DNA of 64,000 nucleotides, taken from the NCBI RefSeq assembly GCF_013694095.1, contig NZ_JACEFB010000010.1, forward strand, positions 1 through 64,000, written 5' to 3'. Positions 1 to 64,000 of this stretch are shown piece after piece. Both the position numbers and the translations under genes were made by a program. The notes under the pieces were generated by a model that saw only the letters and a list, made by a program, of their open reading frames with translations, had not been told where the DNA came from and searched no databases. Every line of letters starts with the position of its first letter. Positions within the stretch are counted from its first letter, which is position 1. Source of the stretch: Thermogemmata fonticola. Its GTDB lineage: Bacteria > Planctomycetota > Planctomycetia > Gemmatales > Gemmataceae.

Positions 1-216
1 GGTGGGGAAGCGGTCCGGGTGGCTGGAGGGGTCATCCACGACCGAGACAAACAAGACGGCACGGGCAACCGGCAGGGGTAGGCGTGCCTACCAATGGTGG
101 ATGCCCTTGGGATGCGGCCCGATGCCGGACATCTTGTCGTAGGCCGAGGCGTCGTTGATCTCGGCCAAGGGGAGGGCGACTTCGATCAGTTTCTTTGGTT
201 TACCTGTGGGAGTCAT
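1..216 (-). pseudogene. DUF1156 DNA methyltransferase, N-terminal part, with in-frame amber stop
   Basis: From the ATG at 216 the minus strand reads MTPTGKPKKLIEVALPLAEI and continues to ...KGIHHW, then TAG (positions 90-88). The same frame stays open to the window edge and reads ARLPLPVARAVLF...VDDPSSHPDRFP. The KKLIEVALPL start and the WWARxPL..RAVLF block are hallmarks of DUF1156, the N-terminal domain of a family of adenine-specific DNA methyltransferases found in phage-defence loci. The TAG stands exactly where the second Trp of the WWAR motif (TGG) is expected, so one G-to-A change explains it. The start overlaps the stop of the upstream ATPase gene by 17 bp, which suggests translational coupling. 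Most of the gene lies outside the window. It could be an inactivating mutation, a readthrough site or a base error. The family call is strong; the state of the gene is not settled. Confidence 0.8.
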
Positions 217-3200
217 CGCTTCGCACCAAACGAACGGATGCTGGGAAGACCTGGAATGTTCCCTCCTTGTTGATCATGTCGGCGAGCTTCTGCCCGGTCA
301 GCTCGAGCGGTTCGCCGTCGGCGCCTTCGACGACAAGGGAGTAATCGCCAGGCCGCTCGCGGAGGAGAAGCCAGACGTCGTACTCAAGCTCGAGTGGCTC
401 TCGTTCGAGACAGGCCGCTTCCGGCCACAGGTAGCGGGCCGGGCCGCCGTCGCCCGGGCGGAGCACCCACGGAAAGCGCTCGCCGTTGGTGCGGTGCAGC
501 GTCGCGCCGTCGGGGCGGACGAAACCGCCGGACCCGTCGGAGAGGAAGCCCAGCGCGTTGGCATACCGCTCGATGAGGAGCGTCTTGGCGTCGCCGGCCG
601 CGCGCGGCAGCCTGCGCTGGCGTCGCCGGGACACGGGCTCTCCGTCCTCAGAAGCCTCGTCTCCTTGGTCGAATTCTGACGCCGGAATCGCTGTCGTCAA
701 GGCGTCTGCCCGACTACGCGACGGCGCAGCCACCTGGACCGGGACGGGAAGGGCTCCCTCGCGTCCTTCTTCCGGCTCGCGGCCGCCAGGGAGGGACCGG
801 TCGTCAAGGGGCTCGAGGTCGAAGTTCTCCTCCAGGTAGGTGCGGACGAGCGCGGGATCGCGCTCGTAGCTGTAGAAGAGCGCCTCGCGGATGTCGGGGC
901 GACCGAATCGCTGGGCCAGCGCCGCCGGCACGCAGCGCGCCATTTTCGCTCTGGGGAGGTCCTGCACGGAGAGGGTGCGGCCGTCCCAGAAGGTGTCGGC
1001 CTCGCGAGGGTCGCCGGCGGGGTTTCCGTCGAGATAGGGGATGACCCTGAGCCCGCTCACGATGCGGACACGCGTTCCGGCGAGCTCGCGTGCCAGACCG
1101 CGCACGCGCGCCGTTTCCACTTCCTCGGCGAACCGGACGCGGGCGAGGGTTTCCCCGAAGGCGGTGAGCCATGCGGGCGTCCGAGCGGCTTCCTCGCGCA
1201 CGCCGGGCTGATCGGCGAGCCGCTCTTCGAGGGCATCGGTGAGGCGGGGAACCTCGCTGAAGGGCGGCGAAGCGGAGACCGCGCTCCCCAGCATGCGGAG
1301 ATCGGCGACCTGCCGCCGAACCGGCTCGAACAGCCGGTCGTACGGGAAGGCGGCGGAATCGGTCGCTGCGTAGCGGAGCTGTTCGAGCGGCACCCACTCG
1401 CCGGAGAGGCTGAGCCAGCAGCCGACCTGCTCCCAGACGGCGGCAGGGAAGCGGCGGAGCGTCGCCCGGAGGCGCTTCTCGTCCGGATCGGGGAGGCGTC
1501 CGCCGACGGGGAGGCTGCGGACCCAGGCCACGATGTGTTCCACGGTCGGCCGCGTCTCCACCCCGACCTTCGTCCACAGGGTGAGGCCGCGCACGCGCTC
1601 CCAGACGAGAGGCACCTCAGGGGGGTCGCCCTCGCCGAGTTCGAGGAAGACCCCGCGGGCAGTTTCCCAGGTCCCGCTCGTGCTGTAGATGAGCTTCCCG
1701 GTCCTGAACCGCTCCCGGACGCGTTCGAGGTCCTCCCGGGAGCACGTTGCCACGAGGTCGTCCAGCCGTCGGTACAGCTTTTCGAGCTCTGCAGCCGGAG
1801 GGCGCTGCGCCTTGGCCAGGGCTTCCAGGCGGACGATCAGCCATTCCGGGCTGGGCGGCTGCGTGCTCACTCCGAGGAGGTCGAGGAGGTCGGCGGTCTT
1901 CTCGCTGTCCATCGTCCGTTCGACGAACGGCTCGATGCCGATGAAGGGTTCGGTCTGCGGCGTGCGGCGGAGGAGCGCGGCGGGCAGCCGGCAGAACCCT
2001 TCGGTATCGCGCAGGCACGGCTTCTCGCGGAGGCGGAGGATCCAGCGTGCGGGGATGCGTTCGCTGACGACCGGGCGCTCCCTCCGAGAGGTGCTCACCT
2101 GGAAGGCGCGGGCGGAGAGGACGGCGTCGCCGGCGGCGATCTCCTCCGCCACGAGGTCCAGGATCGCCGCCCAGATTGCCGGCTGTTCGCCCTCGCGCTC
2201 CTCCCAGTAGCGCCAGTACTCTTCTCGCCAATCATAATCTTCGATTACAAAATCGTGGGTAACATACCGGTACTCCAAATTTCCAGAGATGCCCCGTCGA
2301 GCGAGCTCCTCCTCGATGAATTGCCTCCCGTACACCCACCTCTTTTCATTTGATGGAAGCGGAAACCTCCGCACGCCCGCCTTGCCGCTCCGCAGCCACT
2401 CCCGCCACTCCGGTGCCGAGCAGAAGAGTTCGGCGCTGTAGTCGTCCGAAAGCAGCACCTCCCGCGCGGCGGGAGGCAGGAGATCCTCGACCGTACCGTC
2501 CGGGTCGTACAGGACCTCTTCCGGATTGCGGACGGCTCCCGACCGGGTGATGTAGCGAAACGATTTTCCGACCCTTACGCCCCACTTCGCCGCGAGCTGC
2601 GCGAGGGCGACCGCTGAGGTATGGTCGACGACCGAGCCTGCAAAGAGCGTCTGTGCTGCCAGGTCGATGGCCTTGGCGCGGTCCGTGGGCTCGTCGAGCC
2701 CGAGGTGCTCCAGGACGTCTCGGGCCCTCCGGCGCGTGTCCTCGTCGATGTCGGCCTGGGCGTCTCCCGCTGGAGCGTCCCTTCCGAGGTACTGCCCCAG
2801 CTCCCGGTCCATGATGTTCACCAGCTTCGACAAGAAGGCGTGCTCGTCCGACGAGCCGAGGCTGCCGCTGCGATCGAGCCGCAATACCTGCTCTGCCGCC
2901 AGGAGGGCCTCGCGGCCCTCGACCGGCACGATCCGAAGCTCCTTCGGCTGCGGCAACCACCAGCGCCGAATCGGCTCCCAGAGGAACGCCCAGAGCTGCA
3001 CCACCTGGGCGAGGGAGTCCGGGCGAGGCGGGCTGGTGTAGCGGACTCGCTCGACGAAGTCGTCAACGCTGTAGGTTCGTACGGCCCGCCGCTGCGCGAG
3101 CTCCGCCGCCGCCTCCTCCCCGATGTGCTTCGATGCGACCGGCGTCCCCGCCCTGGCGAACACCGCCGCCACCTGAGGCCCGGACCAGACGTCGAGCAGC

Positions 3201-4381
3201 GGCGCGGGGACGGCGATCGCCTCCCCTGCTCGGGCGAGCTCGCCTTCCGTGGTGAGCACGTACGGCTCGCCCCTGATTCGCTCGTCGAAGGCGGCGCGGA
3301 CTGCCGCGGCGCAGCTCCCCGCCAGCGTTCCGCTGCGGGTTTGCGCGGTACTCGGCAGGAGGGAGTACGCCCGCGCTCGCTCCTCCTCGGGAAGCTCCGC
3401 GCGCTGCAGCCATGCCAGCATCGTCTCGGCGGCGAGCCGCCCGATCCGGCGGAGCAGCCACCGGTTGGTGGGAGAAACCTCCGGATCCTTGATTCCGGTC
3501 CGCCCAGGGTCTTGGACGAAGGGCCCGTTGCAGGCGAACGGGAGCGGGGGCTCGACCCCGGTGGGGAGGACGGCGAACAATCCCCCGTCGGCGCCGAGGG
3601 CGATCTCCACCCGGCACGGCGGGAACGGCGCGAGCTCCTCAGCCTCCCGGAGCAGGCGTTCCTCCTGAAGCTCGGCGAGCGCTTCCTGCGGGAACGGCTC
3701 CTCCTCCGAGCGGATCAGCAGGACGCGCGTCCGGGTCCCAGGCAGCGTCAGCCACTCGCTGTTGGCCGTCGGGCCTGGGCCGTCGCTGCTCCAGCGAAGA
3801 TCGCTTCCCTCGATGCGAAGGCGCCGCACGTTGCGGAGGAAGAGCAGCGAGAGCGGCGCGTCGATCCAGGTCCGGATTCTCTCTTCGAGCTCTTCCCGTA
3901 CCAACTCGTCCCGCAAGGGGACGCGGATGAGCGTCCTTCCATCGCCGCTGATTCCGTCCTCCAGCCACTGCGGCTCGGTGAACCGCGACCGATGGAAGCG
4001 AACGGCCAGGGTCGGAGAATATACCTCGACGGCGTCGCCCAGGCTGAAGACGCTACGGAACCCGATGCCCCGGAACCCGATGGTGTGTAGGTGCCGCTTG
4101 TTCGAAAACCCGAACCGGCACAGCGATTCGAACTGTTCCTCGGTGAAATCCTTGCCGTTGTGTTCGAAAACGAAGGCACCCTCCTCGATCCGGACGCTCG
4201 CCTCGGTCGCACCCGCGTCGTCGGCGTTCTGGATGAGCTCCGACAGGACATGGCGCGGGCTTTGCACCTGCCGGAAGAGCTGGTGCCATGGAGCAGCTAA
4301 TTCCGAGTCCCGCTCCAGTTGGTCCCAGCGCTCTGTGGCCTTGCGACGGACCCGCTCGAAGTAGGGCGGCGGCTGGGTCAT
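200..4381 (-). CDS. HSP90/sacsin-type GHKL ATPase protein of a defence operon
   Basis: The 1393-aa protein opens with a GHKL ATPase domain. The N-box ELIQNADDAG lies at about residues 49-57, the sacsin-like motif FEHNGKDFT at about 72-80, and the glycine-rich lid GFRGIGFRSVF at about 102-112. This is the arrangement of the sacsin/HSP90-like N-terminal ATPases that recur in large bacterial defence proteins. The remaining roughly 1200 residues are acidic and Arg-rich, with no motif I can name. A low-complexity acidic linker (DQGDEASEDGE) at about residue 1230 separates off a small C-terminal domain. The ATG overlaps the TGA of the upstream helicase gene by 4 bp (ATGA), and the 3' end overlaps the methyltransferase start, so all three genes form one transcription unit. 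It probably acts as an ATP-driven partner of the helicase and methylase; this role is inferred from context only. Confidence 0.82.
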   Translation of the reverse strand: MTQPPPYFERVRRKATERWDQLERDSELAAPWHQLFRQVQSPRHVLSELIQNADDAGATEASVRIEEGAFVFEHNGKDFTEEQFESLCRFGFSNKRHLHTIGFRGIGFRSVFSLGDAVEVYSPTLAVRFHRSRFTEPQWLEDGISGDGRTLIRVPLRDELVREELEERIRTWIDAPLSLLFLRNVRRLRIEGSDLRWSSDGPGPTANSEWLTLPGTRTRVLLIRSEEEPFPQEALAELQEERLLREAEELAPFPPCRVEIALGADGGLFAVLPTGVEPPLPFACNGPFVQDPGRTGIKDPEVSPTNRWLLRRIGRLAAETMLAWLQRAELPEEERARAYSLLPSTAQTRSGTLAGSCAAAVRAAFDERIRGEPYVLTTEGELARAGEAIAVPAPLLDVWSGPQVAAVFARAGTPVASKHIGEEAAAELAQRRAVRTYSVDDFVERVRYTSPPRPDSLAQVVQLWAFLWEPIRRWWLPQPKELRIVPVEGREALLAAEQVLRLDRSGSLGSSDEHAFLSKLVNIMDRELGQYLGRDAPAGDAQADIDEDTRRRARDVLEHLGLDEPTDRAKAIDLAAQTLFAGSVVDHTSAVALAQLAAKWGVRVGKSFRYITRSGAVRNPEEVLYDPDGTVEDLLPPAAREVLLSDDYSAELFCSAPEWREWLRSGKAGVRRFPLPSNEKRWVYGRQFIEEELARRGISGNLEYRYVTHDFVIEDYDWREEYWRYWEEREGEQPAIWAAILDLVAEEIAAGDAVLSARAFQVSTSRRERPVVSERIPARWILRLREKPCLRDTEGFCRLPAALLRRTPQTEPFIGIEPFVERTMDSEKTADLLDLLGVSTQPPSPEWLIVRLEALAKAQRPPAAELEKLYRRLDDLVATCSREDLERVRERFRTGKLIYSTSGTWETARGVFLELGEGDPPEVPLVWERVRGLTLWTKVGVETRPTVEHIVAWVRSLPVGGRLPDPDEKRLRATLRRFPAAVWEQVGCWLSLSGEWVPLEQLRYAATDSAAFPYDRLFEPVRRQVADLRMLGSAVSASPPFSEVPRLTDALEERLADQPGVREEAARTPAWLTAFGETLARVRFAEEVETARVRGLARELAGTRVRIVSGLRVIPYLDGNPAGDPREADTFWDGRTLSVQDLPRAKMARCVPAALAQRFGRPDIREALFYSYERDPALVRTYLEENFDLEPLDDRSLPGGREPEEGREGALPVPVQVAAPSRSRADALTTAIPASEFDQGDEASEDGEPVSRRRQRRLPRAAGDAKTLLIERYANALGFLSDGSGGFVRPDGATLHRTNGERFPWVLRPGDGGPARYLWPEAACLEREPLELEYDVWLLLRERPGDYSLVVEGADGEPLELTGQKLADMINKEGTFQVFPASVRLVRSDDSHR

Positions 4382-7300
4382 GACGGCATCTCCCCCCGCT
4401 GCAGGAGGCTCGCGAAATCGTAGTTCACGCTCGTGACGCCGAAGTCCGGCTCTCGCTGGAAGGGGCGGCGGACGTAGTGGACCCGGTGGCCCCCCCCATC
4501 CAGGAACTCCACGATGGCCAGGATGTAGTCGTCGGGCTTGTTCAAGGCCGTGAGGACCTCGTTGCGGGTCACCGAGATGACCTCGGCTCCGCTCTCCCGG
4601 CCCTTGACCTCGATGAACCGGAGCCGGCCGGTTCGCGGGTCGCGGCTCTCAATGTCGTAGCCCACCTGGTCCGCCTCCCGGTCCACAGGCTCATAGCCCA
4701 GGCGCCGCTCCACCTCCATGACGATAGCTCGAGCGCGGGCGGCCACCGCCAGTCGGTCGGCCGTGTCTCCGGCCGCAGGAGCCGCACGGCCGGTCATCTG
4801 CGCCAGCAGCCCGGCCGGGACCACCACAAAGCCGCCCACCACCACCGGAGGGGCGGCCGAGATCTGCGCCTCGCGGTCCAGCTGCTCCATGCGCCGCTGC
4901 AGGCGGGCATCGAGTTCGTTAGCCCGACGGCGCGCCTCCTGCCAGTTCAGGCGGGCATTGGGCTTTCCGGCTTCCTCCTGCAAGCGCAGCTCCTCGGCCC
5001 GGTGGTCCCAGTAGGCAATCTCCTTGGTCAGGCGGTCCTTCACCGCGGCCCGGGTTTTCTCGATCCACTCCAGCCGACGCGCTCGGACCTCCTCCAAGTG
5101 CTCGGGCACGAGGCGGGCGACCGCGTACTCTAGGGCGAGGGCTTCCAGTCCTTCCCCGATCCACGCGCACTCCGGTCGCACCAGGACGGCCTCCGGCCTC
5201 GGCTCGTCCTCCCGCAGGGGCCGGTAGTCCAGGTAGGGCGCGTAACCCAGGTTCCGGACGTTCCCGTGCCGGTCCACATCCACGTACAGCATCCGGCGTG
5301 AGACCACCCGTCGCTCCCCGGAGGGCGTGAGGCTCGCGTCCTGGACGGCGTGCTCCAGGTAGAACACGAGCCGCGGGCTGTCCGACGGGTCACGGTCGTC
5401 CACGAGCATCGTCCCGCGACGGAGGAGGTCCCGGTGGCGCTCCAGGGTGAGGTCGATTACCGCGTCCAGAAGCGGATGGCCGGGGCAGATGAAGGCGGCC
5501 ATAGGTTGGGCCGGGGGAGCGATGAGGTCCTTCTCGAAGGTGATCCGCTCGTAGCGGGACAGGACCGGTTCGCGACCTCCGATCTCCCGGTCGCGCTGGC
5601 GGACCACCGCGGGCACGTGGGTCACCTCGTAGCGCCTCGGCTCCCGCAGGCAGACGGTGCCGGCCAGGCGCCGGAACGCTTCCAGGAAGAACGACTCGAT
5701 GTAGTGGGGCTGGAGCCGCCGCGCCTCGGCCCGCTGCATGTCCTCCTGGATCCGGCGCAGCCGGGGTTCGTCCATCACCTCGTGGGCAAGGGCACGCTCC
5801 TCCACGAGTTCCTGCAGCCGCCGCACGTCCAGAGCCCCTTCCACGGCCCGCGTGAGCCGATCCCGGACCTCGGGCCGCTCGCCGCACCGGATGGCCTCGA
5901 TGAGGAAGTCCTTAAGGGGACGACCCTCGAACCGTAGTTTTCCGAGCACGTCGAACACCCGTCCACCCAGGGCCTTCCGCGCCTCCTCAAGCTTCCTGAG
6001 CAGGGTCAGGTAGACGTCGCCCTCCCGGGTCTCCATGGCCACGAGGTTCCACAGGTGGCAGACCTCGTTCTGACCGATGCGGTGGATGCGACCGAAGCGC
6101 TGCTCAATGCGGTTCGGGTTCCACGGGAGGTCATAATTGACCATGAGGTGAGCGCGCTGGAGGTTGATGCCCTCGCCCGCAGCGTCGGTGGCCACGAGTA
6201 CCCGGACGGTGGGGTCATAGAGGAACGCCTCCTGGGCTTTGCGCCGCTCCTCCCGCCCCATACCCCCGTGCATGTACACCACGGCCTCCGCCTGGCCCAT
6301 CAGGGTCCGGACCCGCTCCACCAGGTAGTTCAGGGTGTCGCGGTGTTCGGTGAAGATGACGAGCTTCTGGTGGGGCGAGGGTGCTGGCCGGGGAGCCTCG
6401 CGGTAAGGCGCGGACCCCTCCCGCACTTGCCCCGCGAGGGCCGCAGGGGTGAAGACAGTGTCCAGGAGGTCGGCCAGCTCCCGCCACTTGCGGTCTTCGC
6501 CGCTGCGCCGGACCTGTTCTGCGAGCGATTCCAGGCAGCGGAGGGTGGCGATCTCAGCCCGCAGCTCCTGGGTGGTCCGGGCGGCGGTGGCCTGGTCGAG
6601 GACCTCCTCCTCGGCCTGCTCCAGGTCCTCTTCCGGGGCGTCCTCCAGGTCTTCGATCTCCCCCGGGTCCAGGGTCGGTGCTACTACTGCGGTGCCCCGC
6701 TGCAGCAGTTCCAGCTCTCGGAGGCGCTTTTCAAGCCGCTCCCGGCGCCGTCGGAGGGACTGATAGATGGCTTCGGGAGAGGAAGCCAGCCTGCGCTGCA
6801 GGATCGTGAGGGCGAACCCGACGGTGCCCGCCCGACGTTCGTCGTCCAGGGCGTCCGCCCGGTTAAACTCCTCCCGGACGTAGTCCGTGACCTCCTTGTA
6901 CAGCCACGTTTCGAGCTCCGAGAGCCGGAACGGCACCGTGTGCGCGAACCGCTCGGGGAACAGCGGCGTCCCGTCGAACTTCACCAACTCTTCCTTGAGC
7001 ATCCGCCGCATGAGGTCGGAGACATCGACCTGATGCACGCCGTCCCGAAAGCGGCCCTCGAACCGGTCGCCGTCCAAAAGAGCCAGGAAGAGCTGGAAGT
7101 CCTCTTCCTTGCCGTTGTGGGGTGTAGCTGTCAGCAGGAGGAAGTGCCGGGTGAGGCCGGACAGGAGCTGGCCAAGCTTGTACCGCTTGGTGTACCTGAC
7201 CTCGCCGCCGAAGAACGTTGCGGACATCTTGTGGGCCTCGTCCACCACCACGAGGTCCCACCGGCACTCCGGCGCGGCGAGTTTCGCCTGGACCGACTCG

Positions 7301-7935
7301 TCGCGGGCGGACTTGTCCAGCCGCACGATCACGAGGTCGTTCTCCAGGAACCAGTTGCCGGTGCGGGCGGCCTCAAGCTTGTCGTTGGTGGCGATCTCGA
7401 AGGGGAGCTGGAACCGGCGGTACAGCTCGTCCTGCCACTGCTCGACGAGATTCCCGGGACACACGATGAGGCAGCGCTGGAGGTCCCCCCGCACCATGAG
7501 CTCCTTGATGAGGAGACCCGCCATGACGGTCTTCCCGGCTCCCGGGTCGTCAGCGAGGAGGAACCGCAACGGCTGCCGCGGGAGCATCGCCTCGTATACG
7601 GCGGTGATTTGGTGCGGCAACGGGTCGATGACCGAGGTATGCACGGCGAGCAGGGGATCGAACAGATGCGCTAGGCGAATGCGGTGCGCCTCGGAGACCA
7701 GACGGAAGAGGGCCCCGTCTCCATCGAAACTCCAGGGGCGGCCGGCCTCCACGACCTCCAGCCGGGATTCGTCGCTCCGATAGAGGAGAATGTTGTCGAC
7801 CCGGCCAGTGGGGTCCTTGTAGGTAAGCTCCACAGCCTGGCTCCCATACCACTGAACGTTGATCACTGTAATCAATGTGTGGGGCAGAATTCCCCGTACC
7901 ACAACGTGAGGTTGCAGGCTCTCAAGAGGCGCCAT
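4378..7935 (-). CDS. DEAH/SNF2-type helicase with C-terminal DUF3883 domain
   Basis: The 1185-aa protein has Walker A ADDPGAGKT, DEAH box VVVDEAHKM, motif III LLLTATPHNG and motif VI QRFGRIHRIGQ, all typical of SNF2-family helicases/translocases. A Glu-rich coiled segment separates the two RecA lobes. The last 130 or so residues match DUF3883, a domain that often follows helicases or GHKL ATPases in defence genes. It contains GYDIES followed by RFIEVKGR, a D...ExK arrangement like that of PD-(D/E)XK nucleases. DISARM DrmD is a similar large SNF2 protein. I chose the ATG at 7935 (MAPLESLQ); an in-frame GTG lies at 7950, and neither has a strong Shine-Dalgarno site. It is the first gene of the operon and overlaps the ATPase gene by 4 bp. 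Its GC is visibly higher than that of the core genes to the right, which suggests acquisition by transfer. Confidence 0.9.
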   Translation of the reverse strand: MAPLESLQPHVVVRGILPHTLITVINVQWYGSQAVELTYKDPTGRVDNILLYRSDESRLEVVEAGRPWSFDGDGALFRLVSEAHRIRLAHLFDPLLAVHTSVIDPLPHQITAVYEAMLPRQPLRFLLADDPGAGKTVMAGLLIKELMVRGDLQRCLIVCPGNLVEQWQDELYRRFQLPFEIATNDKLEAARTGNWFLENDLVIVRLDKSARDESVQAKLAAPECRWDLVVVDEAHKMSATFFGGEVRYTKRYKLGQLLSGLTRHFLLLTATPHNGKEEDFQLFLALLDGDRFEGRFRDGVHQVDVSDLMRRMLKEELVKFDGTPLFPERFAHTVPFRLSELETWLYKEVTDYVREEFNRADALDDERRAGTVGFALTILQRRLASSPEAIYQSLRRRRERLEKRLRELELLQRGTAVVAPTLDPGEIEDLEDAPEEDLEQAEEEVLDQATAARTTQELRAEIATLRCLESLAEQVRRSGEDRKWRELADLLDTVFTPAALAGQVREGSAPYREAPRPAPSPHQKLVIFTEHRDTLNYLVERVRTLMGQAEAVVYMHGGMGREERRKAQEAFLYDPTVRVLVATDAAGEGINLQRAHLMVNYDLPWNPNRIEQRFGRIHRIGQNEVCHLWNLVAMETREGDVYLTLLRKLEEARKALGGRVFDVLGKLRFEGRPLKDFLIEAIRCGERPEVRDRLTRAVEGALDVRRLQELVEERALAHEVMDEPRLRRIQEDMQRAEARRLQPHYIESFFLEAFRRLAGTVCLREPRRYEVTHVPAVVRQRDREIGGREPVLSRYERITFEKDLIAPPAQPMAAFICPGHPLLDAVIDLTLERHRDLLRRGTMLVDDRDPSDSPRLVFYLEHAVQDASLTPSGERRVVSRRMLYVDVDRHGNVRNLGYAPYLDYRPLREDEPRPEAVLVRPECAWIGEGLEALALEYAVARLVPEHLEEVRARRLEWIEKTRAAVKDRLTKEIAYWDHRAEELRLQEEAGKPNARLNWQEARRRANELDARLQRRMEQLDREAQISAAPPVVVGGFVVVPAGLLAQMTGRAAPAAGDTADRLAVAARARAIVMEVERRLGYEPVDREADQVGYDIESRDPRTGRLRFIEVKGRESGAEVISVTRNEVLTALNKPDDYILAIVEFLDGGGHRVHYVRRPFQREPDFGVTSVNYDFASLLQRGEMPS

Positions 7936-8484
7936 GGTCGATCTCAACACAAGTGAAAGCGTGTGTTATCAACAGATTCCTTTTCGAGCAAAAGCCTAAA
8001 CTGCTTCAGAGCCACCCCAGAGATGGGTTGCATGGCAATAAATTCAATTCGTCTGTTTTTATCATACCCTGCCACTTATCATGCGCAAATAAAATGAGGC
8101 AAGTAGCCATCATTTACTCCAGTTCCAGATCAAAGTGTACTGCGTTCAGAGTAACGGCTTGGCAACAGGAGTGCATAGCAATTCTCTGTCCGTCTAGAGT
8201 GCCATATACCCCGATGCTTCAAAAGGTACGTCATATTACCCCCAGAGGTTAGACTCAATCCACCGTTTGGGGCAAAAAGTTGCAGTTCCCCTGCCGCTAG
8301 CAGTTGTGCCAGTGTAGGGACCTCGACAAGGGACGAGGACGATCGCCTCCTTGGCTTGTTTGATTAGACGGTGTTTCAAAAGTCATGCGGTTATCCGCCT
8401 CAACATGTGCAGGAGACTAGTGCAGGGAGGCCATCGCTTCGCTGGATACAACAGTGTGCTCGTGATCGCGTGCAAAACATCCTA
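7936..8484. other. Intergenic, AT-richer, no gene seen
   Basis: No convincing coding frame was found on either strand. The stretch is clearly AT-richer than the defence operon and must contain that operon's promoter on the minus strand. A short string, TGTTTCAAAA, near 8371-8380 repeats the inner part of the adjacent insertion-sequence end (8489-8499). It might be a remnant of another element end, but it is too short to call. Confidence 0.5.
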
Positions 8485-9354
8485 GAGACTGTTTCAAAAC
8501 CGCCGTAAGGCCAGATGAATGAAGCTCAAGTAGACCAGACCCACGTACATGAACGAGTCATAGCACCAACGAACCGCAAGGCCGCGGTCACCGTGAAGCC
8601 AAGCATGGGTCCGCTCGATCAACCACCTCCGCCGGTATCGCCGCAGCCGACGGCCATCGTTCCGCGACGGCCGCGACCGGTTCCGACGGTGCGGAATCAC
8701 CGGGACCAGCCCCGCGGCCTCGATCTCGTCCCGCAACGCGTCCGCGTCGTGGCCCTTGTCGGCGATCACGGGCGTGCCGGCGGGCACCTCCAGCGGGACA
8801 TCTTTCAGGGCCGGCAACAGCAGCTTCGGCTCAGACACCGCGGCGCCAGCGGCCGCCAGACCCAGGGGCAGGCCCGTGGCGTCGATGACGACCTCCAGCT
8901 TCATCCCTTTGCCAATCTTGGTTTTACCGACGTCGTCGCCCCTTTTTTGGCGCGGATGAACGTCGCGTCGGCGAACAGTTCGCTGAGGTCCACCCGACCC
9001 AGTTCGGCGAGTTGCTCGACCAGCACGGCCTGGATGTCTTCCAGGATTCCTTCGCGGGCCCACTCCCGCAGGCGTCGCCAGCAGGTGCTGCCCGAGGGCA
9101 GGTCGGGAGGGATGTCCTGCCAGCGTGCTCCCGTGCGGAGCAGCCAGAGTAGCCCCTCCAAGCACTCCCGGTCGTCGGCTCGTGGCCGACCGCCTTTGGG
9201 GGAGGGGGGGATGCTGCGGCAGCAAGGGGGCGATGCGTTGCCATTGCTCATCGGTCAACACGCGTTTGGTCCTCCGTGACATGATCGGCTCCTTTCACCG
9301 ATCATTAGAACAACATCACCGCTCCCAGCCAATACCCAGTTTTGAAATGATCTC
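8485..9354 (-). mobile_element. IS5-family insertion sequence (IS-A), decayed
   Basis: The element is 870 bp. Its imperfect 16-bp terminal inverted repeats are GAGACTGTTTCAAAAC at 8485-8500 and the complement of GAGATCATTTCAAAAC at 9339-9354 (13 of 16 match). TA flanks it on both sides (8483-8484 and 9355-9356), consistent with a 2-bp target duplication. Size, ends and two-frame transposase fit the IS427-like branch of the IS5 family. It lies inside a short minus-strand gene that it appears to have cut. Confidence 0.82.
8494..9282 (-). pseudogene. IS5-family transposase, frameshifted
   Basis: The protein starts MSRRTKRVLTDEQWQRIAPL, the usual opening of IS5 transposases. It continues in another frame with KGGRPRADDRECLEGLLWLL and returns to the first frame with VGKTKIGKGMKLEVVIDATG and the C-terminal DDE part (VIADKGHDADALR, then RRWLIERTHAWL). 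The first shift lies in a run of seven C on the coding strand near 9207-9213; removing one C restores a normal reading, so it looks like a one-base insertion. The second, near 8944-8949, is at an A6-G run (GCCAAAAAAGGGG), the type of site where this group joins orfA and orfB by programmed frameshifting. The TGA stop lies inside the left inverted repeat. Confidence 0.82.
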
Positions 9355-9676
9355 TACGCAGGAAACCAACGACCCTGGCAACGTCATGCTTCGAGCCGAT
9401 CCGCATGTACGCTCCCAGCAGATCGCTGAGTCCGGGAAAAGGAGTTTCCTCGAACCAATCCTCATCACCGCTTGCAAATACAATCCTCCGCCGTGCTGGC
9501 GGCGGGGCCTTAGCAACCACAGTCCTCAGCACATATTCAATTTGCGGCAAGACCTCAGCGGATTGTCTTTCAAGCTCTAGTCTTGCAAGATTAACTTGCA
9601 AACATTGCCTATTGGGATCTATGCGACGATAGTACAGCGTGTCGTATATCAATTTTTCAATCTCATGTGAAGTCAT
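9355..9676 (-). pseudogene. Small hypothetical gene cut by IS-A (possible RHS immunity-type gene)
   Basis: The minus-strand frame starts MTSHEIEKLIYDTLYYRR with a GGGGAG Shine-Dalgarno site about 9 bp upstream. It reads well through EDWFEETPFPGLSDLLGAYM and KHDVARVVGFLRR, where it meets the right end of IS-A. The frame can be read on into the IS to a stop at 9305, but those last residues are IS sequence. Joining across the IS gives a frame ending near 8400 that does not look coding, so the true 3' end may be lost. It lies directly downstream of a truncated RHS gene on the same strand, where RHS proteins often have their immunity gene. That link is inferred; I recognise no domain. Confidence 0.5.
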
Positions 9677-9696
9677 TGCTTTTCTCCCCACTGTTA

Positions 9697-9800
9697 GGGT
9701 GTAGCCAGATTTTCTGGGGGTTCTCTGCCGGGCAGCTCTGCTAGTCTGGGGAAACACCTCGCGGGTTCAGCCCCCACCCCCAGAGAATCTAGTTACACCC
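9697..9800 (+). repeat. 104-bp palindrome-ended repeat, copy 1
   Basis: First of five copies in the window, all 104 bp and all in the same orientation. The ends are near-perfect inverted repeats of about 24 bp: GGGTGTAGCCAGATTTTCTG at the left and the complement of GGGTGTAACTAGATTCTCTG at the right. A 58-bp inner part is identical in all five copies; it includes the short palindrome CTGCCGGGCAG. No coding potential is shared. It looks like a MITE or a REP-type element. Copy 2 follows after 8 bp. Confidence 0.88.
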
Positions 9801-9808
9801 GAGGCGGA

Positions 9809-9912
9809 GGGTGCAACCAGATTTTCTGGGGGTTCTCTGCCGGGCAGCTCTGCTAGTCTGGGGAAACACCTCGCGGGTTCAGCCCCCACCCCCAGAGAAT
9901 CTAGTTACACCC
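9809..9912 (+). repeat. 104-bp palindrome-ended repeat, copy 2
   Basis: In tandem with copy 1, separated by 8 bp (GAGGCGGA). It differs from copy 1 only in the left arm (GGGTGCAACC against GGGTGTAGCC); core and right arm are identical. The pair stands between the RHS remnant and the small gene at 9355-9676. Confidence 0.88.
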
Positions 9913-9986
9913 CGGTTTTGCGAACTGTGCGAAACCCTTGATGACCTACTTTTTGATAAGCTACTACCAAGTAAAGGATTGATCAG

Positions 9987-10748
9987 TAGCCGGGCATACG
10001 ACGCAGGCCGGAAGACGAACTTCAACCCCCCTTCGTAGCCGTTGCTCTCCCCAGCCACGTAATAGCGATAATAGCTTGTGCCCAGAATTGCCCCTGCCGC
10101 ATCCCGGAGCACGACTTTCTTCAAATCCCCGGCGCTGCCGTGCGGCTCGACGCCGTCGTAGTAGATGTACTCCGCCTGCCGGATGACGCTCCACGCTCCC
10201 TCACCCTCCCGGCGACGCTGCGTGATCGAGGCAATCCGCCCCGCATTCACCCCCGCCGGAATGTAGCTGAACAGATACGACTCGGTCACCGTTACTCCGT
10301 CCACCTGACCCCAACGCTGCACCTCCTCAATCCGCCCATCCTCCCGCACCGAGGTCACCTCCGTGACATTCCCCCGACTGTCCTCAAAGCGAACAAACTG
10401 ACCCCGCTGCTGCACCGGACGACTCGCATCAAAATCCCAAAACCACACCCGACGGCCATCTGGTGTGATCCACTCATACCGTCCCGTGACCGCATCATAC
10501 ACCAGACTCTCCAGCACGCCCCCGCGGCCCACATACGCACCATCTTCCCGGCGGTCATAAACCCACTGGAGTGCCCCACCCCGCACCACCGTGAGCACCT
10601 CACTCCCCGTGAGAGGATCCACCTCCCGAATCAGTGACGGCGTCTCGGCAATGATCCAGCCCCGACCCACATTTTGACCCTGACTATACGCCCCCTCGTT
10701 GGTCCAACTGCGGCTCACACCCCACACTGTCCCAAAACTCGAACTGGC
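9987..10748 (-). pseudogene. RHS/YD-repeat protein fragment
   Basis: A 250-codon frame reads SSFGTVWGVSRSWTN, then ITPDGRRVWFWDFD, RGQFVRFEDSRGNVTEV, VTESYLFSYIPAGVNAGRIA, YIYYDGVEPHG and YYRYYVAGESNGYEGGLKFV, ending PASYARL. This is the pattern of the very large RHS/YD-repeat proteins common in planctomycetes, which are secreted or surface proteins often carrying a variable C-terminal toxin. Only an internal slice remains. The 5' side is cut by IS-B at 10749, and the 3' side leaves the family pattern at about 9987, just before the 104-bp repeats. There is no start codon and no C-terminal domain, so it cannot be functional. Beyond IS-B the joined frame reaches a stop within two codons, so DNA was also lost there. 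Confidence 0.8.
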
Positions 10749-10750
10749 TA

Positions 10751-11601
10751 GAAGTCATCTCATAACTAGTTTCGCAGCAAGAGGAGGATGCAGGCAAGCT
10801 GCACGAAGCCGAGGTAGTTGACCCGATGGCGCTCGTAACGAACCACCAGCCGTCGAAAGTTGCTCAACCAGGCGAACAAGCGCTCGATCTTCCAACGCCG
10901 CTTGTAACGGCGCAGCTTACGGCCATCCTGGGTGCGTCGCTGGCGTCGGTTGCCCCGGTGGGGCGCAATCATCTCGATCCCACGTTCAGCCAAGCGGGTG
11001 TCCAGCGGGTCGCTGTCATAAGCCCGATCGCCGATCCGTTTCCTGGGCTATTCGGGGGCGAAGCAGGCCGCCAGCGTGTGCTCAACGAGCGTCACTTCGT
11101 GCGGGCGAGCACTCGTGACGCCTACGGCGATCGGAAAACCAGTGCCGTCTGCCACTGCCATGAGCTTCGTCCCTTTGCCCCGCTGGGTCTTTCCCACTCC
11201 ATCGCCCCCTTTTTCGCGACCCCGAAGGTGCCATCGATGAAGCCCTCCTGGAGATCGAGGCCTCCCCGCGCCTTCCGGTCTTCCGTCAGGGCGTGCAGGA
11301 TCGCCTCCATGACCCCTATCCTCATCCAACGCCGGAAGCGGCGATGGCAGGTCTGGTGTAGGGGATATCGCTTCGGCAAGTCTTTTCCACGGCGCAGCGG
11401 TGCGCAGCATCCCCAAGATGCCGTTCAGCACCTCCGGGGGATTCCTCCCGGTACGGCCCCGCCTGCCCATCGGGAGACGCTCCTTTTGGGGCAAGAGTGG
11501 CTCTAACACCGCCCACTGTTCGTCTGTCAGATCCATCGCTCACCTTCATCATCGTAGTGATCATAGTATACACCAGTCTCATGTATTTATGAGATAACTT
11601 C
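10751..11601 (-). mobile_element. IS5-family insertion sequence (IS-B), decayed
   Basis: The element is 851 bp with 15-bp inverted repeats GAAGTCATCTCATAA (10751-10765) and the complement of GAAGTTATCTCATAA (11587-11601), one mismatch. TA flanks both ends (10749-10750, 11602-11603). Its ends and protein differ from IS-A, so it is a second, independent IS5-type element. It cuts the RHS gene on its left. Confidence 0.82.
10766..11536 (-). pseudogene. IS5-family transposase with frameshift and nonsense codon
   Basis: It starts MDLTDEQWAVLEPLLPQ and reads to APWK. An AAAA run near 11387 then carries one extra base: removing one A gives WKDLPKRYPLHQTCHRRFRR, the expected sequence. The frame continues to EGFIDGTFGVAKKGA, where an orfA/orfB frameshift site is expected, and resumes as VGKTQRGKGTKLMAVADG. 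At 11048 a TAG follows CFAPE, but the same frame goes on with [20 protein letters not shown] and ends with [18 protein letters not shown]. The element is therefore inactivated by at least one indel and one nonsense change. Confidence 0.82.
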
Positions 11602-11788
11602 TAGTCAGGACCGGTCCCCAGAGAGACACATCCTCTGGGAACATGCTGGTCACTACCTTATTCTGCACACGGGCCGGGCAGCATAGTGGTAACAGTGGCT
11701 AGGGGAGAATGCCTGGCGCCTGAATGTTTAGGGTTTGCTCTCCGGGCTTGCTTGTTGGTGGGGTCATCGGATACGAGGAGATGAAAGC

Positions 11789-13333
11789 ATGGCCGAAGTC
11801 ATTACCCCCCGCGCTCAGGATTATCCGCAGTGGTATCTGGATGTGGTCAAGCAGGCGGGACTGGCGGACAACTCCGACGTTCGCGGGTGCATGGTTATCA
11901 AACCGAATGGGTACGCCATTTGGGAGAAGATGCAGCGGGGTCTAGATCGCCTGTTTAAAGAGACCGGGCATGTCAATGCCTATTTCCCGCTTTTTATCCC
12001 TCTGAGTTATTTGGCACGAGAAGAGGAAATGGCCGAGGGGTTTGCCAAGGAGTGCGCTGTCGTCACGCACTATCGATTGAAGGCGGAGAAAGGCGGACGG
12101 CTGGAGGTGGATCCCGAGGCGCGGTTGGAAGAACCGCTGGTTGTTCGCCCGACTTCGGAAACCATCATCTGGCACACCTACAAGAAGTGGATTCAGAGCT
12201 ATCGGGATTTGCCTTTGCTGATCAATCAATGGGCTAATGTGGTCCGCTGGGAAATGCGAACACGCCTGTTTCTGCGCACGGCGGAGTTTTTGTGGCAAGA
12301 AGGCCATACGGCCCACGCTACCCAAAAGGAGGCCGAGGAGGAAGCCCACCGCATGGTGCGAGTTTACCAGAAGTTTGCGGAGGAGTATATGGCCATGCCC
12401 GTGCTGGTGGGGCCGAAGACGGAAGGGCAGAAGTTTCCCGGCGCGGTGTACACTCTGTGTATCGAAGCGATGATGCAGGATGGCAAGGCGTTACAGGCCG
12501 GTACCAGTCATTTCCTGGGCCAGAACTTTGCCAAGGCGTTTGATGTTACCTTCACCAACGAGCAGAACCAGCAGGAGTATGCGTGGGCGACCAGTTGGGG
12601 TGTGAGCACGCGTCTGATCGGGGGTTTGATCATGACCCACTCGGATGACCAAGGTCTGGTGGTTCCTCCCCGGTTGGCACCGATCCATGTGGTGATCTGC
12701 CCGTTGGGACGGAATGAGGAGGAGCGTCGGCCCTGCCGGGAAGCAGCAGAGCGCTTGGCGCGTGCCTTGCGGGACCGGCCGCGCGACGAATTTTACGGCT
12801 ATGAACCGCTCGCGGTTCACATCGATACCATGTACGACAAACAAATCGGGTACCGGGCCGCCGAATACGAAGTGCGTGGGGTCCCCGTCCGTGTGGAAAT
12901 TGGTCCCAAGGATATCGAGAAAGGGGCCTGCGTCCTAGCTCGGCGGGATCGGCCTGGCAAGGAGGGGAAGCAGATGGGTGTTCCTCTGGAGGGTGCTGCC
13001 GACCAGATCGACCACCTCTTGCGTGACATCCAGAAGTCATTGTATGAGCGAGCCAAGCAATATCGGGATGCCCGCACAGTGACAGCTCGCAGTCTTGATG
13101 AGTTCCGCGATCTATTCCCCCTGCGCAGCGGCGACAGCGAAGAGCTACCGTGGAACGCCCTCAAGTTCGTATATGCCCATTGGGACGGCACGCGGGAAAC
13201 GGAAGAGTGGGTGCAGAAGGAATTCAAGGCGACGATCCGCTGCCTGCCCTTCGATGGTCCTCAGGAACCCGGTCGATGCATCTTCACGGGTAAGCCCTCA
13301 GCCCGACCGGTCGTCTTCGCTCGGGCGTATTAG
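11789..13333 (+). CDS. proS: Prolyl-tRNA synthetase, archaeal/eukaryal type
   Basis: Charges tRNA-Pro with proline in the cytoplasm. The 514-aa protein has class II motifs: [16 protein letters not shown], the motif-2 loop with [12 protein letters not shown], and [16 protein letters not shown] followed by [10 protein letters not shown]. The anticodon-binding domain begins near [10 protein letters not shown]. It ends in FARAY, the C-terminal Tyr typical of archaeal/eukaryal-type ProRS, and lacks the editing insertion of the long bacterial form. GAGGAG at 11775-11780 sits 8 bp before the ATG at 11789, so I prefer this start to the upstream in-frame start at 11735. It is the first core gene after the mobile-element region. 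Confidence 0.95.
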
Positions 13334-13415
13334 AGCAATCGGGGCCGCAACGGTTCCCTCCTGTTATCCTCCTGGCAAAAAAGCATGACAACAATAGAGA
13401 TTGGGAAAAAGTAAC

Positions 13416-13449
13416 GCGCCGCCGCTCCGGGAATCCCGAAGGGCGGCGC
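13416..13449 (-). terminator. Rho-independent terminator of the lipoprotein gene
   Basis: The arms GCGCCGCC (13416-13423) and GGCGGCGC (13442-13449) pair. On the minus strand the hairpin is followed by GTTACTTTTTCCC. It lies 22 bp after the stop of the minus-strand lipoprotein gene and also faces the end of proS, so it may serve both. Confidence 0.65.
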
Positions 13450-13471
13450 GGCCACTCCACGTACGAGAACC

Positions 13472-13711
13472 TCAATAACCGGCATCCGAGGTCGGCGACA
13501 AAGGAGCGGGAGACATCACCGATCCTTCGGCCTTCGCCTTGGGCGGCTGGGTTCCCGGTGCAGGAGCAGACGGATACGGCAGGCTCGGCGCAGGAAGCAC
13601 ATAGTCGCTAGGGTGGTAGCCGCAATCATGTTTCCCGCCAATATGCTGACAACCGGCGGCCAGTACGCCGCCGAGACAAACGCTTGCAACCAGGAGATAA
13701 TATCGTTTCAT
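13472..13711 (-). CDS. Small Pro-rich lipoprotein
   Basis: A 79-aa protein starting MKRYYLLVASVCLGG, with lipobox LAAGC, so Cys-21 should become the lipid-modified N-terminus. The mature part begins QHIGGKHDCGYHPSDY and is then rich in Pro, Ser and Ala, without a known domain. Two in-frame ATG codons lie upstream, but only this start puts the basic residues next to the hydrophobic segment. The Shine-Dalgarno site is weak. It is transcribed alone and ends at a clear terminator. Function unknown. Confidence 0.7.
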   Translation of the reverse strand: MKRYYLLVASVCLGGVLAAGCQHIGGKHDCGYHPSDYVLPAPSLPYPSAPAPGTQPPKAKAEGSVMSPAPLSPTSDAGY

Positions 13712-14116
13712 GGACTGACCCATCCGTGGGATTGCCGTGGGGTTCACACAGCATCGCTGACGCAGCTCCGGAACGGTTCAGCACCAGCGACACCGGGGAA
13801 AGATAAAACGCTGCGATAGCCCGCTTCCGCTGCGAACTACCCACTCATCGAGCCGGGTCAACTCCTGCTTTCCCAACCCGACAGTTTTACCATCGGCCCA
13901 GCGTGTTGGGGGACTTCACCCTTTTTGCCCGTTCTGGCATTTGCCCTCCCTTTTATCTAGGACAACTCCAGTTTGCCAGGAGAACCCCCCCAGGGGCAAA
14001 ACATGGTGACCGGAACGTTGTCCAAGAAAAGGCGAACAACCGGCTAGGGAACTGGGGTACCGGTGAGTTGTATTCCCCAAAGATCCAAGTTCAGCGGAGC
14101 AAACGGGAGGTTCGGC
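13712..14116. other. Divergent intergenic region
   Basis: 405 bp between a minus-strand lipoprotein gene and a plus-strand nucleotidyltransferase gene. It should hold both promoters. I see no small gene, RNA or clear operator in it. Confidence 0.4.
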
Positions 14117-14818
14117 ATGGAAGCGATCGTACTGGCTGCCGGTCAGGGAACGCGATTGCGGCCTTACACTGCCACGACTCCGAAACCTTTGCTCCCCGTC
14201 CAGGGACGGCCGATTCTGGATTGGATTCTGGCCGCTTTGCCGCCGGTAGAACGCTTGATCGTCGTCGTCCATCACCTGGCGGAACAGATCGAGGATTATC
14301 TTCGCAAGCAACGACATATTCGCTACTGGGTGAGCGTCTATCAGGAACAACCGCGGGGGACGGGGCATGCCTTGATGTCCTGCCGTCCCCATGTGGCGAG
14401 CGAGCGCTGCCTGGTAGTCAACGGAGACGATCTGATCCGTGCTGCCGATCTGACACGTTTGGCCGCCGTGCCGCAAGGCTTGCTCGTCCACCCTGTCACG
14501 ACACCCCATCTGTTCGGCATCGTCTTCCGCCGCCCAAATGGTACCTTGGACCGGATCGTCGAAAAACCCACCGATCTATCGCCCCCTCAATGGGCCAACA
14601 TCGGGGCCTACCTTTTCCCGCACCGCGTTTTCGACTTAGAGTTGCCTTTGTCCCCTCGCGGCGAATACGAAATCACCGATGCCGTCACCCTTTTAGCCCA
14701 GCAATACCCCTTCTATGTCGTGGAAGCCCAGGGCTGGATCCCCATCGGCAACCCGGAGCAATGGGCAGCCGCTCAGCAAGCCGACTTGACTCGCTGGCTT
14801 GTGCGGCACCTGGGTTGA
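14117..14818 (+). CDS. Sugar-phosphate nucleotidyltransferase (GlmU/RmlA-type N-terminal family)
   Basis: A 233-aa single-domain nucleotidyltransferase. The nucleotide-binding signature is VLAAGQGTRLRPYTATTPKP at residues 4-23, followed by LLPVQGRPILDWIL. The metal-binding Asp lies in LVVNGDDLIRA, and the substrate-site motif IVEKPTDLSPPQWANIGAYL follows. It transfers NMP to a sugar 1-phosphate; the sugar cannot be told from sequence. No acetyltransferase repeats follow, so it is not a full GlmU. CGGGAGG at 14104-14110 precedes the ATG. It is convergent with purF, 41 bp apart. Confidence 0.85.
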   Translation: MEAIVLAAGQGTRLRPYTATTPKPLLPVQGRPILDWILAALPPVERLIVVVHHLAEQIEDYLRKQRHIRYWVSVYQEQPRGTGHALMSCRPHVASERCLVVNGDDLIRAADLTRLAAVPQGLLVHPVTTPHLFGIVFRRPNGTLDRIVEKPTDLSPPQWANIGAYLFPHRVFDLELPLSPRGEYEITDAVTLLAQQYPFYVVEAQGWIPIGNPEQWAAAQQADLTRWLVRHLG

Positions 14819-14859
14819 AATATCCCTTGCTGCCGGGTGTTCCAAGAAGAGAGGAACGC

Positions 14860-16476
14860 TTACTGCGGCGGGGCACTAACCGAGGGTAAGGACGTCAACG
14901 GTTCCGGCTGTTCGTAGGTTCGGCCATTGACCGGTTGCTGATCGCGCCGCAAGAGGGCCAATTGATACAACTGCTGGCCGGCGGAGGTAGGATATTGCGC
15001 GGTGACACATGCTCGACATAACTGATCCGCCGGCAGATCGATGCACCGCGCCAGCGCATCGACGGGCAGGTAAAACAGGCTGTCCGCTCCCAATTCCTGG
15101 GCCATAGCGTCTTGCTCGGCGAGGGTGGGGGTCTTGCCGCTGAGAAAGCGTGGGGCAAACAGTTCCCCGACTGTGCTCATATCGATTCCGTAAAAGCACG
15201 GGGCGATGATAGGCGGACAGGCGACGCGGACATGGACCTCTTTGGCTTCACCTTGCTGCCGGAGGTGATGCAGCAGGCTTTTCAAGGTCGTGCTCCGCAC
15301 GATGGAGTCCTCGACTAGCAACACCCGTTTGCCGGCGAGGACCTCCCGTAACGGGGTAAACTTCAGGCGGACCTTGTCCGCCCGATTGTCTCCCTCGATG
15401 AAGGTCCGGCCCACATAACGATTGCGGATCAGGCCTTCTACGGAACGCAAGCCCAAGGCGAAAGCCATGGCATCCGCCGCCGCTTTGCCGGTATCCGGTA
15501 CGGGCACGACGATGGTATCTGCCGGATCGAGCGGCACACGCCCCAAAGCCTTTTCCTGGCGGGCCAGTTCTTCTCCAAGGCGGGCCCGTACAAGATACAC
15601 GCTGCGCTCATCCAAGGTACTCGCCACATTGGCAAAATAGACCCATTCAAAAAAGCAATGGGCCGGACGTGATTTCCGGACATAACGATGCAGAGAGAGC
15701 CGCCCTTCACGGATCAGAATCAACTCACCGGGTTGCAGGGAGCGAATGTTGCGGAAGCCGAGATTTTGCAAAGCCACACTTTCGCTGGCGGCCCCGAAAA
15801 CCGGTCCATCTATGGCATAACACATCGGGCGGATGCCCAAGGGGTCCCGCAGGACGACCATCTCACCTAGGGCATTAAGAAAGACGATGTTGTAAGCGCC
15901 ATCGAATTTTTCCGCCAGGCGGGCAAAAACCTCGACCAGGTCCGGACGGCTATCCCCTCGCAACTCGTGGGCCAGATAATGCAAAATCACTTCGGTATCA
16001 TTGTTGCGGGTCAAGTGGTAATCGTGATTGGCGAGGAGTTGGCGGCGGAGTTCCGCAAAGTTGGTCAATTGGCCGTTGAAAGCGAAGGCAAACCATTTCC
16101 ACTTACAACCGTGGCGGCGCTCGAAGGGCTGGGCATACCGGCGATCCGTCGCTCCGCAGGTGGCATAGCGGGTATGGCCGATGGCCGCACGACCCGCGTA
16201 TTCCTCCATGATGCTGGCATACTTATGCGGATGATTGAGCCGGAACGCCTCGATAACCGTTCCCACATCCTTGTAAGTATCGAGCAACTGTTCCCGCTGC
16301 GGATTGTAGGTGGTCATTCCCGCCGCCAATTGCCCTCGATTTTGTAAGTCGAGGAGCATCCGAGGCATTTGCCGCGACAGTTGCTCCGGATCGCCATGCC
16401 AGACCGACGACCGCTCGGCGTGACCCGGCAGATAATACAGCGCCGCCACGCCGCATTCATGCTGCAATTCGTCCAT
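14860..16476 (-). CDS. purF: Amidophosphoribosyltransferase
   Basis: Catalyses the first step of purine synthesis, glutamine + PRPP to 5-phosphoribosylamine. From the ATG at 16476 it starts MDELQHECGVAALYY, so the Ntn nucleophile Cys-8 would be exposed after removal of a 7-residue propeptide. Glutaminase landmarks are RGQLAAGM, GHTRYAT and FAFNGQLTN. The PRPP-binding loop is VLLVEDSIVRSTTLKSLL. Four Cys at HCFFEW, PCFYGID and CRACVTAQYPT match the Fe-S cluster ligands of the Bacillus-type enzyme. A GTG five codons upstream is an alternative start; neither has a good Shine-Dalgarno site. The C-terminal tail of about 35 residues is unremarkable. Confidence 0.93.
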   Translation of the reverse strand: MDELQHECGVAALYYLPGHAERSSVWHGDPEQLSRQMPRMLLDLQNRGQLAAGMTTYNPQREQLLDTYKDVGTVIEAFRLNHPHKYASIMEEYAGRAAIGHTRYATCGATDRRYAQPFERRHGCKWKWFAFAFNGQLTNFAELRRQLLANHDYHLTRNNDTEVILHYLAHELRGDSRPDLVEVFARLAEKFDGAYNIVFLNALGEMVVLRDPLGIRPMCYAIDGPVFGAASESVALQNLGFRNIRSLQPGELILIREGRLSLHRYVRKSRPAHCFFEWVYFANVASTLDERSVYLVRARLGEELARQEKALGRVPLDPADTIVVPVPDTGKAAADAMAFALGLRSVEGLIRNRYVGRTFIEGDNRADKVRLKFTPLREVLAGKRVLLVEDSIVRSTTLKSLLHHLRQQGEAKEVHVRVACPPIIAPCFYGIDMSTVGELFAPRFLSGKTPTLAEQDAMAQELGADSLFYLPVDALARCIDLPADQLCRACVTAQYPTSAGQQLYQLALLRRDQQPVNGRTYEQPEPLTSLPSVSAPPQ

Positions 16477-16805
16477 CACGCGTCGGCCCACATTCTGGTG
16501 AAAAATGTTTCCCCCATATTCATTCTATCGACGCTGTTCGGCTGCGACAGCGGAGATTTCCCTCGCCAAGCTCCCCCTGATTCCCAAACGGCCTATCCCA
16601 CCCTAATCTTTTCACCCTTTGTTCCGGGAGTATTGCTTATACCTGCTATAACTTCCGTGCCGGACAATCCTGGCAGGCGGGTGCTTCGTCGGAAAACAGA
16701 GGTGACAGCTCACTCATCCGCTACCTGGAAACTAACGGGAGAATGGCTCGCAACTGTATCGAGCGTATCAGTCCAACGTATTTCTGGGACCCTGGAGGCT
16801 AAACT
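16477..16805. other. Divergent intergenic region
   Basis: 329 bp between purF and a plus-strand secreted-protein gene. No coding frame or RNA recognised. A GGAGG at about 16792 belongs to the next gene. Confidence 0.4.
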
Positions 16806-17525
16806 ATGTCATCTACTACAGTGTGTATGCCGCGAAAATCCGCGGCATTTCTGAACAGGAAAGCCCGCTGGATCAAGGCTTCAGTCCTGATCTGGGCGGC
16901 GAGCATGGGGCTGACCCTCGCCGCACGAGGAGAACAGCAACCCCAGCCCACCCCTGGTTCGGCCCAGGTCCAGTCCCAGTCCACCTCCAAGGACAAGCGG
17001 AGCGTTCCTCTGCGGATTACCGTCACGGGCAAAACCGAGTACATCTTGGATACGGGCGGTTTGAACCCGGCCGAGTACAAGAAGAAGGTGGAAAAGGCTG
17101 CCGAGTCGGGACGTCCGTTGCCGACACCGGCGGTGGAGGTGACGGTGGAAATCACCAACATCAGCGACAAGCCTGTGGAAATCTGGACCAGCGGCGACCC
17201 GGTGCGTCTCGTACTCAAGCTTGAGGGCACGGGGGCACTCAATCTGACACCGCCTTTGGCTTTCACCCGTGAATTCCGCATTCCGAGGGCCGAAACCTTG
17301 GCACCCGGCAAATCCATTGCCTTCCGCGTAACAGAGCTGACGAGTGGTTTCCGCGGACGCTCTCATTTCGCGTATTGGACAGATAGCGGCGCGTACAAGC
17401 TAACGGCTACACTCAGCACCGGTATCAAACCGGCTCCGTTAGGAAGCCAAGAAGGAATGGACGGGTTTGGAATTGTCCAGCTTCAGAGCGAACCGTTGGC
17501 CATTACCGTGAAACTGAAAAAATGA
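16806..17525 (+). CDS. Secreted hypothetical protein
   Basis: A 239-aa protein with a long N-terminus: a basic segment (PRKSAAFLNRKARWIK) and then a hydrophobic core (ASVLIWAASMGLTLAA) ending near ARGEQQP, consistent with a Sec signal peptide. The mature part is predicted beta-rich, with pieces such as AVEVTVEITNISDKPVEIW and LAPGKSIAFRVTEL. These resemble immunoglobulin-like 'intracellular proteinase inhibitor' or DUF folds that tolerate NISD/KPV loops. No catalytic motif seen. GGAGG stands 7-8 bp before the ATG. It has no close operon partner. Confidence 0.7.
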   Translation: MSSTTVCMPRKSAAFLNRKARWIKASVLIWAASMGLTLAARGEQQPQPTPGSAQVQSQSTSKDKRSVPLRITVTGKTEYILDTGGLNPAEYKKKVEKAAESGRPLPTPAVEVTVEITNISDKPVEIWTSGDPVRLVLKLEGTGALNLTPPLAFTREFRIPRAETLAPGKSIAFRVTELTSGFRGRSHFAYWTDSGAYKLTATLSTGIKPAPLGSQEGMDGFGIVQLQSEPLAITVKLKK

Positions 17526-17668
17526 CCAAATGATTCTTAGACACCCGCTTCCTTTATGCCATCGGAACAGTGGAGTCATGTTAGAGCGAGTCGGCTGACG
17601 GCCGGGTGTTCCCGAAGTATTTCCGTCTCATAACGTATTGGGGCGGGAAACAACGGGAAACAGAAAGA

Positions 17669-17688
17669 CCCGCCGGGTTCGGGGCGGG
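17669..17688 (-). terminator. Possible rho-independent terminator
   Basis: CCCGCC (17669-17674) can pair with GGCGGG (17683-17688). On the minus strand the hairpin is followed by TCTTTCTGTTTCCC. It lies about 100 bp past the stop of the minus-strand gene ending at 17792. The six-pair stem is short, so this is tentative. Confidence 0.4.
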
Positions 17689-17791
17689 CCTTGACGTATT
17701 GGGGGCCATCTTGGGTCGGCTGAGTTATGCTCCGCGATGGTGTGCCGGAGAGTCCCCAACATATCCTGGAAACACGCGCCTCAGAAATTCC

Positions 17792-18169
17792 TCACCAGCC
17801 AGGGACGCTATCGATCCGGGTCAGATAACCGCTTGCTTCCAACCAGCGAGCTACCCGTGTAGCTTCCAAACGGGTATCATAACGGCCGTAAACTGTCCAC
17901 GGAGTCAGGGGAGCGGGGCGAATGTAAACGACGAAGTCACGCCCCACGCCCGGCCGTACCAAGGGGGGCAGCACAGGAGACGGCACGAGCGGACCAACCG
18001 GCGGATACACGATCGGTCCAGGAACCACCGGAGCAACAGGTAGTACGCGCGGCGGTCCGAACGGCGGCACAGTGGGATGGATGATGACAGCAGGCGGATG
18101 GGCGGATGCCTCTGCAGCAGTCCAGGCCAGAATAACACCAGTGGCGAGCACGAGCGGCATGCGGATCAT
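17792..18169 (-). CDS. Secreted Pro/Val-rich protein with SPOR-like tail
   Basis: A 125-aa protein starting MIRMPLVLATGVILAWTAAE, with signal-peptide cleavage likely after ASA. It is followed by about 55 residues of Pro-Val-rich sequence (PPVGPLVPSPVLPP). The last 35 residues (WTVYGRYDTRLEATRVARWL...GYLTRID) resemble a short SPOR-like or stress-type domain. GAGGAG lies 8 bp before this ATG, which decides the start against the longer frame. Role unknown; a cell-envelope location is likely. Confidence 0.65.
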   Translation of the reverse strand: MIRMPLVLATGVILAWTAAEASAHPPAVIIHPTVPPFGPPRVLPVAPVVPGPIVYPPVGPLVPSPVLPPLVRPGVGRDFVVYIRPAPLTPWTVYGRYDTRLEATRVARWLEASGYLTRIDSVPGW

Positions 18170-18443
18170 GGGGATGCTCCTCAGTGTAGGGGGTTGTTTC
18201 CTGTCATCTGTCTCATTCACTTTCACTCAAGAAACGCGCCACCCCTGCCGAACTTGCGCAAGATAGAGTCCTCACGAGTCTCCCCCGGCAATAACCTGAC
18301 GGAAAGTACCATTCGTTCCGGTCTCCGGTGTGGCGGATGATTTCCCAACGGTGGCACACGGGGTGATGAACATCGCGGCGAGCGCTCGATCGGCTAAGCC
18401 GCACCCTTCGTTCTGGGAAAGATAGCTTCAAGGGAAGGTTTCC

Positions 18444-19457
18444 ATGCAATCACTGTACCCCTTGCGATTTGAGCCGATTCTCAAAAGCATGCTCTGGGGT
18501 GGACAGCGATTGCCCGCGTTGTTGCGGCAAAGCTGGCCCGGCCGGCAATCAATTGGAGAAGCCTGGCTGATCAGCGACCTCCCAGGCAACGCCACTGTGG
18601 TGAGCAACGGCCATTGGAAGGGAGCAACGCTGCGCGAGTTGCTGCAGAGGGAAGCCGATCGCATCCTGGGCCAGCAACAGCAGCAGTGGAGGAAGGCCGG
18701 GCAGTTCCCCTTGTTGCTCAAGTTCATCGATGCTCAGCGGGAATTGTCGGTCCAAGTGCATCCCGATGACGAGCAGGCCGCTCGAATGGGAGCCGGGCCT
18801 TGCGGTAAGACCGAAGCTTGGGTGGTCCTGGACCGGCATCCGCAACGGAGCCGGATTTATGCCGGCTTGCATGCCGGAGTGACGGAAGCCTCCTTCCGGC
18901 ACGCCTTGCAAGAGGGACGCGTCGCGGAAACGCTCCACGACTTCGTCCCCCAGGTTGGAGACTGCCTCTTTCTGCCCGCGGGAACCGTTCATGCCTTGGG
19001 GGCGGAACTGCTGGTCTTTGAAATCCAGCAGGCCAGCGATGTGACCTATCGCCTCTACGATTGGGACCGTGTCGATCCTGTCACCGGCCAGCCGCGACCC
19101 TTGCAGGTCGAGCAAGCCCTGGCTTGCATCGACTGGTCTCGCGGGCCATGCCAACCAGTTCAACCCGCGGTAGCCATGCAAGGCTCCCTGCGACGTGAAG
19201 GCTTGATTCACTGCCGCTATTTCACTTTGGAACGTCTGACTCTATTCGGACCCGCAGCGGTGGGGAATCCAGGCAGTTGCCACATCCTTGTTGCTTTGAA
19301 AGGAACGACCCTCCTGGAATGGGAGGGGCAGACAGAATCCCTGACGGCCGGCGATGTCCTTCTGATACCGGCAGCCCTTGGAATCGTCCATCTGACCCCT
19401 CTCTCGGAACCAGTCACTGTGCTGGTTTGCGGTTTGGGAGAGGAAACCACCGGTTGA
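18444..19457 (+). CDS. manA: Mannose-6-phosphate isomerase, class I
   Basis: Interconverts fructose 6-phosphate and mannose 6-phosphate using Zn. The 337-aa protein shows the cupin metal-site motifs QVHPDDEQA, GKTEAWVVLD and FLPAGTVHALG, and the type I signature VFEIQQASDVTYRLYDWDR. GGGAAGG precedes the ATG by 7 bp. Its length fits the short bacterial form. It may feed the phosphohexomutase at 20430 and the nucleotidyltransferase at 14117 in GDP-mannose or a related sugar pathway, but they are not co-transcribed. Confidence 0.93.
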   Translation: MQSLYPLRFEPILKSMLWGGQRLPALLRQSWPGRQSIGEAWLISDLPGNATVVSNGHWKGATLRELLQREADRILGQQQQQWRKAGQFPLLLKFIDAQRELSVQVHPDDEQAARMGAGPCGKTEAWVVLDRHPQRSRIYAGLHAGVTEASFRHALQEGRVAETLHDFVPQVGDCLFLPAGTVHALGAELLVFEIQQASDVTYRLYDWDRVDPVTGQPRPLQVEQALACIDWSRGPCQPVQPAVAMQGSLRREGLIHCRYFTLERLTLFGPAAVGNPGSCHILVALKGTTLLEWEGQTESLTAGDVLLIPAALGIVHLTPLSEPVTVLVCGLGEETTG

Positions 19458-19541
19458 TCCCTGTGTGCCCCAAGACCTGTGGGCAATCAGCCGCTACAGC
19501 TATCAGCCCACGGTACGATGGCCTTTAGGAAGACAACCCAA

Positions 19542-20336
19542 TTATGACAGTCCTAAAACATCGTCCATCGTGTAGCGACCGGCGGGGCGATTGGCGAGAT
19601 ACTTCGCTGCAAGCAAAGCCCCGCGCGCATAGCTATCCCGGCTGTGTCCTTTGTGCACCAGTTCCAGCGTTTCTCCGAGTGTCGTGAAGATAATCGTGTG
19701 TTCTCCGACGTTATCTCCTCCCCGGATAGCATGGATGCCGATCTCCTCAGCCGACCGCTCCCCGGTTAGTCCTTCCCGACCATAGATGAAACGCCCTCCC
19801 TGCACTTCCCGGATAATCTCGGCGAAGCGCAAGGCTGTGCCGCTAGGAGCATCCTTCTTGAACCGATGGTGCCGCTCGACGATCTCGACATCGAACCCCT
19901 TACCGCGGAGCACTTCTGCCGTGATGCGGGTGAGCTTAAAGAGCAGGTTGACCACCAAGCTCATATTGGGGGAGAAGAGAATAGCAGTTTGGTGCGCTGC
20001 GGCTTCAATCTCAGCTTTCTGTTCCGCACTATGGCCTGTGGTGGCGATGATCAAGGGTATCTGGCGCGCCACGCATACCGCTAAAATGGACTTGGTTCCA
20101 GCGGGTGTCGAAAAGTCGATGACGCAATCGGGATGCACAGACAAAGGCAATTCCGAAGTAATAGGCACACCAATTGTCCCGATCCCTGCTATCTCTCCGG
20201 CATCACGGCCGAGAGCGGGGCTGGTGGGGGCATCAATAGCCGCTACCACTTGCATGTCCGATTCCTGATGAGCCAAGGCAATAATCCTCTGGCCCATACG
20301 TCCCGCCGCTCCATTGACTGCTAGACGCACCTTCAT
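19542..20336 (-). CDS. dapB: 4-hydroxy-tetrahydrodipicolinate reductase
   Basis: Reduces dihydrodipicolinate with NAD(P)H in lysine and diaminopimelate synthesis. The 264-aa protein starts MKVRLAVNGAAGRMGQRIIA with the dinucleotide-binding GxxGxxG. It has CVIDFSTPAG, the active-site block VERHHRFKKDAPSGTAL and the GEHTIIF motif. AGGGAG lies about 9 bp before the ATG at 20336. A 93-bp gap separates it from the phosphomutase gene upstream on the same strand, so the two may share a transcript. DAP synthesis is notable because planctomycetes were long thought to lack peptidoglycan. Confidence 0.94.
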   Translation of the reverse strand: MKVRLAVNGAAGRMGQRIIALAHQESDMQVVAAIDAPTSPALGRDAGEIAGIGTIGVPITSELPLSVHPDCVIDFSTPAGTKSILAVCVARQIPLIIATTGHSAEQKAEIEAAAHQTAILFSPNMSLVVNLLFKLTRITAEVLRGKGFDVEIVERHHRFKKDAPSGTALRFAEIIREVQGGRFIYGREGLTGERSAEEIGIHAIRGGDNVGEHTIIFTTLGETLELVHKGHSRDSYARGALLAAKYLANRPAGRYTMDDVLGLS

Positions 20337-20429
20337 AATGCTGACTCCCTTGTATCCATGAGAAACCAACCCGAATGTTTCGCCGGCCAAGCCGGATGAC
20401 TACCATGCCCTCTGCCGCTCCTCCCCTGC

Positions 20430-21872
20430 TCATCTTGTGTGTTCCGATTCGCGGCCGTTCTTCTCTCTATCTTGCGCCCGCGATAGGAGGGTGTGATCCT
20501 GCAATCCGGCTTCCTGGAAGGCAGCGGGATGGTGCATGAGCGGCGCAAGCAACTCCTTCACCTGCTGGCACACCTGTTGGGTCTGTGTTTCCGATGAACT
20601 TTCCACAATCAGCCGAACGAGAGGCTCTGTGTTGCTGGGGCGCAGGTGGAGCCACCACTCTTCAGTCTCCAATCGCAAGCCGTCCTCGCGATCAACGTGA
20701 GCATCGGGGAAGTGCCTGGTCAAGAGAGGATAGGCCTCCTCCAGGCACGAACGCGCGATGGGCAAGCGGGTCTTATGCATAACATATTGGGGCCACTGAG
20801 TTACCCACTCGGAAAGGGTTTTCTTTTCTGCGGCGAGCAGAGCCAAGATGTAAGCCATACCGACGAATGGATCCCTGACCCATCCCACTTGCGGATCGAT
20901 AACGCCGCCATTTCCTTCCCCGCCGATAACAGCCTCCACTTCCCGCATGCGCGCGACGACATGAGCCTCACCAACTGGCACGCGATAGCAAGGGCAATGA
21001 TGCCGCCGAGCGATGTCCTCGGTTAGGCGAGAGGTAGACATGTTGATCACCACCGGTCCCTTATCTCGGCGCAGGCGATACTCGACTGCCAAGGCCAGGG
21101 TCAGCTCCTCGCTTAGACAACGTCCTTGTTCGTCGATCAAAGCCAGGCGGTCGGCGTCCGGGTCTAGGGCAAAACCAATCATGGCTGCGTTGTGAACTAC
21201 CCAGGGGGCAACATCGGCCAGATGTTCCGGTGTCGGTTCAGGAGGGTGAAGGAACTGGCCGTCAGCTTCGCCCCCATGAAGCACCACTTCACAGCCCAAC
21301 TCTTCGAGCAGTTGCCGCCCCAGGTTTCCCCCAGCGCCGCCGTTCGCATCGAGAAAGACACGCCAGCGCCGGCTTGCTATCGCCGCCACACTGACCCTAT
21401 CCAGAACACACTCCAGATGCACCGGGGTGATGTCGGGCGGAACCTGGACCTGACCCATCTGATTCCAAGGAGCACGGCGAAGCATGTTGCGGTGGAAACA
21501 TTCCCGGACAGCAGCTCCTGACTCAGAAGGTAACACAGCCCCGTCCGCATTGAACAATTTCAATCCGTTCCATGGGGCGGGATTGTGACTGGCCGTGATC
21601 TGAATGCCTCCCCCTGCACGATGGTGTCGAACGGCGATGCCACAACTGGGAGTAGGAAGTATACCGGCATCCAGAACTGTCACACCAGATTCCATCAGCC
21701 CTGCTATCACAGCATGGCGTAGCATTTCTCCACTGGGCCGGCTGTCTCTGGACACAATAACAGTACCCGCCCTCAGCGTGCTGGCAAAGGCACCGGCATA
21801 ACGAGCCGCCACTTCAGCGGTTAGGCTTTCACCGACAATTCCCCTCACCCCTGATACGGAGATGAATAACAT
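20430..21872 (-). CDS. Phosphoglucosamine/phosphohexose mutase
   Basis: A 480-aa alpha-D-phosphohexomutase. The phosphoserine loop is GGIQITASHNPAPWNG (Ser in TASHNP), the metal loop is DPDADRLALID, the sugar-binding loop is GGEGNGGVIDP, and the phosphate-binding loop is RPSNTEPLVRLIVES. It starts MLFISVSGVRGIVGESL, with GGAG 8 bp upstream. The short GVRGIVGESLT opening is closest to GlmM and archaeal-type phosphoglucosamine mutases, but the substrate cannot be fixed by eye. The C-terminal 30 residues are a charged tail. Confidence 0.88.
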   Translation of the reverse strand: MLFISVSGVRGIVGESLTAEVAARYAGAFASTLRAGTVIVSRDSRPSGEMLRHAVIAGLMESGVTVLDAGILPTPSCGIAVRHHRAGGGIQITASHNPAPWNGLKLFNADGAVLPSESGAAVRECFHRNMLRRAPWNQMGQVQVPPDITPVHLECVLDRVSVAAIASRRWRVFLDANGGAGGNLGRQLLEELGCEVVLHGGEADGQFLHPPEPTPEHLADVAPWVVHNAAMIGFALDPDADRLALIDEQGRCLSEELTLALAVEYRLRRDKGPVVINMSTSRLTEDIARRHHCPCYRVPVGEAHVVARMREVEAVIGGEGNGGVIDPQVGWVRDPFVGMAYILALLAAEKKTLSEWVTQWPQYVMHKTRLPIARSCLEEAYPLLTRHFPDAHVDREDGLRLETEEWWLHLRPSNTEPLVRLIVESSSETQTQQVCQQVKELLAPLMHHPAAFQEAGLQDHTLLSRAQDREKNGRESEHTR

Positions 21873-22241
21873 CTTCTGACTCCTTCATCATCCATCCCTA
21901 CGTTTCCATGTGTGCTCCTACTCCTGCCAGCCTTTGCCTCTCCCAGGGAATTGTAGAGACTCAACCTGCCCTTGCATGCTAAAGACATGTATCCTTGCAA
22001 GCCAGCAACACGATGGTGATTCCGGCCTGCAACTTGGGTAGACGATGCCGGGAGTTACCTCTTGGTGAAGACCAAAATATCCGTTAGACCGTGAAGCGGC
22101 AGAAAAAGACACTTTTCCACGGTCCAGGGGATAACGCCGGAGGTACAGTTTCAGAAAAGAAAAATCCCCCGGCGGACGGTCGCCGGAGAGAAGAATGCTT
22201 TCTCTGTTTTCTACAGCGTAGAGAAGCCTGCGTATTGATGC
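21873..22241. other. Intergenic region with terminator of the MamK-like gene
   Basis: 369 bp between two minus-strand genes. It holds the terminator at 22169-22186 and presumably the promoter of the phosphomutase/dapB unit. No gene seen. Confidence 0.45.
22169..22186 (-). terminator. Rho-independent terminator after the MamK-like gene
   Basis: CCGGCG and CGCCGG pair around a short loop. On the minus strand the stem is followed by GGGGATTTTTCTTTTC. It lies 56 bp downstream of the stop at 22242. Confidence 0.75.
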
Positions 22242-23348
22242 TCAGGCGGCCTGTTTGGCCTCACCTGTGTTGCTACGGCTTTTGCCTTTGCGAGTATTCA
22301 GGGCCGTCCAGCCTTGCGGCGGCATCGCCTTAGCGAGTTTCAACGCTCCCACGGCACCAGCGTAAGTGGCATCGGTCACTCGTGTCACTTTGGCCCCGCC
22401 ATATTCTGTCAGAGCCTGCTCGATAACACGATCCAAGCCCTTCAATTGGCTGCCGCCTCCGCCTAGAATAATGTTTTGTCGCAACTTTTCTTGAAACTCT
22501 GGATCGAAGCGTGCGATCAGCTTGCGTATGGCTTCCACAATCGGACCGACCAGCACCTGACAAGCCGCCTTGAGAGGTTCTGTCACGTCGTGAGGTGTGG
22601 GTTTGCCATCGACAGGGAGATTCACGAGCGCTTGCTCGCCTACTGCGTTGACGAAACCAAATTTCTCCTTAATCTCCCGCACCATATTCCGGGAAATCTG
22701 CACACGGGGATACTTAGCCTTCAGGCGCTTTTCAAACTCTTCATCAACGGCATCTCCTCCCAAGCCGATGGTGATTTGCTCCTCGTCCGCTGGATAAACG
22801 CCATAGATCGGGCAGATATCGATTGTGCCAGCTCCGATGTCCACGACAAGGGCATCGGTGAGGCGGTTCATCCCGTAGGCGATCGAGAACGGCTCCGACA
22901 CCACTGCCACAGCATCGAAGACATGACCTGCCGCTTCCAGGATGAACTGCTTGTTTTTCACGCTGGCCCGTGCGGGAACTCCGATGACGCCATAAATCGG
23001 TCGGGCAGTATCTTGGGGTTCAGGATGGACGAGATGAACGGCGTACTCGATGATGAGCCGAGTCGCCAAGGCGTACTTCTCCATTTGCTTCTCACTCAGT
23101 CCACAGGTTGCAGGATCGCCATATTTCAGCATTCCTTTCTCGAAAGGCCGAATGATATCCAAGGCGAGTCGGTGCTCTGTCAAGTCCTGCCCGAAAACCA
23201 CATCCCGGCCTAGCATCGTGCGGGCGATGTGATCTTTCGGCCATCCCACTGCCGTCGGGATGACATCCCGATAACCAGCCGAACTGGCCACTGAAGTCTT
23301 GAACGTTCCTAAATCCATGCCGATATAAAGAGGATGACTTTCCGGCAT
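22242..23348 (-). CDS. MamK-family actin-like filament protein
   Basis: A 368-aa actin-fold protein. Phosphate loop 1 is YIGMDLGTFKTSVAS at residues 8-22. It has GWPKDHIARTMLGR, then VIGVPARASVKNKQFI, VVSEPFSIAYG, phosphate loop 2 VVDIGAGTIDICPIYG, DVTEPLKAACQVLVGPIVEA, and the adenosine motif NIILGGGGSQLKGL. It ends GALKLAKAMPPQGW. These blocks follow MamK, the actin that aligns magnetosomes, much more closely than MreB or DnaK. AGGAGG precedes the ATG. No other mam genes are visible, so a magnetosome role is unlikely; a cytoskeletal or membrane-organising role is inferred. Its C-terminus adds a basic tail (RKGKSRSNTGEAKQAA). The membrane protein at 23510-24556 is upstream on the same strand. 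Confidence 0.85.
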   Translation of the reverse strand: MPESHPLYIGMDLGTFKTSVASSAGYRDVIPTAVGWPKDHIARTMLGRDVVFGQDLTEHRLALDIIRPFEKGMLKYGDPATCGLSEKQMEKYALATRLIIEYAVHLVHPEPQDTARPIYGVIGVPARASVKNKQFILEAAGHVFDAVAVVSEPFSIAYGMNRLTDALVVDIGAGTIDICPIYGVYPADEEQITIGLGGDAVDEEFEKRLKAKYPRVQISRNMVREIKEKFGFVNAVGEQALVNLPVDGKPTPHDVTEPLKAACQVLVGPIVEAIRKLIARFDPEFQEKLRQNIILGGGGSQLKGLDRVIEQALTEYGGAKVTRVTDATYAGAVGALKLAKAMPPQGWTALNTRKGKSRSNTGEAKQAA

Positions 23349-23509
23349 CGCTATGATCCTCCTGTTCAGTGGGTTTCAATGACGATCCGATCTATCCCTA
23401 CTCGAACCGTGGGGCCTTGAACCATGTCCCGATCCGGCGAGGCGACCGATTGGAGGCAAGGAGCTTAGCCGCGGGAGGGCAACTGCTTGGGGATCGAGGC
23501 AGACGCACC

Positions 23510-24556
23510 CTACGCCTTTTCCGAGGGAATCAAGGCCGTCTCCCCCTCGTGGCATTCCTCTGCCATGGGTAAGGAATCCGCTGTCGAGCCATACAACTCT
23601 TGGTGCAAGGCAACGTTCTGACCCAGAATAAACTCGACCAAGGCTTGCTGATTCTGAGCTTCGATTTTCTTCCTTTCTTCCCGCAGGGCGGCGTAACTAG
23701 GGCCGATGTCAAACTTCTCAGCCGTGGTGGGTCGAGGGCCAGCGTTGTACCGCCCCATCAGCAACACGCCGTCGCCGCCGAGGGGCACATACGGTAACGG
23801 ATGCGTCCCACGATACGGGGAAGACATCTTGCGTCGGCGCCAGCCCCACGCCCCTATTCCCAAACCAATCACTCCTCCGCCAAGCCCCAGGAGGAATTCG
23901 TGACTAAGTGTAATGCCACGAGTCTGCTCTGTGGATGAAACAGACGGGTTCGGTGACGGATGAGAGTCACCCTCCCGATCCCGGAGCACGATCACCTGAG
24001 GTGGAGTAGTAGCAGCAGGTGGGGCGGCAGATGCTACCATGGGGGAAGGGTACCAGGGGACAGGAAAGCCTCCACTACCTGGCGGCGGGGAATGGGATAC
24101 TGAAGAATTCAACCACGGAGCTGCCGAAGCTAATGTCTCTCCCGATGGAGTCAAGACACCGGCGTGCGAGGCCAGGATGATGGTTCGGGATTCGACAACG
24201 GCGGGTTTGGTTTCGTCCTTATCGGATCGAGAGGCGGCTTTCTCGCTAGCCGAGGACGGAGCAGGAGTCGCCACAGGAATGATCAGAACTGGCCATGGGC
24301 GCGGCGATGGAGGAGGCCAAACCCGCTGATTCCCGTGTAATATCTCGACATCGCGCACTGTTCGCCGAGGCGGCTGCCAGGGCACTGAAGGTTCACTGAC
24401 TGGAACTGGCGTTGGTGTAGAAGTGGACGGCTGTGGCAGTGGCGCTAGCGGCAACGCGGCTGGTTCTGTCCATTGCTGGGCAGCAACAATCGTTGGCCAA
24501 CTCAACCCCAAGACAATCGCACGCCAGGCCGGCAATCCACCCTGCATCCGTCGCAT
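23510..24556 (-). CDS. Pro-rich single-span membrane protein upstream of the MamK-like gene
   Basis: A 348-aa protein. The hydrophobic N-terminal segment (AWRAIVLGLSWPTIVAAQQW) acts as signal or anchor. About 190 residues rich in Pro, Ser and Thr follow, then one membrane span (FLLGLGGGVIGLGIGAWGW, about residue 230) with an RRRK stop-transfer signal, and a cytoplasmic tail of about 100 residues including the helix YAALREERKKIEAQNQQALV. GGGGGA stands 7 bp before the ATG at 24556, so I use this rather than the GTG at 24571. The 161-bp gap to the MamK-like gene on the same strand makes it a candidate membrane partner of that filament (inferred). No known family recognised. Confidence 0.65.
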   Translation of the reverse strand: MRRMQGGLPAWRAIVLGLSWPTIVAAQQWTEPAALPLAPLPQPSTSTPTPVPVSEPSVPWQPPRRTVRDVEILHGNQRVWPPPSPRPWPVLIIPVATPAPSSASEKAASRSDKDETKPAVVESRTIILASHAGVLTPSGETLASAAPWLNSSVSHSPPPGSGGFPVPWYPSPMVASAAPPAATTPPQVIVLRDREGDSHPSPNPSVSSTEQTRGITLSHEFLLGLGGGVIGLGIGAWGWRRRKMSSPYRGTHPLPYVPLGGDGVLLMGRYNAGPRPTTAEKFDIGPSYAALREERKKIEAQNQQALVEFILGQNVALHQELYGSTADSLPMAEECHEGETALIPSEKA

Positions 24557-24903
24557 GCCGATTTCCCCCACCCACCTTTAGCCAGGTTATGCTCTGCAAC
24601 AGTCTTGACGGTAGTATCGGCTCTAGCGACAGTGTAGGTTGATCGATTCCTTGAGGTACTATCGGCAGGTTATCCGCCGACCAACACATCGCATTGGTAG
24701 GTAAGGTCCCCCAAACTCTGCGGTCAGTGCCTTTCCTTCACGATCTTACCCAATGACCTTGCAGTGACAGTTCCGTCGAGAAAGGAGGTGGGCATCATCG
24801 AACCGCAAGGCCGAATCGAAAGCCGGGACGGTTGGTCCGTCACGGCACAAAGGAGAGGAGAGTAGCCTTGGAATCCAAGAGCGAAGAAGTGGCTTGTTCA
24901 ACT
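24557..24903. other. Intergenic region, no gene seen
   Basis: 347 bp between two minus-strand genes. A good plus-strand Shine-Dalgarno-like string, AAAGGAGGTG (24781-24790), is followed by a short GTG frame of only 25 codons that resembles nothing known. I do not call it. Confidence 0.35.
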
Positions 24904-26196
24904 TTACCGTCCGCGATTCCAGTAGATGCGGGCGTTACCGGTTTGCCGACCCACCGCGATGATGTCGATACGGCCATCGCGGTTGAGATCCGCAGCGCAA
25001 AGGTCTTCCACGGCGACACCCCCATTTTCCAGCATATATCGTTCCCATTTCATACCACTGTTGTCGGTGCTGCGATACAGCCGTATTCCCCGCCGGAGGG
25101 TGTGCCGGTCGCCCGCTTGGGGATTGGGATCATCACGCACCCCTACGATCAGTTCCTCCAGACCGTCCTGATCCAAGTCGGCGAACCAGACTGCATGACC
25201 CCACCGCAGCTCCTGATCAATGACATGGCGTTGCCAAAGATGCTGATCGGCCTTGGGTGGAAGATAGACGACCACTTCATGGCCGTGCCAGGGTTCAATC
25301 GTGGCAATGATGGGGATACCGATCCAGCCGCTCTTCACTTCGCTGGCTCCCCGGCTGGCTTGGGGACGCTCCTGGTAACCCGTACCGATCCGCCGGGTCC
25401 GCCATTGGTTCCCCACCCGCTCGATGACATGGACCCCTTCGTAACTGGTGACAAGGATGCCAGGAAACCGGAAGGGGGACTGGTCCCGATCTCGGAAGGC
25501 CGGCCAAAAGTTATGCGTGACATAGAGCTCTTCCGAGAGCACTTCGACTTTCCAGTTCTCTTTTTTCGTTGGTTCCTGTTGGGGAATGTGCAAGGCGACC
25601 ACGCGCACGGGCCGGCCATTCGTCCAGTTTCTTTGGGCCGTATTGTCACGTCCATGCAGGGGAACGTGGACAATCTCCGGTTTGCCATCCCCCGTGATGT
25701 CAAACGCCCGTACACGGTGCACAGTGGGTTCTTCACAAGGAAGCTCATACAACTGCCATTCCTCAGCCAGTGAGGGACCCCGGCGAAGCCAGAACAACTG
25801 CCCCGGCGTCGCAGTGTCGGTAGGCCGCCAGCCGGCTCCCAAGACCAGCTCCGGCAGGCGATCGCCATCGATATCCACCGCTGTGATGCAAACGTTATCG
25901 GGCCGGGTCTTGCCGCGGAGAATCATCCATTTCTTCCACGTGGGATTCTCGTACCAGACCACCTCGTGTTGGTCCACCACGACGATGTCGGTCTTACCAT
26001 CCCCGTTGATGTCCGTCGTCAATACCGCGTAACCGATTTTCAGCCGCGTGTCGAACTCTTCCATCTCGAAGCGGGGAAATCGGGCTGGCGATTCCTGAGA
26101 CCCCTCTGCAGAGCAAACCTTGCCTCTCAGCAGATCCACCCCACTTTGCAAACCCAACAACAATCCGCCACAACAGCACATAACGAGCATACGCAT
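24904..26196 (-). CDS. Secreted FG-GAP/VCBS repeat protein
   Basis: A 430-aa protein with an N-terminal signal (MRMLVMCCCGGLLLG) and at least four repeat units with Ca-binding-like loops: TDINGDGKTDIVVV, VDIDGDRLPELVLG, FDITGDGKPEIVHV, FADLDQDGLEELIVG and ADLNRDGRIDIIAVG. Such repeats build an integrin-type beta-propeller outside the cell. No enzyme domain is attached. GGAGAG lies 8 bp before the ATG. It is divergent from the MotA-like gene at 26465. Ligand unknown. Confidence 0.85.
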   Translation of the reverse strand: MRMLVMCCCGGLLLGLQSGVDLLRGKVCSAEGSQESPARFPRFEMEEFDTRLKIGYAVLTTDINGDGKTDIVVVDQHEVVWYENPTWKKWMILRGKTRPDNVCITAVDIDGDRLPELVLGAGWRPTDTATPGQLFWLRRGPSLAEEWQLYELPCEEPTVHRVRAFDITGDGKPEIVHVPLHGRDNTAQRNWTNGRPVRVVALHIPQQEPTKKENWKVEVLSEELYVTHNFWPAFRDRDQSPFRFPGILVTSYEGVHVIERVGNQWRTRRIGTGYQERPQASRGASEVKSGWIGIPIIATIEPWHGHEVVVYLPPKADQHLWQRHVIDQELRWGHAVWFADLDQDGLEELIVGVRDDPNPQAGDRHTLRRGIRLYRSTDNSGMKWERYMLENGGVAVEDLCAADLNRDGRIDIIAVGRQTGNARIYWNRGR

Positions 26197-26464
26197 GGTG
26201 AACTCTCCGTCCGCGAGGCACTACACTGGTGCTCCATCGACACGAGGCGTTAGGGATGGAAGCCAACTGCCTCGGCCCAACCGGCTATGGCTCACTAGAC
26301 AACTAGCATAACCGCTGAGGTGCGTTTTCCCAGTCCCTCTGCTTAAAAAACTTCAATCGGTGGATCTCGCTTAAAAAGTCCTATCAGGGAAACATGACTT
26401 GCTAATAGGAAAGTTTCATTCCACAATAGCGTCACAACGCGAATGCAACAGGAGGTGATTCTGC

Positions 26465-27265
26465 ATGAAGTCAGGATTGTCCCATCGCCCGATTCGGGAA
26501 TGGTTACTTCTACTTCTGGCCATCGTCGTAGTTGGCGGTATTGTGGTCCCGCTGTGGGACATCTTCGGGGGACTGGAGAGCCGCGAAGAGTTGGCACGGA
26601 AGTGGACGCCGCAGCGTCTGACCCATTTGCTGCTCGGACCGGAGCAGGTGGTTTGTTATGTGTGTTTTGTTTGGGCCGGCTTGATTCTGCTGATGCGCTA
26701 TCGAGAGGTCTTGCGTCAGCGTACCGCTTTTCGGATGAACTTGCTTCCCACAGAAACGGGGGCACGGATCTTGCCGGAGGACGCCAGGCCCCTGTTGCGG
26801 AAATTGGACCAACTCACAGGCCGTCGGCCGTACATCTTGGCGAATCTGATCCGTCTCGGTTTGGGGAAATATGCTGTGGCGCAGTCAGCTCCCGATGTGG
26901 CCGAGGTGGTGCGCAACCAGGCAGACGTCGAGATGTCCCGCCTATCGGCAACGATGGCCACTGTGCACTATCTCGCTTGGGCCATTCCCGCCATTGGTTT
27001 TGTGGGAACTGTGCGGGGCTTAGGCGGCGCCTTCGGCGCGGAGGCCCCCACCCTGGAAGCCTTCACAGCTCAGGCCAAGGACCAATTGAAAATTGCTTTT
27101 GACTGCACGCTGATTGCTCTCGTGCTTAGCCTGGGTCTAATGTTCTTGCTGCACCTTGTACAACGTGCAGAAGAAACGTTGGTGGTCGATGCTCAGGAAT
27201 ACTGTCAGGAACATCTGCTGCTCCGCCTGTACGATCCCGCTGGCCATCCCGCTACTTGGAGTTGA
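26465..27265 (+). CDS. MotA/TolQ/ExbB-type proton-channel family protein
   Basis: A 266-aa membrane protein. The first span lies at about residues 13-33 (LLLLLAIVVVGGIVVPLW) and the second at about 61-80. Two more near the C-terminus frame the family core HYLAWAIPAIGFVGTVRGLG and CTLIALVLSLGLMFLLHL. The GFVGTVRGLGGAF motif matches the GLLGTVxG motif of TolQ/ExbB/MotA. AGGAGGTGA is 7 bp before the ATG. It is the first gene of a three-gene run with the Hsp70-like gene (95 bp later) and the ExbD-like/vWA gene. In that run it would be the channel half of an ion-driven complex (inferred). Confidence 0.82.
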   Translation: MKSGLSHRPIREWLLLLLAIVVVGGIVVPLWDIFGGLESREELARKWTPQRLTHLLLGPEQVVCYVCFVWAGLILLMRYREVLRQRTAFRMNLLPTETGARILPEDARPLLRKLDQLTGRRPYILANLIRLGLGKYAVAQSAPDVAEVVRNQADVEMSRLSATMATVHYLAWAIPAIGFVGTVRGLGGAFGAEAPTLEAFTAQAKDQLKIAFDCTLIALVLSLGLMFLLHLVQRAEETLVVDAQEYCQEHLLLRLYDPAGHPATWS

Positions 27266-27360
27266 GGGAGTAATCCGCGGGGCATTCCGCCGCTGACACA
27301 CCGGTCGCCCTTGGCAAAAAGTGCCTGAGGTATCCCGCCGCCGATGGTCGGAGAAGGACT

Positions 27361-28593
27361 ATGTTCTGGGGACGACGAGTCGCACGAGAGATAGACCCGA
27401 CCCGCACAATCGGTGTGGAACTCAATGCCAGTATCATCCGCTCTGCGTGTTGGGGTCCAGAAGGATTACGGCAAATCCCGCTCCAACCCCCGGCAGAGGA
27501 AATGCCATTGTGCGTGGCGTTACATCAACGTCATCTGCTTTATGGTCAGGCGGCGCAAGCGGTGGCCCGTACCATGCCCCATGCGATTTGTGACAACTTT
27601 CTACCCTCGTTGGGCCACAGCCAGCAGTGGCGTTTTGGGCGCCATTGCCTGACAGCGGAAAGCGCCTTGGAAACAATCCTGCTGCACCTCCGGCCCGTTT
27701 GGGAGGCTCAAGCGGCTCCCTTGGCTGTGGCGGTCCCTGCCTATCTTTCAGCCGGGCAAGTCCAAGGATTGGCCCGATTGTTCCGCCGGATGGACTGTAC
27801 ACTGCGTGCTGTCTTATTGGCTCCCCTCGGTGTAGCCGCTGCGTTTGCCCCTGCTTTGTATTCTCACCTTCCCTCTCCAACGCAAAACACGTCCAAGACC
27901 TTAGTCCAAACTAACCAACCCGCACGAGACCTGCGGCAGGCACCGATCACCGTTGGGATTGTTGACGTGGATGCCTTTGCTCTCTCGGCAGCCGTGGTAG
28001 GCCTTACCCCGGATACAGCCCGTCTGCTGGCATTTTCCGCCTGGCCTCGCTTGGGTTTGTCGGTCTGGTACAACCGCGTGCTCGACGCTGTAGCCGATCA
28101 CTGTATTCGCTTATGTCGCCGGGACCCACGGGACTGGCCTGAAGCAGAACAAGGGCTTTTCGAGCAACTCCCTTACGCCTTGGAGCAATGCTACGCCGGT
28201 CAGACCATTCGCTGGCTGGTGCGAACCGACGAATGGTATCAGGAGTTGCACATGGTCCCAGAAGAGCTGGAAGGATACTGTGCCAGCCTAGCCCAAACGG
28301 CGGAGCAAGTCATTCGCCAGCTAACGCAAGATGCCACTAACTCAGGCCCTTTACGAGCATTGTGGATGACCTCACGCGCCTCACGCTTGCCAGGTCTAAA
28401 TCGTCAACTGCAATGGAACAAATCACCCGGCACCCGTCTGGAAATCCTCTCCCCTTCGGCAATTGCCCAGGCTGCTGCTACTCTCACTGCTCATTGGCCA
28501 CCTACAGAACAACCGATGTACCTCGATGGTACCATCTCATTGTCGGTCCCTGGTCGTCTCGCTGTGGCTGGACATAACATTCCGGCCACCTGA
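27361..28593 (+). CDS. Divergent Hsp70/actin-fold protein between MotA-like and vWA genes
   Basis: A 410-aa protein starting MFWGRRVAREIDPTRTIGVE. A degenerate phosphate loop 1 (TIGVELNASIIRSACW) is followed by an Hsp70-like second strand set, LAVAVPAYLSAGQVQGLARL and CTLRAVLLAPLGVAAAFA. This corresponds to the DnaK segment 'VPAYFNDxQR..D' to 'INEPTAAALA'. The expected phosphate loop 2 region reads ITVGIVDVDAFALSAAVVGL, lacking the usual DxGGGT glycines, so ATPase activity is doubtful. GGAGAAGG lies 6 bp before the ATG. No substrate-binding domain follows. The family call is from pattern only. Confidence 0.6.
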   Translation: MFWGRRVAREIDPTRTIGVELNASIIRSACWGPEGLRQIPLQPPAEEMPLCVALHQRHLLYGQAAQAVARTMPHAICDNFLPSLGHSQQWRFGRHCLTAESALETILLHLRPVWEAQAAPLAVAVPAYLSAGQVQGLARLFRRMDCTLRAVLLAPLGVAAAFAPALYSHLPSPTQNTSKTLVQTNQPARDLRQAPITVGIVDVDAFALSAAVVGLTPDTARLLAFSAWPRLGLSVWYNRVLDAVADHCIRLCRRDPRDWPEAEQGLFEQLPYALEQCYAGQTIRWLVRTDEWYQELHMVPEELEGYCASLAQTAEQVIRQLTQDATNSGPLRALWMTSRASRLPGLNRQLQWNKSPGTRLEILSPSAIAQAAATLTAHWPPTEQPMYLDGTISLSVPGRLAVAGHNIPAT

Positions 28594-28700
28594 CAAATCC
28601 CAACGCCTCGGTTTAGGAAACCTAGCGGTACCCGTAGGCAGTGTTTGATTCATACAAACAGCCAAGAAATGGATTCGAGCAGTTATCAGAGGACTACATC

Positions 28701-30146
28701 ATGCGCATCCGACACAAAGTTCCCACGCTGGTCAGCATGTGGATGCTGGACGTCTTCTGCTGTGCCTTGGGTTGCGTCACCTTGTTGTTTCTGATCAACA
28801 GTCGCATGGCTAGCGACGCGGCTGACACTAACCGCAATGCATTGACGGAACTGGCAAAACTCAAACAGCGCTACTCCGAACTGGTAACCAACTATGAAAG
28901 CGAAAAAGCCGCTTGGGAGGAGAATCGCCGTCGCCTGTTTCAAGAGTTAGATTCCCTCAGACAAGACAAGGAAGATCTTTCCCGCCATCTTGCCCTGTTG
29001 AAGAAAGAAGTCCAATCTCTTCAGGCTCAGCGGGATGCCGACCGCCTAGCTCTCGCCGATGCCGAAAAAAATCTGAGAACAACCCAGCAACAACTGACTA
29101 TCCTGCAAACCCAATCTCTCCGATCCGAAGAACTCCTCCGCAAAAAGCAGAAAGAGACCGACGACCTCCAGCAGCGCATTCAAACTTTGCAGACGACCCA
29201 GGATGATTTGCAGCGGCTGCTACGCGTCAAAGATGATGAAATGACTATGCTCTCGCGCCAGTTAGCCAACATGAAAAAGCAATTGCATGACTTAGAAGTT
29301 CTGCAGACTGCTTTGCGCCAAGAGCGTGACGCAGCCCGCACCGCAACCGAACAAGCTGTGAAAAAAGCGGAGATGGAACTGCAAGCGGCACAAACTCGCA
29401 TTCGCGATTTGACTCAGCGCTTGGAAGCGGCACAGACCACAATCATCGACCTTCAAGGCCAGAAGGCCCGCCTCGCCGACCGCTTCGACCAATTGCAAAA
29501 GAGCATGGAGAACCGCTTCGCCGGTATCGTCACCACGGGGCAACGCGTAGTCTTCATCGTGGACATTTCCGGGAGCATGGCCAAAAAAGACACTAACACC
29601 GTGGACCCGAATAAATGGCCCCTCGTCGTGGAAACGGTGGGGAAAGTGATGCGCAGCATCGTCGGCCTGAAAGAGTATCAGGTCATCATTTTTTCCAGCT
29701 CGGCCCGCTGGCTTTTCCACGACGAGGGCAACTGGCGAGCCTTCCGTGGAGAAGAGTCTGTCAAAGAGGTGATCGATGCTCTCCTGAAAACCCAACCCTA
29801 CGACGATACCAATCTCTATGCGGCCTTCGAATTGGCTTTCACATTACGCTCGAAAGGATTGGATACCATCTACCTGTTTTCCGATGGCTTGCCGACTTCC
29901 GGTCCCGGCCTCTCACCCGCCGACATCTCCCGACAGCCTCCGTTATCGGAATTAGAACGCAGTGACAAACTCAGCCGCCATCTGTTGTCCACCCTGCGCG
30001 ACCAATGGAATCGACCGGACGCCGCTCAGTCTAGAGTTCGCATTCATTCCGTCGGCTTCTATTTTGAAAGCCCCGAATTGGGAGCCTTTCTCTGGACCCT
30101 CGCCCGCGACAATGACGGAAGTTTCGTAGGCATGAGTAAACCTTGA
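28701..30146 (+). CDS. ExbD-like anchor, coiled coil and von Willebrand A domain protein
   Basis: A 481-aa protein. An N-terminal span (MWMLDVFCCALGCVTLLFLI, about residues 13-32) resembles the 'PLxDVxF' anchor of ExbD/TolR. A heptad-rich coiled coil of about 220 residues follows (about 45-265). The vWA domain then has a complete MIDAS: VVFIVDISGSM (DxSxS), YDDTNLYAAF (Thr) and YLFSDGLPTSG (Asp). AGAGGA precedes the ATG at 28701; the longer frame has no Shine-Dalgarno site. It lies 107 bp after the Hsp70-like gene. The coiled coil would project the metal-binding vWA domain away from the membrane (inferred). Partner unknown. Confidence 0.8.
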   Translation: MRIRHKVPTLVSMWMLDVFCCALGCVTLLFLINSRMASDAADTNRNALTELAKLKQRYSELVTNYESEKAAWEENRRRLFQELDSLRQDKEDLSRHLALLKKEVQSLQAQRDADRLALADAEKNLRTTQQQLTILQTQSLRSEELLRKKQKETDDLQQRIQTLQTTQDDLQRLLRVKDDEMTMLSRQLANMKKQLHDLEVLQTALRQERDAARTATEQAVKKAEMELQAAQTRIRDLTQRLEAAQTTIIDLQGQKARLADRFDQLQKSMENRFAGIVTTGQRVVFIVDISGSMAKKDTNTVDPNKWPLVVETVGKVMRSIVGLKEYQVIIFSSSARWLFHDEGNWRAFRGEESVKEVIDALLKTQPYDDTNLYAAFELAFTLRSKGLDTIYLFSDGLPTSGPGLSPADISRQPPLSELERSDKLSRHLLSTLRDQWNRPDAAQSRVRIHSVGFYFESPELGAFLWTLARDNDGSFVGMSKP

Positions 30147-30369
30147 GAAATCTCCGCATTCGTCACTGCTAGCACGTGCTCTTAGAATTCAGCACAAAAG
30201 CTGGCTAGGATGTGTGCCTGTCAAATCGAAGGAGGAGCGCTACCGAATTCGGAAAACTGGAAGGGGCGCAAAACTAACAACTTTCAGTTTATTGAAACCA
30301 TCCCATGCTATGGAACGTATCCGTGGATTTGCGAGCTCAGATCGGTATCGCTGAAATGCTAAGACAGAA

Positions 30370-30440
30370 TTGGGGATCCAGGATTCGAACCTGGACTAAC
30401 TGATCCAGAGTCAGTCGTGCTACCGTTACACCAATCCCCA
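30370..30440 (-). tRNA. tRNA-Gln (anticodon CTG)
   Basis: Minus strand. The acceptor stem TGGGGAT pairs with ATCCCCA, the D-arm contains GTGTAACGGTAGCAC, the anticodon arm is ACTGA-CTCTGGA-TCAGT with CTG at positions 34-36, and the T-loop is GTTCGAATC. CCA is not encoded. It reads CAG codons. Confidence 0.95.
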
Positions 30441-30508
30441 GCACTTGCGCTACCACTATAGGCCTCTTTCGCCCTCAGGGCAAGAGGATTAGTCACCAAA
30501 GGTGGTGC

Positions 30509-30612
30509 GGGTGCAACCAAATTCTCTGGGGGTTCCCTGCCGGGCAGCTCTGCTAGTCTGGGGAAACACCTCGCGGGTTCAGCCCCCACCCCCAGAGAAT
30601 CTAGTTACACCC
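30509..30612 (+). repeat. 104-bp palindrome-ended repeat, copy 3
   Basis: Between tRNA-Gln and tRNA-Pro. The left arm begins GGGTGCAACCAAATTCTCTG; the 58-bp core and the right arm equal those of copies 1 and 2. GGTGC occurs immediately left of it and one base to its right, possibly a short target duplication. Confidence 0.88.
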
Positions 30613-30722
30613 AGGTGCTCCCTTCTTGCAGAAGGGGTGGAAACCGAGGATGTTATGTCAATGTGCTAACCATGATGAACGGCTCTGGAATCTGGAATAA
30701 TGCGGAGGCCGAGAGAGGAGAA

Positions 30723-30797
30723 TCGGGCTGACTGGATTTGAACCAGCGACCTCTTGGTCCCGAACCAAGCGCTCTAGCCAAGCTGAGCTACAGCCCG
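30723..30797 (-). tRNA. tRNA-Pro (anticodon CGG)
   Basis: Minus strand. The acceptor stem CGGGCTG pairs with CAGCCCG, the D-arm is GCTCAGCTTGGCTAGAGC, the anticodon arm is CTTGG-TTCGGGA-CCAAG with CGG at 34-36, and the T-loop is GTTCAAATC. CCA is not encoded. It reads CCG codons. It lies between repeat copies 3 and 4. Confidence 0.95.
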
Positions 30798-30915
30798 TCA
30801 AATAATGGGTCTCAGTAGCAGATCTTCTGCATAGCATCTCTGAGTCGTAAGTATCCTAGCGGCAAGCGGGGAAAAGTCAATGCGGCCTGAAGCTCGCCAG
30901 AATGCGGGGGTGCTT

Positions 30916-31019
30916 GGGTGCAACCAGATTTTCTGGGGGGTCCCTGCCGGGCAGCTCTGCTAGTCTGGGGAAACACCTCGCGGGTTCAGCCCCCACCCCC
31001 AAAGAATCTAGTTACACCC
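30916..31019 (+). repeat. 104-bp palindrome-ended repeat, copy 4
   Basis: Downstream of tRNA-Pro. The left arm has one altered base (GGGGGG for GGGGGT) and the right arm has AAAGAATC for AGAGAATC. The 58-bp core is unchanged. Confidence 0.88.
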
Positions 31020-31181
31020 TGAAAGCGGCGGCGCGGTGTTGGGGCCGTCCAACCCTGGCAAGCAAAAGCGGGCGGGGGAGGAAATCCGGGAGGAATTGGG
31101 TAGTGGAAACTCGACTCGACATTGGCCCACGGATCGAGTATGGGAGGGCCAGGAAAACGGGTGCCGCGAGGAGAGACCATC

Positions 31182-32186
31182 GTGGCGGAAGACGGGCACG
31201 GATGGATTGTAGAAACCCAGCATTTGACGAAGATATACCGCAACCGGCAGATTGCTCTCAATGATGTGACATTGACGTTAGAGCCGGGATGCGTGCTGGG
31301 CTTGTTAGGCCCCAACGGCGCGGGCAAGACAACGTTGTTGCGTCTAATCCTGGGTTTGCACCGCCCGACAGCGGGGTCCGTGCGGGTGTTTGGCCGCCTA
31401 ATGACGCCGAATGCCGCGGATATCCGCCGTCGGATTGGCTACATTCCGACAAATCCGCAGTTCCCCCGCGGGATGACGCCAATCAGTTATTTGGATTACA
31501 TTGGCCGCCTCTTCGGCCTGCCGCGGGATGTGCGTAAGCCAAAGCTGGCCACGCTGATCCGAGCGGTGGATCTGCTGCCGCACTCCGGCGAACCGATTGC
31601 CCATTTCACGCCGGGAATGACCGCCCGCTTGGCGGTGGCTGCCAGTTTGATCAATGAACCGGACCTGCTCATCTGGGATGAGCCAACCCACGGCCTAGAC
31701 ATCGAAGCCCGCCGCTCCATGCTGGAGTTGATCAAGCAGCTTGCCTCGGAAAAGACCCTGATTTTGAGCAGTCATAATCTCAGCGACGTGGATGAAGTCT
31801 GCAATTATGCCTGCGTGCTTAATAAGGGGCAAATGATATTCCACGGGACTTTGCAGGACCTGAAAGGCCGGATTCGCCGCAATCACTATGAACTGGACGT
31901 GGACGGAGAGCACAAAGCCATCAGCAAAGCTGTGGGCGTGCTGCGAGGATTGAAGGATTTCATCCAGGTCGTCTTCCGCCATCGGCGCCTGGATGTGAAA
32001 CTGGGGGAGGAAACGCCGAATACGGCCCTGTTAGCCCAGTTGTTTCAGGTATTGCATGATCACAAGATTACCGTGATCAGTGTGCGAACGGTGGGAATGC
32101 AGACGGAACAGGCGTATTTAGACCTGGTGGAACGGGAGGAGAGCCGGGGTTTTGTGCGTTTGTACCCTGCCTCGGAAGCCGCCTGA
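31182..32186 (+). CDS. ABC transporter ATP-binding protein (ABC-2 exporter type)
   Basis: A 334-aa protein starting at GTG 31182 (VAEDGHGWIVETQHLTKIY), 8 bp after GAGGAG (31168-31173). Walker A is GLLGPNGAGKTTLLR, the Q-loop lies in YIPTNPQFPRGM, Walker B is LLIWDEPTHGLD and the H-loop is LILSSHNLSD. The signature motif is unusual: HFTPGMTARLAVAASL instead of LSGGQ. The C-terminal 100 residues form the regulatory extension common in ABC-2 exporter ATPases. It pairs with the membrane protein gene 36 bp downstream. Substrate unknown. Confidence 0.9.
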   Translation: MAEDGHGWIVETQHLTKIYRNRQIALNDVTLTLEPGCVLGLLGPNGAGKTTLLRLILGLHRPTAGSVRVFGRLMTPNAADIRRRIGYIPTNPQFPRGMTPISYLDYIGRLFGLPRDVRKPKLATLIRAVDLLPHSGEPIAHFTPGMTARLAVAASLINEPDLLIWDEPTHGLDIEARRSMLELIKQLASEKTLILSSHNLSDVDEVCNYACVLNKGQMIFHGTLQDLKGRIRRNHYELDVDGEHKAISKAVGVLRGLKDFIQVVFRHRRLDVKLGEETPNTALLAQLFQVLHDHKITVISVRTVGMQTEQAYLDLVEREESRGFVRLYPASEAA

Positions 32187-32222
32187 TACAGTCTGCGGAC
32201 GCTTGCAGAGAGGCCAGAGGAC

Positions 32223-33068
32223 ATGTCCACTAATGCAGCGGCGCGTGGGGAATGGTCCCGGAGTGGTTCGGGACGGCGTGCCGGTGAGATGACCGATCCA
32301 CCCGCCGTGGTAACTGTCCGTTTCCATCGTTTCCTGCCGTATTGGGCCGTGCTGCAAACCGACCTACGCCAGACAGCCCAAGGGTGGTTGTTTGTTCTGT
32401 GGATAGCGCTGGTAGTCATTGGGGTATGCGGTTTTTTCCTTTACCGGGTCGGGGTGCAACAGGAAGCGGGATTGGTGCAATCCGCAGCAGTACTCTGTGC
32501 AGAGGCATTGCGGGCTGCATTTCTCGGAAGCCTCGCCGTTGTTGTCATTCTTAGTGTGGCAGCCATCAGCAGTGAACGGGGAACCGTGGCGGATGCAGTT
32601 CTCTCAAGGGGGATCAGCCGCCATCAGTATTTCCTGGCCCGGCAGCACGCCCGCGTGATTCTGGTTGGGATCGCCTTTGCGCTGATCAGCACGGGGATCA
32701 TCGCAGCCGGGTCTTTGCTCTTCCGGGGCGAAGCTGATATTTCTCTCCACGGAGCGGCAGTCGTGATTGGCCTGCTCAGCCTGCTTCTCGCCGTGGTAGC
32801 GGCGGTCGGGGTGGTCCTCGGAGCATTGACCAACAGTGCGGTTCTTGGGATTACCATCTATTGGCTGCTTCTCTACGGCGGGGGACTACTGCTGATGTTG
32901 GCCCCCGAACCCTGGCCAGGACCAGAACGCGAATTGACTCGGTTGCGTTACGTGCTCCAGGGATATTACTCGGCGGCGTATTATGGCCGGGTAGCGCTCA
33001 CCGCGATCGCCATCGCTCTCGCAGCTACGATTTGCGGGTTGATCGGCTTCAGTCGCAAGGATGTCTGA
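32223..33068 (+). CDS. ABC-2 type transporter permease
   Basis: A 281-aa protein with six likely membrane spans, for example WLFVLWIALVVIGVCGFFLY at about residue 55 and AAVVIGLLSLLLAVVAAVGV at about 178. The loop AISSERGTVADAVLSRGISR after the second span is the typical cytoplasmic coupling segment of ABC-2 permeases. The N-terminus of about 35 residues is charged and cytoplasmic. AGAGGAC precedes the ATG. It follows its ATPase gene by 36 bp and surely forms one exporter with it. Confidence 0.85.
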   Translation: MSTNAAARGEWSRSGSGRRAGEMTDPPAVVTVRFHRFLPYWAVLQTDLRQTAQGWLFVLWIALVVIGVCGFFLYRVGVQQEAGLVQSAAVLCAEALRAAFLGSLAVVVILSVAAISSERGTVADAVLSRGISRHQYFLARQHARVILVGIAFALISTGIIAAGSLLFRGEADISLHGAAVVIGLLSLLLAVVAAVGVVLGALTNSAVLGITIYWLLLYGGGLLLMLAPEPWPGPERELTRLRYVLQGYYSAAYYGRVALTAIAIALAATICGLIGFSRKDV

Positions 33069-33431
33069 AAAAGCTTCCCGCAGATTCCAGATCACTCCCG
33101 TGCAGCCAAGCACGGTACGATGTTGCACCATTTCAACACTCAAGCTAGCTTCATGACACAATTCCCGCTTGGATGCAATTCCCGCTGGATTAGATGGTGA
33201 TGGTGTAATGCTCTGGTGATGATGTAACGCTTGTGACAACCTACGTTCGCATGCAGGGCGGAGAAGGCGAGGGGAACTGGTCGCCACGCTGTCCCCTCTA
33301 ACTACACTTACAGTGAAGAGCTGAAGAGCTGGAGAAACGGGAATCGAGTGAGGCCGTCAAAGCCGCCGAGGCGAAGGGATGCCATCTCCCCCACGATCCT
33401 CGCGGCTAGATGGCCAAACAGGCGAGGAAAT
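33069..33431. other. Intergenic region upstream of sdh
   Basis: 363 bp. It must hold the promoter of the sdhCAB cluster. I see no gene; a Met-rich longer frame into sdhC exists but has no Shine-Dalgarno support. Confidence 0.4.
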
Positions 33432-34214
33432 ATGACTGGGAGTTCTCAAGGCACGGTACGCCACCCGAAAGGCCCACCTCTGGTCAGTGCTGAACGGCGT
33501 CTTGGAGCTTGGCTGGTCACGGTGCTGGATTCCAGTGTCGGGGCGAAAGTCGTGGTGGCATTGGGCGGGATTGGGCTAGCTTTGTTCGCCATTTTTCACA
33601 TGTTGGGCAACTTAAAGATTTTTCAAGGCCGTGATGCTCTCAATGCGTATGCTCACTTTCTCAAACATGATTTAGGGGCGCTGCTGTGGCTGGCGCGGGC
33701 GGGGCTGCTGGCCATCTTCCTGTTGCATGCTGTGTTTGCATTGCGGTTGAAATGGCGGACGGCTTCGGCGCGACCCCAGCCGTATGCCTACCCGGCACGG
33801 ACACCGGATCGCCTGGCGGCCCGTACTATGGCTCTCACCGGCGTTCTGATCGGCTTGTTTATCCTCTTGCACTTGGCCCATTTCACCTTGGGGTGGGTGC
33901 ATGCTGCGGAGCAGAACGGCCAATCGATTCACTACCTGGACCTAAAGGATGCTCAAGGGCGGCATGATGTCTACGCGATGGTGGTGGCAGGGTTCCGCAC
34001 CACTTGGATCGCTGCTATTTACCTACTGGCGCAAGTAGCTTTATTTGTCCATTTGATCCACGGCATTCCGAGCACCTTTCAGACCTTGGGACTCCAGAGC
34101 CGCCGGACCCTTAGCGCTATCCGGGGGCTGGGAATGCTAGTCGCTGCAATCATTCTGATCGGGAACTGCGGGATTGTGATAGCGGTATGGGGCGGCTGGG
34201 TGTCAGCATCATGA
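33432..34214 (+). CDS. sdhC: Succinate dehydrogenase cytochrome b subunit (type B)
   Basis: Membrane anchor of complex II, carrying heme and passing electrons to quinone. The 260-aa protein has five spans, as in the single-subunit diheme anchors of type-B enzymes. His candidates for heme ligands are in FAIFHMLGNLKIF, LLHAVFALRL, FILLHLAHFTLGW and ALFVHLIHGI. GCGAGGAAAT lies just before the ATG at 33432, whereas the upstream in-frame starts have no such site. It is followed by sdhA after 171 bp and then sdhB. No separate sdhD is present. Confidence 0.88.
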   Translation: MTGSSQGTVRHPKGPPLVSAERRLGAWLVTVLDSSVGAKVVVALGGIGLALFAIFHMLGNLKIFQGRDALNAYAHFLKHDLGALLWLARAGLLAIFLLHAVFALRLKWRTASARPQPYAYPARTPDRLAARTMALTGVLIGLFILLHLAHFTLGWVHAAEQNGQSIHYLDLKDAQGRHDVYAMVVAGFRTTWIAAIYLLAQVALFVHLIHGIPSTFQTLGLQSRRTLSAIRGLGMLVAAIILIGNCGIVIAVWGGWVSAS

Positions 34215-34385
34215 CAAAGTGATAAGGGCGGGTAGTATCACTTGGACGAAGCGGCACAATAACTGAGGATGTAGCTCGCCACTCCCGCTGTGGTCATTCG
34301 ATCTGCAGGGATATACCAGCAGGGATATACCACACGGCGGTAGGAGTAGCAAATCCTAGGACTCCCCATAGGAGAGAAATGGGCG

Positions 34386-36302
34386 ATGAGTTTGGATGCG
34401 AAGGTGCCTTCCGGGCCGCTTGCGGAAAAGTGGACTCGGTTCAAGCGAGAGCAGCGTTTGATCAGTCCCGCGAACAAGGCGAAATACACCGTCATTGTCG
34501 TGGGGACTGGACTGGCTGGGGCCAGCGCGGCGGCCACGATGGCCGAACTGGGCTATAAGGTACTCGTGTTTTGCTTTCACGATACTCCGCGGCGTGCCCA
34601 TTCCATTGCCGCTCAGGGTGGGATCAACGCGGCCAAGAATTACCGCAACGACGGAGACAGCGTTTTCCGGCTCTTTTACGACACGATCAAGGGAGGAGAC
34701 TTCCGCAGCCGCGAAGCCAACGTCTATCGACTCGCCGAGGTGTCCGGTAACATCATTGACCAGTGTGTCGCTCAAGGCGTTCCCTTTGCTCGTGAGTACG
34801 GCGGTCTGCTGGAGACGCGGAGTTTCGGGGGCGCTCAGTTGCAGCGCACCTTTTACTGCCGGGGCCAGACAGGTCAGCAATTGCTGCTGGGAGCTTACCA
34901 GGCACTGTGCCGTCAGATCAGCTACGGTACAGTCCACATGTTTCCCCGCTGCGAGATGCTAGACCTGGTTGTAATCGATGGCCGCGCCCGCGGAATCGTG
35001 ACTCGCCATCTGGTTACGGGCAAGATTGAGTCCTTTGCGGCGGATGCCGTCGTGCTGGCCACTGGTGGCTACAGCAATGTGTTTTACCTGTCCACTAATG
35101 CGATCGGTTGCAACGTTTCCGCCACTTACCGGGCCTACAAACGCGGCGCATTTTTCGCCAACCCGTGCTTCACTCAGATTCACCCGACCTGCATTCCGGT
35201 CAGCGGCGAGCACCAGTCCAAGCTGACGCTGATGAGCGAAAGCCTGCGCAATGACGGGCGGGTCTGGGTTCCCAAACGCCGAGAAGATATTGGCAAGCAT
35301 CCGAATGACATCCCTGAGTCGGACCGAGATTATTTCCTCGAGCGGAAATACCCCAGTTATGGTAATCTGGCGCCGCGAGACATTGCTAGTCGCGCCGCCA
35401 AAGAGGTTTGCGACGAAGGCCGCGGCGTGGGTCCGTCAGGCCGCGGTGTGTATCTGGACTTCGCGGACGCCATTCGCCGGCAAGGGATCGAACGAATCCG
35501 GGAAAAATACGGCAACCTTTTCGATATGTATGAACGGATCACGGGGGAAAACGCCTACACTCAACCGATGCGTATCTACCCTGCGCCGCATTACACCATG
35601 GGGGGATTATGGGTCAACTACGAGCTGATGTCTAACCTGCCGGGTTTGTTCGTGATTGGTGAGGCCAATTTCTCGGATCACGGGGCGAATCGCCTGGGTG
35701 CCTCGGCCCTGATGCAAGGCTTGGCCGACGGATACTTCATTCTCCCCTATACGCTGACCCACTGGCTGGCTGGGGTCAAGCCGGGTTTGCCTCCGCTCGA
35801 TCACCCGGAGTTCCGCCGCTGCGAGGCTGAAGCGCACCAGCGCCTCAAGCGCCTCTTGTCCATCGGTGGCCAGAAAACCGCGGTCGAGTTCCACCGTCAG
35901 TTGGGTCACATCCTCTGGGACCATGTGGGAATGGCCCGCTGCCGCGAAGGCTTGCTCCAGGCCATCGAACAAATCCGCAGCTTGCGTGAGGAGTTCTGGG
36001 AGAACGTTCGAGTGCCTGGAAGTGATGCGGACCTGAACATGGCCCTGGAACGCGCTAGTCGCGTAGCGGATTACTTGGAGTTCGCGGAACTGATGGCCCT
36101 GGATGCCCTGCGGCGAGAAGAGAGTTGCGGCGCGCATTTTCGAGTCGAATACCAAACGGCGGACGGCGAAGCGAAACGAGACGATGAGCGTTTCTGCCAC
36201 GTTGCTGCCTGGGAATACACCGGACCGGATCGCGAACCTATTCGTCACGAAGAACCGCTCATCTTTGAAACCGTGAAACTGGCCGAGCGGAGCTATAAGT
36301 GA
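34386..36302 (+). CDS. sdhA: Succinate dehydrogenase flavoprotein subunit
   Basis: Oxidises succinate to fumarate in the TCA cycle. The 638-aa protein has the FAD dinucleotide motif [20 protein letters not shown] and [16 protein letters not shown] with the His used for covalent FAD. It has the substrate-site blocks [27 protein letters not shown] and [20 protein letters not shown]. The C-terminal domain is complete. AGGAGAG lies 9 bp before the ATG. The stop overlaps an in-frame GTG of the sdhB frame (ATAAGTGA). Confidence 0.95.
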
Positions 36303-36400
36303 AAGGTGTTGCGAGAGAACAGGGGAAAACAGCCCTCTTCAAACTCCTGGAAGCTTCTGGACACACACTCACCTTGAACTTGCTCATGAGGGAATCTGAG

Positions 36401-37153
36401 ATGAGAGTAACTTTACATATCTGGAGGCAGAAATCGCCTGGGGACCGAGGTCAGTTTGTGACCTATCCGTTGGATAACCTTAGCCCAGATATGTCATTTC
36501 TGGAAATGCTGGATATTCTCAACGAGCAATTGATCCAGCGGGGGGAGGAACCGGTGGCGTTTGAGCATGACTGCCGGGAGGGAATCTGCGGCAGTTGTGC
36601 GATGATGATCAACGGCCAGGCCCACGGTCCGGAGCGCGGCACCACCACCTGCCAGTTACATTTGCGCAGCTTCCCGGATGGAGCGGAAATCTATGTCGAG
36701 CCGTGGCGGGCACGGGCCTTCCCCATCCTCAAGGACTTGGTCTGCGATCGCTCGGCCCTGGATCGCATCATTCAGGCTGGCGGTTACATCAGCGTCGGTA
36801 CTGGCGGCGCTCCGGACGGGAATTGCCTGCCGGTTCCCAAAGCGGATCAGGACAAGGCGATGGATGCAGCACAGTGCATTGGCTGCGGTGCGTGTGTGGC
36901 GGCCTGTCCTAACGCCTCAGCCATGCTCTTCGTGGCGGCGAAAGTAAGCCATCTGGCCCACTTGCCCCAAGGCCAACCGGAGAGGAAGGAGCGCGTCCGC
37001 AAAATGATCGCTCAGCACGACCGTGAGGGGTTCGGTCACTGCACCAATATCGCCGCCTGTGAAGCAGCCTGTCCCAAGGAAATCTCGGTAGAGCATATCG
37101 CTCAGCTCAACCGTGACTACATCACGTCCGCCTTGGCGTCGCTGATCCGCTGA
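36401..37153 (+). CDS. sdhB: Succinate dehydrogenase iron-sulfur subunit
   Basis: Carries the three Fe-S clusters of complex II. The [2Fe-2S] ligands are in [15 protein letters not shown] with TTTCQLHL; the other clusters are bound by [15 protein letters not shown] and [19 protein letters not shown] start at ATG 36401 ([10 protein letters not shown]), which has GAGGGA about 9 bp upstream. The same frame is open to a GTG at 36299 overlapping sdhA, which would add 34 residues with no family match. 250 aa, normal for the family. Confidence 0.94.
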
Positions 37154-37244
37154 GCTGCGCCGGAGTAACACCCATCTGTCCCGGACCGGATGCTAGTGCC
37201 CCCCGTTCAATCTCCCAGCCTGACTCACCCAGCTTGAACCTGTC

Positions 37245-39029
37245 CTACCCCAATTGGGGCTGGGACCCACACTGGATGTCCAGAAGTCTCAGCTCGATAC
37301 GACTGTAACCTTGGTAGGTATTTCGCTGCGGAGTAAAGGCCAGGCACACTCTAGATGCTTTCTCCAGTTCCTCGTAACGTTCCGCCATGTTCCAGCCGAT
37401 GCAACGGAAGCGTTGACCGCCTTGGGAGACGCGCAGCTCCAGGTGTCGCGGCGAGTCCCCTTGCCCTATCCGCCGGATTTGCTCCACCGTGACATCGCTG
37501 GCGAGAAATTTGGGCGGTGGATTGTCGGCTCCGTAGGGTTCCAGACGGTCTAGCTCTTGCAACAGGTTCGGCGTGATAGCGCTCAGGGGGATTTCCGCAT
37601 CAAGCAGTAAGCGGGGGGCAGGGGACCCTGAAGGCAGGTGGCGGGCCACGTACTGGTTAAAGGCTGTGCGGAAAGCATCGATCCGTTCGGGCAAAATCTT
37701 CAACCCCGCTGCGGCGGCATGTCCCCCATAGGATTCCAGGAGACCATCACAGGCCCGCAAGGCTTCATGTAACGGCAACTCCGGCACGCTCCGCCCGCTT
37801 CCCGTGGCCAGGCTTTCTCCCTCCCGGATGGCGATCACGATCGCCGGCTTACCGTAATGTTCCACGAGTCGGGCAGCCACGATCCCGACCACCCCCGGAT
37901 GCCAGCGCTTGTCCGCCACGACCAGAGCCGGATCGTTGCTATAGTGCTGGTCCACGAATTCCTTGGCCTGGTGGGTCGCCTGGCGTTCCAGAGCCTGGCG
38001 CTGGTCGTTCTGTTTCTCCAGGAACTGGGCATGAGTTTTGGCTGTGGTGTAGGATTGCGTGGTGAGCAGTTCGACGACCATACGAGCGCATCCGAGCCGC
38101 CCGGCGGCATTGAGCCGTGGTGCCAGACGATAACCCACATCCTCTGCCGTGAGCCTATCTCCGATCTGCAACTGGGCGGCTTCCATGAGAGCACTCAACC
38201 CCAGCGAGGGATGCTCCACGATCCTCCGCAAGCCGTGCCGGACGAAGAGGCGGTTCTCTCCCCGCAGCGGCACGGCATCCGCGACCATGCCCAGAGCTGC
38301 TAGACCGACCCCTTCCAGAAGGATGTTCCGCAAGTCGTGGGGCAACGATCCTTGCTTGGTTCCACTGGCGACTTGAGCGATAGCCCAGGCCAGCTTGAAG
38401 GCCACCCCAGCACCCGACAACTCGCCGCTGGGATAGTGTCCTTCCGGCCAGCGCGGGTGGACAATGACAGCCGCCGGCGGCAGAAGCGGACTGCCGCTCC
38501 CATCCACCTTCCACTGGTGATGGTCCGTAATGATGAGTTCCATGCCCAACTGTTGGGCCAATTCTGCTTCCGCAAGACTAGCTATGCCGCAATCAACGGT
38601 GATGACGACCTGCACCTGCCGTTGGTGCAATTCGCGCAAGCGCTCAGCGTTCAGACCATATCCTTCCGCCAGGCGGATCGGAATATGGTACTCCACGGAG
38701 GCTTGCAGATGTTGCAATAGGCGGAGCAGGATCGCCGTTCCGGTCACGCCATCCACGTCATAATCGCCGTAGATGCAAATCTTCCGCCGGGCCTGGATAG
38801 CGGAGACGATCCGCCGGGCCGCTTCCATGACCCCAGAGAGTCGATCCGGTGGTAAAAGGTCGGTCAGGCGGCCATAGAGAAATTGTTTGGCTTCCGGAGC
38901 ACTGCGTATTCCCCGCTGCCATAAGAGCTGAGCCACCACTTCGGAAATCTGGGCTTCACGAGCTAAACGCCGCACTGCCAACGGTTCCGGTGCCGGTAGC
39001 AAATGCCAGACACGTTGGCGCTGGGACAT
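37245..39029 (-). CDS. recJ: Single-stranded-DNA exonuclease RecJ
   Basis: A 5'-3' ssDNA exonuclease for recombination and mismatch repair. The 594-aa protein has DHH-family motifs YGDYDVDGVTGTAIL, VVITVDCGIAS and LIITDHHQWK, and the DHHA1 motif SYGGHAAAAGLKI. The OB-like C-terminal domain follows (DNPPPKFLASDVTV). The start at 39029 (MSQRQRVWHLLPAPEP) has GGAGGAAG about 9 bp upstream, which beats the longer frame to 39176. Convergent with sdhB. Confidence 0.94.
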   Translation of the reverse strand: MSQRQRVWHLLPAPEPLAVRRLAREAQISEVVAQLLWQRGIRSAPEAKQFLYGRLTDLLPPDRLSGVMEAARRIVSAIQARRKICIYGDYDVDGVTGTAILLRLLQHLQASVEYHIPIRLAEGYGLNAERLRELHQRQVQVVITVDCGIASLAEAELAQQLGMELIITDHHQWKVDGSGSPLLPPAAVIVHPRWPEGHYPSGELSGAGVAFKLAWAIAQVASGTKQGSLPHDLRNILLEGVGLAALGMVADAVPLRGENRLFVRHGLRRIVEHPSLGLSALMEAAQLQIGDRLTAEDVGYRLAPRLNAAGRLGCARMVVELLTTQSYTTAKTHAQFLEKQNDQRQALERQATHQAKEFVDQHYSNDPALVVADKRWHPGVVGIVAARLVEHYGKPAIVIAIREGESLATGSGRSVPELPLHEALRACDGLLESYGGHAAAAGLKILPERIDAFRTAFNQYVARHLPSGSPAPRLLLDAEIPLSAITPNLLQELDRLEPYGADNPPPKFLASDVTVEQIRRIGQGDSPRHLELRVSQGGQRFRCIGWNMAERYEELEKASRVCLAFTPQRNTYQGYSRIELRLLDIQCGSQPQLG

Positions 39030-39470
39030 AACTACTTCCTCCTTCCTCCTCTTGATCCTAACATGCGGCAGCATTCCTGTTCCATCTCCGCTGTAAGGCT
39101 GGGACGCTGGCCAACCGTCACATCTGTCAGAATCGTTCCTTTCCACCCCTGTCCCGGCTGAACAAGTCCCCATCAAACTCCGAGGTTGTAACGATGCGGT
39201 CGAGGTAGGGGTGCAATTGACTGGGATGCCGTCCTGCTCACCTTACTCTTTTGCCGGATCGCTTCCAGGCATGTTTCGCTTCCAGTTTGCCAGATCGATG
39301 CCTTCCTTTTCCCAAGCAGAATAGGACCGCTAGCAGCGAGAGAGCCGCAGATTGGGCCAGGTCCCTTTGCGGAGATGCGGGAATCTTCGCCGATGGAAGG
39401 GGAGAAGTTCGTCTGGGCCGCACGTGCCAGACCTCGGTATCCGATGTGTCCCATAGAAGGAGGAACACCC
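39030..39470. other. Divergent intergenic region
   Basis: 441 bp between recJ (minus) and the Cys-rich gene (plus). No coding frame with support; it should contain both promoters. Confidence 0.4.
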
Positions 39471-40013
39471 TTGTACAGCACGATTTTGTTACTGTCGTCG
39501 GCGATGGGCGCGGGCGGCGACGTCGTTCCCGCGGGTGGGTGGGGTTTGGGTCCCCGCGATGGCGCGGGTTGTCATGGTGCACCGGCTCCTCCGCCCCCCA
39601 GTTGTTGTGACACGCCCGCCCCCAGCTTGTTGGACCGCCTGCGTGCCAAATGGGCAGCCCGACAGCAGGATTGTTGCCCCTCGGCCCCCGCTCCTCAGGC
39701 TCAACCGGCCCCAACGGCGCCAGCCCCCGCTGCTACCCCCTGCTGCGATCCCTGTGCCCAACGGGTCAGCCTGCTGGACCGCATTCGCGCTCGCCTGGCT
39801 GCCCGCAAGCACAAAGACTGCTGCCAGCCCTGCCCTAGCGGTTGCGCCCCCGCGGGCGATCAAAAACCGCCTTCCGGTTCCACCCCGCCGAAGGAAATGC
39901 CTAAACCCAAAGAGAAAGTCGCCGCACCACCAGCGAGCAACTCCCACCCGCCGGGCATTGCCATCCCCGTCCCGCCTCCGATCAATTCTTCCAATGGCGG
40001 TACCCCCTACTGA
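39471..40013 (+). CDS. Secreted Cys/Pro-rich protein with duplicated LLDR..CC motif
   Basis: A 180-aa protein whose likely start is TTG at 39471, because AGGAGG (39459-39464) lies 6 bp before it. It opens LYSTILLLSSAMGAGGD, a short signal peptide. Two copies of a Cys-ended unit follow: SLLDRLRAKWAARQQDCC and SLLDRIRARLAARKHKDCC, embedded in Pro/Ala/Cys-rich sequence (PPSCCDTPAP, TPCCDPCAQR, PCPSGCAPAG). The C-terminal 50 residues are Pro/Lys-rich. Paired Cys suggest disulfides in the cell wall or periplasm. No known enzyme. It ends 44 bp before a strong terminator. Confidence 0.7.
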   Translation: MYSTILLLSSAMGAGGDVVPAGGWGLGPRDGAGCHGAPAPPPPSCCDTPAPSLLDRLRAKWAARQQDCCPSAPAPQAQPAPTAPAPAATPCCDPCAQRVSLLDRIRARLAARKHKDCCQPCPSGCAPAGDQKPPSGSTPPKEMPKPKEKVAAPPASNSHPPGIAIPVPPPINSSNGGTPY

Positions 40014-40057
40014 TCGCTGGCCCTGAGTAGATGCTCTCCCGTCCTCCCGCCCCTTTT

Positions 40058-40084
40058 CCGACCGGCACTCGCCGGTCGGTTTTC
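40058..40084 (+). terminator. Rho-independent terminator
   Basis: The perfect arms CCGACCGGC and GCCGGTCGG enclose a 4-base loop and are followed by TTTTC. It ends the Cys-rich protein gene. Confidence 0.88.
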
Positions 40085-40247
40085 TTTCGATTGGGCTGGA
40101 CGGGCAGCTTTTTCCTTTTCCTGAATAGTGAGAAACGGCGCCGCTGGCATTTCCTGGATAAATCCCCTTCTCCCCGCCGTCAGTCCGGCTTATGGTGACA
40201 GTGGTCCCGCCTTGCGATGAATTGATCGTCCCCAGAGAGTACCACGG

Positions 40248-40811
40248 ATGTCTGCTGCCCAGGAAGGACCCGAATTGGCCCGTAAAATTGCCCGCCTGGT
40301 GGAAGAGAAAGGTTGGAATCAGGAGGATTTTGCCCGCATTGCCCGGCTCAACCGCCACACGGTCCGCCATATTCTCCGCGGGCAACTCAAGCGTCAACTC
40401 CGCAACGCCACCATTAGCCAGTGTGCGGAAGCTTTGGGCTTAACCGTCAGTGAGCTGCGGGACTTGCCCCTGGAGTGCCTGCTTGCGCGCATGCACGGCC
40501 AGCTTCCCCCCACATCTGAAGCTCTCCGCTTGCTCCGCGAACGCACTACACTCCCCGAACTGATTCAGTGGATCGATGAGCACCCCCAGCGCGCCGCAGC
40601 CTTCACCCTGGCGGAAGTCGAAGAATTACTTCTCGCTCAGGAACCCGGCGGCTATCTCGAACGCCTCGATGTAGATACCGCCATCACCTTGCTAGAACAA
40701 CGTCGCCGGATCGTCCAGGCGTTGCGGCAGATCACCGACCCCGAATGTCTGGAGGCCGTCGAACGCTTGGTCGAAGTGCTTGCCAAACGAAGCCGGGAAA
40801 GTCTGGCATAA
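40248..40811 (+). CDS. XRE-family helix-turn-helix regulator
   Basis: A 187-aa protein. The N-terminal HTH at about residues 9-68 contains RKIARLVEEKGWNQEDFARI and LNRHTVRHILRGQ, then TISQCAEALGLTVSEL, as in Cro/CI-type regulators. The C-terminal half is helical and acidic (LERLDVDTAITLLEQRRRIV) and may dimerise. GAGAG lies 9 bp before the ATG. Its targets are not evident; no inverted-repeat operator was seen in its own upstream region. Confidence 0.82.
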   Translation: MSAAQEGPELARKIARLVEEKGWNQEDFARIARLNRHTVRHILRGQLKRQLRNATISQCAEALGLTVSELRDLPLECLLARMHGQLPPTSEALRLLRERTTLPELIQWIDEHPQRAAAFTLAEVEELLLAQEPGGYLERLDVDTAITLLEQRRRIVQALRQITDPECLEAVERLVEVLAKRSRESLA

Positions 40812-41040
40812 TCCGACCCGACATGGAGAACCGGCGGGGCTTGCCTCGCGGTTGCCCCCCAATATCCTGCCTTGAAAGGATTTGGCTCCCCACAAAGTTC
40901 CCAAAAATTTCCCCTTTCGGGATTTTTTCGCTTGATCTTCTCATGATCGTCGGATACTCTGAAGTAGCAAGTGAGGCCAGATCATGTCGTAGGGTTATTG
41001 GCCTTGCTACTTTCCGTGTTCCAACCAGTGAGGTGTTACC

Positions 41041-41898
41041 ATGAAGCGACGGACTTCCGTACGGGAGGCGTTCACCCTCATCGAGTTGTTGGTGGTGATC
41101 GCCATCATTGCCATCCTCGTGGGCCTGCTCTTACCCGCTATTCAGAAGGTGCGGGAAGCGGCGGCCCGCGCTAGCGCCCAGAACAACCTCAAGCAGATCG
41201 GCCTGGCCATGCACAACTACCACGATGCCCGCGGACGCATTCCTCACAATGGGATGAATACCACCCGGCCGGCGGACTGGTGCTGGGCCTACCACCTGCT
41301 CCCCTTTGTGGAACAGGAGGCCATGTTCAACCAGGCTGGTGGTGCGGGGCTCACACCTCTATCTCCTCCTGGAGGTGTCCCGGTGAAGACCTACCTCTGC
41401 CCTGCCCGTGGCCGCGGCGGCTTCTCCACAACAGGTGCTAATAGCCCCGGCTTCAATGGTCCATTCACGGATTACAAGATCAATTGGAACTCTTTCGGTG
41501 GTCCATACTCGAACGCCGACACTACCAATCCTTCGACGTCCGCTACCTTCCGGCTTACCATGAGCCAAATCACCTCTGCTCGCGGTACTAGCAACGTCAT
41601 CTATGTTGGTCAGGGGTACTTGAACCCCAATGAATATCGCCGGACCCATGGTAGCAACTGGGAACAAGTTATTTATTCCGGGGGCTATGGCGGAACGGGA
41701 CGTGGTGGCCTGGAAATCCTCAAGGACAATGTTAGCATCACTCAAGATAATCGCTGGGGTTCGCCGTTTGCCGGAGGTTGCCCGTTCCTCATGGTGGATG
41801 GCAGTGTCCGCATGGTGAACTATGCATTCAGCGGCTCGGTCAACTTCCAAGTTGCTTTGCAATGGAACAGCAACAACCCAGCGACTCTGAACGAGTGA
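41041..41898 (+). CDS. DUF1559 prepilin-like protein
   Basis: A 285-aa protein with a type III (prepilin) signal: [20 protein letters not shown], cleavable before Phe with Glu at +5. A hydrophobic helix and [20 protein letters not shown] follow, the standard start of DUF1559 proteins, which are strongly expanded in planctomycetes. It ends with the H-X9-DG-type motif [26 protein letters not shown] is 6 bp before the ATG. It is probably exported by a type II/IV pilus-like system and located on the surface; the exact role of the family is unknown. Confidence 0.95.
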
Positions 41899-42056
41899 TA
41901 TTTGGGAGAGGAAAGTTGCAGAGTTGCCTCACGCGACATATCACGGTAAACCCACAAAAAACAGTGCCAAGCCGGATGGTCGTTGATCTCAGGTCTCTCC
42001 CTGATCAACCACCTGTTGGCTGAGAGCGACCAAGCTGCTACGGACTCATACGAATG

Positions 42057-42090
42057 GCACCGAAGGGTACCCCTTCGGTGCTTTTCTGTT
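42057..42090 (+). terminator. Rho-independent terminator after the DUF1559 gene
   Basis: The arms GCACCGAAGGG (42057-42067) and CCCTTCGGTGC (42071-42081) enclose a 3-base loop and are followed by TTTTCTGTT. Confidence 0.9.
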
Positions 42091-42183
42091 CCTCTATCTA
42101 GTATCGACTCCCAAAGCTAGCATATCCCGCCCATGAGGCTATATGATGGAAGCAAACCATCCCGTAGATGAGGAGCCAAGAGG

Positions 42184-43959
42184 ATGAAGTGCCCCACGCT
42201 TGAGCGGCGCTATCTTTTGGGCTTGCTCCTGGTAGGGGGATGGGGATGGCTTCTCGGCACGGGGTGCAGCGGCAATGGAGGAGGGGAATCCACGCCGGCG
42301 GATTCCCAGCCCGCAGCCGAGGAGTGGTTTGCGGATGTCACCGAATCCTGGGGCGTGGACTTTGTCCACGATGCCGGGCCGACCGGCACGTATTTCATGC
42401 CACAATCGATGGGATCGGGGCTAGCCGTTCTCGACTGTGATGGGGACGGTCTGCTCGATTTGTACTGGCTGCAATTCGGCGGCCCGCAATCCTCATCCGT
42501 CAATCGCCTTTACCGCCAGGTGCAAGCGGGAAAGTTCGAGGATATCACCGCGGGTTCCGGCCTCGATGTCGCCGGTCACTGTCATGGGGTAGCGATTGGA
42601 GATGTCAACAACGATGGATTGCCGGATGTGCTGCTGACTTTCTATGGGAGTGTCCGTTTGTTTCTCAATCGTGGTCAGGGGCGATTTGAAGATGTGACCT
42701 CCGCCAGTGGCCTGCTCAACCCCCTTTGGGGGGCCTCTTGCGCTTTTCTCGACTACGATCGGGACGGCTGGCTGGATATAGTGGTGGTGAATTATCTAGA
42801 CTACGATCCGAAGGTGGAATGCCGCTCACCCGAAGGAAAACTGGATTTTTGTGGTCCCAATGCGTTTCCACCCGTGTGTAGCAAGCTCTTCCGTCATCGG
42901 GGTCTGGCCGGAGGGGTGCCGCGGTATGAGGATGTGAGCCTGACGTCGGGTTTGGGGCGGCTCGCAGGTCCCGGCTTGGGAGTCACGGTGGCTGATTTCG
43001 ATGGGGATGGCTGGCCGGATATTTTTGTGGCCAATGACGGCGCGCCAAACCGCTTATGGATGAATCAGCGGGATGGCACCTTCCGGGATGAAGCCGCCTC
43101 GCGGGGTGTAGCCCTGACGGTCATGGGAAAGGCCTATGCAGGCATGGGAGTGGCCATTGGCGATACGGACAACAATGGTTTGTTCGACATTTATGTGACC
43201 CATTTGGGCAGCGAAACCCACACGCTTTGGCGGCAGGGACCACGGGGATTGTTCCGCGATCAAACAGCCGCGGCGGGTCTTATGCAAAGTCAGTGGCGTG
43301 GCACGGGATTTGGCACCCTGATGGCGGACTTCAACAACGATGGCAGCCCGGATATCGCCCAGGTCAACGGCCGGGTTCATCGCGGCGGCCCGGCTCAGGA
43401 TGCCCGCCTGGGTTTCTGGGAAACTTACGCGGAACGCAATCAGTTGTTCGCCAATGACGGGAAGGGCAAGTTTCGGGACATTTCCGAGGAGAACCCGGCA
43501 TTTTGCGGCTATTGGAATGTGGGTCGCGGCCTGGTCGCTGCCGACTTGGACGGGGATGGAGGCGTCGATTTGATTGTCAATGCCATCGGTAGCCGTGCCC
43601 GCATTTTCCGTAATGTGTGCCCGCAGCGCGGACATTGGCTGGCGCTGCAAGTGGTCGATCCCAAGCTCAAACGTGAAGCATACGGTGCTGAGGTACGTGT
43701 CCGTGCGGGCGGGCGAGAATGGGTTCGTACTGTTCAGCCGGCAGAAAGTTATTTGAGCAGCAGTTCACCTTATCTCCATATCGGGCTAGGAACGGTAACC
43801 GCGGTGGATGCCGTCGAAGTCCGCTGGCCGGATGGACAGGGGGAAGTGGAACGATTCACGATTGGAGGTGTGGATCGTCGGGTCTGTTTACGCCGGGGAG
43901 AAGGAATGGCGGTCTCGTCCAGTCCCGGCCCTTCTCCGAGTCCTGGGAAGCAGCCATGA
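42184..43959 (+). CDS. FG-GAP and ASPIC/UnbV-type lipoprotein (CRTAC1-like)
   Basis: A 591-aa protein with a lipoprotein signal: basic start MKCPTLERRYLLGLLLVGG and lipobox LGTGC. FG-GAP-like repeats follow with Ca-loop motifs LDCDGDGLLDLYWL, GDVNNDGLPDVLLTF, LDYDRDGWLDIVVV, ADFDGDGWPDIFVAND and ADLDGDGGVDLIV. A C-terminal ASPIC/UnbV domain reads RGHWLALQV, GAEVRVRAGGREWVRTV and AVEVRWPDGQGEVERF. This is the CRTAC1-like architecture common in planctomycetes and acidobacteria. Its ATG/TGA overlap (43956-43959) couples it to the TPR gene. GAGGAG lies 9 bp before the ATG. Ligand unknown. Confidence 0.9.
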   Translation: MKCPTLERRYLLGLLLVGGWGWLLGTGCSGNGGGESTPADSQPAAEEWFADVTESWGVDFVHDAGPTGTYFMPQSMGSGLAVLDCDGDGLLDLYWLQFGGPQSSSVNRLYRQVQAGKFEDITAGSGLDVAGHCHGVAIGDVNNDGLPDVLLTFYGSVRLFLNRGQGRFEDVTSASGLLNPLWGASCAFLDYDRDGWLDIVVVNYLDYDPKVECRSPEGKLDFCGPNAFPPVCSKLFRHRGLAGGVPRYEDVSLTSGLGRLAGPGLGVTVADFDGDGWPDIFVANDGAPNRLWMNQRDGTFRDEAASRGVALTVMGKAYAGMGVAIGDTDNNGLFDIYVTHLGSETHTLWRQGPRGLFRDQTAAAGLMQSQWRGTGFGTLMADFNNDGSPDIAQVNGRVHRGGPAQDARLGFWETYAERNQLFANDGKGKFRDISEENPAFCGYWNVGRGLVAADLDGDGGVDLIVNAIGSRARIFRNVCPQRGHWLALQVVDPKLKREAYGAEVRVRAGGREWVRTVQPAESYLSSSSPYLHIGLGTVTAVDAVEVRWPDGQGEVERFTIGGVDRRVCLRRGEGMAVSSSPGPSPSPGKQP

Positions 43960-45415
43960 AAGCGCGGCACTTTTCCGAGGCTTCTGCGCCGCTGGCACCA
44001 GAATCACCCTCGGCCCTGCCAGCACCGCCGGCCCCTACTCCCTCTGCAAGCGGAAATACCGGTAAGCGTAAGCGAAGCCTGTACTGGCTGTTGGCCAGTG
44101 GTGCAATCGCCTTGGGAGTCGGGATCATTTGGACCGTTTGGTTCTTCTGGCCACCACCGCTGCCGGAACCGCCTGTGGTCGATAGTGAGGAAAGCGAAGT
44201 CCGCCGGGTGATTCAGGAGTATCATCAGAAGTTGTTACAGCAGCGCCGGCAAGCCTCGGCTTGGGGAGACTATGGCACGATCCTGTTGGCCCATCTGTTC
44301 GATCGGGAGGCGGAGGAATGTTTTGCGGTGGCAAGCCGCCTCGATCCGAACGATCCCCGGTGGTGTTACGCGCGGGCACTCATCGCCCTGAAGCGGCGGC
44401 CGCAGGAGGCAGTGGATTTGCTTCGGCAAGCGGTTGAGGCGAGCCGCAATCAGCCACAATACCAACTGGTTTGCGAGATGACACTGGCGGAGGCTCTTCT
44501 GGAGCGCGGCGAGTCCGAACAGGCAGCGGAGCTGTTCCGCAAATATCTGTCACCCCCGCCGGGGGAACCACGCGCCCGCTTCGGTCTGGCCCTGGCCGCT
44601 ATAGCCTTGGGCCACACCGAGGAGGCATGGTCCCATCTGCAAGCTATACGTGAATACCCTTGCTGCCGCAAACAGGCCCATACCCATTTGGCGGCACTCG
44701 CGCGGATGAAGGGCGACCTGACCGCCGCACGCCAGTATGAATCGATCGCTTCCACAGCAGACCCTGACCCGCCCTGGCCTGACCCTTACCTGGATCACGT
44801 GGTCAGTCTACAAGTGGGGCGGCGCGGCCTGCAACGGCGTGCAGGGGTTTTGGAAAGAGATGGACGTTTCTTTGAAGCCGCCCAATTGTACCTCAAAGCT
44901 TTGCAAGATCAGAAGACGGTGGATGCTCTCCTGGGTGCCGCCGTCAATCTGGCCCGCTTGCATCAGCATAGCGAAGCCCTGAAATTGCTCCAGGAAGCTC
45001 GGGAATTGGATGCCCGCGATGCCCGCGTGCAATACACCTATGCGTTGGTTCTGTATGCCCATGCGGAAATCGTCCAATCCCACAACCCCGGCCATCCCCA
45101 ACTGCGCGAATGGTTTCAGGAAGCTGCGCCGAAGCGGCACGCCTGGCGATCGAGCTGAGACCAGATCACGGCCATGCCTGCCTGTTCCGCGGTTTGGCCC
45201 TCCTGCAACTGGGACAGGCCCAAGAGGCTATCGCACCTTTACGCCAAGGGTTGGCCATCGAACCGGACAACTTCGAGCTGCATTTGGCCTTGGGGCAGGC
45301 CCTTGTCCGGTGCGGGCAATTTGCAGAGGCGGAAAAGGAGTTGCAGACGGCGGCCCAACTCCGCCCGATGGACCCACGGCCTTCCCTGGAGCTGCAACGC
45401 TTGCGTCAACGCTGA
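43956..45415 (+). pseudogene. TPR membrane protein with a frameshift near its 3' end
   Basis: The frame from ATG 43956 has a cytoplasmic Pro/Ser-rich start, one membrane span (WLLASGAIALGVGIIWTVWF, about residue 45) and TPR units such as AEECFAVASRLDPNDPRWCY and ALKLLQEARELDARDARVQY. It stops at 45158. In the overlapping -1 frame the TPR array continues as AARLAIELRPDHGHACLFRG to 45415. The switch lies at about 45120-45133 (GAAGCTGCGCCGAAGCGG), where one missing base would restore one continuous protein of about 485 residues. TPR proteins bind other proteins; coupling to the CRTAC1-like gene suggests a shared function. It could be a real mutation or a sequencing error. Confidence 0.8.
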
Positions 45416-45565
45416 CAGTTGATGCAGGGTGAAGGTGAGCGGGGATTGGAATAGCCCCTTGCTGTGGTTGCGGGCTAGGGGCGTAGTGGGGGGTGGGAAC
45501 CGACAACAGGCATGCCAAATACCTGACCGGTGAGCATGAGCACAGCGGGATGCCGGACGTCCTCA

Positions 45566-48500
45566 TTAGCCGGCATTGGTGCCCGCCGTTTTGAGGTCTT
45601 CCATAGCACGGGCCACGGCCAGGGGCAGGACTTTACGGATGCGGCGTCCGCGGCGAATTTCCGCCCAGTTCTTGAGGATGTACTCCGCCTGGCGGCTACC
45701 TGTGCGGGCAAAGTATTGGTGCAGCAAGGGGTGCATCCATTCGTAATCCACGTGGGAGCAATCGATGACTGTCACGCTCTTGCCGTGGAGCTTGGCCGGC
45801 ACCTCGTTTTTGGGATCGTAAATGAACAGTTCGCCGCCGGTCATCCCGGAGCCGATCTCGTTTTCGACCGGTCCGAGAATGAGAACCCGCCCGCGGGTCA
45901 TGTATTCGCAGGCATATTTGCCAGCGGCTTCGGCCACGATGGTCGCTCCGCTGTTGCGGATACCCAAGCGATGGCCCGCCCGGCCGCCGATGAAGATGGT
46001 GCCGCCCGTGGCACCATAGCCGACGTTGTTCCCGGCCACGCTCTGGATTTCGCCCCCATAGTCGCTGGCAGAATAATCTAGGGTCACTACCACCGTCCCA
46101 CCGGAAATTCCCTTGGCCACGCCATCCTGGGCAAAGCCTCGCAGCTCCAAATCCAGACCATTGACGCACCAGGCGCCGAAACTTTGTCCGGCTTCCCCCT
46201 CAAAGCGCACGCGGATTTTGCGATGATTCGGCATTCCTTCCCGCCCGTAGAGCTGGGCGATTAGACCTGCCACTGTTGCCCCCACACTGCGGTCGGAATT
46301 GCGAATGCGGAAAACCAGATCGGCGTTCTGGGCCGTATCGATGGCATCATAAGCGGCATCGAGAATCTTCCGATTCAACCCCAGATCGATCTCCTTGACT
46401 CCGCTGGCAGGTGGCGGGTTCTGGGGATACTTCTCTTCTAACCGGCACAAAGCCATGTCCGGTTGTAGGAAGCGGGACAAATCGAGCAAGGCGGCACGGG
46501 GATGGCGCGTTTTCAGGTCGGTGCGGGGCACAAGCAGTTCGCACCGGCCGGTGATATCCGACAGTTGCCGGAAGCCCATCGCTGCGAGAATCTGGCGCAC
46601 TTCTTGGGCCACGGCCAGCAGGTAGGCTTTCGTATGTTCCGGATGACCTTTGAAAATCTCCGGACTGCCTGTGATGCCGGTGGGGCAATTCGGAATGTGG
46701 CAACTTTTACAGACGATGCACCCTACGGAGACCATTAAAGCCTGGCCGAAGCTGAACTCGTCAGCGCCGAAGAGGGCGTATTTGATGATGTCGTAGCCGT
46801 TTTTGATACCGCCACCGACTCGCAGGCGGACCGTACGGCGCAAGCCATTGACCACCAGAGCCTGATGGGCCTCGGCCAGCCCCATTTCGCTGGGCAACCC
46901 AGCGTGTTCCTTGCTGGAGACCATCGCCGCTCCGGTGCCGCCGTCGATGCCGTCAATTTCGATGATGTCCGCACCGGCCTTGGCCACGCCCACGGCGATG
47001 GTGCCGATATTCTCCACGGCCACTAGCTTCACCGAGACTAAGACTCCCGGCTTGACGGCCTTCAAATCGTAAATGAGCTGAGCCAAGTCTTCGATGGAGT
47101 AGATATCATGATGGGGTGGCGGACTGATCAGGTCCGTGCCGGGCTTGGCGAAGCGGATTTCGGCAATTTCCGTGGTCACTTTCTTGCCCATCAACTGCCC
47201 GCCTTCTCCCGGCTTGGCCCCCTGAGCCATTTTGATCTGAATTTCTTCGGCATTGACGAGGTATTCCGCATCGACACCGAAACGGCCGCTCGCCACCTGA
47301 CGGATTCGGCTACGGAAGCGGCTCCTGCGAATATCGCCACCGAGACAGTAGATTTCGGGATGCGCCAAGCGTTGTTCGCGGACCTTCTCCCAGAACGGTC
47401 CCCATGCTCGCTCCGGAATATCATTGCGCCAGCGAGCCTCTCCCCCTTCGCCGCTATTGCTGAAGGTGCCTAGTTCGTTGAGGGCAGCGGCAATCGTCAT
47501 GTGGGAAGCACCGGTGAGGGCACCGTGGCTCATGGCAGCACCGCGGAAATGGCGGCGGATGATATCCTGTGCTGACTGGACCTCTTCCAGCGGCAGGGGG
47601 CGGGGCGCCTGAGCTACCGTGAACAGGTCGCGCAAGACGGTGGGAACCCGTGTATTGATCAACTCGGTGAACTTGGCATATTTGCTTTCGATCCGGTGAA
47701 AAACTTGGGGGTCGCACTCTGCCGGAGGGGCAGTATAGGCCATTTCGCCACCCCCAGCGTCCGGTTCCGGATGGGCTTCCTTGACGGCGTCGCGCAAAGC
47801 CATGCGCACTTTGGCATTGAAGGCGTGATAGTCCCGGTTGCGACCAAGCACCGTCATCTTTTCGGCTTGTTGCACCCGCCATTGGGCATCTTCCACCAGT
47901 TCGGCCAAGCCGATTCCGCCCAATCGGCTGGGAAAATCCCCCAGGAACTCCATCAGTTCGGGACCAAAGCCCACTGCTTCAAATAGCTGTGCCCCGCGAT
48001 ACCCTTCGATGGTGGTGATCCCCATCTTCGAGATCACCTTCTTGATGGTGTCTTCCAGAGCAATGAAGAGGTTCTCCAAAGCCTCGCGCGGCTCAAGACG
48101 CAGCTCGTTCTTGGAATCGGGGTCCTTAAAGATCAAGCCATCCTTGACCAACCGGAGCATGAGATATGGATGGACCGCATCGGCTCCGAAAGCGACCAAG
48201 CAGCAAACGTCATGCCCTTCCTGAATGTCACCTGCTTGGACGATCAGGCTACAGCGCTGCCGCAATCCTTGGCGGCAGAGGTATTGATGGACAGCTCCCA
48301 GGGCCAGCAAAGAAGGAATGGGGTAGATGCCGCGTTTGCAGGCTTCCTTGTCGGAGATGCAAAGCACGTGGTAGCCGTCATGGATGGCCTTCTCAGCGGA
48401 GCTTTGTAACGCGATCAGACTGGCGCGGAGGGCTTCGACGCCGCCGGACAAGGGGAAGGTGGCATCCAACAACTTGAACCCCAGCACCTCGTTCTGCCGG

Positions 48501-50284
48501 ATTTCTTCGATGATGGCGTCGGAGATCACCGGCGAAGACAACTCCATCTGGCGGATAGGGAGTTCGTCGCCATTAGCCCCCTGACCGCCGCAACGGGGAG
48601 CACGTCCAATGTAGGTCGTCAGCGACATGGCTCCGCCTTCGCGATATGGGTCGATCGGGGGATTGGTCACTTCCGCAAAAGTTTGCTGTAAATACTTGAA
48701 CAAGGTCGGATGGTGCTGGCTGAAGATAGTCAACACGCGGTCATGGCCCATAGAGCTGAGCGGCTCCTTTTTGAGCTTGGCCATTTCTTTGACGAAGACG
48801 GCCCGATCGAAGTCCCAACCCGCCGCTTGCAGCAGATGATCTAACGTCCAGTTGCGGTCAGCCAAGGCGGCCTCAATCAGGTCCTCCGTTTGCCGGGTGT
48901 AGTCAAAGCCTTCCGGAATGATAATCTGGCGGCGGTTGAGTTCGTGCAGATCGCCCAACTCGGCTTTCGCCTCGGCGACGACCCGCGCAAGGATTTGGTG
49001 GCTATCTAGGCGTTCTCCGCTGGTAGTATCCAGGGCAATCATCTGTCCTGGCTGCAATTGGCCACTGGCGACGATGGTGGTGGGATCGAGGCCGAACACC
49101 CCCGATTCGCTCCCGATGTACAACCAGCCGCGGCGATCGGAACACCAGCGGACAGGTCGCAGTCCCATCCGATCCACAAGGCCGACCAGGATACGGCCAT
49201 CGGTGCCGATGATTCCTGCGGGTCCGTCCCAAGCCGCCAGGGAACCCAAGGTTCGCCGATAGTAGGTGAACAGATCAAAAGCATCTGGTCCCCAAACGTC
49301 AGCCTCTGTGTCCCAAACGGGCGGAATAGACACGCGGAGCGCCCGTAGCAAGCTCCAGTTTTGCTCCAATACCAGGTATTCCAGCCATTCGTCGAGACTG
49401 GCGGAGTCGCTCATTTTCGGCGAGAGCAACTCCCCCCCTGGAATGGGAGGTTGTAAACTGCGGGCGAAGGCAGAAACAGCATTGCGATTGGTGCGGATTG
49501 TGTTGATTTCCCCGTTGTGACAGGTCATGCGAAAAGGTTGAGCCAGCGTCCAATTCGGGAACGTATTGGTGCTGTAACGCCGGTGGAAGATGGCAATACC
49601 AGTTTCAAAGTTCGGTTGGGTTAGGTCCGGGTAGTACTCGGCCAATTGGGGGCTTCGAAGTAGTCCTTTGTAACTGATCAGGCGGGTGGAAAAGGAAGGG
49701 ATGTAGACCTGAAGCCCCTCCTCGGCCAAGCGGGCACGCAAAGCCAAACGGGCGCGATAGAGCCGGCGCTCAGCCTCGGCCTCGTGGGGGACGTTGACCC
49801 GATACAGCCATTGCTCAATGCTCGCCGGCCGCGTCGAGCGGGCACGTGCCGAGAGCACATCGTCACACGTGGGAACGGGCCGAACGCCTAAAAGCGGAAA
49901 GCTCTCAGCCGGGATGCATTCGCGGATCAACTGCCGGACGCGATCCTGGCGAACCGGGTCGCTTTCCATCAGAAAGATCACGCCGACAGCTAAGAGATCT
50001 TCCGGCTTGAGATAACGCGCGCCATCCAAGCGAAGCCGACGGGCTTCCTCCTTGAAAAACGCTTGCGGAATGACAGCAGTTAGACCTGCTCCATCTCCCG
50101 TGTCTCCGCAGACACCGCCCCGGTGCTCCATGCAGGCCAATGCCGTCAGGGCCTTGCGGACCACCTCGTGGCTCGGCTTACCATCTTTGGCAGCCACTCC
50201 GCCAATCCCGCAGGCATCCCGACCCACTTCATCGGTGTACAGCAAATGGCCCTCACGTACACGCTGCCAACCATAGGCATCCAC
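45566..50284 (-). CDS. gltB: Glutamate synthase large subunit
   Basis: Makes two glutamates from glutamine and 2-oxoglutarate. I start at GTG 50284 (VDAYGWQRVREGH), 7 bp after GAGGAGG, giving 1572 aa. The Ntn glutaminase starts after a short propeptide at CGIGGVAA (DACGIGG). Later landmarks are the FMN domain (QIKMAQGAKPGEGGQLMGKK and PPPHHDIYSIEDLAQLI), the [3Fe-4S] Cys set CIVCKSCHIPNCPTGITG, and the C-terminal GXGXG beta-helix (GGEIQSVAGNNVGYGATGGT and GRAGHRLGIRNSGA). No gltD is in the window, so the electron donor (NADPH subunit or ferredoxin) is open. Confidence 0.95.
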   Translation of the reverse strand: MDAYGWQRVREGHLLYTDEVGRDACGIGGVAAKDGKPSHEVVRKALTALACMEHRGGVCGDTGDGAGLTAVIPQAFFKEEARRLRLDGARYLKPEDLLAVGVIFLMESDPVRQDRVRQLIRECIPAESFPLLGVRPVPTCDDVLSARARSTRPASIEQWLYRVNVPHEAEAERRLYRARLALRARLAEEGLQVYIPSFSTRLISYKGLLRSPQLAEYYPDLTQPNFETGIAIFHRRYSTNTFPNWTLAQPFRMTCHNGEINTIRTNRNAVSAFARSLQPPIPGGELLSPKMSDSASLDEWLEYLVLEQNWSLLRALRVSIPPVWDTEADVWGPDAFDLFTYYRRTLGSLAAWDGPAGIIGTDGRILVGLVDRMGLRPVRWCSDRRGWLYIGSESGVFGLDPTTIVASGQLQPGQMIALDTTSGERLDSHQILARVVAEAKAELGDLHELNRRQIIIPEGFDYTRQTEDLIEAALADRNWTLDHLLQAAGWDFDRAVFVKEMAKLKKEPLSSMGHDRVLTIFSQHHPTLFKYLQQTFAEVTNPPIDPYREGGAMSLTTYIGRAPRCGGQGANGDELPIRQMELSSPVISDAIIEEIRQNEVLGFKLLDATFPLSGGVEALRASLIALQSSAEKAIHDGYHVLCISDKEACKRGIYPIPSLLALGAVHQYLCRQGLRQRCSLIVQAGDIQEGHDVCCLVAFGADAVHPYLMLRLVKDGLIFKDPDSKNELRLEPREALENLFIALEDTIKKVISKMGITTIEGYRGAQLFEAVGFGPELMEFLGDFPSRLGGIGLAELVEDAQWRVQQAEKMTVLGRNRDYHAFNAKVRMALRDAVKEAHPEPDAGGGEMAYTAPPAECDPQVFHRIESKYAKFTELINTRVPTVLRDLFTVAQAPRPLPLEEVQSAQDIIRRHFRGAAMSHGALTGASHMTIAAALNELGTFSNSGEGGEARWRNDIPERAWGPFWEKVREQRLAHPEIYCLGGDIRRSRFRSRIRQVASGRFGVDAEYLVNAEEIQIKMAQGAKPGEGGQLMGKKVTTEIAEIRFAKPGTDLISPPPHHDIYSIEDLAQLIYDLKAVKPGVLVSVKLVAVENIGTIAVGVAKAGADIIEIDGIDGGTGAAMVSSKEHAGLPSEMGLAEAHQALVVNGLRRTVRLRVGGGIKNGYDIIKYALFGADEFSFGQALMVSVGCIVCKSCHIPNCPTGITGSPEIFKGHPEHTKAYLLAVAQEVRQILAAMGFRQLSDITGRCELLVPRTDLKTRHPRAALLDLSRFLQPDMALCRLEEKYPQNPPPASGVKEIDLGLNRKILDAAYDAIDTAQNADLVFRIRNSDRSVGATVAGLIAQLYGREGMPNHRKIRVRFEGEAGQSFGAWCVNGLDLELRGFAQDGVAKGISGGTVVVTLDYSASDYGGEIQSVAGNNVGYGATGGTIFIGGRAGHRLGIRNSGATIVAEAAGKYACEYMTRGRVLILGPVENEIGSGMTGGELFIYDPKNEVPAKLHGKSVTVIDCSHVDYEWMHPLLHQYFARTGSRQAEYILKNWAEIRRGRRIRKVLPLAVARAMEDLKTAGTNAG

Positions 50285-50922
50285 GGAGATCGCCTCCTCA
50301 GAAAAACCCTGCCGTCGCGACGTTCTGTCTCGCAACTCCGGACGGAACACCAACACATCGAATAGTCTAGTGTATTCCGGCCCCGACTCGGCTGGCAATC
50401 AATACTTGGGTATTTCCGATGAAGTGCCCCTCATAACCGCTCAGGATTTTAGCGGCTGTAATCAACAAAAAACCTCATCGTGGGGGAAGAACCAGGCAAA
50501 ATGGAAGACTCTCTATTTGACCCGAGCCAAGCCAAGGAAACACTCCCGCCTCGCTGAACGTGATCAGTCTTCCAATGCTCGCACTACCTTGACCAGAACC
50601 CTACCTCAGTCACACCCCAGCTAGCAACCCCTTACTGAGCAAAGGGATGAGAAATTTCACTGCCATCTTGAATGTTTCGGAGACATCGGGTACAACAAAT
50701 AGCACTCGGTGACCGGTAACTAGCAACTGGGGCTGGATGTTCCGACAACAGGAAGTGAGGACTTCCTGTGACATATGGGGGATGATTCACGCAGGCCGTC
50801 ACTGGAGTTTTTCACTGTACGCCATCCCCACTAGAGCCCAAAGCCAGTTCCGGTAACAGCCGACTCGCAGAGTCAATGGTGTTGTCCCCATCTAACCCTT
50901 TTTCCAGAAAGGAACCTCCGCC
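50285..50922. other. Long intergenic region, no gene recognised
   Basis: 638 bp between gltB (minus) and the 36-aa gene (plus). Several short frames exist, none with a Shine-Dalgarno site and protein-like composition. It holds the promoters of both neighbours; I saw no riboswitch or clear hairpin. Confidence 0.4.
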
Positions 50923-51033
50923 ATGATGGACTTCCTCAGCCGAACCGAAGTCATGATCGGTATGGTTATCGCATTGGTCGTTCTCATCGGCGTGATGATC
51001 TTCCTGCGCATGAAACCCCGTGATGACGACTAA
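50923..51033 (+). CDS. 36-aa single-span membrane peptide
   Basis: Reads MMDFLSRTEVMIGMVIALVV, then a short continuation of the span, ending LRMKPRDDD. The pattern is a single membrane helix of about 20 residues with a short N-terminus and a charged tail starting after the RMKPR stop-transfer stretch. AAAGGAA precedes the first ATG by about 7 bp. The composition and punctuation are too good for chance, but the frame is very short and I recognise no family. Many planctomycetes have such orphan peptides; role unknown. Confidence 0.6.
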   Translation: MMDFLSRTEVMIGMVIALVVLIGVMIFLRMKPRDDD

Positions 51034-51364
51034 GGCTTCGGTCGGATTCCGCCACATTCCCTTTCATCACAGGGAGATACTGACACTCCCGCGAAAAAGG
51101 TGCTTTCGGCTTCCAGTCGTGGTGGAATAGACCTTATCACGGCTGGAGGAGTGGTAGTTTTTGGTATTGGCCGGTCTAGCCGATCGTCACGAACACGGAA
51201 AAAACCACCCAAACTCTGGACCTGGATAATGTGCAGACTTCCGCCGAAGGAAGCGCGGGGAATTCCGTGGAAATGCAGAGTTCACCTCTGGGCAGGCCGC
51301 TGATTGGAGCAAGGAGAAAAAATTTTTAGAGATAGAGACTGCCGTATTTGTATCGGATTGCAGA
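51034..51364. other. Intergenic region, no gene seen
   Basis: 331 bp. It ends in TATCGGATTGCAGA (51351-51364), directly at the border of repeat copy 5. The motif recurs with two changes at 51488-51501. Confidence 0.4.
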
Positions 51365-51468
51365 GGGTGCAACCAAATTCTCTGGGAGTTCCCTGCCGGG
51401 CAGCTCTGCTAGTCTGGGGAAACACCTCGCGGGTTCAGCCCCCACCCCCAGAAAATCTGGTTACACCC
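51365..51468 (+). repeat. 104-bp palindrome-ended repeat, copy 5
   Basis: The most diverged copy in its arms: left GGGAGT for GGGGGT, right GAAAATCTGGTTACACCC. Even so, the 58-bp core is identical to that of the other four. TTGCAGA lies directly to its left and again 2 bp to its right, which may mark the insertion site. Confidence 0.87.
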
Positions 51469-51483
51469 GGTTGCAGATAGAAG

Positions 51484-52215
51484 TTAGTATCGAGTTGCAG
51501 ATAGAACAGTTTGGAGGATAGATTTCGCCTGTTCCTCGTTGAGGTCTCCCAAGGTGGGGAAGTGCCACGGGGGGGCTAGGTGTTTCAAGCGTCGATAAAC
51601 TACCACTGTGGCGGCATCCTTGTCCTGGACGCCCCAAGCTGTGAGGTTTTTGGAAGTGAGGGGAGCTAAACCCACGGGAATGTTGGCGATTTTCATCGCC
51701 TGAATCCAATCCTTGATTTCTTGCACGTAGCGATCGCGGTTTTCGTCATCCGGGTATTCCTTATCCGCCGTCACAGCGATTTCCGTGCCACTGTCGTCCG
51801 TGAATTTGACCGCTTTCTCCCCCGCTTCAGTCCGCAGGAAGAGAATCAGACCATTCAATTTATCAGCGCGGTACTTAGGCATGACAGCATCGAGATCACG
51901 GATCAGCTTGCCCACCGGGGTGTCCGCGGTGATCTGTTTGGGATCCGCTCGTAGGAAGAGGATGAATACCGGAGACAAGCCGTATTCACAAACGTAGCAA
52001 TGAATTTTCCCCGATCGATCACGCGGATCCCGTTGCATTTTGCCGTCTACGGTTTGCGGGGGGAATCGCCCGTCTTGGACGATGAAAGCTCGGAGAGTAG
52101 ATGGGACCATTTGGGCAGAGGCGGGGGGTGTTTTGGGCTGCGTCCGGCCATCGGGATGGAAAGCTAAAAAAGTCAATCCGCTAAGAACACCACAGATGAC
52201 GGCAATCCCGCGCAT
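51484..52215 (-). CDS. Secreted thioredoxin-like hypothetical protein
   Basis: A 243-aa protein starting MRGIAVICGVLSGLTFLAFH (signal peptide or anchor). A CxxC pair in HCYVCEYGLSPVFILFLR is positioned after a strand-turn as in thioredoxin-like folds. YRADKLNGLILFLRTEAGEK and NIPVGLAPLTSKNLTAWGV (a cis-Pro-like region) follow. GGAGA lies 6 bp before the ATG, with a TATAAC-like -10 box upstream. Redox activity is inferred from the fold only. Its 3' end carries a 13-bp direct repeat (GTTGCAGATAGAA at 51470 and 51494) next to the mobile repeat copy 5. Confidence 0.7.
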   Translation of the reverse strand: MRGIAVICGVLSGLTFLAFHPDGRTQPKTPPASAQMVPSTLRAFIVQDGRFPPQTVDGKMQRDPRDRSGKIHCYVCEYGLSPVFILFLRADPKQITADTPVGKLIRDLDAVMPKYRADKLNGLILFLRTEAGEKAVKFTDDSGTEIAVTADKEYPDDENRDRYVQEIKDWIQAMKIANIPVGLAPLTSKNLTAWGVQDKDAATVVVYRRLKHLAPPWHFPTLGDLNEEQAKSILQTVLSATRY

Positions 52216-52630
52216 AGTCGTCTCCGGTTATAATGGAGTCTGAAGTGGGACTCCCGATACTACGGCTTATAGATGGGGTCGCCGAATATAGATCCCAGTG
52301 ATGGGCGGATCCCATTAAAGACCCCGTGGCAGACGATCCCCTTTGCTTTCACATTGGCAGTTGCCGTTGTGGGTGTCAAGGGAAACTAGGATTTGCCGGC
52401 TCGCTGCGGGGAAGTCGGGACGTGGCAGGACCGTCAGGTTGAGTCCGATCCTACCCAAAGGAGGAGGGGAGTTGATGCCTTTGCGAGACGATCAGTCCGT
52501 CCAGAAGCCGGCTGTGCGCGATAGTTGAGTTTTGAGTCGGCTGACGCTGTGAGAAGTGATAGCATCTATTAGACTACTTTCAGGTTATCCGAATCCATCT
52601 TGTAATCCGCACTGATCGAGGTTACCAGAC
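52216..52630. other. Divergent intergenic region, no gene seen
   Basis: 415 bp between two divergent genes. The short frames here lack start signals. It should contain both promoters. Confidence 0.4.
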
Positions 52631-54112
52631 ATGGCAGTACAAGTCGTCTGTCCCGATTGCCAGGCTCGATTGCGATTGAGTGAGCCGCCGGAAGCGGGCA
52701 TGGAAATTGGATGCCCACGTTGTGGCGGGAGTTTCACTTGGTCGGGTGAAAGAAGGGTTCGTTCGGCGGAGGAGGACGGAACAGGCCGTGGGCGTAGCTC
52801 CCGCGATGGAGCAGCGTCGGGCGCTGCTACGGCAACCCGACCCAAAAAGAAGGACAAGCCGCGTAAGATCAAACTGAAAAAGCGTAAAACCAACCCTGCC
52901 TTGCTCTGGGGGGCAGTCGGGGGCGGTTTGGTATTCGTTCTCGTCCTGGCCGGCTTGCTTTACTGGTTTTTCAGCCGCAAGAGTGTCGCCCAAGAAATGA
53001 TCGCTTATCTTCCGGCGGCTTGCGATGAAATCAGCGGCATCAATGTCGGGCACCTGAGCCGTTATCCCAAGTTCTATGAGGCCTGCGAACAGGTTATGAC
53101 GAATTACGGCTTCCGCAAGGCGATGGAGGCCTTTGCGAAGGTGACGGGACAAAAGGCAACCGACGTCGTGGACTATGTGGTCCAAGGCTACGGCAAGCAA
53201 GGGGGCCGAACATTGGAGGCGACGGTGCTCCGGACGAAAGCGGAATTCGATGTCGGACTACTGGCCAAGATGCCCGGAGCCCAGAAGTACACTGCCGAAG
53301 GAGTCGATTATTACACGATCCAAGATCCCGGTCTGCGCTATCCGGGAATTCGAGTGTTTGCCCCGACCAATCGGCTCGTTGTGTTCACCCGCGGCGACAT
53401 GGGTGAAGACGTTTTTCGGGCCATGATCCAAGGACACAAAGGGAGTGAGGCAAATACAGCGTTTAGACGGGGTGGTCCACTGGCTCAGCAAACGGTGAGA
53501 GGCACAGTCTGGCGCTTTGTGCTCTACGACAGCGGTGTCATTGCCCGGATGCAACCGCCGCCGAAACGGGATGGCGCCGCCATCGGCGGAACCAATGACG
53601 AAGACGACCTCAAGCGGGAGATCGCTGAGATACTCAGCGGAGCAAAAGGTTACGGGATCAAAGCCAGCGTCGGTTCGCGAGATGTGCGGGGGGAATGGCT
53701 GGTTTGGTATAACGACAGCGAAAAGGCCGTCCAATTACGGGATAAATGGCGGAATCTAGGCTGGGTGCGAGACGATGAGCAAAGCCCGCCGCGCTGGTGG
53801 AAGGCCTTGGCCAACAAGTCAGGGGGCGGCAACACAGCACCGAATGTGCTCAAAGATAATCTTTCCTTCCGGGCTAGTTCCGGAGTGTTTATTGTACGCT
53901 CGGCGATGGAAGTGAAACTTTTGCAGAATGGCATCGGTTCGCTTGTGAGCACATTCACCGGGGAAGGGAGCGGTGGCTTCATGCCGCCTGGTATGCCGGG
54001 AGGAGGGATGCCTCCTGGGGGTATTCCGCCGGGGGGAGCCGGCGGTCCCGGCGGGCGACGGCGCCGCCACCTGCGGACTGGCAGCCCACAGCAGCGGATA
54101 ACAACCTGTTAG
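52631..54112 (+). CDS. Zinc-ribbon (MJ0042-type) membrane protein
   Basis: A 493-aa protein. The N-terminal zinc ribbon VVCPDCQARLRLSE...GCPRCGGSF has two CxxC knuckles (about residues 8-11 and 28-31). A charged linker (RPKKKDKPRKIKLKKRKT) follows, then one span (WGAVGGGLVFVLVLAGLLYW, about residue 93). A large external domain of about 380 residues of unknown fold comes next (e.g. YLPAACDEISGINVGHLSRY and YGIKASVGSRDVRGEWLVWY), and a Gly/Pro/Met-rich tail ends the protein. GAGG precedes the ATG by 9 bp. This cytoplasmic zinc ribbon plus external domain plan is frequent in planctomycetes; function unknown. Confidence 0.8.
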   Translation: MAVQVVCPDCQARLRLSEPPEAGMEIGCPRCGGSFTWSGERRVRSAEEDGTGRGRSSRDGAASGAATATRPKKKDKPRKIKLKKRKTNPALLWGAVGGGLVFVLVLAGLLYWFFSRKSVAQEMIAYLPAACDEISGINVGHLSRYPKFYEACEQVMTNYGFRKAMEAFAKVTGQKATDVVDYVVQGYGKQGGRTLEATVLRTKAEFDVGLLAKMPGAQKYTAEGVDYYTIQDPGLRYPGIRVFAPTNRLVVFTRGDMGEDVFRAMIQGHKGSEANTAFRRGGPLAQQTVRGTVWRFVLYDSGVIARMQPPPKRDGAAIGGTNDEDDLKREIAEILSGAKGYGIKASVGSRDVRGEWLVWYNDSEKAVQLRDKWRNLGWVRDDEQSPPRWWKALANKSGGGNTAPNVLKDNLSFRASSGVFIVRSAMEVKLLQNGIGSLVSTFTGEGSGGFMPPGMPGGGMPPGGIPPGGAGGPGGRRRRHLRTGSPQQRITTC

Positions 54113-54174
54113 GCGACGCCCGTGGATGAGAGGCATTCTGGCCTTCTCTGCGAAGCGGTGACTACAATGCGGTT

Positions 54175-54948
54175 GTGAGCGATATCCGAATTGTGCCCGG
54201 CCCGGCTGGTCCCGCCGATTGGCCGCCCCCGGAAGCCTGCCGTCAGCCCATCGCCCTCCTGATCAGCGGTGGGATCGACAGTGCGGTCATGCTGGCGGAT
54301 GCCGCCCGGCGCTTCCCGCGCGTCTATCCTTTGTACATTCGCACGGGACTGATTTGGGAAGAGGCCGAATTGGCCCATCTCCGCCGCTACTTGCAAGCCA
54401 TAGAGTCCCTGCAAACTATTCAGCCGCTTGTGATTCTGGACCAGCCGGTGGGCGATCTTTATGGCGATCATTGGAGTCGTAGCGGTCAAGGAGTCCCGGC
54501 GGCAGGGACGCCCGATGAGGACGTGTACCTTCCGGGCCGCAATGTGTTACTGCTATCCAAGGCCTTGCTTTGGTGCCATCTGCACCACGTGTCCCTGTTG
54601 GCTTTGGCTCCGCTGGCCGCCAATCCTTTCCCGGACGCCACCCCGGCCTTTTTTGCTGCCATGGCGGCTGTGGTGGGTCAAGCCGTCCGCGACCGCTTCA
54701 CGATTGTGCGGCCCTATGCCCATTGGCACAAGCCCGAGGTGATCCGCCTGGGACAGGAACTCCCCTTGCATCTGACCTTTTCATGCATTCAGCCGGTGGC
54801 GAATGGGCGTCACTGCGGTCGCTGTAGCAAGTGCTACGAACGAGCTGTTGCCTTCCGCGCCGCAAGGCTGCCGGATCCCACAGACTATGACCAGCCGGTT
54901 CTCTTGCCCCCGGATGGAGAGTGTGGTCATGTTTCGCGTCAGCCGTGA
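54175..54948 (+). CDS. queC: 7-cyano-7-deazaguanine synthase family protein
   Basis: Uses ATP to convert 7-carboxy-7-deazaguanine to preQ0 in the queuosine pathway. The 257-aa protein (GTG start) has the PP-loop ALLISGGIDSAVMLAD, the substrate block YLPGRNVLLLSKALLW and NPFPDATPAFFAAM, and the zinc site SCIQPVANGRHCGRCSKCYE with four Cys. It overlaps queD by 20 bp. The N-terminus is about 20 residues longer than in usual QueC. queE and queF are not in the window. A role in tRNA queuosine is likely; DNA 7-deazaguanine modification cannot be excluded, but no dpd genes are seen. Confidence 0.85.
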   Translation: MSDIRIVPGPAGPADWPPPEACRQPIALLISGGIDSAVMLADAARRFPRVYPLYIRTGLIWEEAELAHLRRYLQAIESLQTIQPLVILDQPVGDLYGDHWSRSGQGVPAAGTPDEDVYLPGRNVLLLSKALLWCHLHHVSLLALAPLAANPFPDATPAFFAAMAAVVGQAVRDRFTIVRPYAHWHKPEVIRLGQELPLHLTFSCIQPVANGRHCGRCSKCYERAVAFRAARLPDPTDYDQPVLLPPDGECGHVSRQP

Positions 54949-55351
54949 AATCCATTTTTGCTATGGCCACCGGCTGCTCCATTATGCCGGCAAGTGCCGC
55001 CATCTACATGGCCACAATGGCAAAGCGGTTATTACCTTGGAAACCCGCGATCTCGATGCCCGGGGCATGGTCGTGGATTTCACTGACATCAAACAGATGC
55101 TCGGACGGTGGATCGACGAAACCCTCGATCATAAGATGCTCCTGCACCGGGACGATCCGATCATTCCGGAATTGCGACGGCTGGGGGAACCTTTTATCAC
55201 TTTGGAATGCAACCCCACCGCGGAGAACATCGCCCGCCTGATTTATGAACAAGCCCGCGCTTTCGGACTGCCCGTCGTCGAAGTCACACTGTGGGAGACC
55301 GAATCCTCCTATGCCACCTACCGTCCACCGGCGGGTGGTGATAAGTGTTAA
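54929..55351 (+). CDS. queD: 6-carboxy-5,6,7,8-tetrahydropterin synthase
   Basis: A 140-aa enzyme of the T-fold (6-pyruvoyl-tetrahydropterin synthase) family, making the pterin precursor of preQ0. It starts MFRVSREIHFCYGHRLLHYA with the zinc His residues at FCYGHRL and CRHLHGHNG; Cys-23 is in GKCRHLHGH. VVDFTDIKQML, DETLDHKML and the C-terminal WETESSYATY are family blocks. The ATG lies inside queC and has GGAGAG about 10 bp upstream, so the two are coupled. Confidence 0.92.
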   Translation: MFRVSREIHFCYGHRLLHYAGKCRHLHGHNGKAVITLETRDLDARGMVVDFTDIKQMLGRWIDETLDHKMLLHRDDPIIPELRRLGEPFITLECNPTAENIARLIYEQARAFGLPVVEVTLWETESSYATYRPPAGGDKC

Positions 55352-55606
55352 GGCTTGCCGCGCTAGGATGCCGTTTCCTGAACTGATCCCCGGATCGACA
55401 TCGGCCCCCCGTACTCGCCCGGATCGCTGGCCTAGACTGTTGACAATATGGCGATTCTGCCTTAGGCTCGCTAACACCGCCGTTTAGCCGGAAGATATGG
55501 GTGCCTGATACCCTGCCATCAGCCCAGCAGGTACTGCCGTAACACACAGACCGGCTAGCGTATTCCAAGGATTCCACCCGCCGGACCAAACAATCGGAGG
55601 CTCCTC

Positions 55607-57808
55607 ATGACGGCATCTCTATCCCGACGCCAAATGCTAGCAGCGGTTGTGACACCGGTACTGCTTCCTCCGTCACGAGTGCCGGCATCGGAACAGGTAC
55701 CAAAAGATGCTCAAGCGGCAGACCTCCTCCGGCTATTCCAGGGCATGATTCGCTCTCCGGATTATCGCCATGGCCCCCTCAAGACGCTCAACGATGAGTT
55801 TCCCTTTTTCGTCCCGCGGGATCGTGAAAGTTGGGAAACCCGCCGGCGTCAACTCCGGGAGCAATTGCTCGTGGCACTGGGATTGTGGCCGATGCCGGAA
55901 AAGCCGCCTCTGCATCCGGTGATCCACGGCCGGATTGTCCGCAAAGGTTACACCATCGAAAAGGTTTATTTCGCTTCCTGGCCCGGCCATTACGTCTGTG
56001 GGAACTTGTATCGCCCGCAGCCCAAGGGAGAAGGAGTGGCAGGGAACAAGGGAGAGGTTCGGTACCCTGGCGTGCTCTTTGCCCATGGGCACTGGGCCAA
56101 TGGCCGCTTTCACGATGCTGGAGAGAAGGCAGGCCGCGCGAGTGTAGCCTCTGGCGGGGAGCCAGACCTGGAACGTGGCCGCTTCTTCATGCAAGCACTG
56201 CCGGCCACACTGGCTCGACTCGGTTTTGTCGTTTTCCATTACGACATGGTCGGCTATGCGGACAGCACCGCGATTGCCCACACTCAAGGCTTCCGCGATG
56301 CCGAGGCAGAATTACGCCTGCAATCCTTCATGGGGTTGCAAACCTGGAATAGCATTCGGGCGTTAGATTTTCTCGCCAGTCTTCCTGATGTCGACCCTCA
56401 ACGTTTGGGAATGACAGGGGCATCCGGCGGAGGCACGCAAACCTTCATCTTAGCCGCCATCGATGACCGCCTACGTGCGGCCTTTCCCGCTGTAATGGTT
56501 TCTACCAGTATGCAAGGCGGATGTGTATGTGAAAATGCCTCTCATCTGCGAGTCGGCACAGGAAATGTCGAAATCGCTGCTCTTTTTGCGCCCAAGCCCA
56601 TGGCCTTCAGTGCGGCTAACGACTGGACGCGCGAGTTCCTCAAACGGGGTTATCCCCAACTGCAACAACTCTACGCTCTGTACGCTGCCGAAGACAAGGT
56701 CCAAGCACGCGCTTGGCTGGAGTACGGCCACCAGTACAACGTGCATGCCCGGCAGATGATGTATGCCTGGTTCCTTAAACATCTGCAAGGCCGGGACGCC
56801 CACATCGAAGAACCGCCTTTTGAACCTGTTCCTCCCAAGGAACTGTCTGTTTTCGATGCCGATCATCCCCGTCCTAAAGACGAACGGGATGCCAAAAGCT
56901 TGAGGGAGTACCTCACGCAGCAGAGCGAAAAGCGCAGGTCCCAGTGGCTTCCCAGCGATTCCCAACGTTTGCGGACGTTTCGTCGGATCGTCGGGACGGC
57001 CTTGCGTGTCATGATCCATAGCCAACTGCCACAGCAAGTCGTTCCGCGCAACGTCCCCGGGCTGGAGCTACCCCGAACAGTCACGATAGTAGACCAGGCG
57101 GTGCAATTGCATCTAATCGGCCGGGATCAAGAGCGAGACGCCTTGCCGGTCGCTCTGTGTAGCCCGTCTAAAGGAGGGGAGAACCGTTGCATTGTGTGGC
57201 TCCACCCCCAAGGTAAGGCGAGCCTGGTAGTGGATGGCCAATTGCACCCCGCCCTCCGCCTACTTCTAGCGGCTGACTGCACAGTGCTGGCTCCTGACCT
57301 CCTCGGAAGCGGAGACAATGCTCTGCCCAAACCCTTCCAGGTCAACAAGGACTATGCCGGCTATACCTACGGCTACAATCGCACTTTCCTAGCTCAGCAG
57401 GTGCACGATGCTCTCACGGTCATAGCCTGGTGCCACCAACTTCATAAAGGAACCGTGGTCCATCTGGTGGGGTGGGAGAGTTGCGGTTTGGTAGCCCTAC
57501 TGGCCAAGGCCATGGCGAGGGAAACCGTGGGCCGGACAGCGGCGGACTTGCAACAGTTCTCGTTTCATACAATCACAGATGTTGCGGATCCCCGGATGTT
57601 GCCAGGGGCCGTCAAATATGGCGACGTTCCCGCTTTTGCCGCCTTGTGCGCACCGGACCCCCTGCTCGTGTACAATCACCGCGAACTAGCCCGCGATCCC
57701 TGGCCGGAAAACGCTTATCGAACCGCTCATGCGTCGCACCAGTTGCATCGGCTAGCGGGGCCTCTCCCAGCGCATGAGGTTGTCCGCTGGCTCTTGCAAG
57801 GGAGTTGA
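55607..57808 (+). CDS. Tat-exported alpha/beta hydrolase, acetyl-xylan-esterase-like
   Basis: A 733-aa protein with a twin-arginine signal (SLSRRQMLAAVVTPVLLPPS). The first half is an alpha/beta hydrolase: VLFAHGHWANGRF (oxyanion region), RLGFVVFHYDMVGYADS, the nucleophile elbow LGMTGASGGGTQTF (Ser in GASGG), and DWTREFLKRGY with a late YGHQYN His. The second half repeats a hydrolase-like pattern (CIVWLHPQGKASLVV, CTVLAPDLLGSGDNA and VVHLVGWESCGLVALLAKA) that lacks a clear Ser, so only the first is probably catalytic. GGAGG precedes the ATG. It is probably periplasmic, acting on acylated sugars; substrate unknown. Confidence 0.8.
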   Translation: MTASLSRRQMLAAVVTPVLLPPSRVPASEQVPKDAQAADLLRLFQGMIRSPDYRHGPLKTLNDEFPFFVPRDRESWETRRRQLREQLLVALGLWPMPEKPPLHPVIHGRIVRKGYTIEKVYFASWPGHYVCGNLYRPQPKGEGVAGNKGEVRYPGVLFAHGHWANGRFHDAGEKAGRASVASGGEPDLERGRFFMQALPATLARLGFVVFHYDMVGYADSTAIAHTQGFRDAEAELRLQSFMGLQTWNSIRALDFLASLPDVDPQRLGMTGASGGGTQTFILAAIDDRLRAAFPAVMVSTSMQGGCVCENASHLRVGTGNVEIAALFAPKPMAFSAANDWTREFLKRGYPQLQQLYALYAAEDKVQARAWLEYGHQYNVHARQMMYAWFLKHLQGRDAHIEEPPFEPVPPKELSVFDADHPRPKDERDAKSLREYLTQQSEKRRSQWLPSDSQRLRTFRRIVGTALRVMIHSQLPQQVVPRNVPGLELPRTVTIVDQAVQLHLIGRDQERDALPVALCSPSKGGENRCIVWLHPQGKASLVVDGQLHPALRLLLAADCTVLAPDLLGSGDNALPKPFQVNKDYAGYTYGYNRTFLAQQVHDALTVIAWCHQLHKGTVVHLVGWESCGLVALLAKAMARETVGRTAADLQQFSFHTITDVADPRMLPGAVKYGDVPAFAALCAPDPLLVYNHRELARDPWPENAYRTAHASHQLHRLAGPLPAHEVVRWLLQGS

Positions 57809-57910
57809 TCACCCCATCAGGAAGATGGCATTGCCGAGGGTAAGCCGTGATCGCGGAGTGAAGGAGATTCCCCAGCGCGGCTAGCTCATACGCTGGAGGG
57901 CGAGAACATC

Positions 57911-58987
57911 ATGGGACGGTGGCTAACAGGTGGTCTCATAACACTCGCGGGTTTAGTGTGGGGAAGCAGTTGCTTTTACATCGTGGAACCGACCGAGTAC
58001 GTCCTGGTGACACGGTTTGGCCAGTTACGGGTCGTGCGGGATGGAGGTCAGGAAGCTGGGCTGCATCTGAAGGCACCTTGGCCGGTGGATGCTGTGCAAC
58101 GGCTGGACCGCCGGCTGCAAGTGTTCGATCTACCCGCCGTGGAGTCCCTCACGCGGGACCCTCTTAGTGGAGCTGTGGATACCACCCTGACGGTCGAGGC
58201 ATTTGTAGCCTGGCGCATTCCAGATGCCGCCGCCGCGGACCGTTTCTTCCGCACCCTGCGGACGCCGGAACAGGCACGCAATGTGCTGGCGCCATTGCTC
58301 AATGGCCGATTAGCCGCCGCCATTAGCGCTGTACCAATGCAGGAATGGATTGGCGTGGTCGATACGCAAACCGCCGCCGCTGCTCTGATCGGCTGGCCGG
58401 CCACTATCCCTGGGACAGAGAGATTGGCTCAACAGGATCTCCAAGTCATGGATCGGCGGAGTGAACGGTTGCGCCAGCGCTGGCTTCAGGCGGATGGCCA
58501 AGACCTAACCCAACAGGTGTTGCAAACCTACGGGGTCGAGTTGCTCGATGTCCGACTGCGGCGATACTACTATCCAGAAGCGGTGCGCAGCAGCATTGCC
58601 GAACGTATTCGCAGCGAGCGGGCACGAAAAGCTGCCGATTACGAAACGCAGGGTCGGCAACAGGCATCAGCCATCATCGCCGAAGCGGAACGTCAAGCCC
58701 GTACCATCGAAAGCCAAGCCCAAGCTCGCAAAACCCTCATCGAAACTCAGGCCCAAGCCGAGGCCGCCCGCCTCCGCGCTCAAGCCTATGCGCACGACCC
58801 CGATTTCTACCTGTTCCTGGAGAATCTCCGCGCCTTCCAATCCGCTCTCTCCCAAACCCGTGATCTGCTGCTGTTAAGCACCCGGCATCCTTTGCTCCGG
58901 CCACTGGCGGGACCTCCACAAACCTCCCGGTCTAATGACATGGGCACTCCCCCTCCATCCCCGATGATACCCCAGGACCGGAAATGA
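57911..58987 (+). CDS. SPFH-domain protein, HflC-like
   Basis: A 358-aa protein. One N-terminal span (LTGGLITLAGLVWGSSCFYI) is followed by an SPFH/band-7 domain (EPTEYVLVTRFGQLRVVRDG, GLHLKAPWPVDAVQRLDRR). The HflC-specific stretch YYYPEAVRSSIAERIRSERA and the alanine-rich helix end in YAHDPDFYLFLENLRAFQSA. HflC with HflK forms a cage around FtsH protease and modulates it. GGAGG precedes the ATG. The HflK-like gene follows after 33 bp. A Pro-rich tail (GTPPPSPMIPQ) is an addition. FtsH is not in the window. Confidence 0.85.
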   Translation: MGRWLTGGLITLAGLVWGSSCFYIVEPTEYVLVTRFGQLRVVRDGGQEAGLHLKAPWPVDAVQRLDRRLQVFDLPAVESLTRDPLSGAVDTTLTVEAFVAWRIPDAAAADRFFRTLRTPEQARNVLAPLLNGRLAAAISAVPMQEWIGVVDTQTAAAALIGWPATIPGTERLAQQDLQVMDRRSERLRQRWLQADGQDLTQQVLQTYGVELLDVRLRRYYYPEAVRSSIAERIRSERARKAADYETQGRQQASAIIAEAERQARTIESQAQARKTLIETQAQAEAARLRAQAYAHDPDFYLFLENLRAFQSALSQTRDLLLLSTRHPLLRPLAGPPQTSRSNDMGTPPPSPMIPQDRK

Positions 58988-59020
58988 ATTCCACGTGTGC
59001 TTCTGGAGACCTACACGGCC

Positions 59021-59947
59021 ATGCTCTCGCTCCGCTTTCTCCTCCTGGCAGCCGTGGTGTTGTGGCTGGGCAGTGGGATTACCATCATTCGTCCCGGTGA
59101 ACGAGCTGTAGTGCAACGCTTCGGCGCTATCGTCGCACACCCCTATCCCGGCCTATGGCTCGGCTTGCCATGGGGAATCGACCGTGTGGAGCGTTTCTCC
59201 GTTCAGGTGGTTCGCCAGATTGCAGTCGGCTATGATCCCGCGCGCGATGAACCCTTTCTCGGTCAGTTCCTCACTGCAGACCAAAATCTGGTCCAGCTCC
59301 AACTGGCTGTCCATTATGTGATCGGCGAAAGCGATAGAGAACTGGATGCCTACCTGGCTCAGCGCACGCAAGTGGAGGGAGTTTTGGAGCGACTGTGCGA
59401 AGCTGCAGTTGCGGAATGGGTTAGCACCCACAATGTGGACGAGGTCTTACTGACAGGAAATGCCGCCTTGCCGATTTGGACCCACCAACGCTTGCAACAG
59501 CATTTGCCGGCCTATCAGCTCGGCATCCACATTCAGCAGATACATGTCGTCTGGCTGACACCGCCGGAAGAGGTGCGTCCTGCCTTCGCTGCTGTGACGC
59601 AGGCTCAGACCGCCATCGGCATGCAACTTTTGAAAGCTCAGCAACAAGCCGAACAGCGCCAGCGCCAGGCGCGAGCATTAGCCTACCGGCTGGATCAGCA
59701 GGCGGAGGCTTTTCGCCAGAGCCTCCTCCAGCAAACCGGTGCCGAGATCGAACAGTTCCAAACACTGCAACAGGCTCTCGGCCGCTCTCCGGACCAACTC
59801 GTTCTGTTCTGGTGGCAGGAAATGCAGCGGTGTCTCACGGACCTGAAAATCCGCGGGGGACGCGTTGAACCGATCGACGCTCAAGCCCATCCGCAGGGCT
59901 TGGACCTGACACATCTCCTGCGCCTGCGAGACAACCCAAGCCGATGA
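59021..59947 (+). CDS. SPFH-domain protein, HflK-like
   Basis: A 308-aa protein starting MLSLRFLLLAAVVLWLGSG (one span). SPFH motifs are ITIIRPGERAVVQRFGAIV, PGLWLGLPWGIDRVERF, FLTADQNLVQLQLAVHYVIG (the HflK signature) and CEAAVAEWVSTHNVDEVLLT. The coiled coil AQQQAEQRQRQARALAYRL follows. I take ATG 59021, with GGAG upstream; a GTG at 58997 would extend it by 8 residues. With the preceding HflC-like protein it forms a likely membrane complex. The sequences are well diverged from the E. coli pair. Confidence 0.82.
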   Translation: MLSLRFLLLAAVVLWLGSGITIIRPGERAVVQRFGAIVAHPYPGLWLGLPWGIDRVERFSVQVVRQIAVGYDPARDEPFLGQFLTADQNLVQLQLAVHYVIGESDRELDAYLAQRTQVEGVLERLCEAAVAEWVSTHNVDEVLLTGNAALPIWTHQRLQQHLPAYQLGIHIQQIHVVWLTPPEEVRPAFAAVTQAQTAIGMQLLKAQQQAEQRQRQARALAYRLDQQAEAFRQSLLQQTGAEIEQFQTLQQALGRSPDQLVLFWWQEMQRCLTDLKIRGGRVEPIDAQAHPQGLDLTHLLRLRDNPSR

Positions 59948-60011
59948 AAGTCTTGTGCCTTCCTCTGCTTTCAGGTATTCCCTCCACTGTTCCTGGAGTG
60001 ATGATCCAGAT

Positions 60012-61412
60012 ATGACTGTGACGACATCCCTTTGGCGGTCGCCGATGCCGGTGAGCGCTGAGGAACTTTCCGATTGGCATGACCGTCCAGGCGCCTTGCA
60101 GCGCTTACTGCCACCCTGGGAACGCGTGCAGATTTTGAATATCCAAGGCCGACTGTCCACAGGACAGCAGCGGGTTGTCTTTCGCTTGGTTCTGGGGGGG
60201 ATAGTCCCCATCCGCTGGGAAGCGGAAGCTTCTAACTATCAACGCGGTCAAGGATTTGTGGATGTGCAGCTTCGCGGCCCTTTTGCCGAGTGGAGGCACG
60301 TCCATCGTTTCATCCCTCAAGACGAAGAACGGGCGCTGCTCCAGGATGAAGTCAGCTTTCGCTTGCCGGGCGGTTTTCTACTCCGTGGTCTCGCCAATCG
60401 AACAGTAAGGAAGCGTCTGGATCGTATATTCCGCTATCGTCATCAGGTGACAGCGTCGGACCTTCACCGCCATCGGAAGTATCGCCATCTGCCACGGCAG
60501 CGGATTGCCATCACGGGTTCCCGCGGGTTGATTGGTTCTGCGTTAGTTCCTTTTTTGACAGCGGGAGGTCATGAGGTCATCCGGTTATTGAGCCGTCCCG
60601 CGACACCAGCTTATGACGACGGTACTCTCTGGCACGTGTGGCCCGCAGAGGAACCAGCGCCAAACGCCCAACTGACCCAAGTTGATGCCGTCATTCATCT
60701 GGCGGGCGAGAATATCGCTATTGGGCGGTGGAATGCGCAAAAGAAGCAGCGGATCCGCGAGAGCCGCGTGGGGCCGACGCGCCGTCTGGCGGAAGCCCTC
60801 GCCGCTCTCCCATCGGGTCAACGTCCGCATACGTTACTCTGTGCCTCCGCTGTGGGCTTTTATGGCCATAGGGGAGAGGAGGAGTTGTTGGAAGACTCGC
60901 CCGCTGGCGAGGGCTTTTTCCCGGAGGTTTGCCAGCAATGGGAGGCGGCCACGGAGCCGGCCCGACAGGCCGGTATCCGTACCGTGCACTTACGCTTCGG
61001 CGCTGTGCTCAGTCCACGAGGTGGAGCACTGGCCAAACAACTGCCTGCCTTTCGCTGGGGGTTGGGCGCAGTGCTGGGCAGTGGCCAGCAATGGTTCTCC
61101 TGGATCAGTATCGAAGATGCTATCGCTGCCATCTATCACTGCCTGATGGAGCCGTCCATTCAAGGTCCAGTTAACATCGTCGCTCCTGAGCCTGTGCCGC
61201 AGCGCACCTTCGCTAAGACGTTGGGCCGAGTGCTGCGCCGACCCGCCTGTGCGTGGTTACCGGCACCCGTTGTACGCTGCCTTTTCGGGGAATTGGCTGA
61301 CCACGCTCTGCTGGTGAGTACCCGGGCGCGGCCTGGAAAACTCCTCGCTACCGGCTTTACCTTTGACTATCCCGATCTAGAGAGTGCGCTGCGATTCCTG
61401 CTGGGACGCTGA
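60012..61412 (+). CDS. SRPBCC ligand-binding domain fused to TIGR01777-type epimerase
   Basis: A 466-aa protein. The N-terminal 160 residues are SRPBCC-like (RVVFRLVLGGIVPIRWEAEA, GFVDVQLRGPFAEWRHVHRF, LQDEVSFRLPGGFLLRG). The C-terminal half is a short-chain NAD(P)-dependent epimerase with RIAITGSRGLIGSALVPFL, AVIHLAGENIAIGRWNAQKK, LLCASAVGFYGHRGEEELLE and GSGQQWFSWISIEDA, the TIGR01777/YfcH pattern. This fusion is known in several bacteria; the small-molecule substrate is unknown. An upstream GTG at 59955 is an alternative start. Confidence 0.85.
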   Translation: MTVTTSLWRSPMPVSAEELSDWHDRPGALQRLLPPWERVQILNIQGRLSTGQQRVVFRLVLGGIVPIRWEAEASNYQRGQGFVDVQLRGPFAEWRHVHRFIPQDEERALLQDEVSFRLPGGFLLRGLANRTVRKRLDRIFRYRHQVTASDLHRHRKYRHLPRQRIAITGSRGLIGSALVPFLTAGGHEVIRLLSRPATPAYDDGTLWHVWPAEEPAPNAQLTQVDAVIHLAGENIAIGRWNAQKKQRIRESRVGPTRRLAEALAALPSGQRPHTLLCASAVGFYGHRGEEELLEDSPAGEGFFPEVCQQWEAATEPARQAGIRTVHLRFGAVLSPRGGALAKQLPAFRWGLGAVLGSGQQWFSWISIEDAIAAIYHCLMEPSIQGPVNIVAPEPVPQRTFAKTLGRVLRRPACAWLPAPVVRCLFGELADHALLVSTRARPGKLLATGFTFDYPDLESALRFLLGR

Positions 61413-61601
61413 TTCCACCCCGCAGTATTCCCCTGACTTGTGGCAACAAGTAATTCCTAGGCATAGAGGGATAGCTCAGATGATGGGATGGGGAGAAAAG
61501 GACGGAACCGGCGCGGTTCTGTACACCACCTTGAGATAACGATTCTGCGCTATCTGGCTGATTGCATCACCCCATGTGGCCCACTGGAACATTCTGCATC
61601 T

Positions 61602-62072
61602 ATGACCCTGTTCCGCCGCTATCTGGTTGTGTATTCCCTGATGCTATGGCAGGGGGGATTTGTGTTTTACAGTGCGATCGTGGTGCCTGTCGGAACAGCC
61701 ACCTTGGGGTCTGCCGCTGCACAGGGTGCCATTACGGCACGGGTGGTGGAGGCTTTGCATCTCCTGGGTGTTGTTTCTTTGGCACTGCTGCTCTGGGATA
61801 TGCTCGCAGGCGAGGACCCCATCCTCTCCCGCCGCTTAGCCCGCTGGATCGGCTGGCTGATCGCAGCAATCTCCCACGGCCTGCTACTCTACTTCCATTT
61901 TCTGCTACTCAATTTTATGGACCCTCAGCGCCGCTATGTTGTCATCCATCCTCCCTTTTATCCCATACATCAATTATATTTATGGACATCCACAATTCAA
62001 TGGATAGTCATATCTGTCTGGCTATTTCTGACCATTATGGCTTGGAAATATGTTGAAGACCGAAAAGCATGA
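61602..62072 (+). CDS. Four-span membrane protein of unknown function
   Basis: A 156-aa protein starting MTLFRRYLVVYSLMLWQGGF. Four hydrophobic segments lie at about residues 8-30, 48-66, 86-104 and 132-150. The pattern LWQGGFVFYSAIVVPVGTA with a later LYLWTSTIQW resembles DUF4149-type or cytochrome-b-like small membrane proteins, though I cannot name it. The start is chosen because the upstream frame to 61488 lacks hydrophobic character. It ends 31 bp before the sulfatase ATG, so they probably share a transcript. Confidence 0.65.
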   Translation: MTLFRRYLVVYSLMLWQGGFVFYSAIVVPVGTATLGSAAAQGAITARVVEALHLLGVVSLALLLWDMLAGEDPILSRRLARWIGWLIAAISHGLLLYFHFLLLNFMDPQRRYVVIHPPFYPIHQLYLWTSTIQWIVISVWLFLTIMAWKYVEDRKA

Positions 62073-62103
62073 TCGTGTTGATAGTGATGAGGAGGGCATC
62101 GCT

Positions 62104-63549
62104 ATGAAGTTTCCCCAATTGTACTGGCTTGTGGGAGCGGTGTTGTGGGTCTGCACATGTCCGCTACTCGCGTCAGAAAAGCCGAATTTCGTCCTCATCA
62201 CCTGCGAGGATATATCCCCGCATTTGGGTTGCTACGGTGATCCAGATGCTATCACGCCACATTTGGACCGCCTGGCTTCTCAGGGGGTGCGTTTTACCCA
62301 GGCATTCACTCATGCTCCCGTTTGTGCACCGTCTCGATCAGGCATCATTACTGGTATGTATCCTACAACATTAGGAACGCATCATATGCGATCCAAATTG
62401 GTAAAAACACCTCCGTTGTTTACGGATTATCTCCGCAAAGCAGGCTACCAAGTCGTTTGGCCTCCCGCCGCCGGCGGTATCGGCAAGACAGATTTCAACT
62501 TTGACGTTCCGAAAGGTTGGGTCGACCTGCGGGTGGATTGGACGGCCAAGCCTGAGGTGTTGCGCCCTCCCTTTTTCGCCATCTACAACATCACGGTGAC
62601 ACATGAAAGTCAGGTCCGCGCCTCTCGCTATCAGTATGTCCGTAATACAGCACGGCTAACTCCTCAGCAGCGTCACGATCCGAACAAAGTGCGAATACCG
62701 CCATACTATCCGGATACTTGGGCGGTACGGGATTGCATGGCAGTTTATCATGATAATATCACTGCAATGGATTATATTGTCGGCGATATACTTAAACTGC
62801 TGGATGAGAAATGTCTCAGTCAGAATACCATAGTGATATTCTACAGTGATCACGGAGCGGGTCTGCCGCGTGCGAAGCGCTGGCCATACGACAGCGGCCT
62901 GCGGGTTCCCCTGATTGTTCGCTGGCCAGGAGTCATTCCTGCCGGCAGTGTGCGTGACGATCTGGTTGCTTTACTCGACCTGGCGCCTACACTATTGGCC
63001 CTAGCGGGAGTCGATATCCCCACCCACATGCAAGGCCGGGTGTTCCTCGGTCCCAAGACACAATCGCCGCCAGAGTTCCTCTTTGCAGCCCGCGATCGCA
63101 TGGATGAGGCCTATGATCGCATCCGTTCTGTTCGCGACAAGAGGTACCGCTACATCCGTAATTTTCATCCCGATTTGCCTTACATGCAATATATCAATTA
63201 TATGGATGAAATGCCTATAATGCGCGATTGGCGCCGTCTGGCCTTTGAAGGACGTCTCAATGCAACTCAAAAACTCTTTATGGCTCGTACTAAACCCCAG
63301 GAGGAATTATACGATATCAGCAATGATCCCTACGAAATTAAGAACCTGGCCCAATCTCCAGAACATCAGGAGGTTGTGCGGCGGATGCGGGAAGCACTGG
63401 AACGCTGGATTCGGGAGACAAAAGACCTGGGGGAGATTCCGGAGGCGGAGTTGATCCGCCGCGGAATCGTGCACGATGTGCTCAGCCAAGAGTACGAAGC
63501 CCGACGGAAATTGCATCCTCGGACCCCGCCGGTTCCTCCCGAGGATTAG
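62104..63549 (+). CDS. Secreted Cys-type sulfatase
   Basis: A 481-aa protein with a signal peptide (LYWLVGAVLWVCTCPLLASE) and the arylsulfatase fold. Metal-site Asp is in NFVLITCEDISPHLG, the formylglycine motif CxPSR is APVCAPSRSGIITG (Cys to formylglycine), and the second metal site is IVIFYSDHGAGLPR. The C-terminal block is EELYDISNDPYEIKNLAQSP. GAGGAGGG lies about 7 bp before the ATG at 62104. Planctomycetes carry many sulfatases for sulfated polysaccharides; the exact substrate and the partner maturase are not shown here. Confidence 0.93.
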   Translation: MKFPQLYWLVGAVLWVCTCPLLASEKPNFVLITCEDISPHLGCYGDPDAITPHLDRLASQGVRFTQAFTHAPVCAPSRSGIITGMYPTTLGTHHMRSKLVKTPPLFTDYLRKAGYQVVWPPAAGGIGKTDFNFDVPKGWVDLRVDWTAKPEVLRPPFFAIYNITVTHESQVRASRYQYVRNTARLTPQQRHDPNKVRIPPYYPDTWAVRDCMAVYHDNITAMDYIVGDILKLLDEKCLSQNTIVIFYSDHGAGLPRAKRWPYDSGLRVPLIVRWPGVIPAGSVRDDLVALLDLAPTLLALAGVDIPTHMQGRVFLGPKTQSPPEFLFAARDRMDEAYDRIRSVRDKRYRYIRNFHPDLPYMQYINYMDEMPIMRDWRRLAFEGRLNATQKLFMARTKPQEELYDISNDPYEIKNLAQSPEHQEVVRRMREALERWIRETKDLGEIPEAELIRRGIVHDVLSQEYEARRKLHPRTPPVPPED

Positions 63550-63567
63550 GAACCAAGGTAGCGGAGT

Positions 63568-64000
63568 TCAACCCTCCCGCCAACGGCGCAGCAGGTTGTG
63601 GGTGATTCGTTGGACGCGGGGATCCGGTCCGTGAGGCCGGCCATTGTGCACGTAAGGCAACCAATGTCCCGGAGGACTGCTCAACCCTTGTGCCCAAAAG
63701 ATCGTGGAGGCATTGAAGACGATGTTCCCTTTGGGGCCGGAATAAATCGTGGCTTCGTAGTGGCTCTCCGCTTCACCGGCCGTCCAGGTTTTACCCGAAG
63801 CGACCACTTGCAAACCCGGAATGTCAGCGGGGTCCCCGTGGAACTCCCATCCTACCAGACCGGGGATAGCCTCGCCGGCTCGCATCCCGGTCCCCTCGAA
63901 AATCCAATGCTGAGGCAAGCGGCAGATCCAATCGCCGGAACCGTTGAATGGAGAGACGGTCTGAGCACCAATGAGCGTTGCTTCATTGGGTGCCTGCACA
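63568..64000 (-). CDS. C-terminal part of an N,N-dimethylformamidase-beta-like protein (partial)
   Basis: The frame is open to the right edge, so the 5' part lies outside the window. The visible 143 codons include HWIFEGTGMRAGEAIPGLVG, GWEFHGDPADIPGLQVVASG, NIVFNASTIFWAQGLSSPPG and a basic end RITHNLLRRWREG. The GLVGWE...P...VVASG....A..Y....GNIVFNASTIFW pattern resembles the C-terminus of N,N-dimethylformamidase beta-like proteins found in planctomycetes. It is convergent with the sulfatase, with only 18 bp between the two stops. The family call is tentative. Confidence 0.5.
   Translation of the reverse strand, partial: VQAPNEATLIGAQTVSPFNGSGDWICRLPQHWIFEGTGMRAGEAIPGLVGWEFHGDPADIPGLQVVASGKTWTAGEAESHYEATIYSGPKGNIVFNASTIFWAQGLSSPPGHWLPYVHNGRPHGPDPRVQRITHNLLRRWREG

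Follow-up and report, generated by a model that had tools for sequence, protein, structure and literature searches.

A 104-bp MITE of Thermogemmata fonticola, probably moved by an ISKra4-family transposase and placed at a fixed distance from predicted promoters

The repeat in the window and in the host genome

The window analyzed here comprises the first 64,000 nucleotides of contig C10 from Thermogemmata fonticola, whose assembly (G000; 4.81 Mb, 61 contigs) is 97% complete. Five copies of a repeat, each exactly 104 bp and on the + strand, were located at 9697..9800, 9809..9912, 30509..30612, 30916..31019, and 51365..51468 (copies 1 to 5). Copies 1 and 2 stand in tandem around an unstranded 8-bp spacer, GAGGCGGA (9801..9808), and copy 2 is identical to a copy on another contig (G000:C15:50769-50872). 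Positions 29-86 of the element (58 bp) were invariant in all five copies, and the variable sites were positions 6, 8, 12, 16, 23, 25, 28, 87, 89, and 95. Thus, the original prediction of five 104-bp copies with an identical inner 58 bp and varying arms was correct for the window when remeasured. As the only family of long direct repeats in the window, the element cannot be attributed to chance. It was also rightly described as MITE-like with inverted ends, since arms of about 24 bp and no transposase gene were found, and as lacking a known name; we know of no named element with this sequence. An open reading frame for an IS4/IS5-type DDE transposase lies near copy 1 (8494-9282) and is, as far as seen, unrelated to the ends of that copy.

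When the core was searched against the full host genome, 29 copies of 103-105 bp were counted, together with a solo end at C17:15917. The single orientation originally reported held for the window (5/5) and failed genome-wide, where 16 copies pointed one way and 13 the other, so an orientation rule was rejected. On contig C10, all six copies, including one tandem pair, share an orientation, which is unremarkable among 13 contigs. The full 104-bp element was absent from the 58 related genomes searched, namely, one genome of the same genus and 57 other relatives. In the genome of the same genus (G001), a 26-bp match to the core (E value of 7e-4 among 59 genomes) was taken as chance. Synteny between the host and G001, the only same-genus genome, was broken at both loci tried for empty sites.

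Three tandem pairs were found in the host genome, all with spacers of 7-8 bp (window 9697-9912, G000:C6:22134-22347, and G000:C24:10-225), and at G000:C17:15805-15940 a copy stands beside the solo end. The spacing of tandem copies and of the copy with a solo end was always 7-8 bp, a regularity that points to insertion at ends already present or to dimers arising from a circular intermediate. The spacers on C10 and C24 differ by one base. The left flanks of two copies, L023 and L029, share about 70 bp, and both of these insertions sit in copies of another repeat.

A second MITE, of 172 bp, with the same ends and an unrelated core, occurs at G000:C2:146668-146839 and G000:C18:50750-50921, and 8-bp duplications are visible in this family. 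An element of the same length with similar ends is present in another genus (G064:C1:3306896-3307067). In a genome from another family of the class (G215), a closely similar end, GGGTGTACCCARATTTTCTGGGGG, occurs at 46 sites, which probably reflects a separate burst of elements of this type. The end motif is also present in viral contigs.

Variation in the core

The core had been proposed to be under selection. Across the 29 host copies, 18 of 58 core sites are variable and two copies carry core indels, so that the many genome copies with core variation named beforehand as evidence against the proposal do exist (about 29). Singletons were found at 13/58 core sites and 8/46 arm sites (P = 0.63), and this equal rate shows that young mutations strike the core freely. 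Variants common to at least two copies were found at 5/58 core sites versus 13/46 arm sites (P = 0.017). The core is unmutated in 13 of the 29 copies, and the chance that five random copies would all carry the unmutated core is as low as 0.011, albeit in a post hoc test on the very set that drew the reader's eye. The apparently frozen core is therefore mostly a sampling effect, and no function of the core is required by the evidence. More generally, a core can look conserved when the copies compared come from a single window.

The haplotype CCAGATTTTCTGG was found on arms of both sides and also in the 172-bp element. Because the same arm haplotypes recur on both arms and on the ends of the 172-bp MITE, exchange among ends would explain the excess of shared arm variants better than constraint on the core. 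In one copy (L017; G000:C3:297534-297637), right-arm sequence lies on the left and nearly left-arm sequence lies on the right; with respect to the core, the arms have traded places, an arrangement that recombination could produce by inverting or exchanging either the arms or the core.

Functions had been suggested for the core. If the 104-bp hairpin were transcribed and acted in regulation or as a structured RNA, the core would be kept by selection while the copies were moved or duplicated in some way. The invariance among the five window copies is in line with this, as is the folding, which on both strands lies well below shuffles (z of -2.7 to -6.7). However, the inverted arms alone account for the folding. 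Arm pairing across the 29 copies was lower than in shuffled columns (500/500 shuffles at or above the observed value on the + strand and 493/500 on the - strand), compensatory changes were almost nil, and column shuffling revealed no covariation in the stem on either strand. With singletons no rarer in the core, full copies in 0 of 58 related genomes, and no Rfam match to the MITE (two tRNAs were the only matches in the window), a structured RNA is very unlikely. Strand-specific retention of G-U pairs on the - strand, striking in four folds, was discarded as a signal; it reflects a few old end differences and shows no excess over shuffling. A protein-binding or recombination site (att-like or IHF-like) that keeps the core constant is hardly credible. 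The identity of the five window copies is the one observation in its favor, whereas the 18 variable core sites and two indels contradict such constancy, and the 172-bp MITE, a 125-bp MITE, and others with the same ends insert likewise with unrelated cores or lengths.

Target duplications and an insertion sequence with matching ends

Exact flanking duplications of 7-9 bp were found at 11 of the 29 copies, 8 of them exactly 8 bp, versus a mean of 0.1 and a maximum of 3 for shuffled flanks; at the other 18 copies, no exact 7-9-bp duplication was present. The element thus combines a length within 50-500 bp (104 bp), terminal inverted repeats (arms of about 24 bp), the lack of a transposase, target duplications, and ends common to an autonomous element, and it is a MITE. 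Like other bacterial MITEs (Correia elements, MITEAba12, and QMITE2; PMC10969869), it is short, has no open reading frame, and has inverted ends, and it shares with them target duplications, many copies, and, probably, a borrowed transposase. It differs from them in its ends and target preference.

A pattern search for paired inverted ends in 95 genomes of the bacterial family identified one pair, spanning 1,453 bp, in Gemmata sp. IIL30 (G062, contig HG799462.1; G062:C1:1457145-1458597). The ends of this IS are identical to the 24-bp MITE ends at 20-22 of 24 positions, and two overlapping frames of 110 and 354 amino acids lie between them. The second frame matched the NCBIfam ISKra4 model NF033572 with an E value of 2.4e-51 and 175 bits, which is below the curated cutoff of 205 bits, and it also matched Pfam UPF0236. 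The two-frame layout recurs in a relative, L083, and an A6-7G run is present at the frame overlap in both (A7G in the G062 IS). A -1 frameshift at such a run has been described for the ISMich2 group (PMC3942029). The G062 IS resembles this group in its two overlapping frames and A7G run; promoter targeting is not reported for ISMich2. Within the ISKra4 family as a whole (p-MULT 4, with the ISKra4, ISAzba1, and ISMich2 groups; PMC3942029), the likeness is that the MITE ends match a Gemmata IS with an ISKra4-model transposase, and the difference is that the 104-bp MITE has no transposase gene.

A full-length IS with matching ends, whose internal deletion explains the core, had been named in advance as evidence against the original proposal. 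An IS with such ends exists in G062, but the core cannot be derived from its interior; no similarity above shuffles was found between the two, and the core as a remnant of the IS interior was rejected. With an interior unlike that of the IS, the MITE belongs to the kind of element that shares only its ends. A transposase whose ends match the arms was found in Gemmata sp. IIL30 and not in the host. The host assembly, at 97% completeness, contains no full IS with matching ends and no transposase of its clade, and the best host relative of the matching-clade transposase is 32% identical and has different ends. This absence from the host counts against movement of the MITE in trans by an IS of the G062-type clade, which is nonetheless probable.

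An ISKra4-like IS of the host on contig C7 (G000:C7:80597-82438; L078:2098-3939) was considered as the mobilizer and rejected, as its ends (GGTCTGACCAGAAATTCTGG) differ. Its transposase open reading frame contains a tandem Ala/Ser/Thr-rich repeat. Contigs C14 and C18 end in fragments of this IS, which is thus probably multicopy and breaks the assembly.

Distance of insertions from predicted promoters

An E. coli-type sigma70 matrix was scored outward from each junction and compared with random sites in the same loci; the promoters are thus predicted, not mapped. On the left side, the -35 boxes peaked at a distance of 24-27 bp from the end of the element (best z, 7.2); on the right side, the peak lay at 25-27 bp (best z, 5.1), and a lone z of 3.1 was seen at offset 48. 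No excess was found at 13-17 bp. Sixteen of 50 sides, from 15 distinct copies, fell in the top 2% of random positions, where 1 was expected; at about half of the copies, a strong predicted promoter at the fixed distance was missing. Promoter-like examples are TTGACA-17-TATACG (L011), TTGACA-18-TAATAC (L012), and TTGACA-17-TATGGC (L009), and two or three of the predicted sites lead into tRNA genes.

In the window, the sigma70-like promoter TTGCCC-17-TATAGT (30455..30483, - strand; score, 12.2; P = 0.0001) lies to the left of copy 3, and 25 bp separate its -35 box from the junction. This promoter reads into tRNA-Gln(CTG) (30370..30440, - strand), with the -10 box ending 14 bp before the gene. 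Downstream of copy 4 is tRNA-Pro(CGG) (30723..30797, - strand), and the TTGACT box directed toward it (30875-30880, - strand) lies 35 bp from the junction, outside the 24-27-bp rule. To the right of copy 5, at 26 bp from the junction, is a promoter-like TTGCAG-18-TAGATT (51495..51524, + strand; P = 0.0036), and no + strand gene was identified just downstream of it. The match at copy 1 may be false, since it sits inside a likely open reading frame start.

The same 24-27-bp distance was found for related MITEs of 125-196 bp in two other genomes (G064 and G073; L065-L069) and for the 172-bp host copy on C18. From the transposase-side end of ISs to the -35 box, the distance was 27 bp in L083, 27 bp in L093, and 26 bp in L097, and TTGACG was read by eye at 26 bp in L094. 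The reference IS, that of Gemmata sp. IIL30 (L060/L082), gave 19 bp, and distant ISKra4-type ISs of the same planctomycete family (L085, L090, and L101) gave 15-16 bp with the same scoring. Among the few ISs compared, this clade difference in promoter distance is suggestive.

A recent burst of a randomly inserting MITE, with the promoter signal arising because surviving insertions are intergenic, is unlikely. Most copies are indeed intergenic in a rough open reading frame test, as expected from selection against gene damage, but an intergenic bias would not confine the peak to 24-27 bp on both sides, nor would it place MITEs and ISs of other genomes at the same distance. In addition, promoter targeting is known for ISKra4-group transposases: members of p-MULT 3 and of the ISKra4 group land upstream of sigmaA promoters, at 13-17 bp, and elements with near-perfect ends occur in both orientations (PMC3942029). 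In an independent survey, ISKra4 and ISLre2 elements showed a preference for positions 50-250 bp away from the closest gene (PMC9208149), which fits promoter targeting.

Thus, the 104-bp MITE has very probably been moved by an ISKra4-family transposase that tends to land it 24-27 bp from predicted -35 boxes, with no function needed for the core. In the proposed mechanism, a Mutator-like (p-MULT 4) transposase of this family, supplied now or formerly by another element, would recognize the inverted ends of about 24 bp, move the MITE, and create the target duplication of about 8 bp. It would prefer sites upstream of sigma70/sigmaA-type promoters, leaving the element end 24-27 bp from the -35 box, and may read promoter DNA or bound RNA polymerase. 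Either orientation would be possible at a promoter, since the two MITE ends are nearly identical. The MITE resembles the ISKra4 group with near-perfect ends (PMC3942029) in having near-identical ends and a predicted promoter on either side. Its -35 distance of 24-27 bp differs from the 13-17 bp reported for ISKra4 and other promoter-targeting p-MULT elements (PMC3942029). TnGBS and ISLre2 (p-MULT 3) likewise insert at a fixed distance upstream of sigmaA promoters, and they differ in their mostly single orientation, their distance of 15-17 bp, their nature as large elements or full ISs, and their transposase family.

In the open-access literature searched, no MITE derived from ISKra4 elements was found to be described as targeting promoters. 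What is new here is the MITE family itself and the longer fixed distance; promoter-targeted insertion of relatives was known already. We propose only tentatively, as a possibility that may well not hold, that a planctomycete ISKra4/ISMich2-like clade and its MITEs keep a distance of 24-27 bp from the -35 box on insertion, about one helical turn more than the described promoter-targeting p-MULT elements. If this is true, the transposase would dock from the same face but reach further, onto either promoter DNA or the RNA polymerase bound to it, and the MITEs, as they spread, would supply tRNA and protein genes with ready-made upstream regions. On the main reading, the puzzling repeat becomes an ordinary mobile element whose landing rule is unusual. 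Such a promoter-targeting MITE offers a short natural substrate on which to test how promoters are found by Mutator-like bacterial transposases, and the shift of about 10 bp relative to its relatives is a clean handle on the targeting mechanism.

Follow-up and report, generated by a model that had tools for sequence, protein, structure and literature searches.

Three neighbouring genes on one strand of the window (the whole stretch of 64,000 nucleotides from Thermogemmata fonticola analysed here) probably encode a single inner-membrane machine, in which a PMF-driven 5:2 force transducer is joined by a cytoplasmic pseudo-Hsp70 regulator. The genes specify a channel protein of the TolQ/ExbB/MotA type (P0001), an Hsp70-fold protein (P0002) and a protein that combines a transmembrane helix, a long coiled coil and a vWA domain (P0003); all three lie where a preliminary description of this DNA had placed them, and its domain calls were correct (Table 1). 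Our reading starts from what we observed directly: the gene set and its linkage, the predicted folds, the invariant motor and MIDAS residues, and the loss of Hsp70-like motifs. Ion-driven motors of the 5:2 kind are at work in flagella, Tol-Pal, Ton uptake, gliding and Zorya, and planctomycetes are bacteria with unusual envelopes. A near-universal, co-inherited trio in one planctomycete order suggests a basic envelope task that is still nameless.

Table 1. Coordinates of the three genes and of the parts of P0003, numbered from the first letter of the window
Feature	Coordinates	Strand	Remarks
TolQ/ExbB/MotA-family channel protein P0001, 266 aa	26465..27265	+	PF01618 and AF2 fold
Hsp70 nucleotide-binding-domain-fold protein P0002, 410 aa	27361..28593	+	Family profile, AF2 model
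TM helix - coiled coil - vWA protein P0003, about 481 aa	28701..30146	+	ATG start
Transpore-type TM helix of P0003 (residues 34-52)	28740..28796	+	Hydropathy 2.27
237-residue coiled coil of P0003	28818..29528	+	3.5-residue period; no Pro
vWA domain of P0003	29547..30143	+	VWA_2, 34.6 bits (Pfam)

Of 102 genomes from the order, taken to be Gemmatales from the genera named below, 93 encode the vWA protein, as do 67 of the 71 that are of good quality. All three genes stand side by side in 35 of 40 loci fetched from the order via the vWA gene, and most of the remaining loci stop at a contig end. In a separate scan, sampled via the channel gene, 66 of the best 80 loci listed hold the full trio, and in every one of these (66/66) the channel gene comes first, the Hsp70-like gene second and the vWA gene third, all in the same orientation; linkage, which the preliminary description had named beforehand as a test of its proposal, is thus conserved. 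Nearly all of these best 80 listed loci are from Planctomycetota by title, with Gemmata, Limnoglobus, Fimbriiglobus and Zavarzinella among those named, and Limnoglobus roseus and Zavarzinella formosa are carriers of the trio. When neighbours were clustered for 59 long loci, the three members of the trio were present in 59, 59 and 57 of them, with every unrelated neighbour much less common; in the window itself the neighbours are an FG-GAP protein upstream, and tRNAs and an ABC transporter downstream. Because the arrangement is conserved across dozens of genera, it is not a product of chance. The pairwise distances of the three proteins also co-vary (Mantel 0.73-0.85, 0/300 permutations), with mean pairwise identities over the 66 loci of 54% for the channel, 33% for the Hsp70-like protein and 38% for the vWA protein.

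Three well-sequenced genomes without the vWA protein also lack the channel and the Hsp70-like protein at family-level scores, in two genomes the vWA gene lies away from the other two but all three are kept, and in two more the contig finishes ahead of the vWA gene. The window and most other loci have a single vWA gene, and one locus has two. Genome-wide, there are six PF01618 matches and four ExbD matches. The four ExbD genes sit on two other contigs beside other channel genes and none accompanies P0001, making P0003 its natural partner.

The channel protein matches PF01618 (MotA_ExbB) in Pfam with 31.8 bits, above the cut-off of 22.9, and its AF2 model (pLDDT 85) has TolQ as its nearest fold (Z 14.5), followed by ExbB (Z 12.8), ZorA (11.2) and MotA/PomA (about 9). 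Together these place it in the TolQ/ExbB/MotA superfamily. No PDB sequence match was found with either the protein or its family profile as query, so its placement comes only through Pfam and the comparison of folds. According to the model, it has a TolQ-like core preceded by one additional N-terminal transmembrane helix. Two residues of the predicted ion path, Thr182 (27008-27010) and Thr215 (27107-27109), are each invariant in 81 of 81 sequences, and we take them to be the equivalents of Thr145 and Thr178 in TolQ. The trio has this channel fold and the Asp/Thr ion-path residues in common with TolQ-TolR and ExbB-ExbD, from which it differs in the extra N-terminal helix of the channel and in having no adjacent TolA/TonB-like gene.

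As a single query P0002 has no match in Pfam; its family profile reaches DnaK in the PDB at 2e-14, and its AF2 model (pLDDT 90.8) matches the nucleotide-binding domains (NBDs) of Hsp70s, with a Foldseek value of 4.7e-21 and Z 35 to DnaK. The fold is common to Hsp70 (DnaK) and Ssz1-like NBDs (Z 34-35). In contrast to these, P0002 has no substrate-binding domain, stopping after the NBD, and its relatives have lost the phosphate-2 GGG and the adenosine-site GG family-wide, as judged by a motif check with column counts, whereas an RRDPR motif is conserved. The degenerate Hsp70/actin fold of the preliminary description is therefore borne out, and of the features of an Hsp70 chaperone only the NBD fold is present, in the predicted model, the substrate-binding domain and intact nucleotide motifs being absent. 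The protein is predicted to be soluble. Homologues within the order carry a C-terminal FHA domain in 5 of 32 cases, and the copy in the window has none. Other orders also gave Hsp70-profile matches, at 1e-20 to 1e-35; most of these are probably conventional Hsp70s, and we left them out of the counts.

The reading frame of P0003 is open upstream to a GTG at 28641. Its start is more likely to be the ATG at 28701, because homologues begin at a conserved MRxRHK. Within its transmembrane helix the motif LDVFCCALG holds Asp37 (codon 28749-28751), and both Asp37 and Gly44 are found in 66 of 66 sequences; invariance of this Asp was the other test set in advance. We rejected a lipoprotein reading of the CCALGC stretch, which does not fit a lipobox and whose Cys45 is not conserved. 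The coil that follows has a sharp 3.5-residue periodicity, equalled by 0 of 500 shuffles, and measures about 35 nm, provided that the helix is continuous. It appears to be periplasmic, because a basic, positive-inside N-terminus (MRIRHK) precedes the helix, and homology suggests the same. P0003 also matched SMC, JetC, LmuB and similar models (PADLOC, NCBIfam), hits that we set aside as coiled-coil noise. In homologues the spacing between the transmembrane Asp and the MIDAS Asp is variable, at 180-375 residues. The MIDAS of P0003 is complete, with D308-x-S310-x-S312 (DISGS, 29562-29576), T390 and D415, and these residues (DxSxS, Thr and Asp) are invariant in 63 of 63 readable rows; the C-terminal motif GAFLWxLARxNDGSFVGMSxP is conserved through the final residue. 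Thus the ExbD/TolR-like span, the coil (put at about 220 residues) and the intact MIDAS that had been noticed earlier were all recovered, with a coiled coil and vWA domain replacing the small periplasmic domain of TolR/ExbD.

Part of this arrangement has been published. A 2025 study described TolQ-like genes beside vWA genes that carry a TolR/ExbD-like Asp transpore helix, with no tolR/exbD, as ‘TPH-vWA’ partners (Mol Biol Evol 2025, msaf138, PMC12204202, Fig. 4c,d). Their function is given as unknown, they occur mostly in Proteobacteria and Verrucomicrobia, their vWA genes are usually a differing pair, and the combination of Asp helix and TolQ-like protein was modelled as a 5:2 complex, a motor (PMC12204202). 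The window shares with them a TolQ-like gene next to an Asp-helix vWA gene (VWA_2), no adjacent tolR/exbD and the conserved channel Thr; the feature missing is the heterologous vWA gene pair, which is predominant but not universal in the published set. Compared by published description, the window locus differs in having one vWA gene, a very long coil and an Hsp70-fold gene in between. Since the defining features fit except for the pair, we place the trio as a form of this arrangement spread across Gemmatales and extended by a pseudo-Hsp70 and a long rod. The word ‘undescribed’ in the preliminary description accordingly holds for part of the machine: the pair of TolQ-like and helix-vWA genes was already in print, whereas an Hsp70-fold gene does not appear in the main text of that paper, nor the word ‘coiled’ in its text, and our literature searches for the exact three-gene combination found nothing. 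What is new here is the degenerate Hsp70-fold partner, FHA-fused in some relatives, together with the very long coiled coil. The trio suggests that the MotB/TolR partner of a motor can be remodelled to bear a vWA tip on a long rod, as predicted for P0003, and its linkage points to an Hsp70-fold protein turned motor partner.

In the machine that we propose, by homology, five copies of the TolQ-like protein would form a pentamer around two N-terminal helices of P0003. Asp37 would shuttle ions past the ring of Thr182 and Thr215, a flow suggested by the conserved residues, and the helix dimer would turn or tilt in response. With the topology as deduced above, the 237-residue coiled coil would lie in the periplasm and could transmit this movement to the vWA domains; these may bind peptidoglycan, the outer membrane or a secreted protein as their partner through the MIDAS metal. 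The Hsp70-fold protein would be cytoplasmic and, as gene linkage hints, might sit at the base of the channel, as a nucleotide-sensing or pseudo-ATPase subunit for assembly or regulation; in relatives, the FHA domain may tie the motor to Ser/Thr phosphorylation. More tentatively, the trio could be a core Gemmatales rotary transducer, with an ion motor, a rod of roughly 35 nm, a metal-dependent tip, a pseudo-Hsp70 as cytoplasmic switch and, in relatives, FHA-phosphorylation coupling, which would make it the first motor of the 5:2 type to be controlled by an Hsp70-fold subunit.

Other roles are conceivable for such a set of genes. The preliminary description had pointed to Zorya, and an anti-phage system of that kind would use a ZorAB-type motor to sense phage envelope damage and recruit the Hsp70-like protein as effector. 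The likeness holds for the layout, as both have a motor of the 5:2 superfamily and a long extended arm, and channel relatives in other orders match ZorA models weakly. It does not hold for the position of the arm: in Zorya, ZorA bears the long cytoplasmic tail and ZorB binds peptidoglycan (PMC11890865), whereas in the trio it is the MotB/TolR-like partner that carries the coil, which by the topology proposed is periplasmic. P0001 matches no ZorA model in PADLOC (at E 1) or in NCBIfam, and we therefore rejected Zorya membership; as the preliminary description had already remarked for the Zorya nuclease and helicase, no ZorC/D, ZorE or other nuclease/helicase effector gene adjoins the trio. With effector genes absent, and with a presence in the order that is near-universal, constant and co-inherited rather than patchy, as is the case for defence genes, a role in defence is very unlikely. 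GTPase-centred conflict systems do include Hsp70-only proteins lacking a peptide-binding domain among their components (PMC7159879), but terms for a MotA/TolQ channel are absent from that paper; MoxR-vWA conflict systems were likewise discarded, as there is no MoxR, VMAP or STAND gene at the locus and MotA/TolQ is absent from those papers. An energised device for surface motility or adhesion, whose vWA tip would work in cycles on an adhesin of the outer membrane, cf. Glt/CglB of Myxococcus, is improbable as well. Gliding systems do contain both vWA domains and 5:2 motors, and the authors of PMC12204202 suggested such a role for related vWA transducers, but we found no gliding genes alongside the trio, and a device of this kind would be a sub-case of the 5:2 force transducer.

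The main rival to an ion-driven force transducer is a sensor that would run the other way. Its vWA domain would capture a ligand in the envelope, strain along the coil would alter the channel's shape or its ion leak, and the Hsp70-like protein (FHA in relatives) would signal to Ser/Thr phosphorylation pathways. Besides the FHA domains found within the order, this reading draws on relatives elsewhere. L080, a locus from another family of the same class and outside the order, encodes an Hsp70-like protein with FHA, a channel and a TM-coil-vWA protein, preceded by genes for FHA-trypsin (a protease) and FHA-FHA proteins; L078 has a similar set, with a DUF2135-like end replacing the vWA domain, plus a Ser/Thr kinase gene, and on a Rhizobium plasmid what reads from its sequence as a PP2C-like gene adjoins a channel and helix gene pair. 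From their gene content, both an Hsp70 partner and some connection with Ser/Thr phosphorylation recur among relatives, which speaks for the force transducer as well. In the window copy, however, FHA is absent and neither a kinase nor a phosphatase gene adjoins the trio, and the residues needed for ion-driven movement are all invariant, although a pure sensor would have no obvious use for them. We thus regard the sensor as rather unlikely and retain the force transducer as our preferred reading.

Outside the order, the score of the channel family drops sharply, from E below 1e-86 for full-length members of the order to 1e-50 or weaker. Plasmid searches gave no match with the vWA protein of L080 as query, and only weak channel relatives with P0001. 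At L077 an ordinary-looking Hsp70 occurs with a channel and two helix proteins. By eye, L176 (SAR324) and the Rhizobium plasmid each have a channel and a helix protein with a DUF2135-like end, without Hsp70. The other channel relatives from the class (L079 and L081-L096) mostly have paired helix proteins, one of which is often without the Asp, and these channels belong to a different branch.

The gene transcribed divergently from the trio of channel, Hsp70-fold and vWA genes encodes an FG-GAP beta-propeller protein and is kept in the same position in 13 of the 40 Gemmatales loci fetched around homologues of the vWA protein. FG-GAP propellers and vWA domains are also joined in integrins, and by analogy the propeller gene may be tied to the vWA protein of the trio, which we offer only as a lead. 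A bacterial actin homologue of the MreB/MamK type also lies in the vicinity of an Hsp70-fold gene.

Features in the window and in loci with channel relatives beyond it
Feature	Location	Strand	Family or source
FG-GAP beta-propeller protein	24904-26196	-	AUDH_beta_propeller, PF22301
MreB/MamK-like actin homologue	22242-23348	-	PF06723, 58.7 bits
104-nt repeat, non-coding	9697-9800, 9809-9912, 30509-30612, 30916-31019, 51365-51468		
Compact FHA/channel cluster	L078, 4141-9321		other planctomycete family, same class
Compact FHA/channel cluster	L080, 636-6630		other planctomycete family, same class
MotA/TolQ/ExbB-family gene	L178, 4291-5691		Anabaena plasmid pANACY.03

Beyond the window, L078 and L080 combine genes for FHA-FHA, FHA-TM-trypsin and Hsp70-FHA proteins with a TolQ-like channel and a helix-vWA or helix-DUF2135-like protein, a putative envelope signalling/motor cluster that seems to be undescribed so far. 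In four planctomycete loci (L081, L082, L086 and L094), a channel gene of ~470-600 aa is followed by two differing helix proteins, one carrying the Asp and the other a Ser (FPFLS) at that site. The Anabaena MotA/TolQ/ExbB-family gene sits within a type III-B (Cmr) CRISPR locus.

The 104-nt repeat has 29 near-full copies in the genome (identity 91-100%), some forming tandem pairs, and its minus strand folds into a single long hairpin (-63.7 kcal/mol, z -6.7); it is possibly a MITE-like element or a structured RNA.
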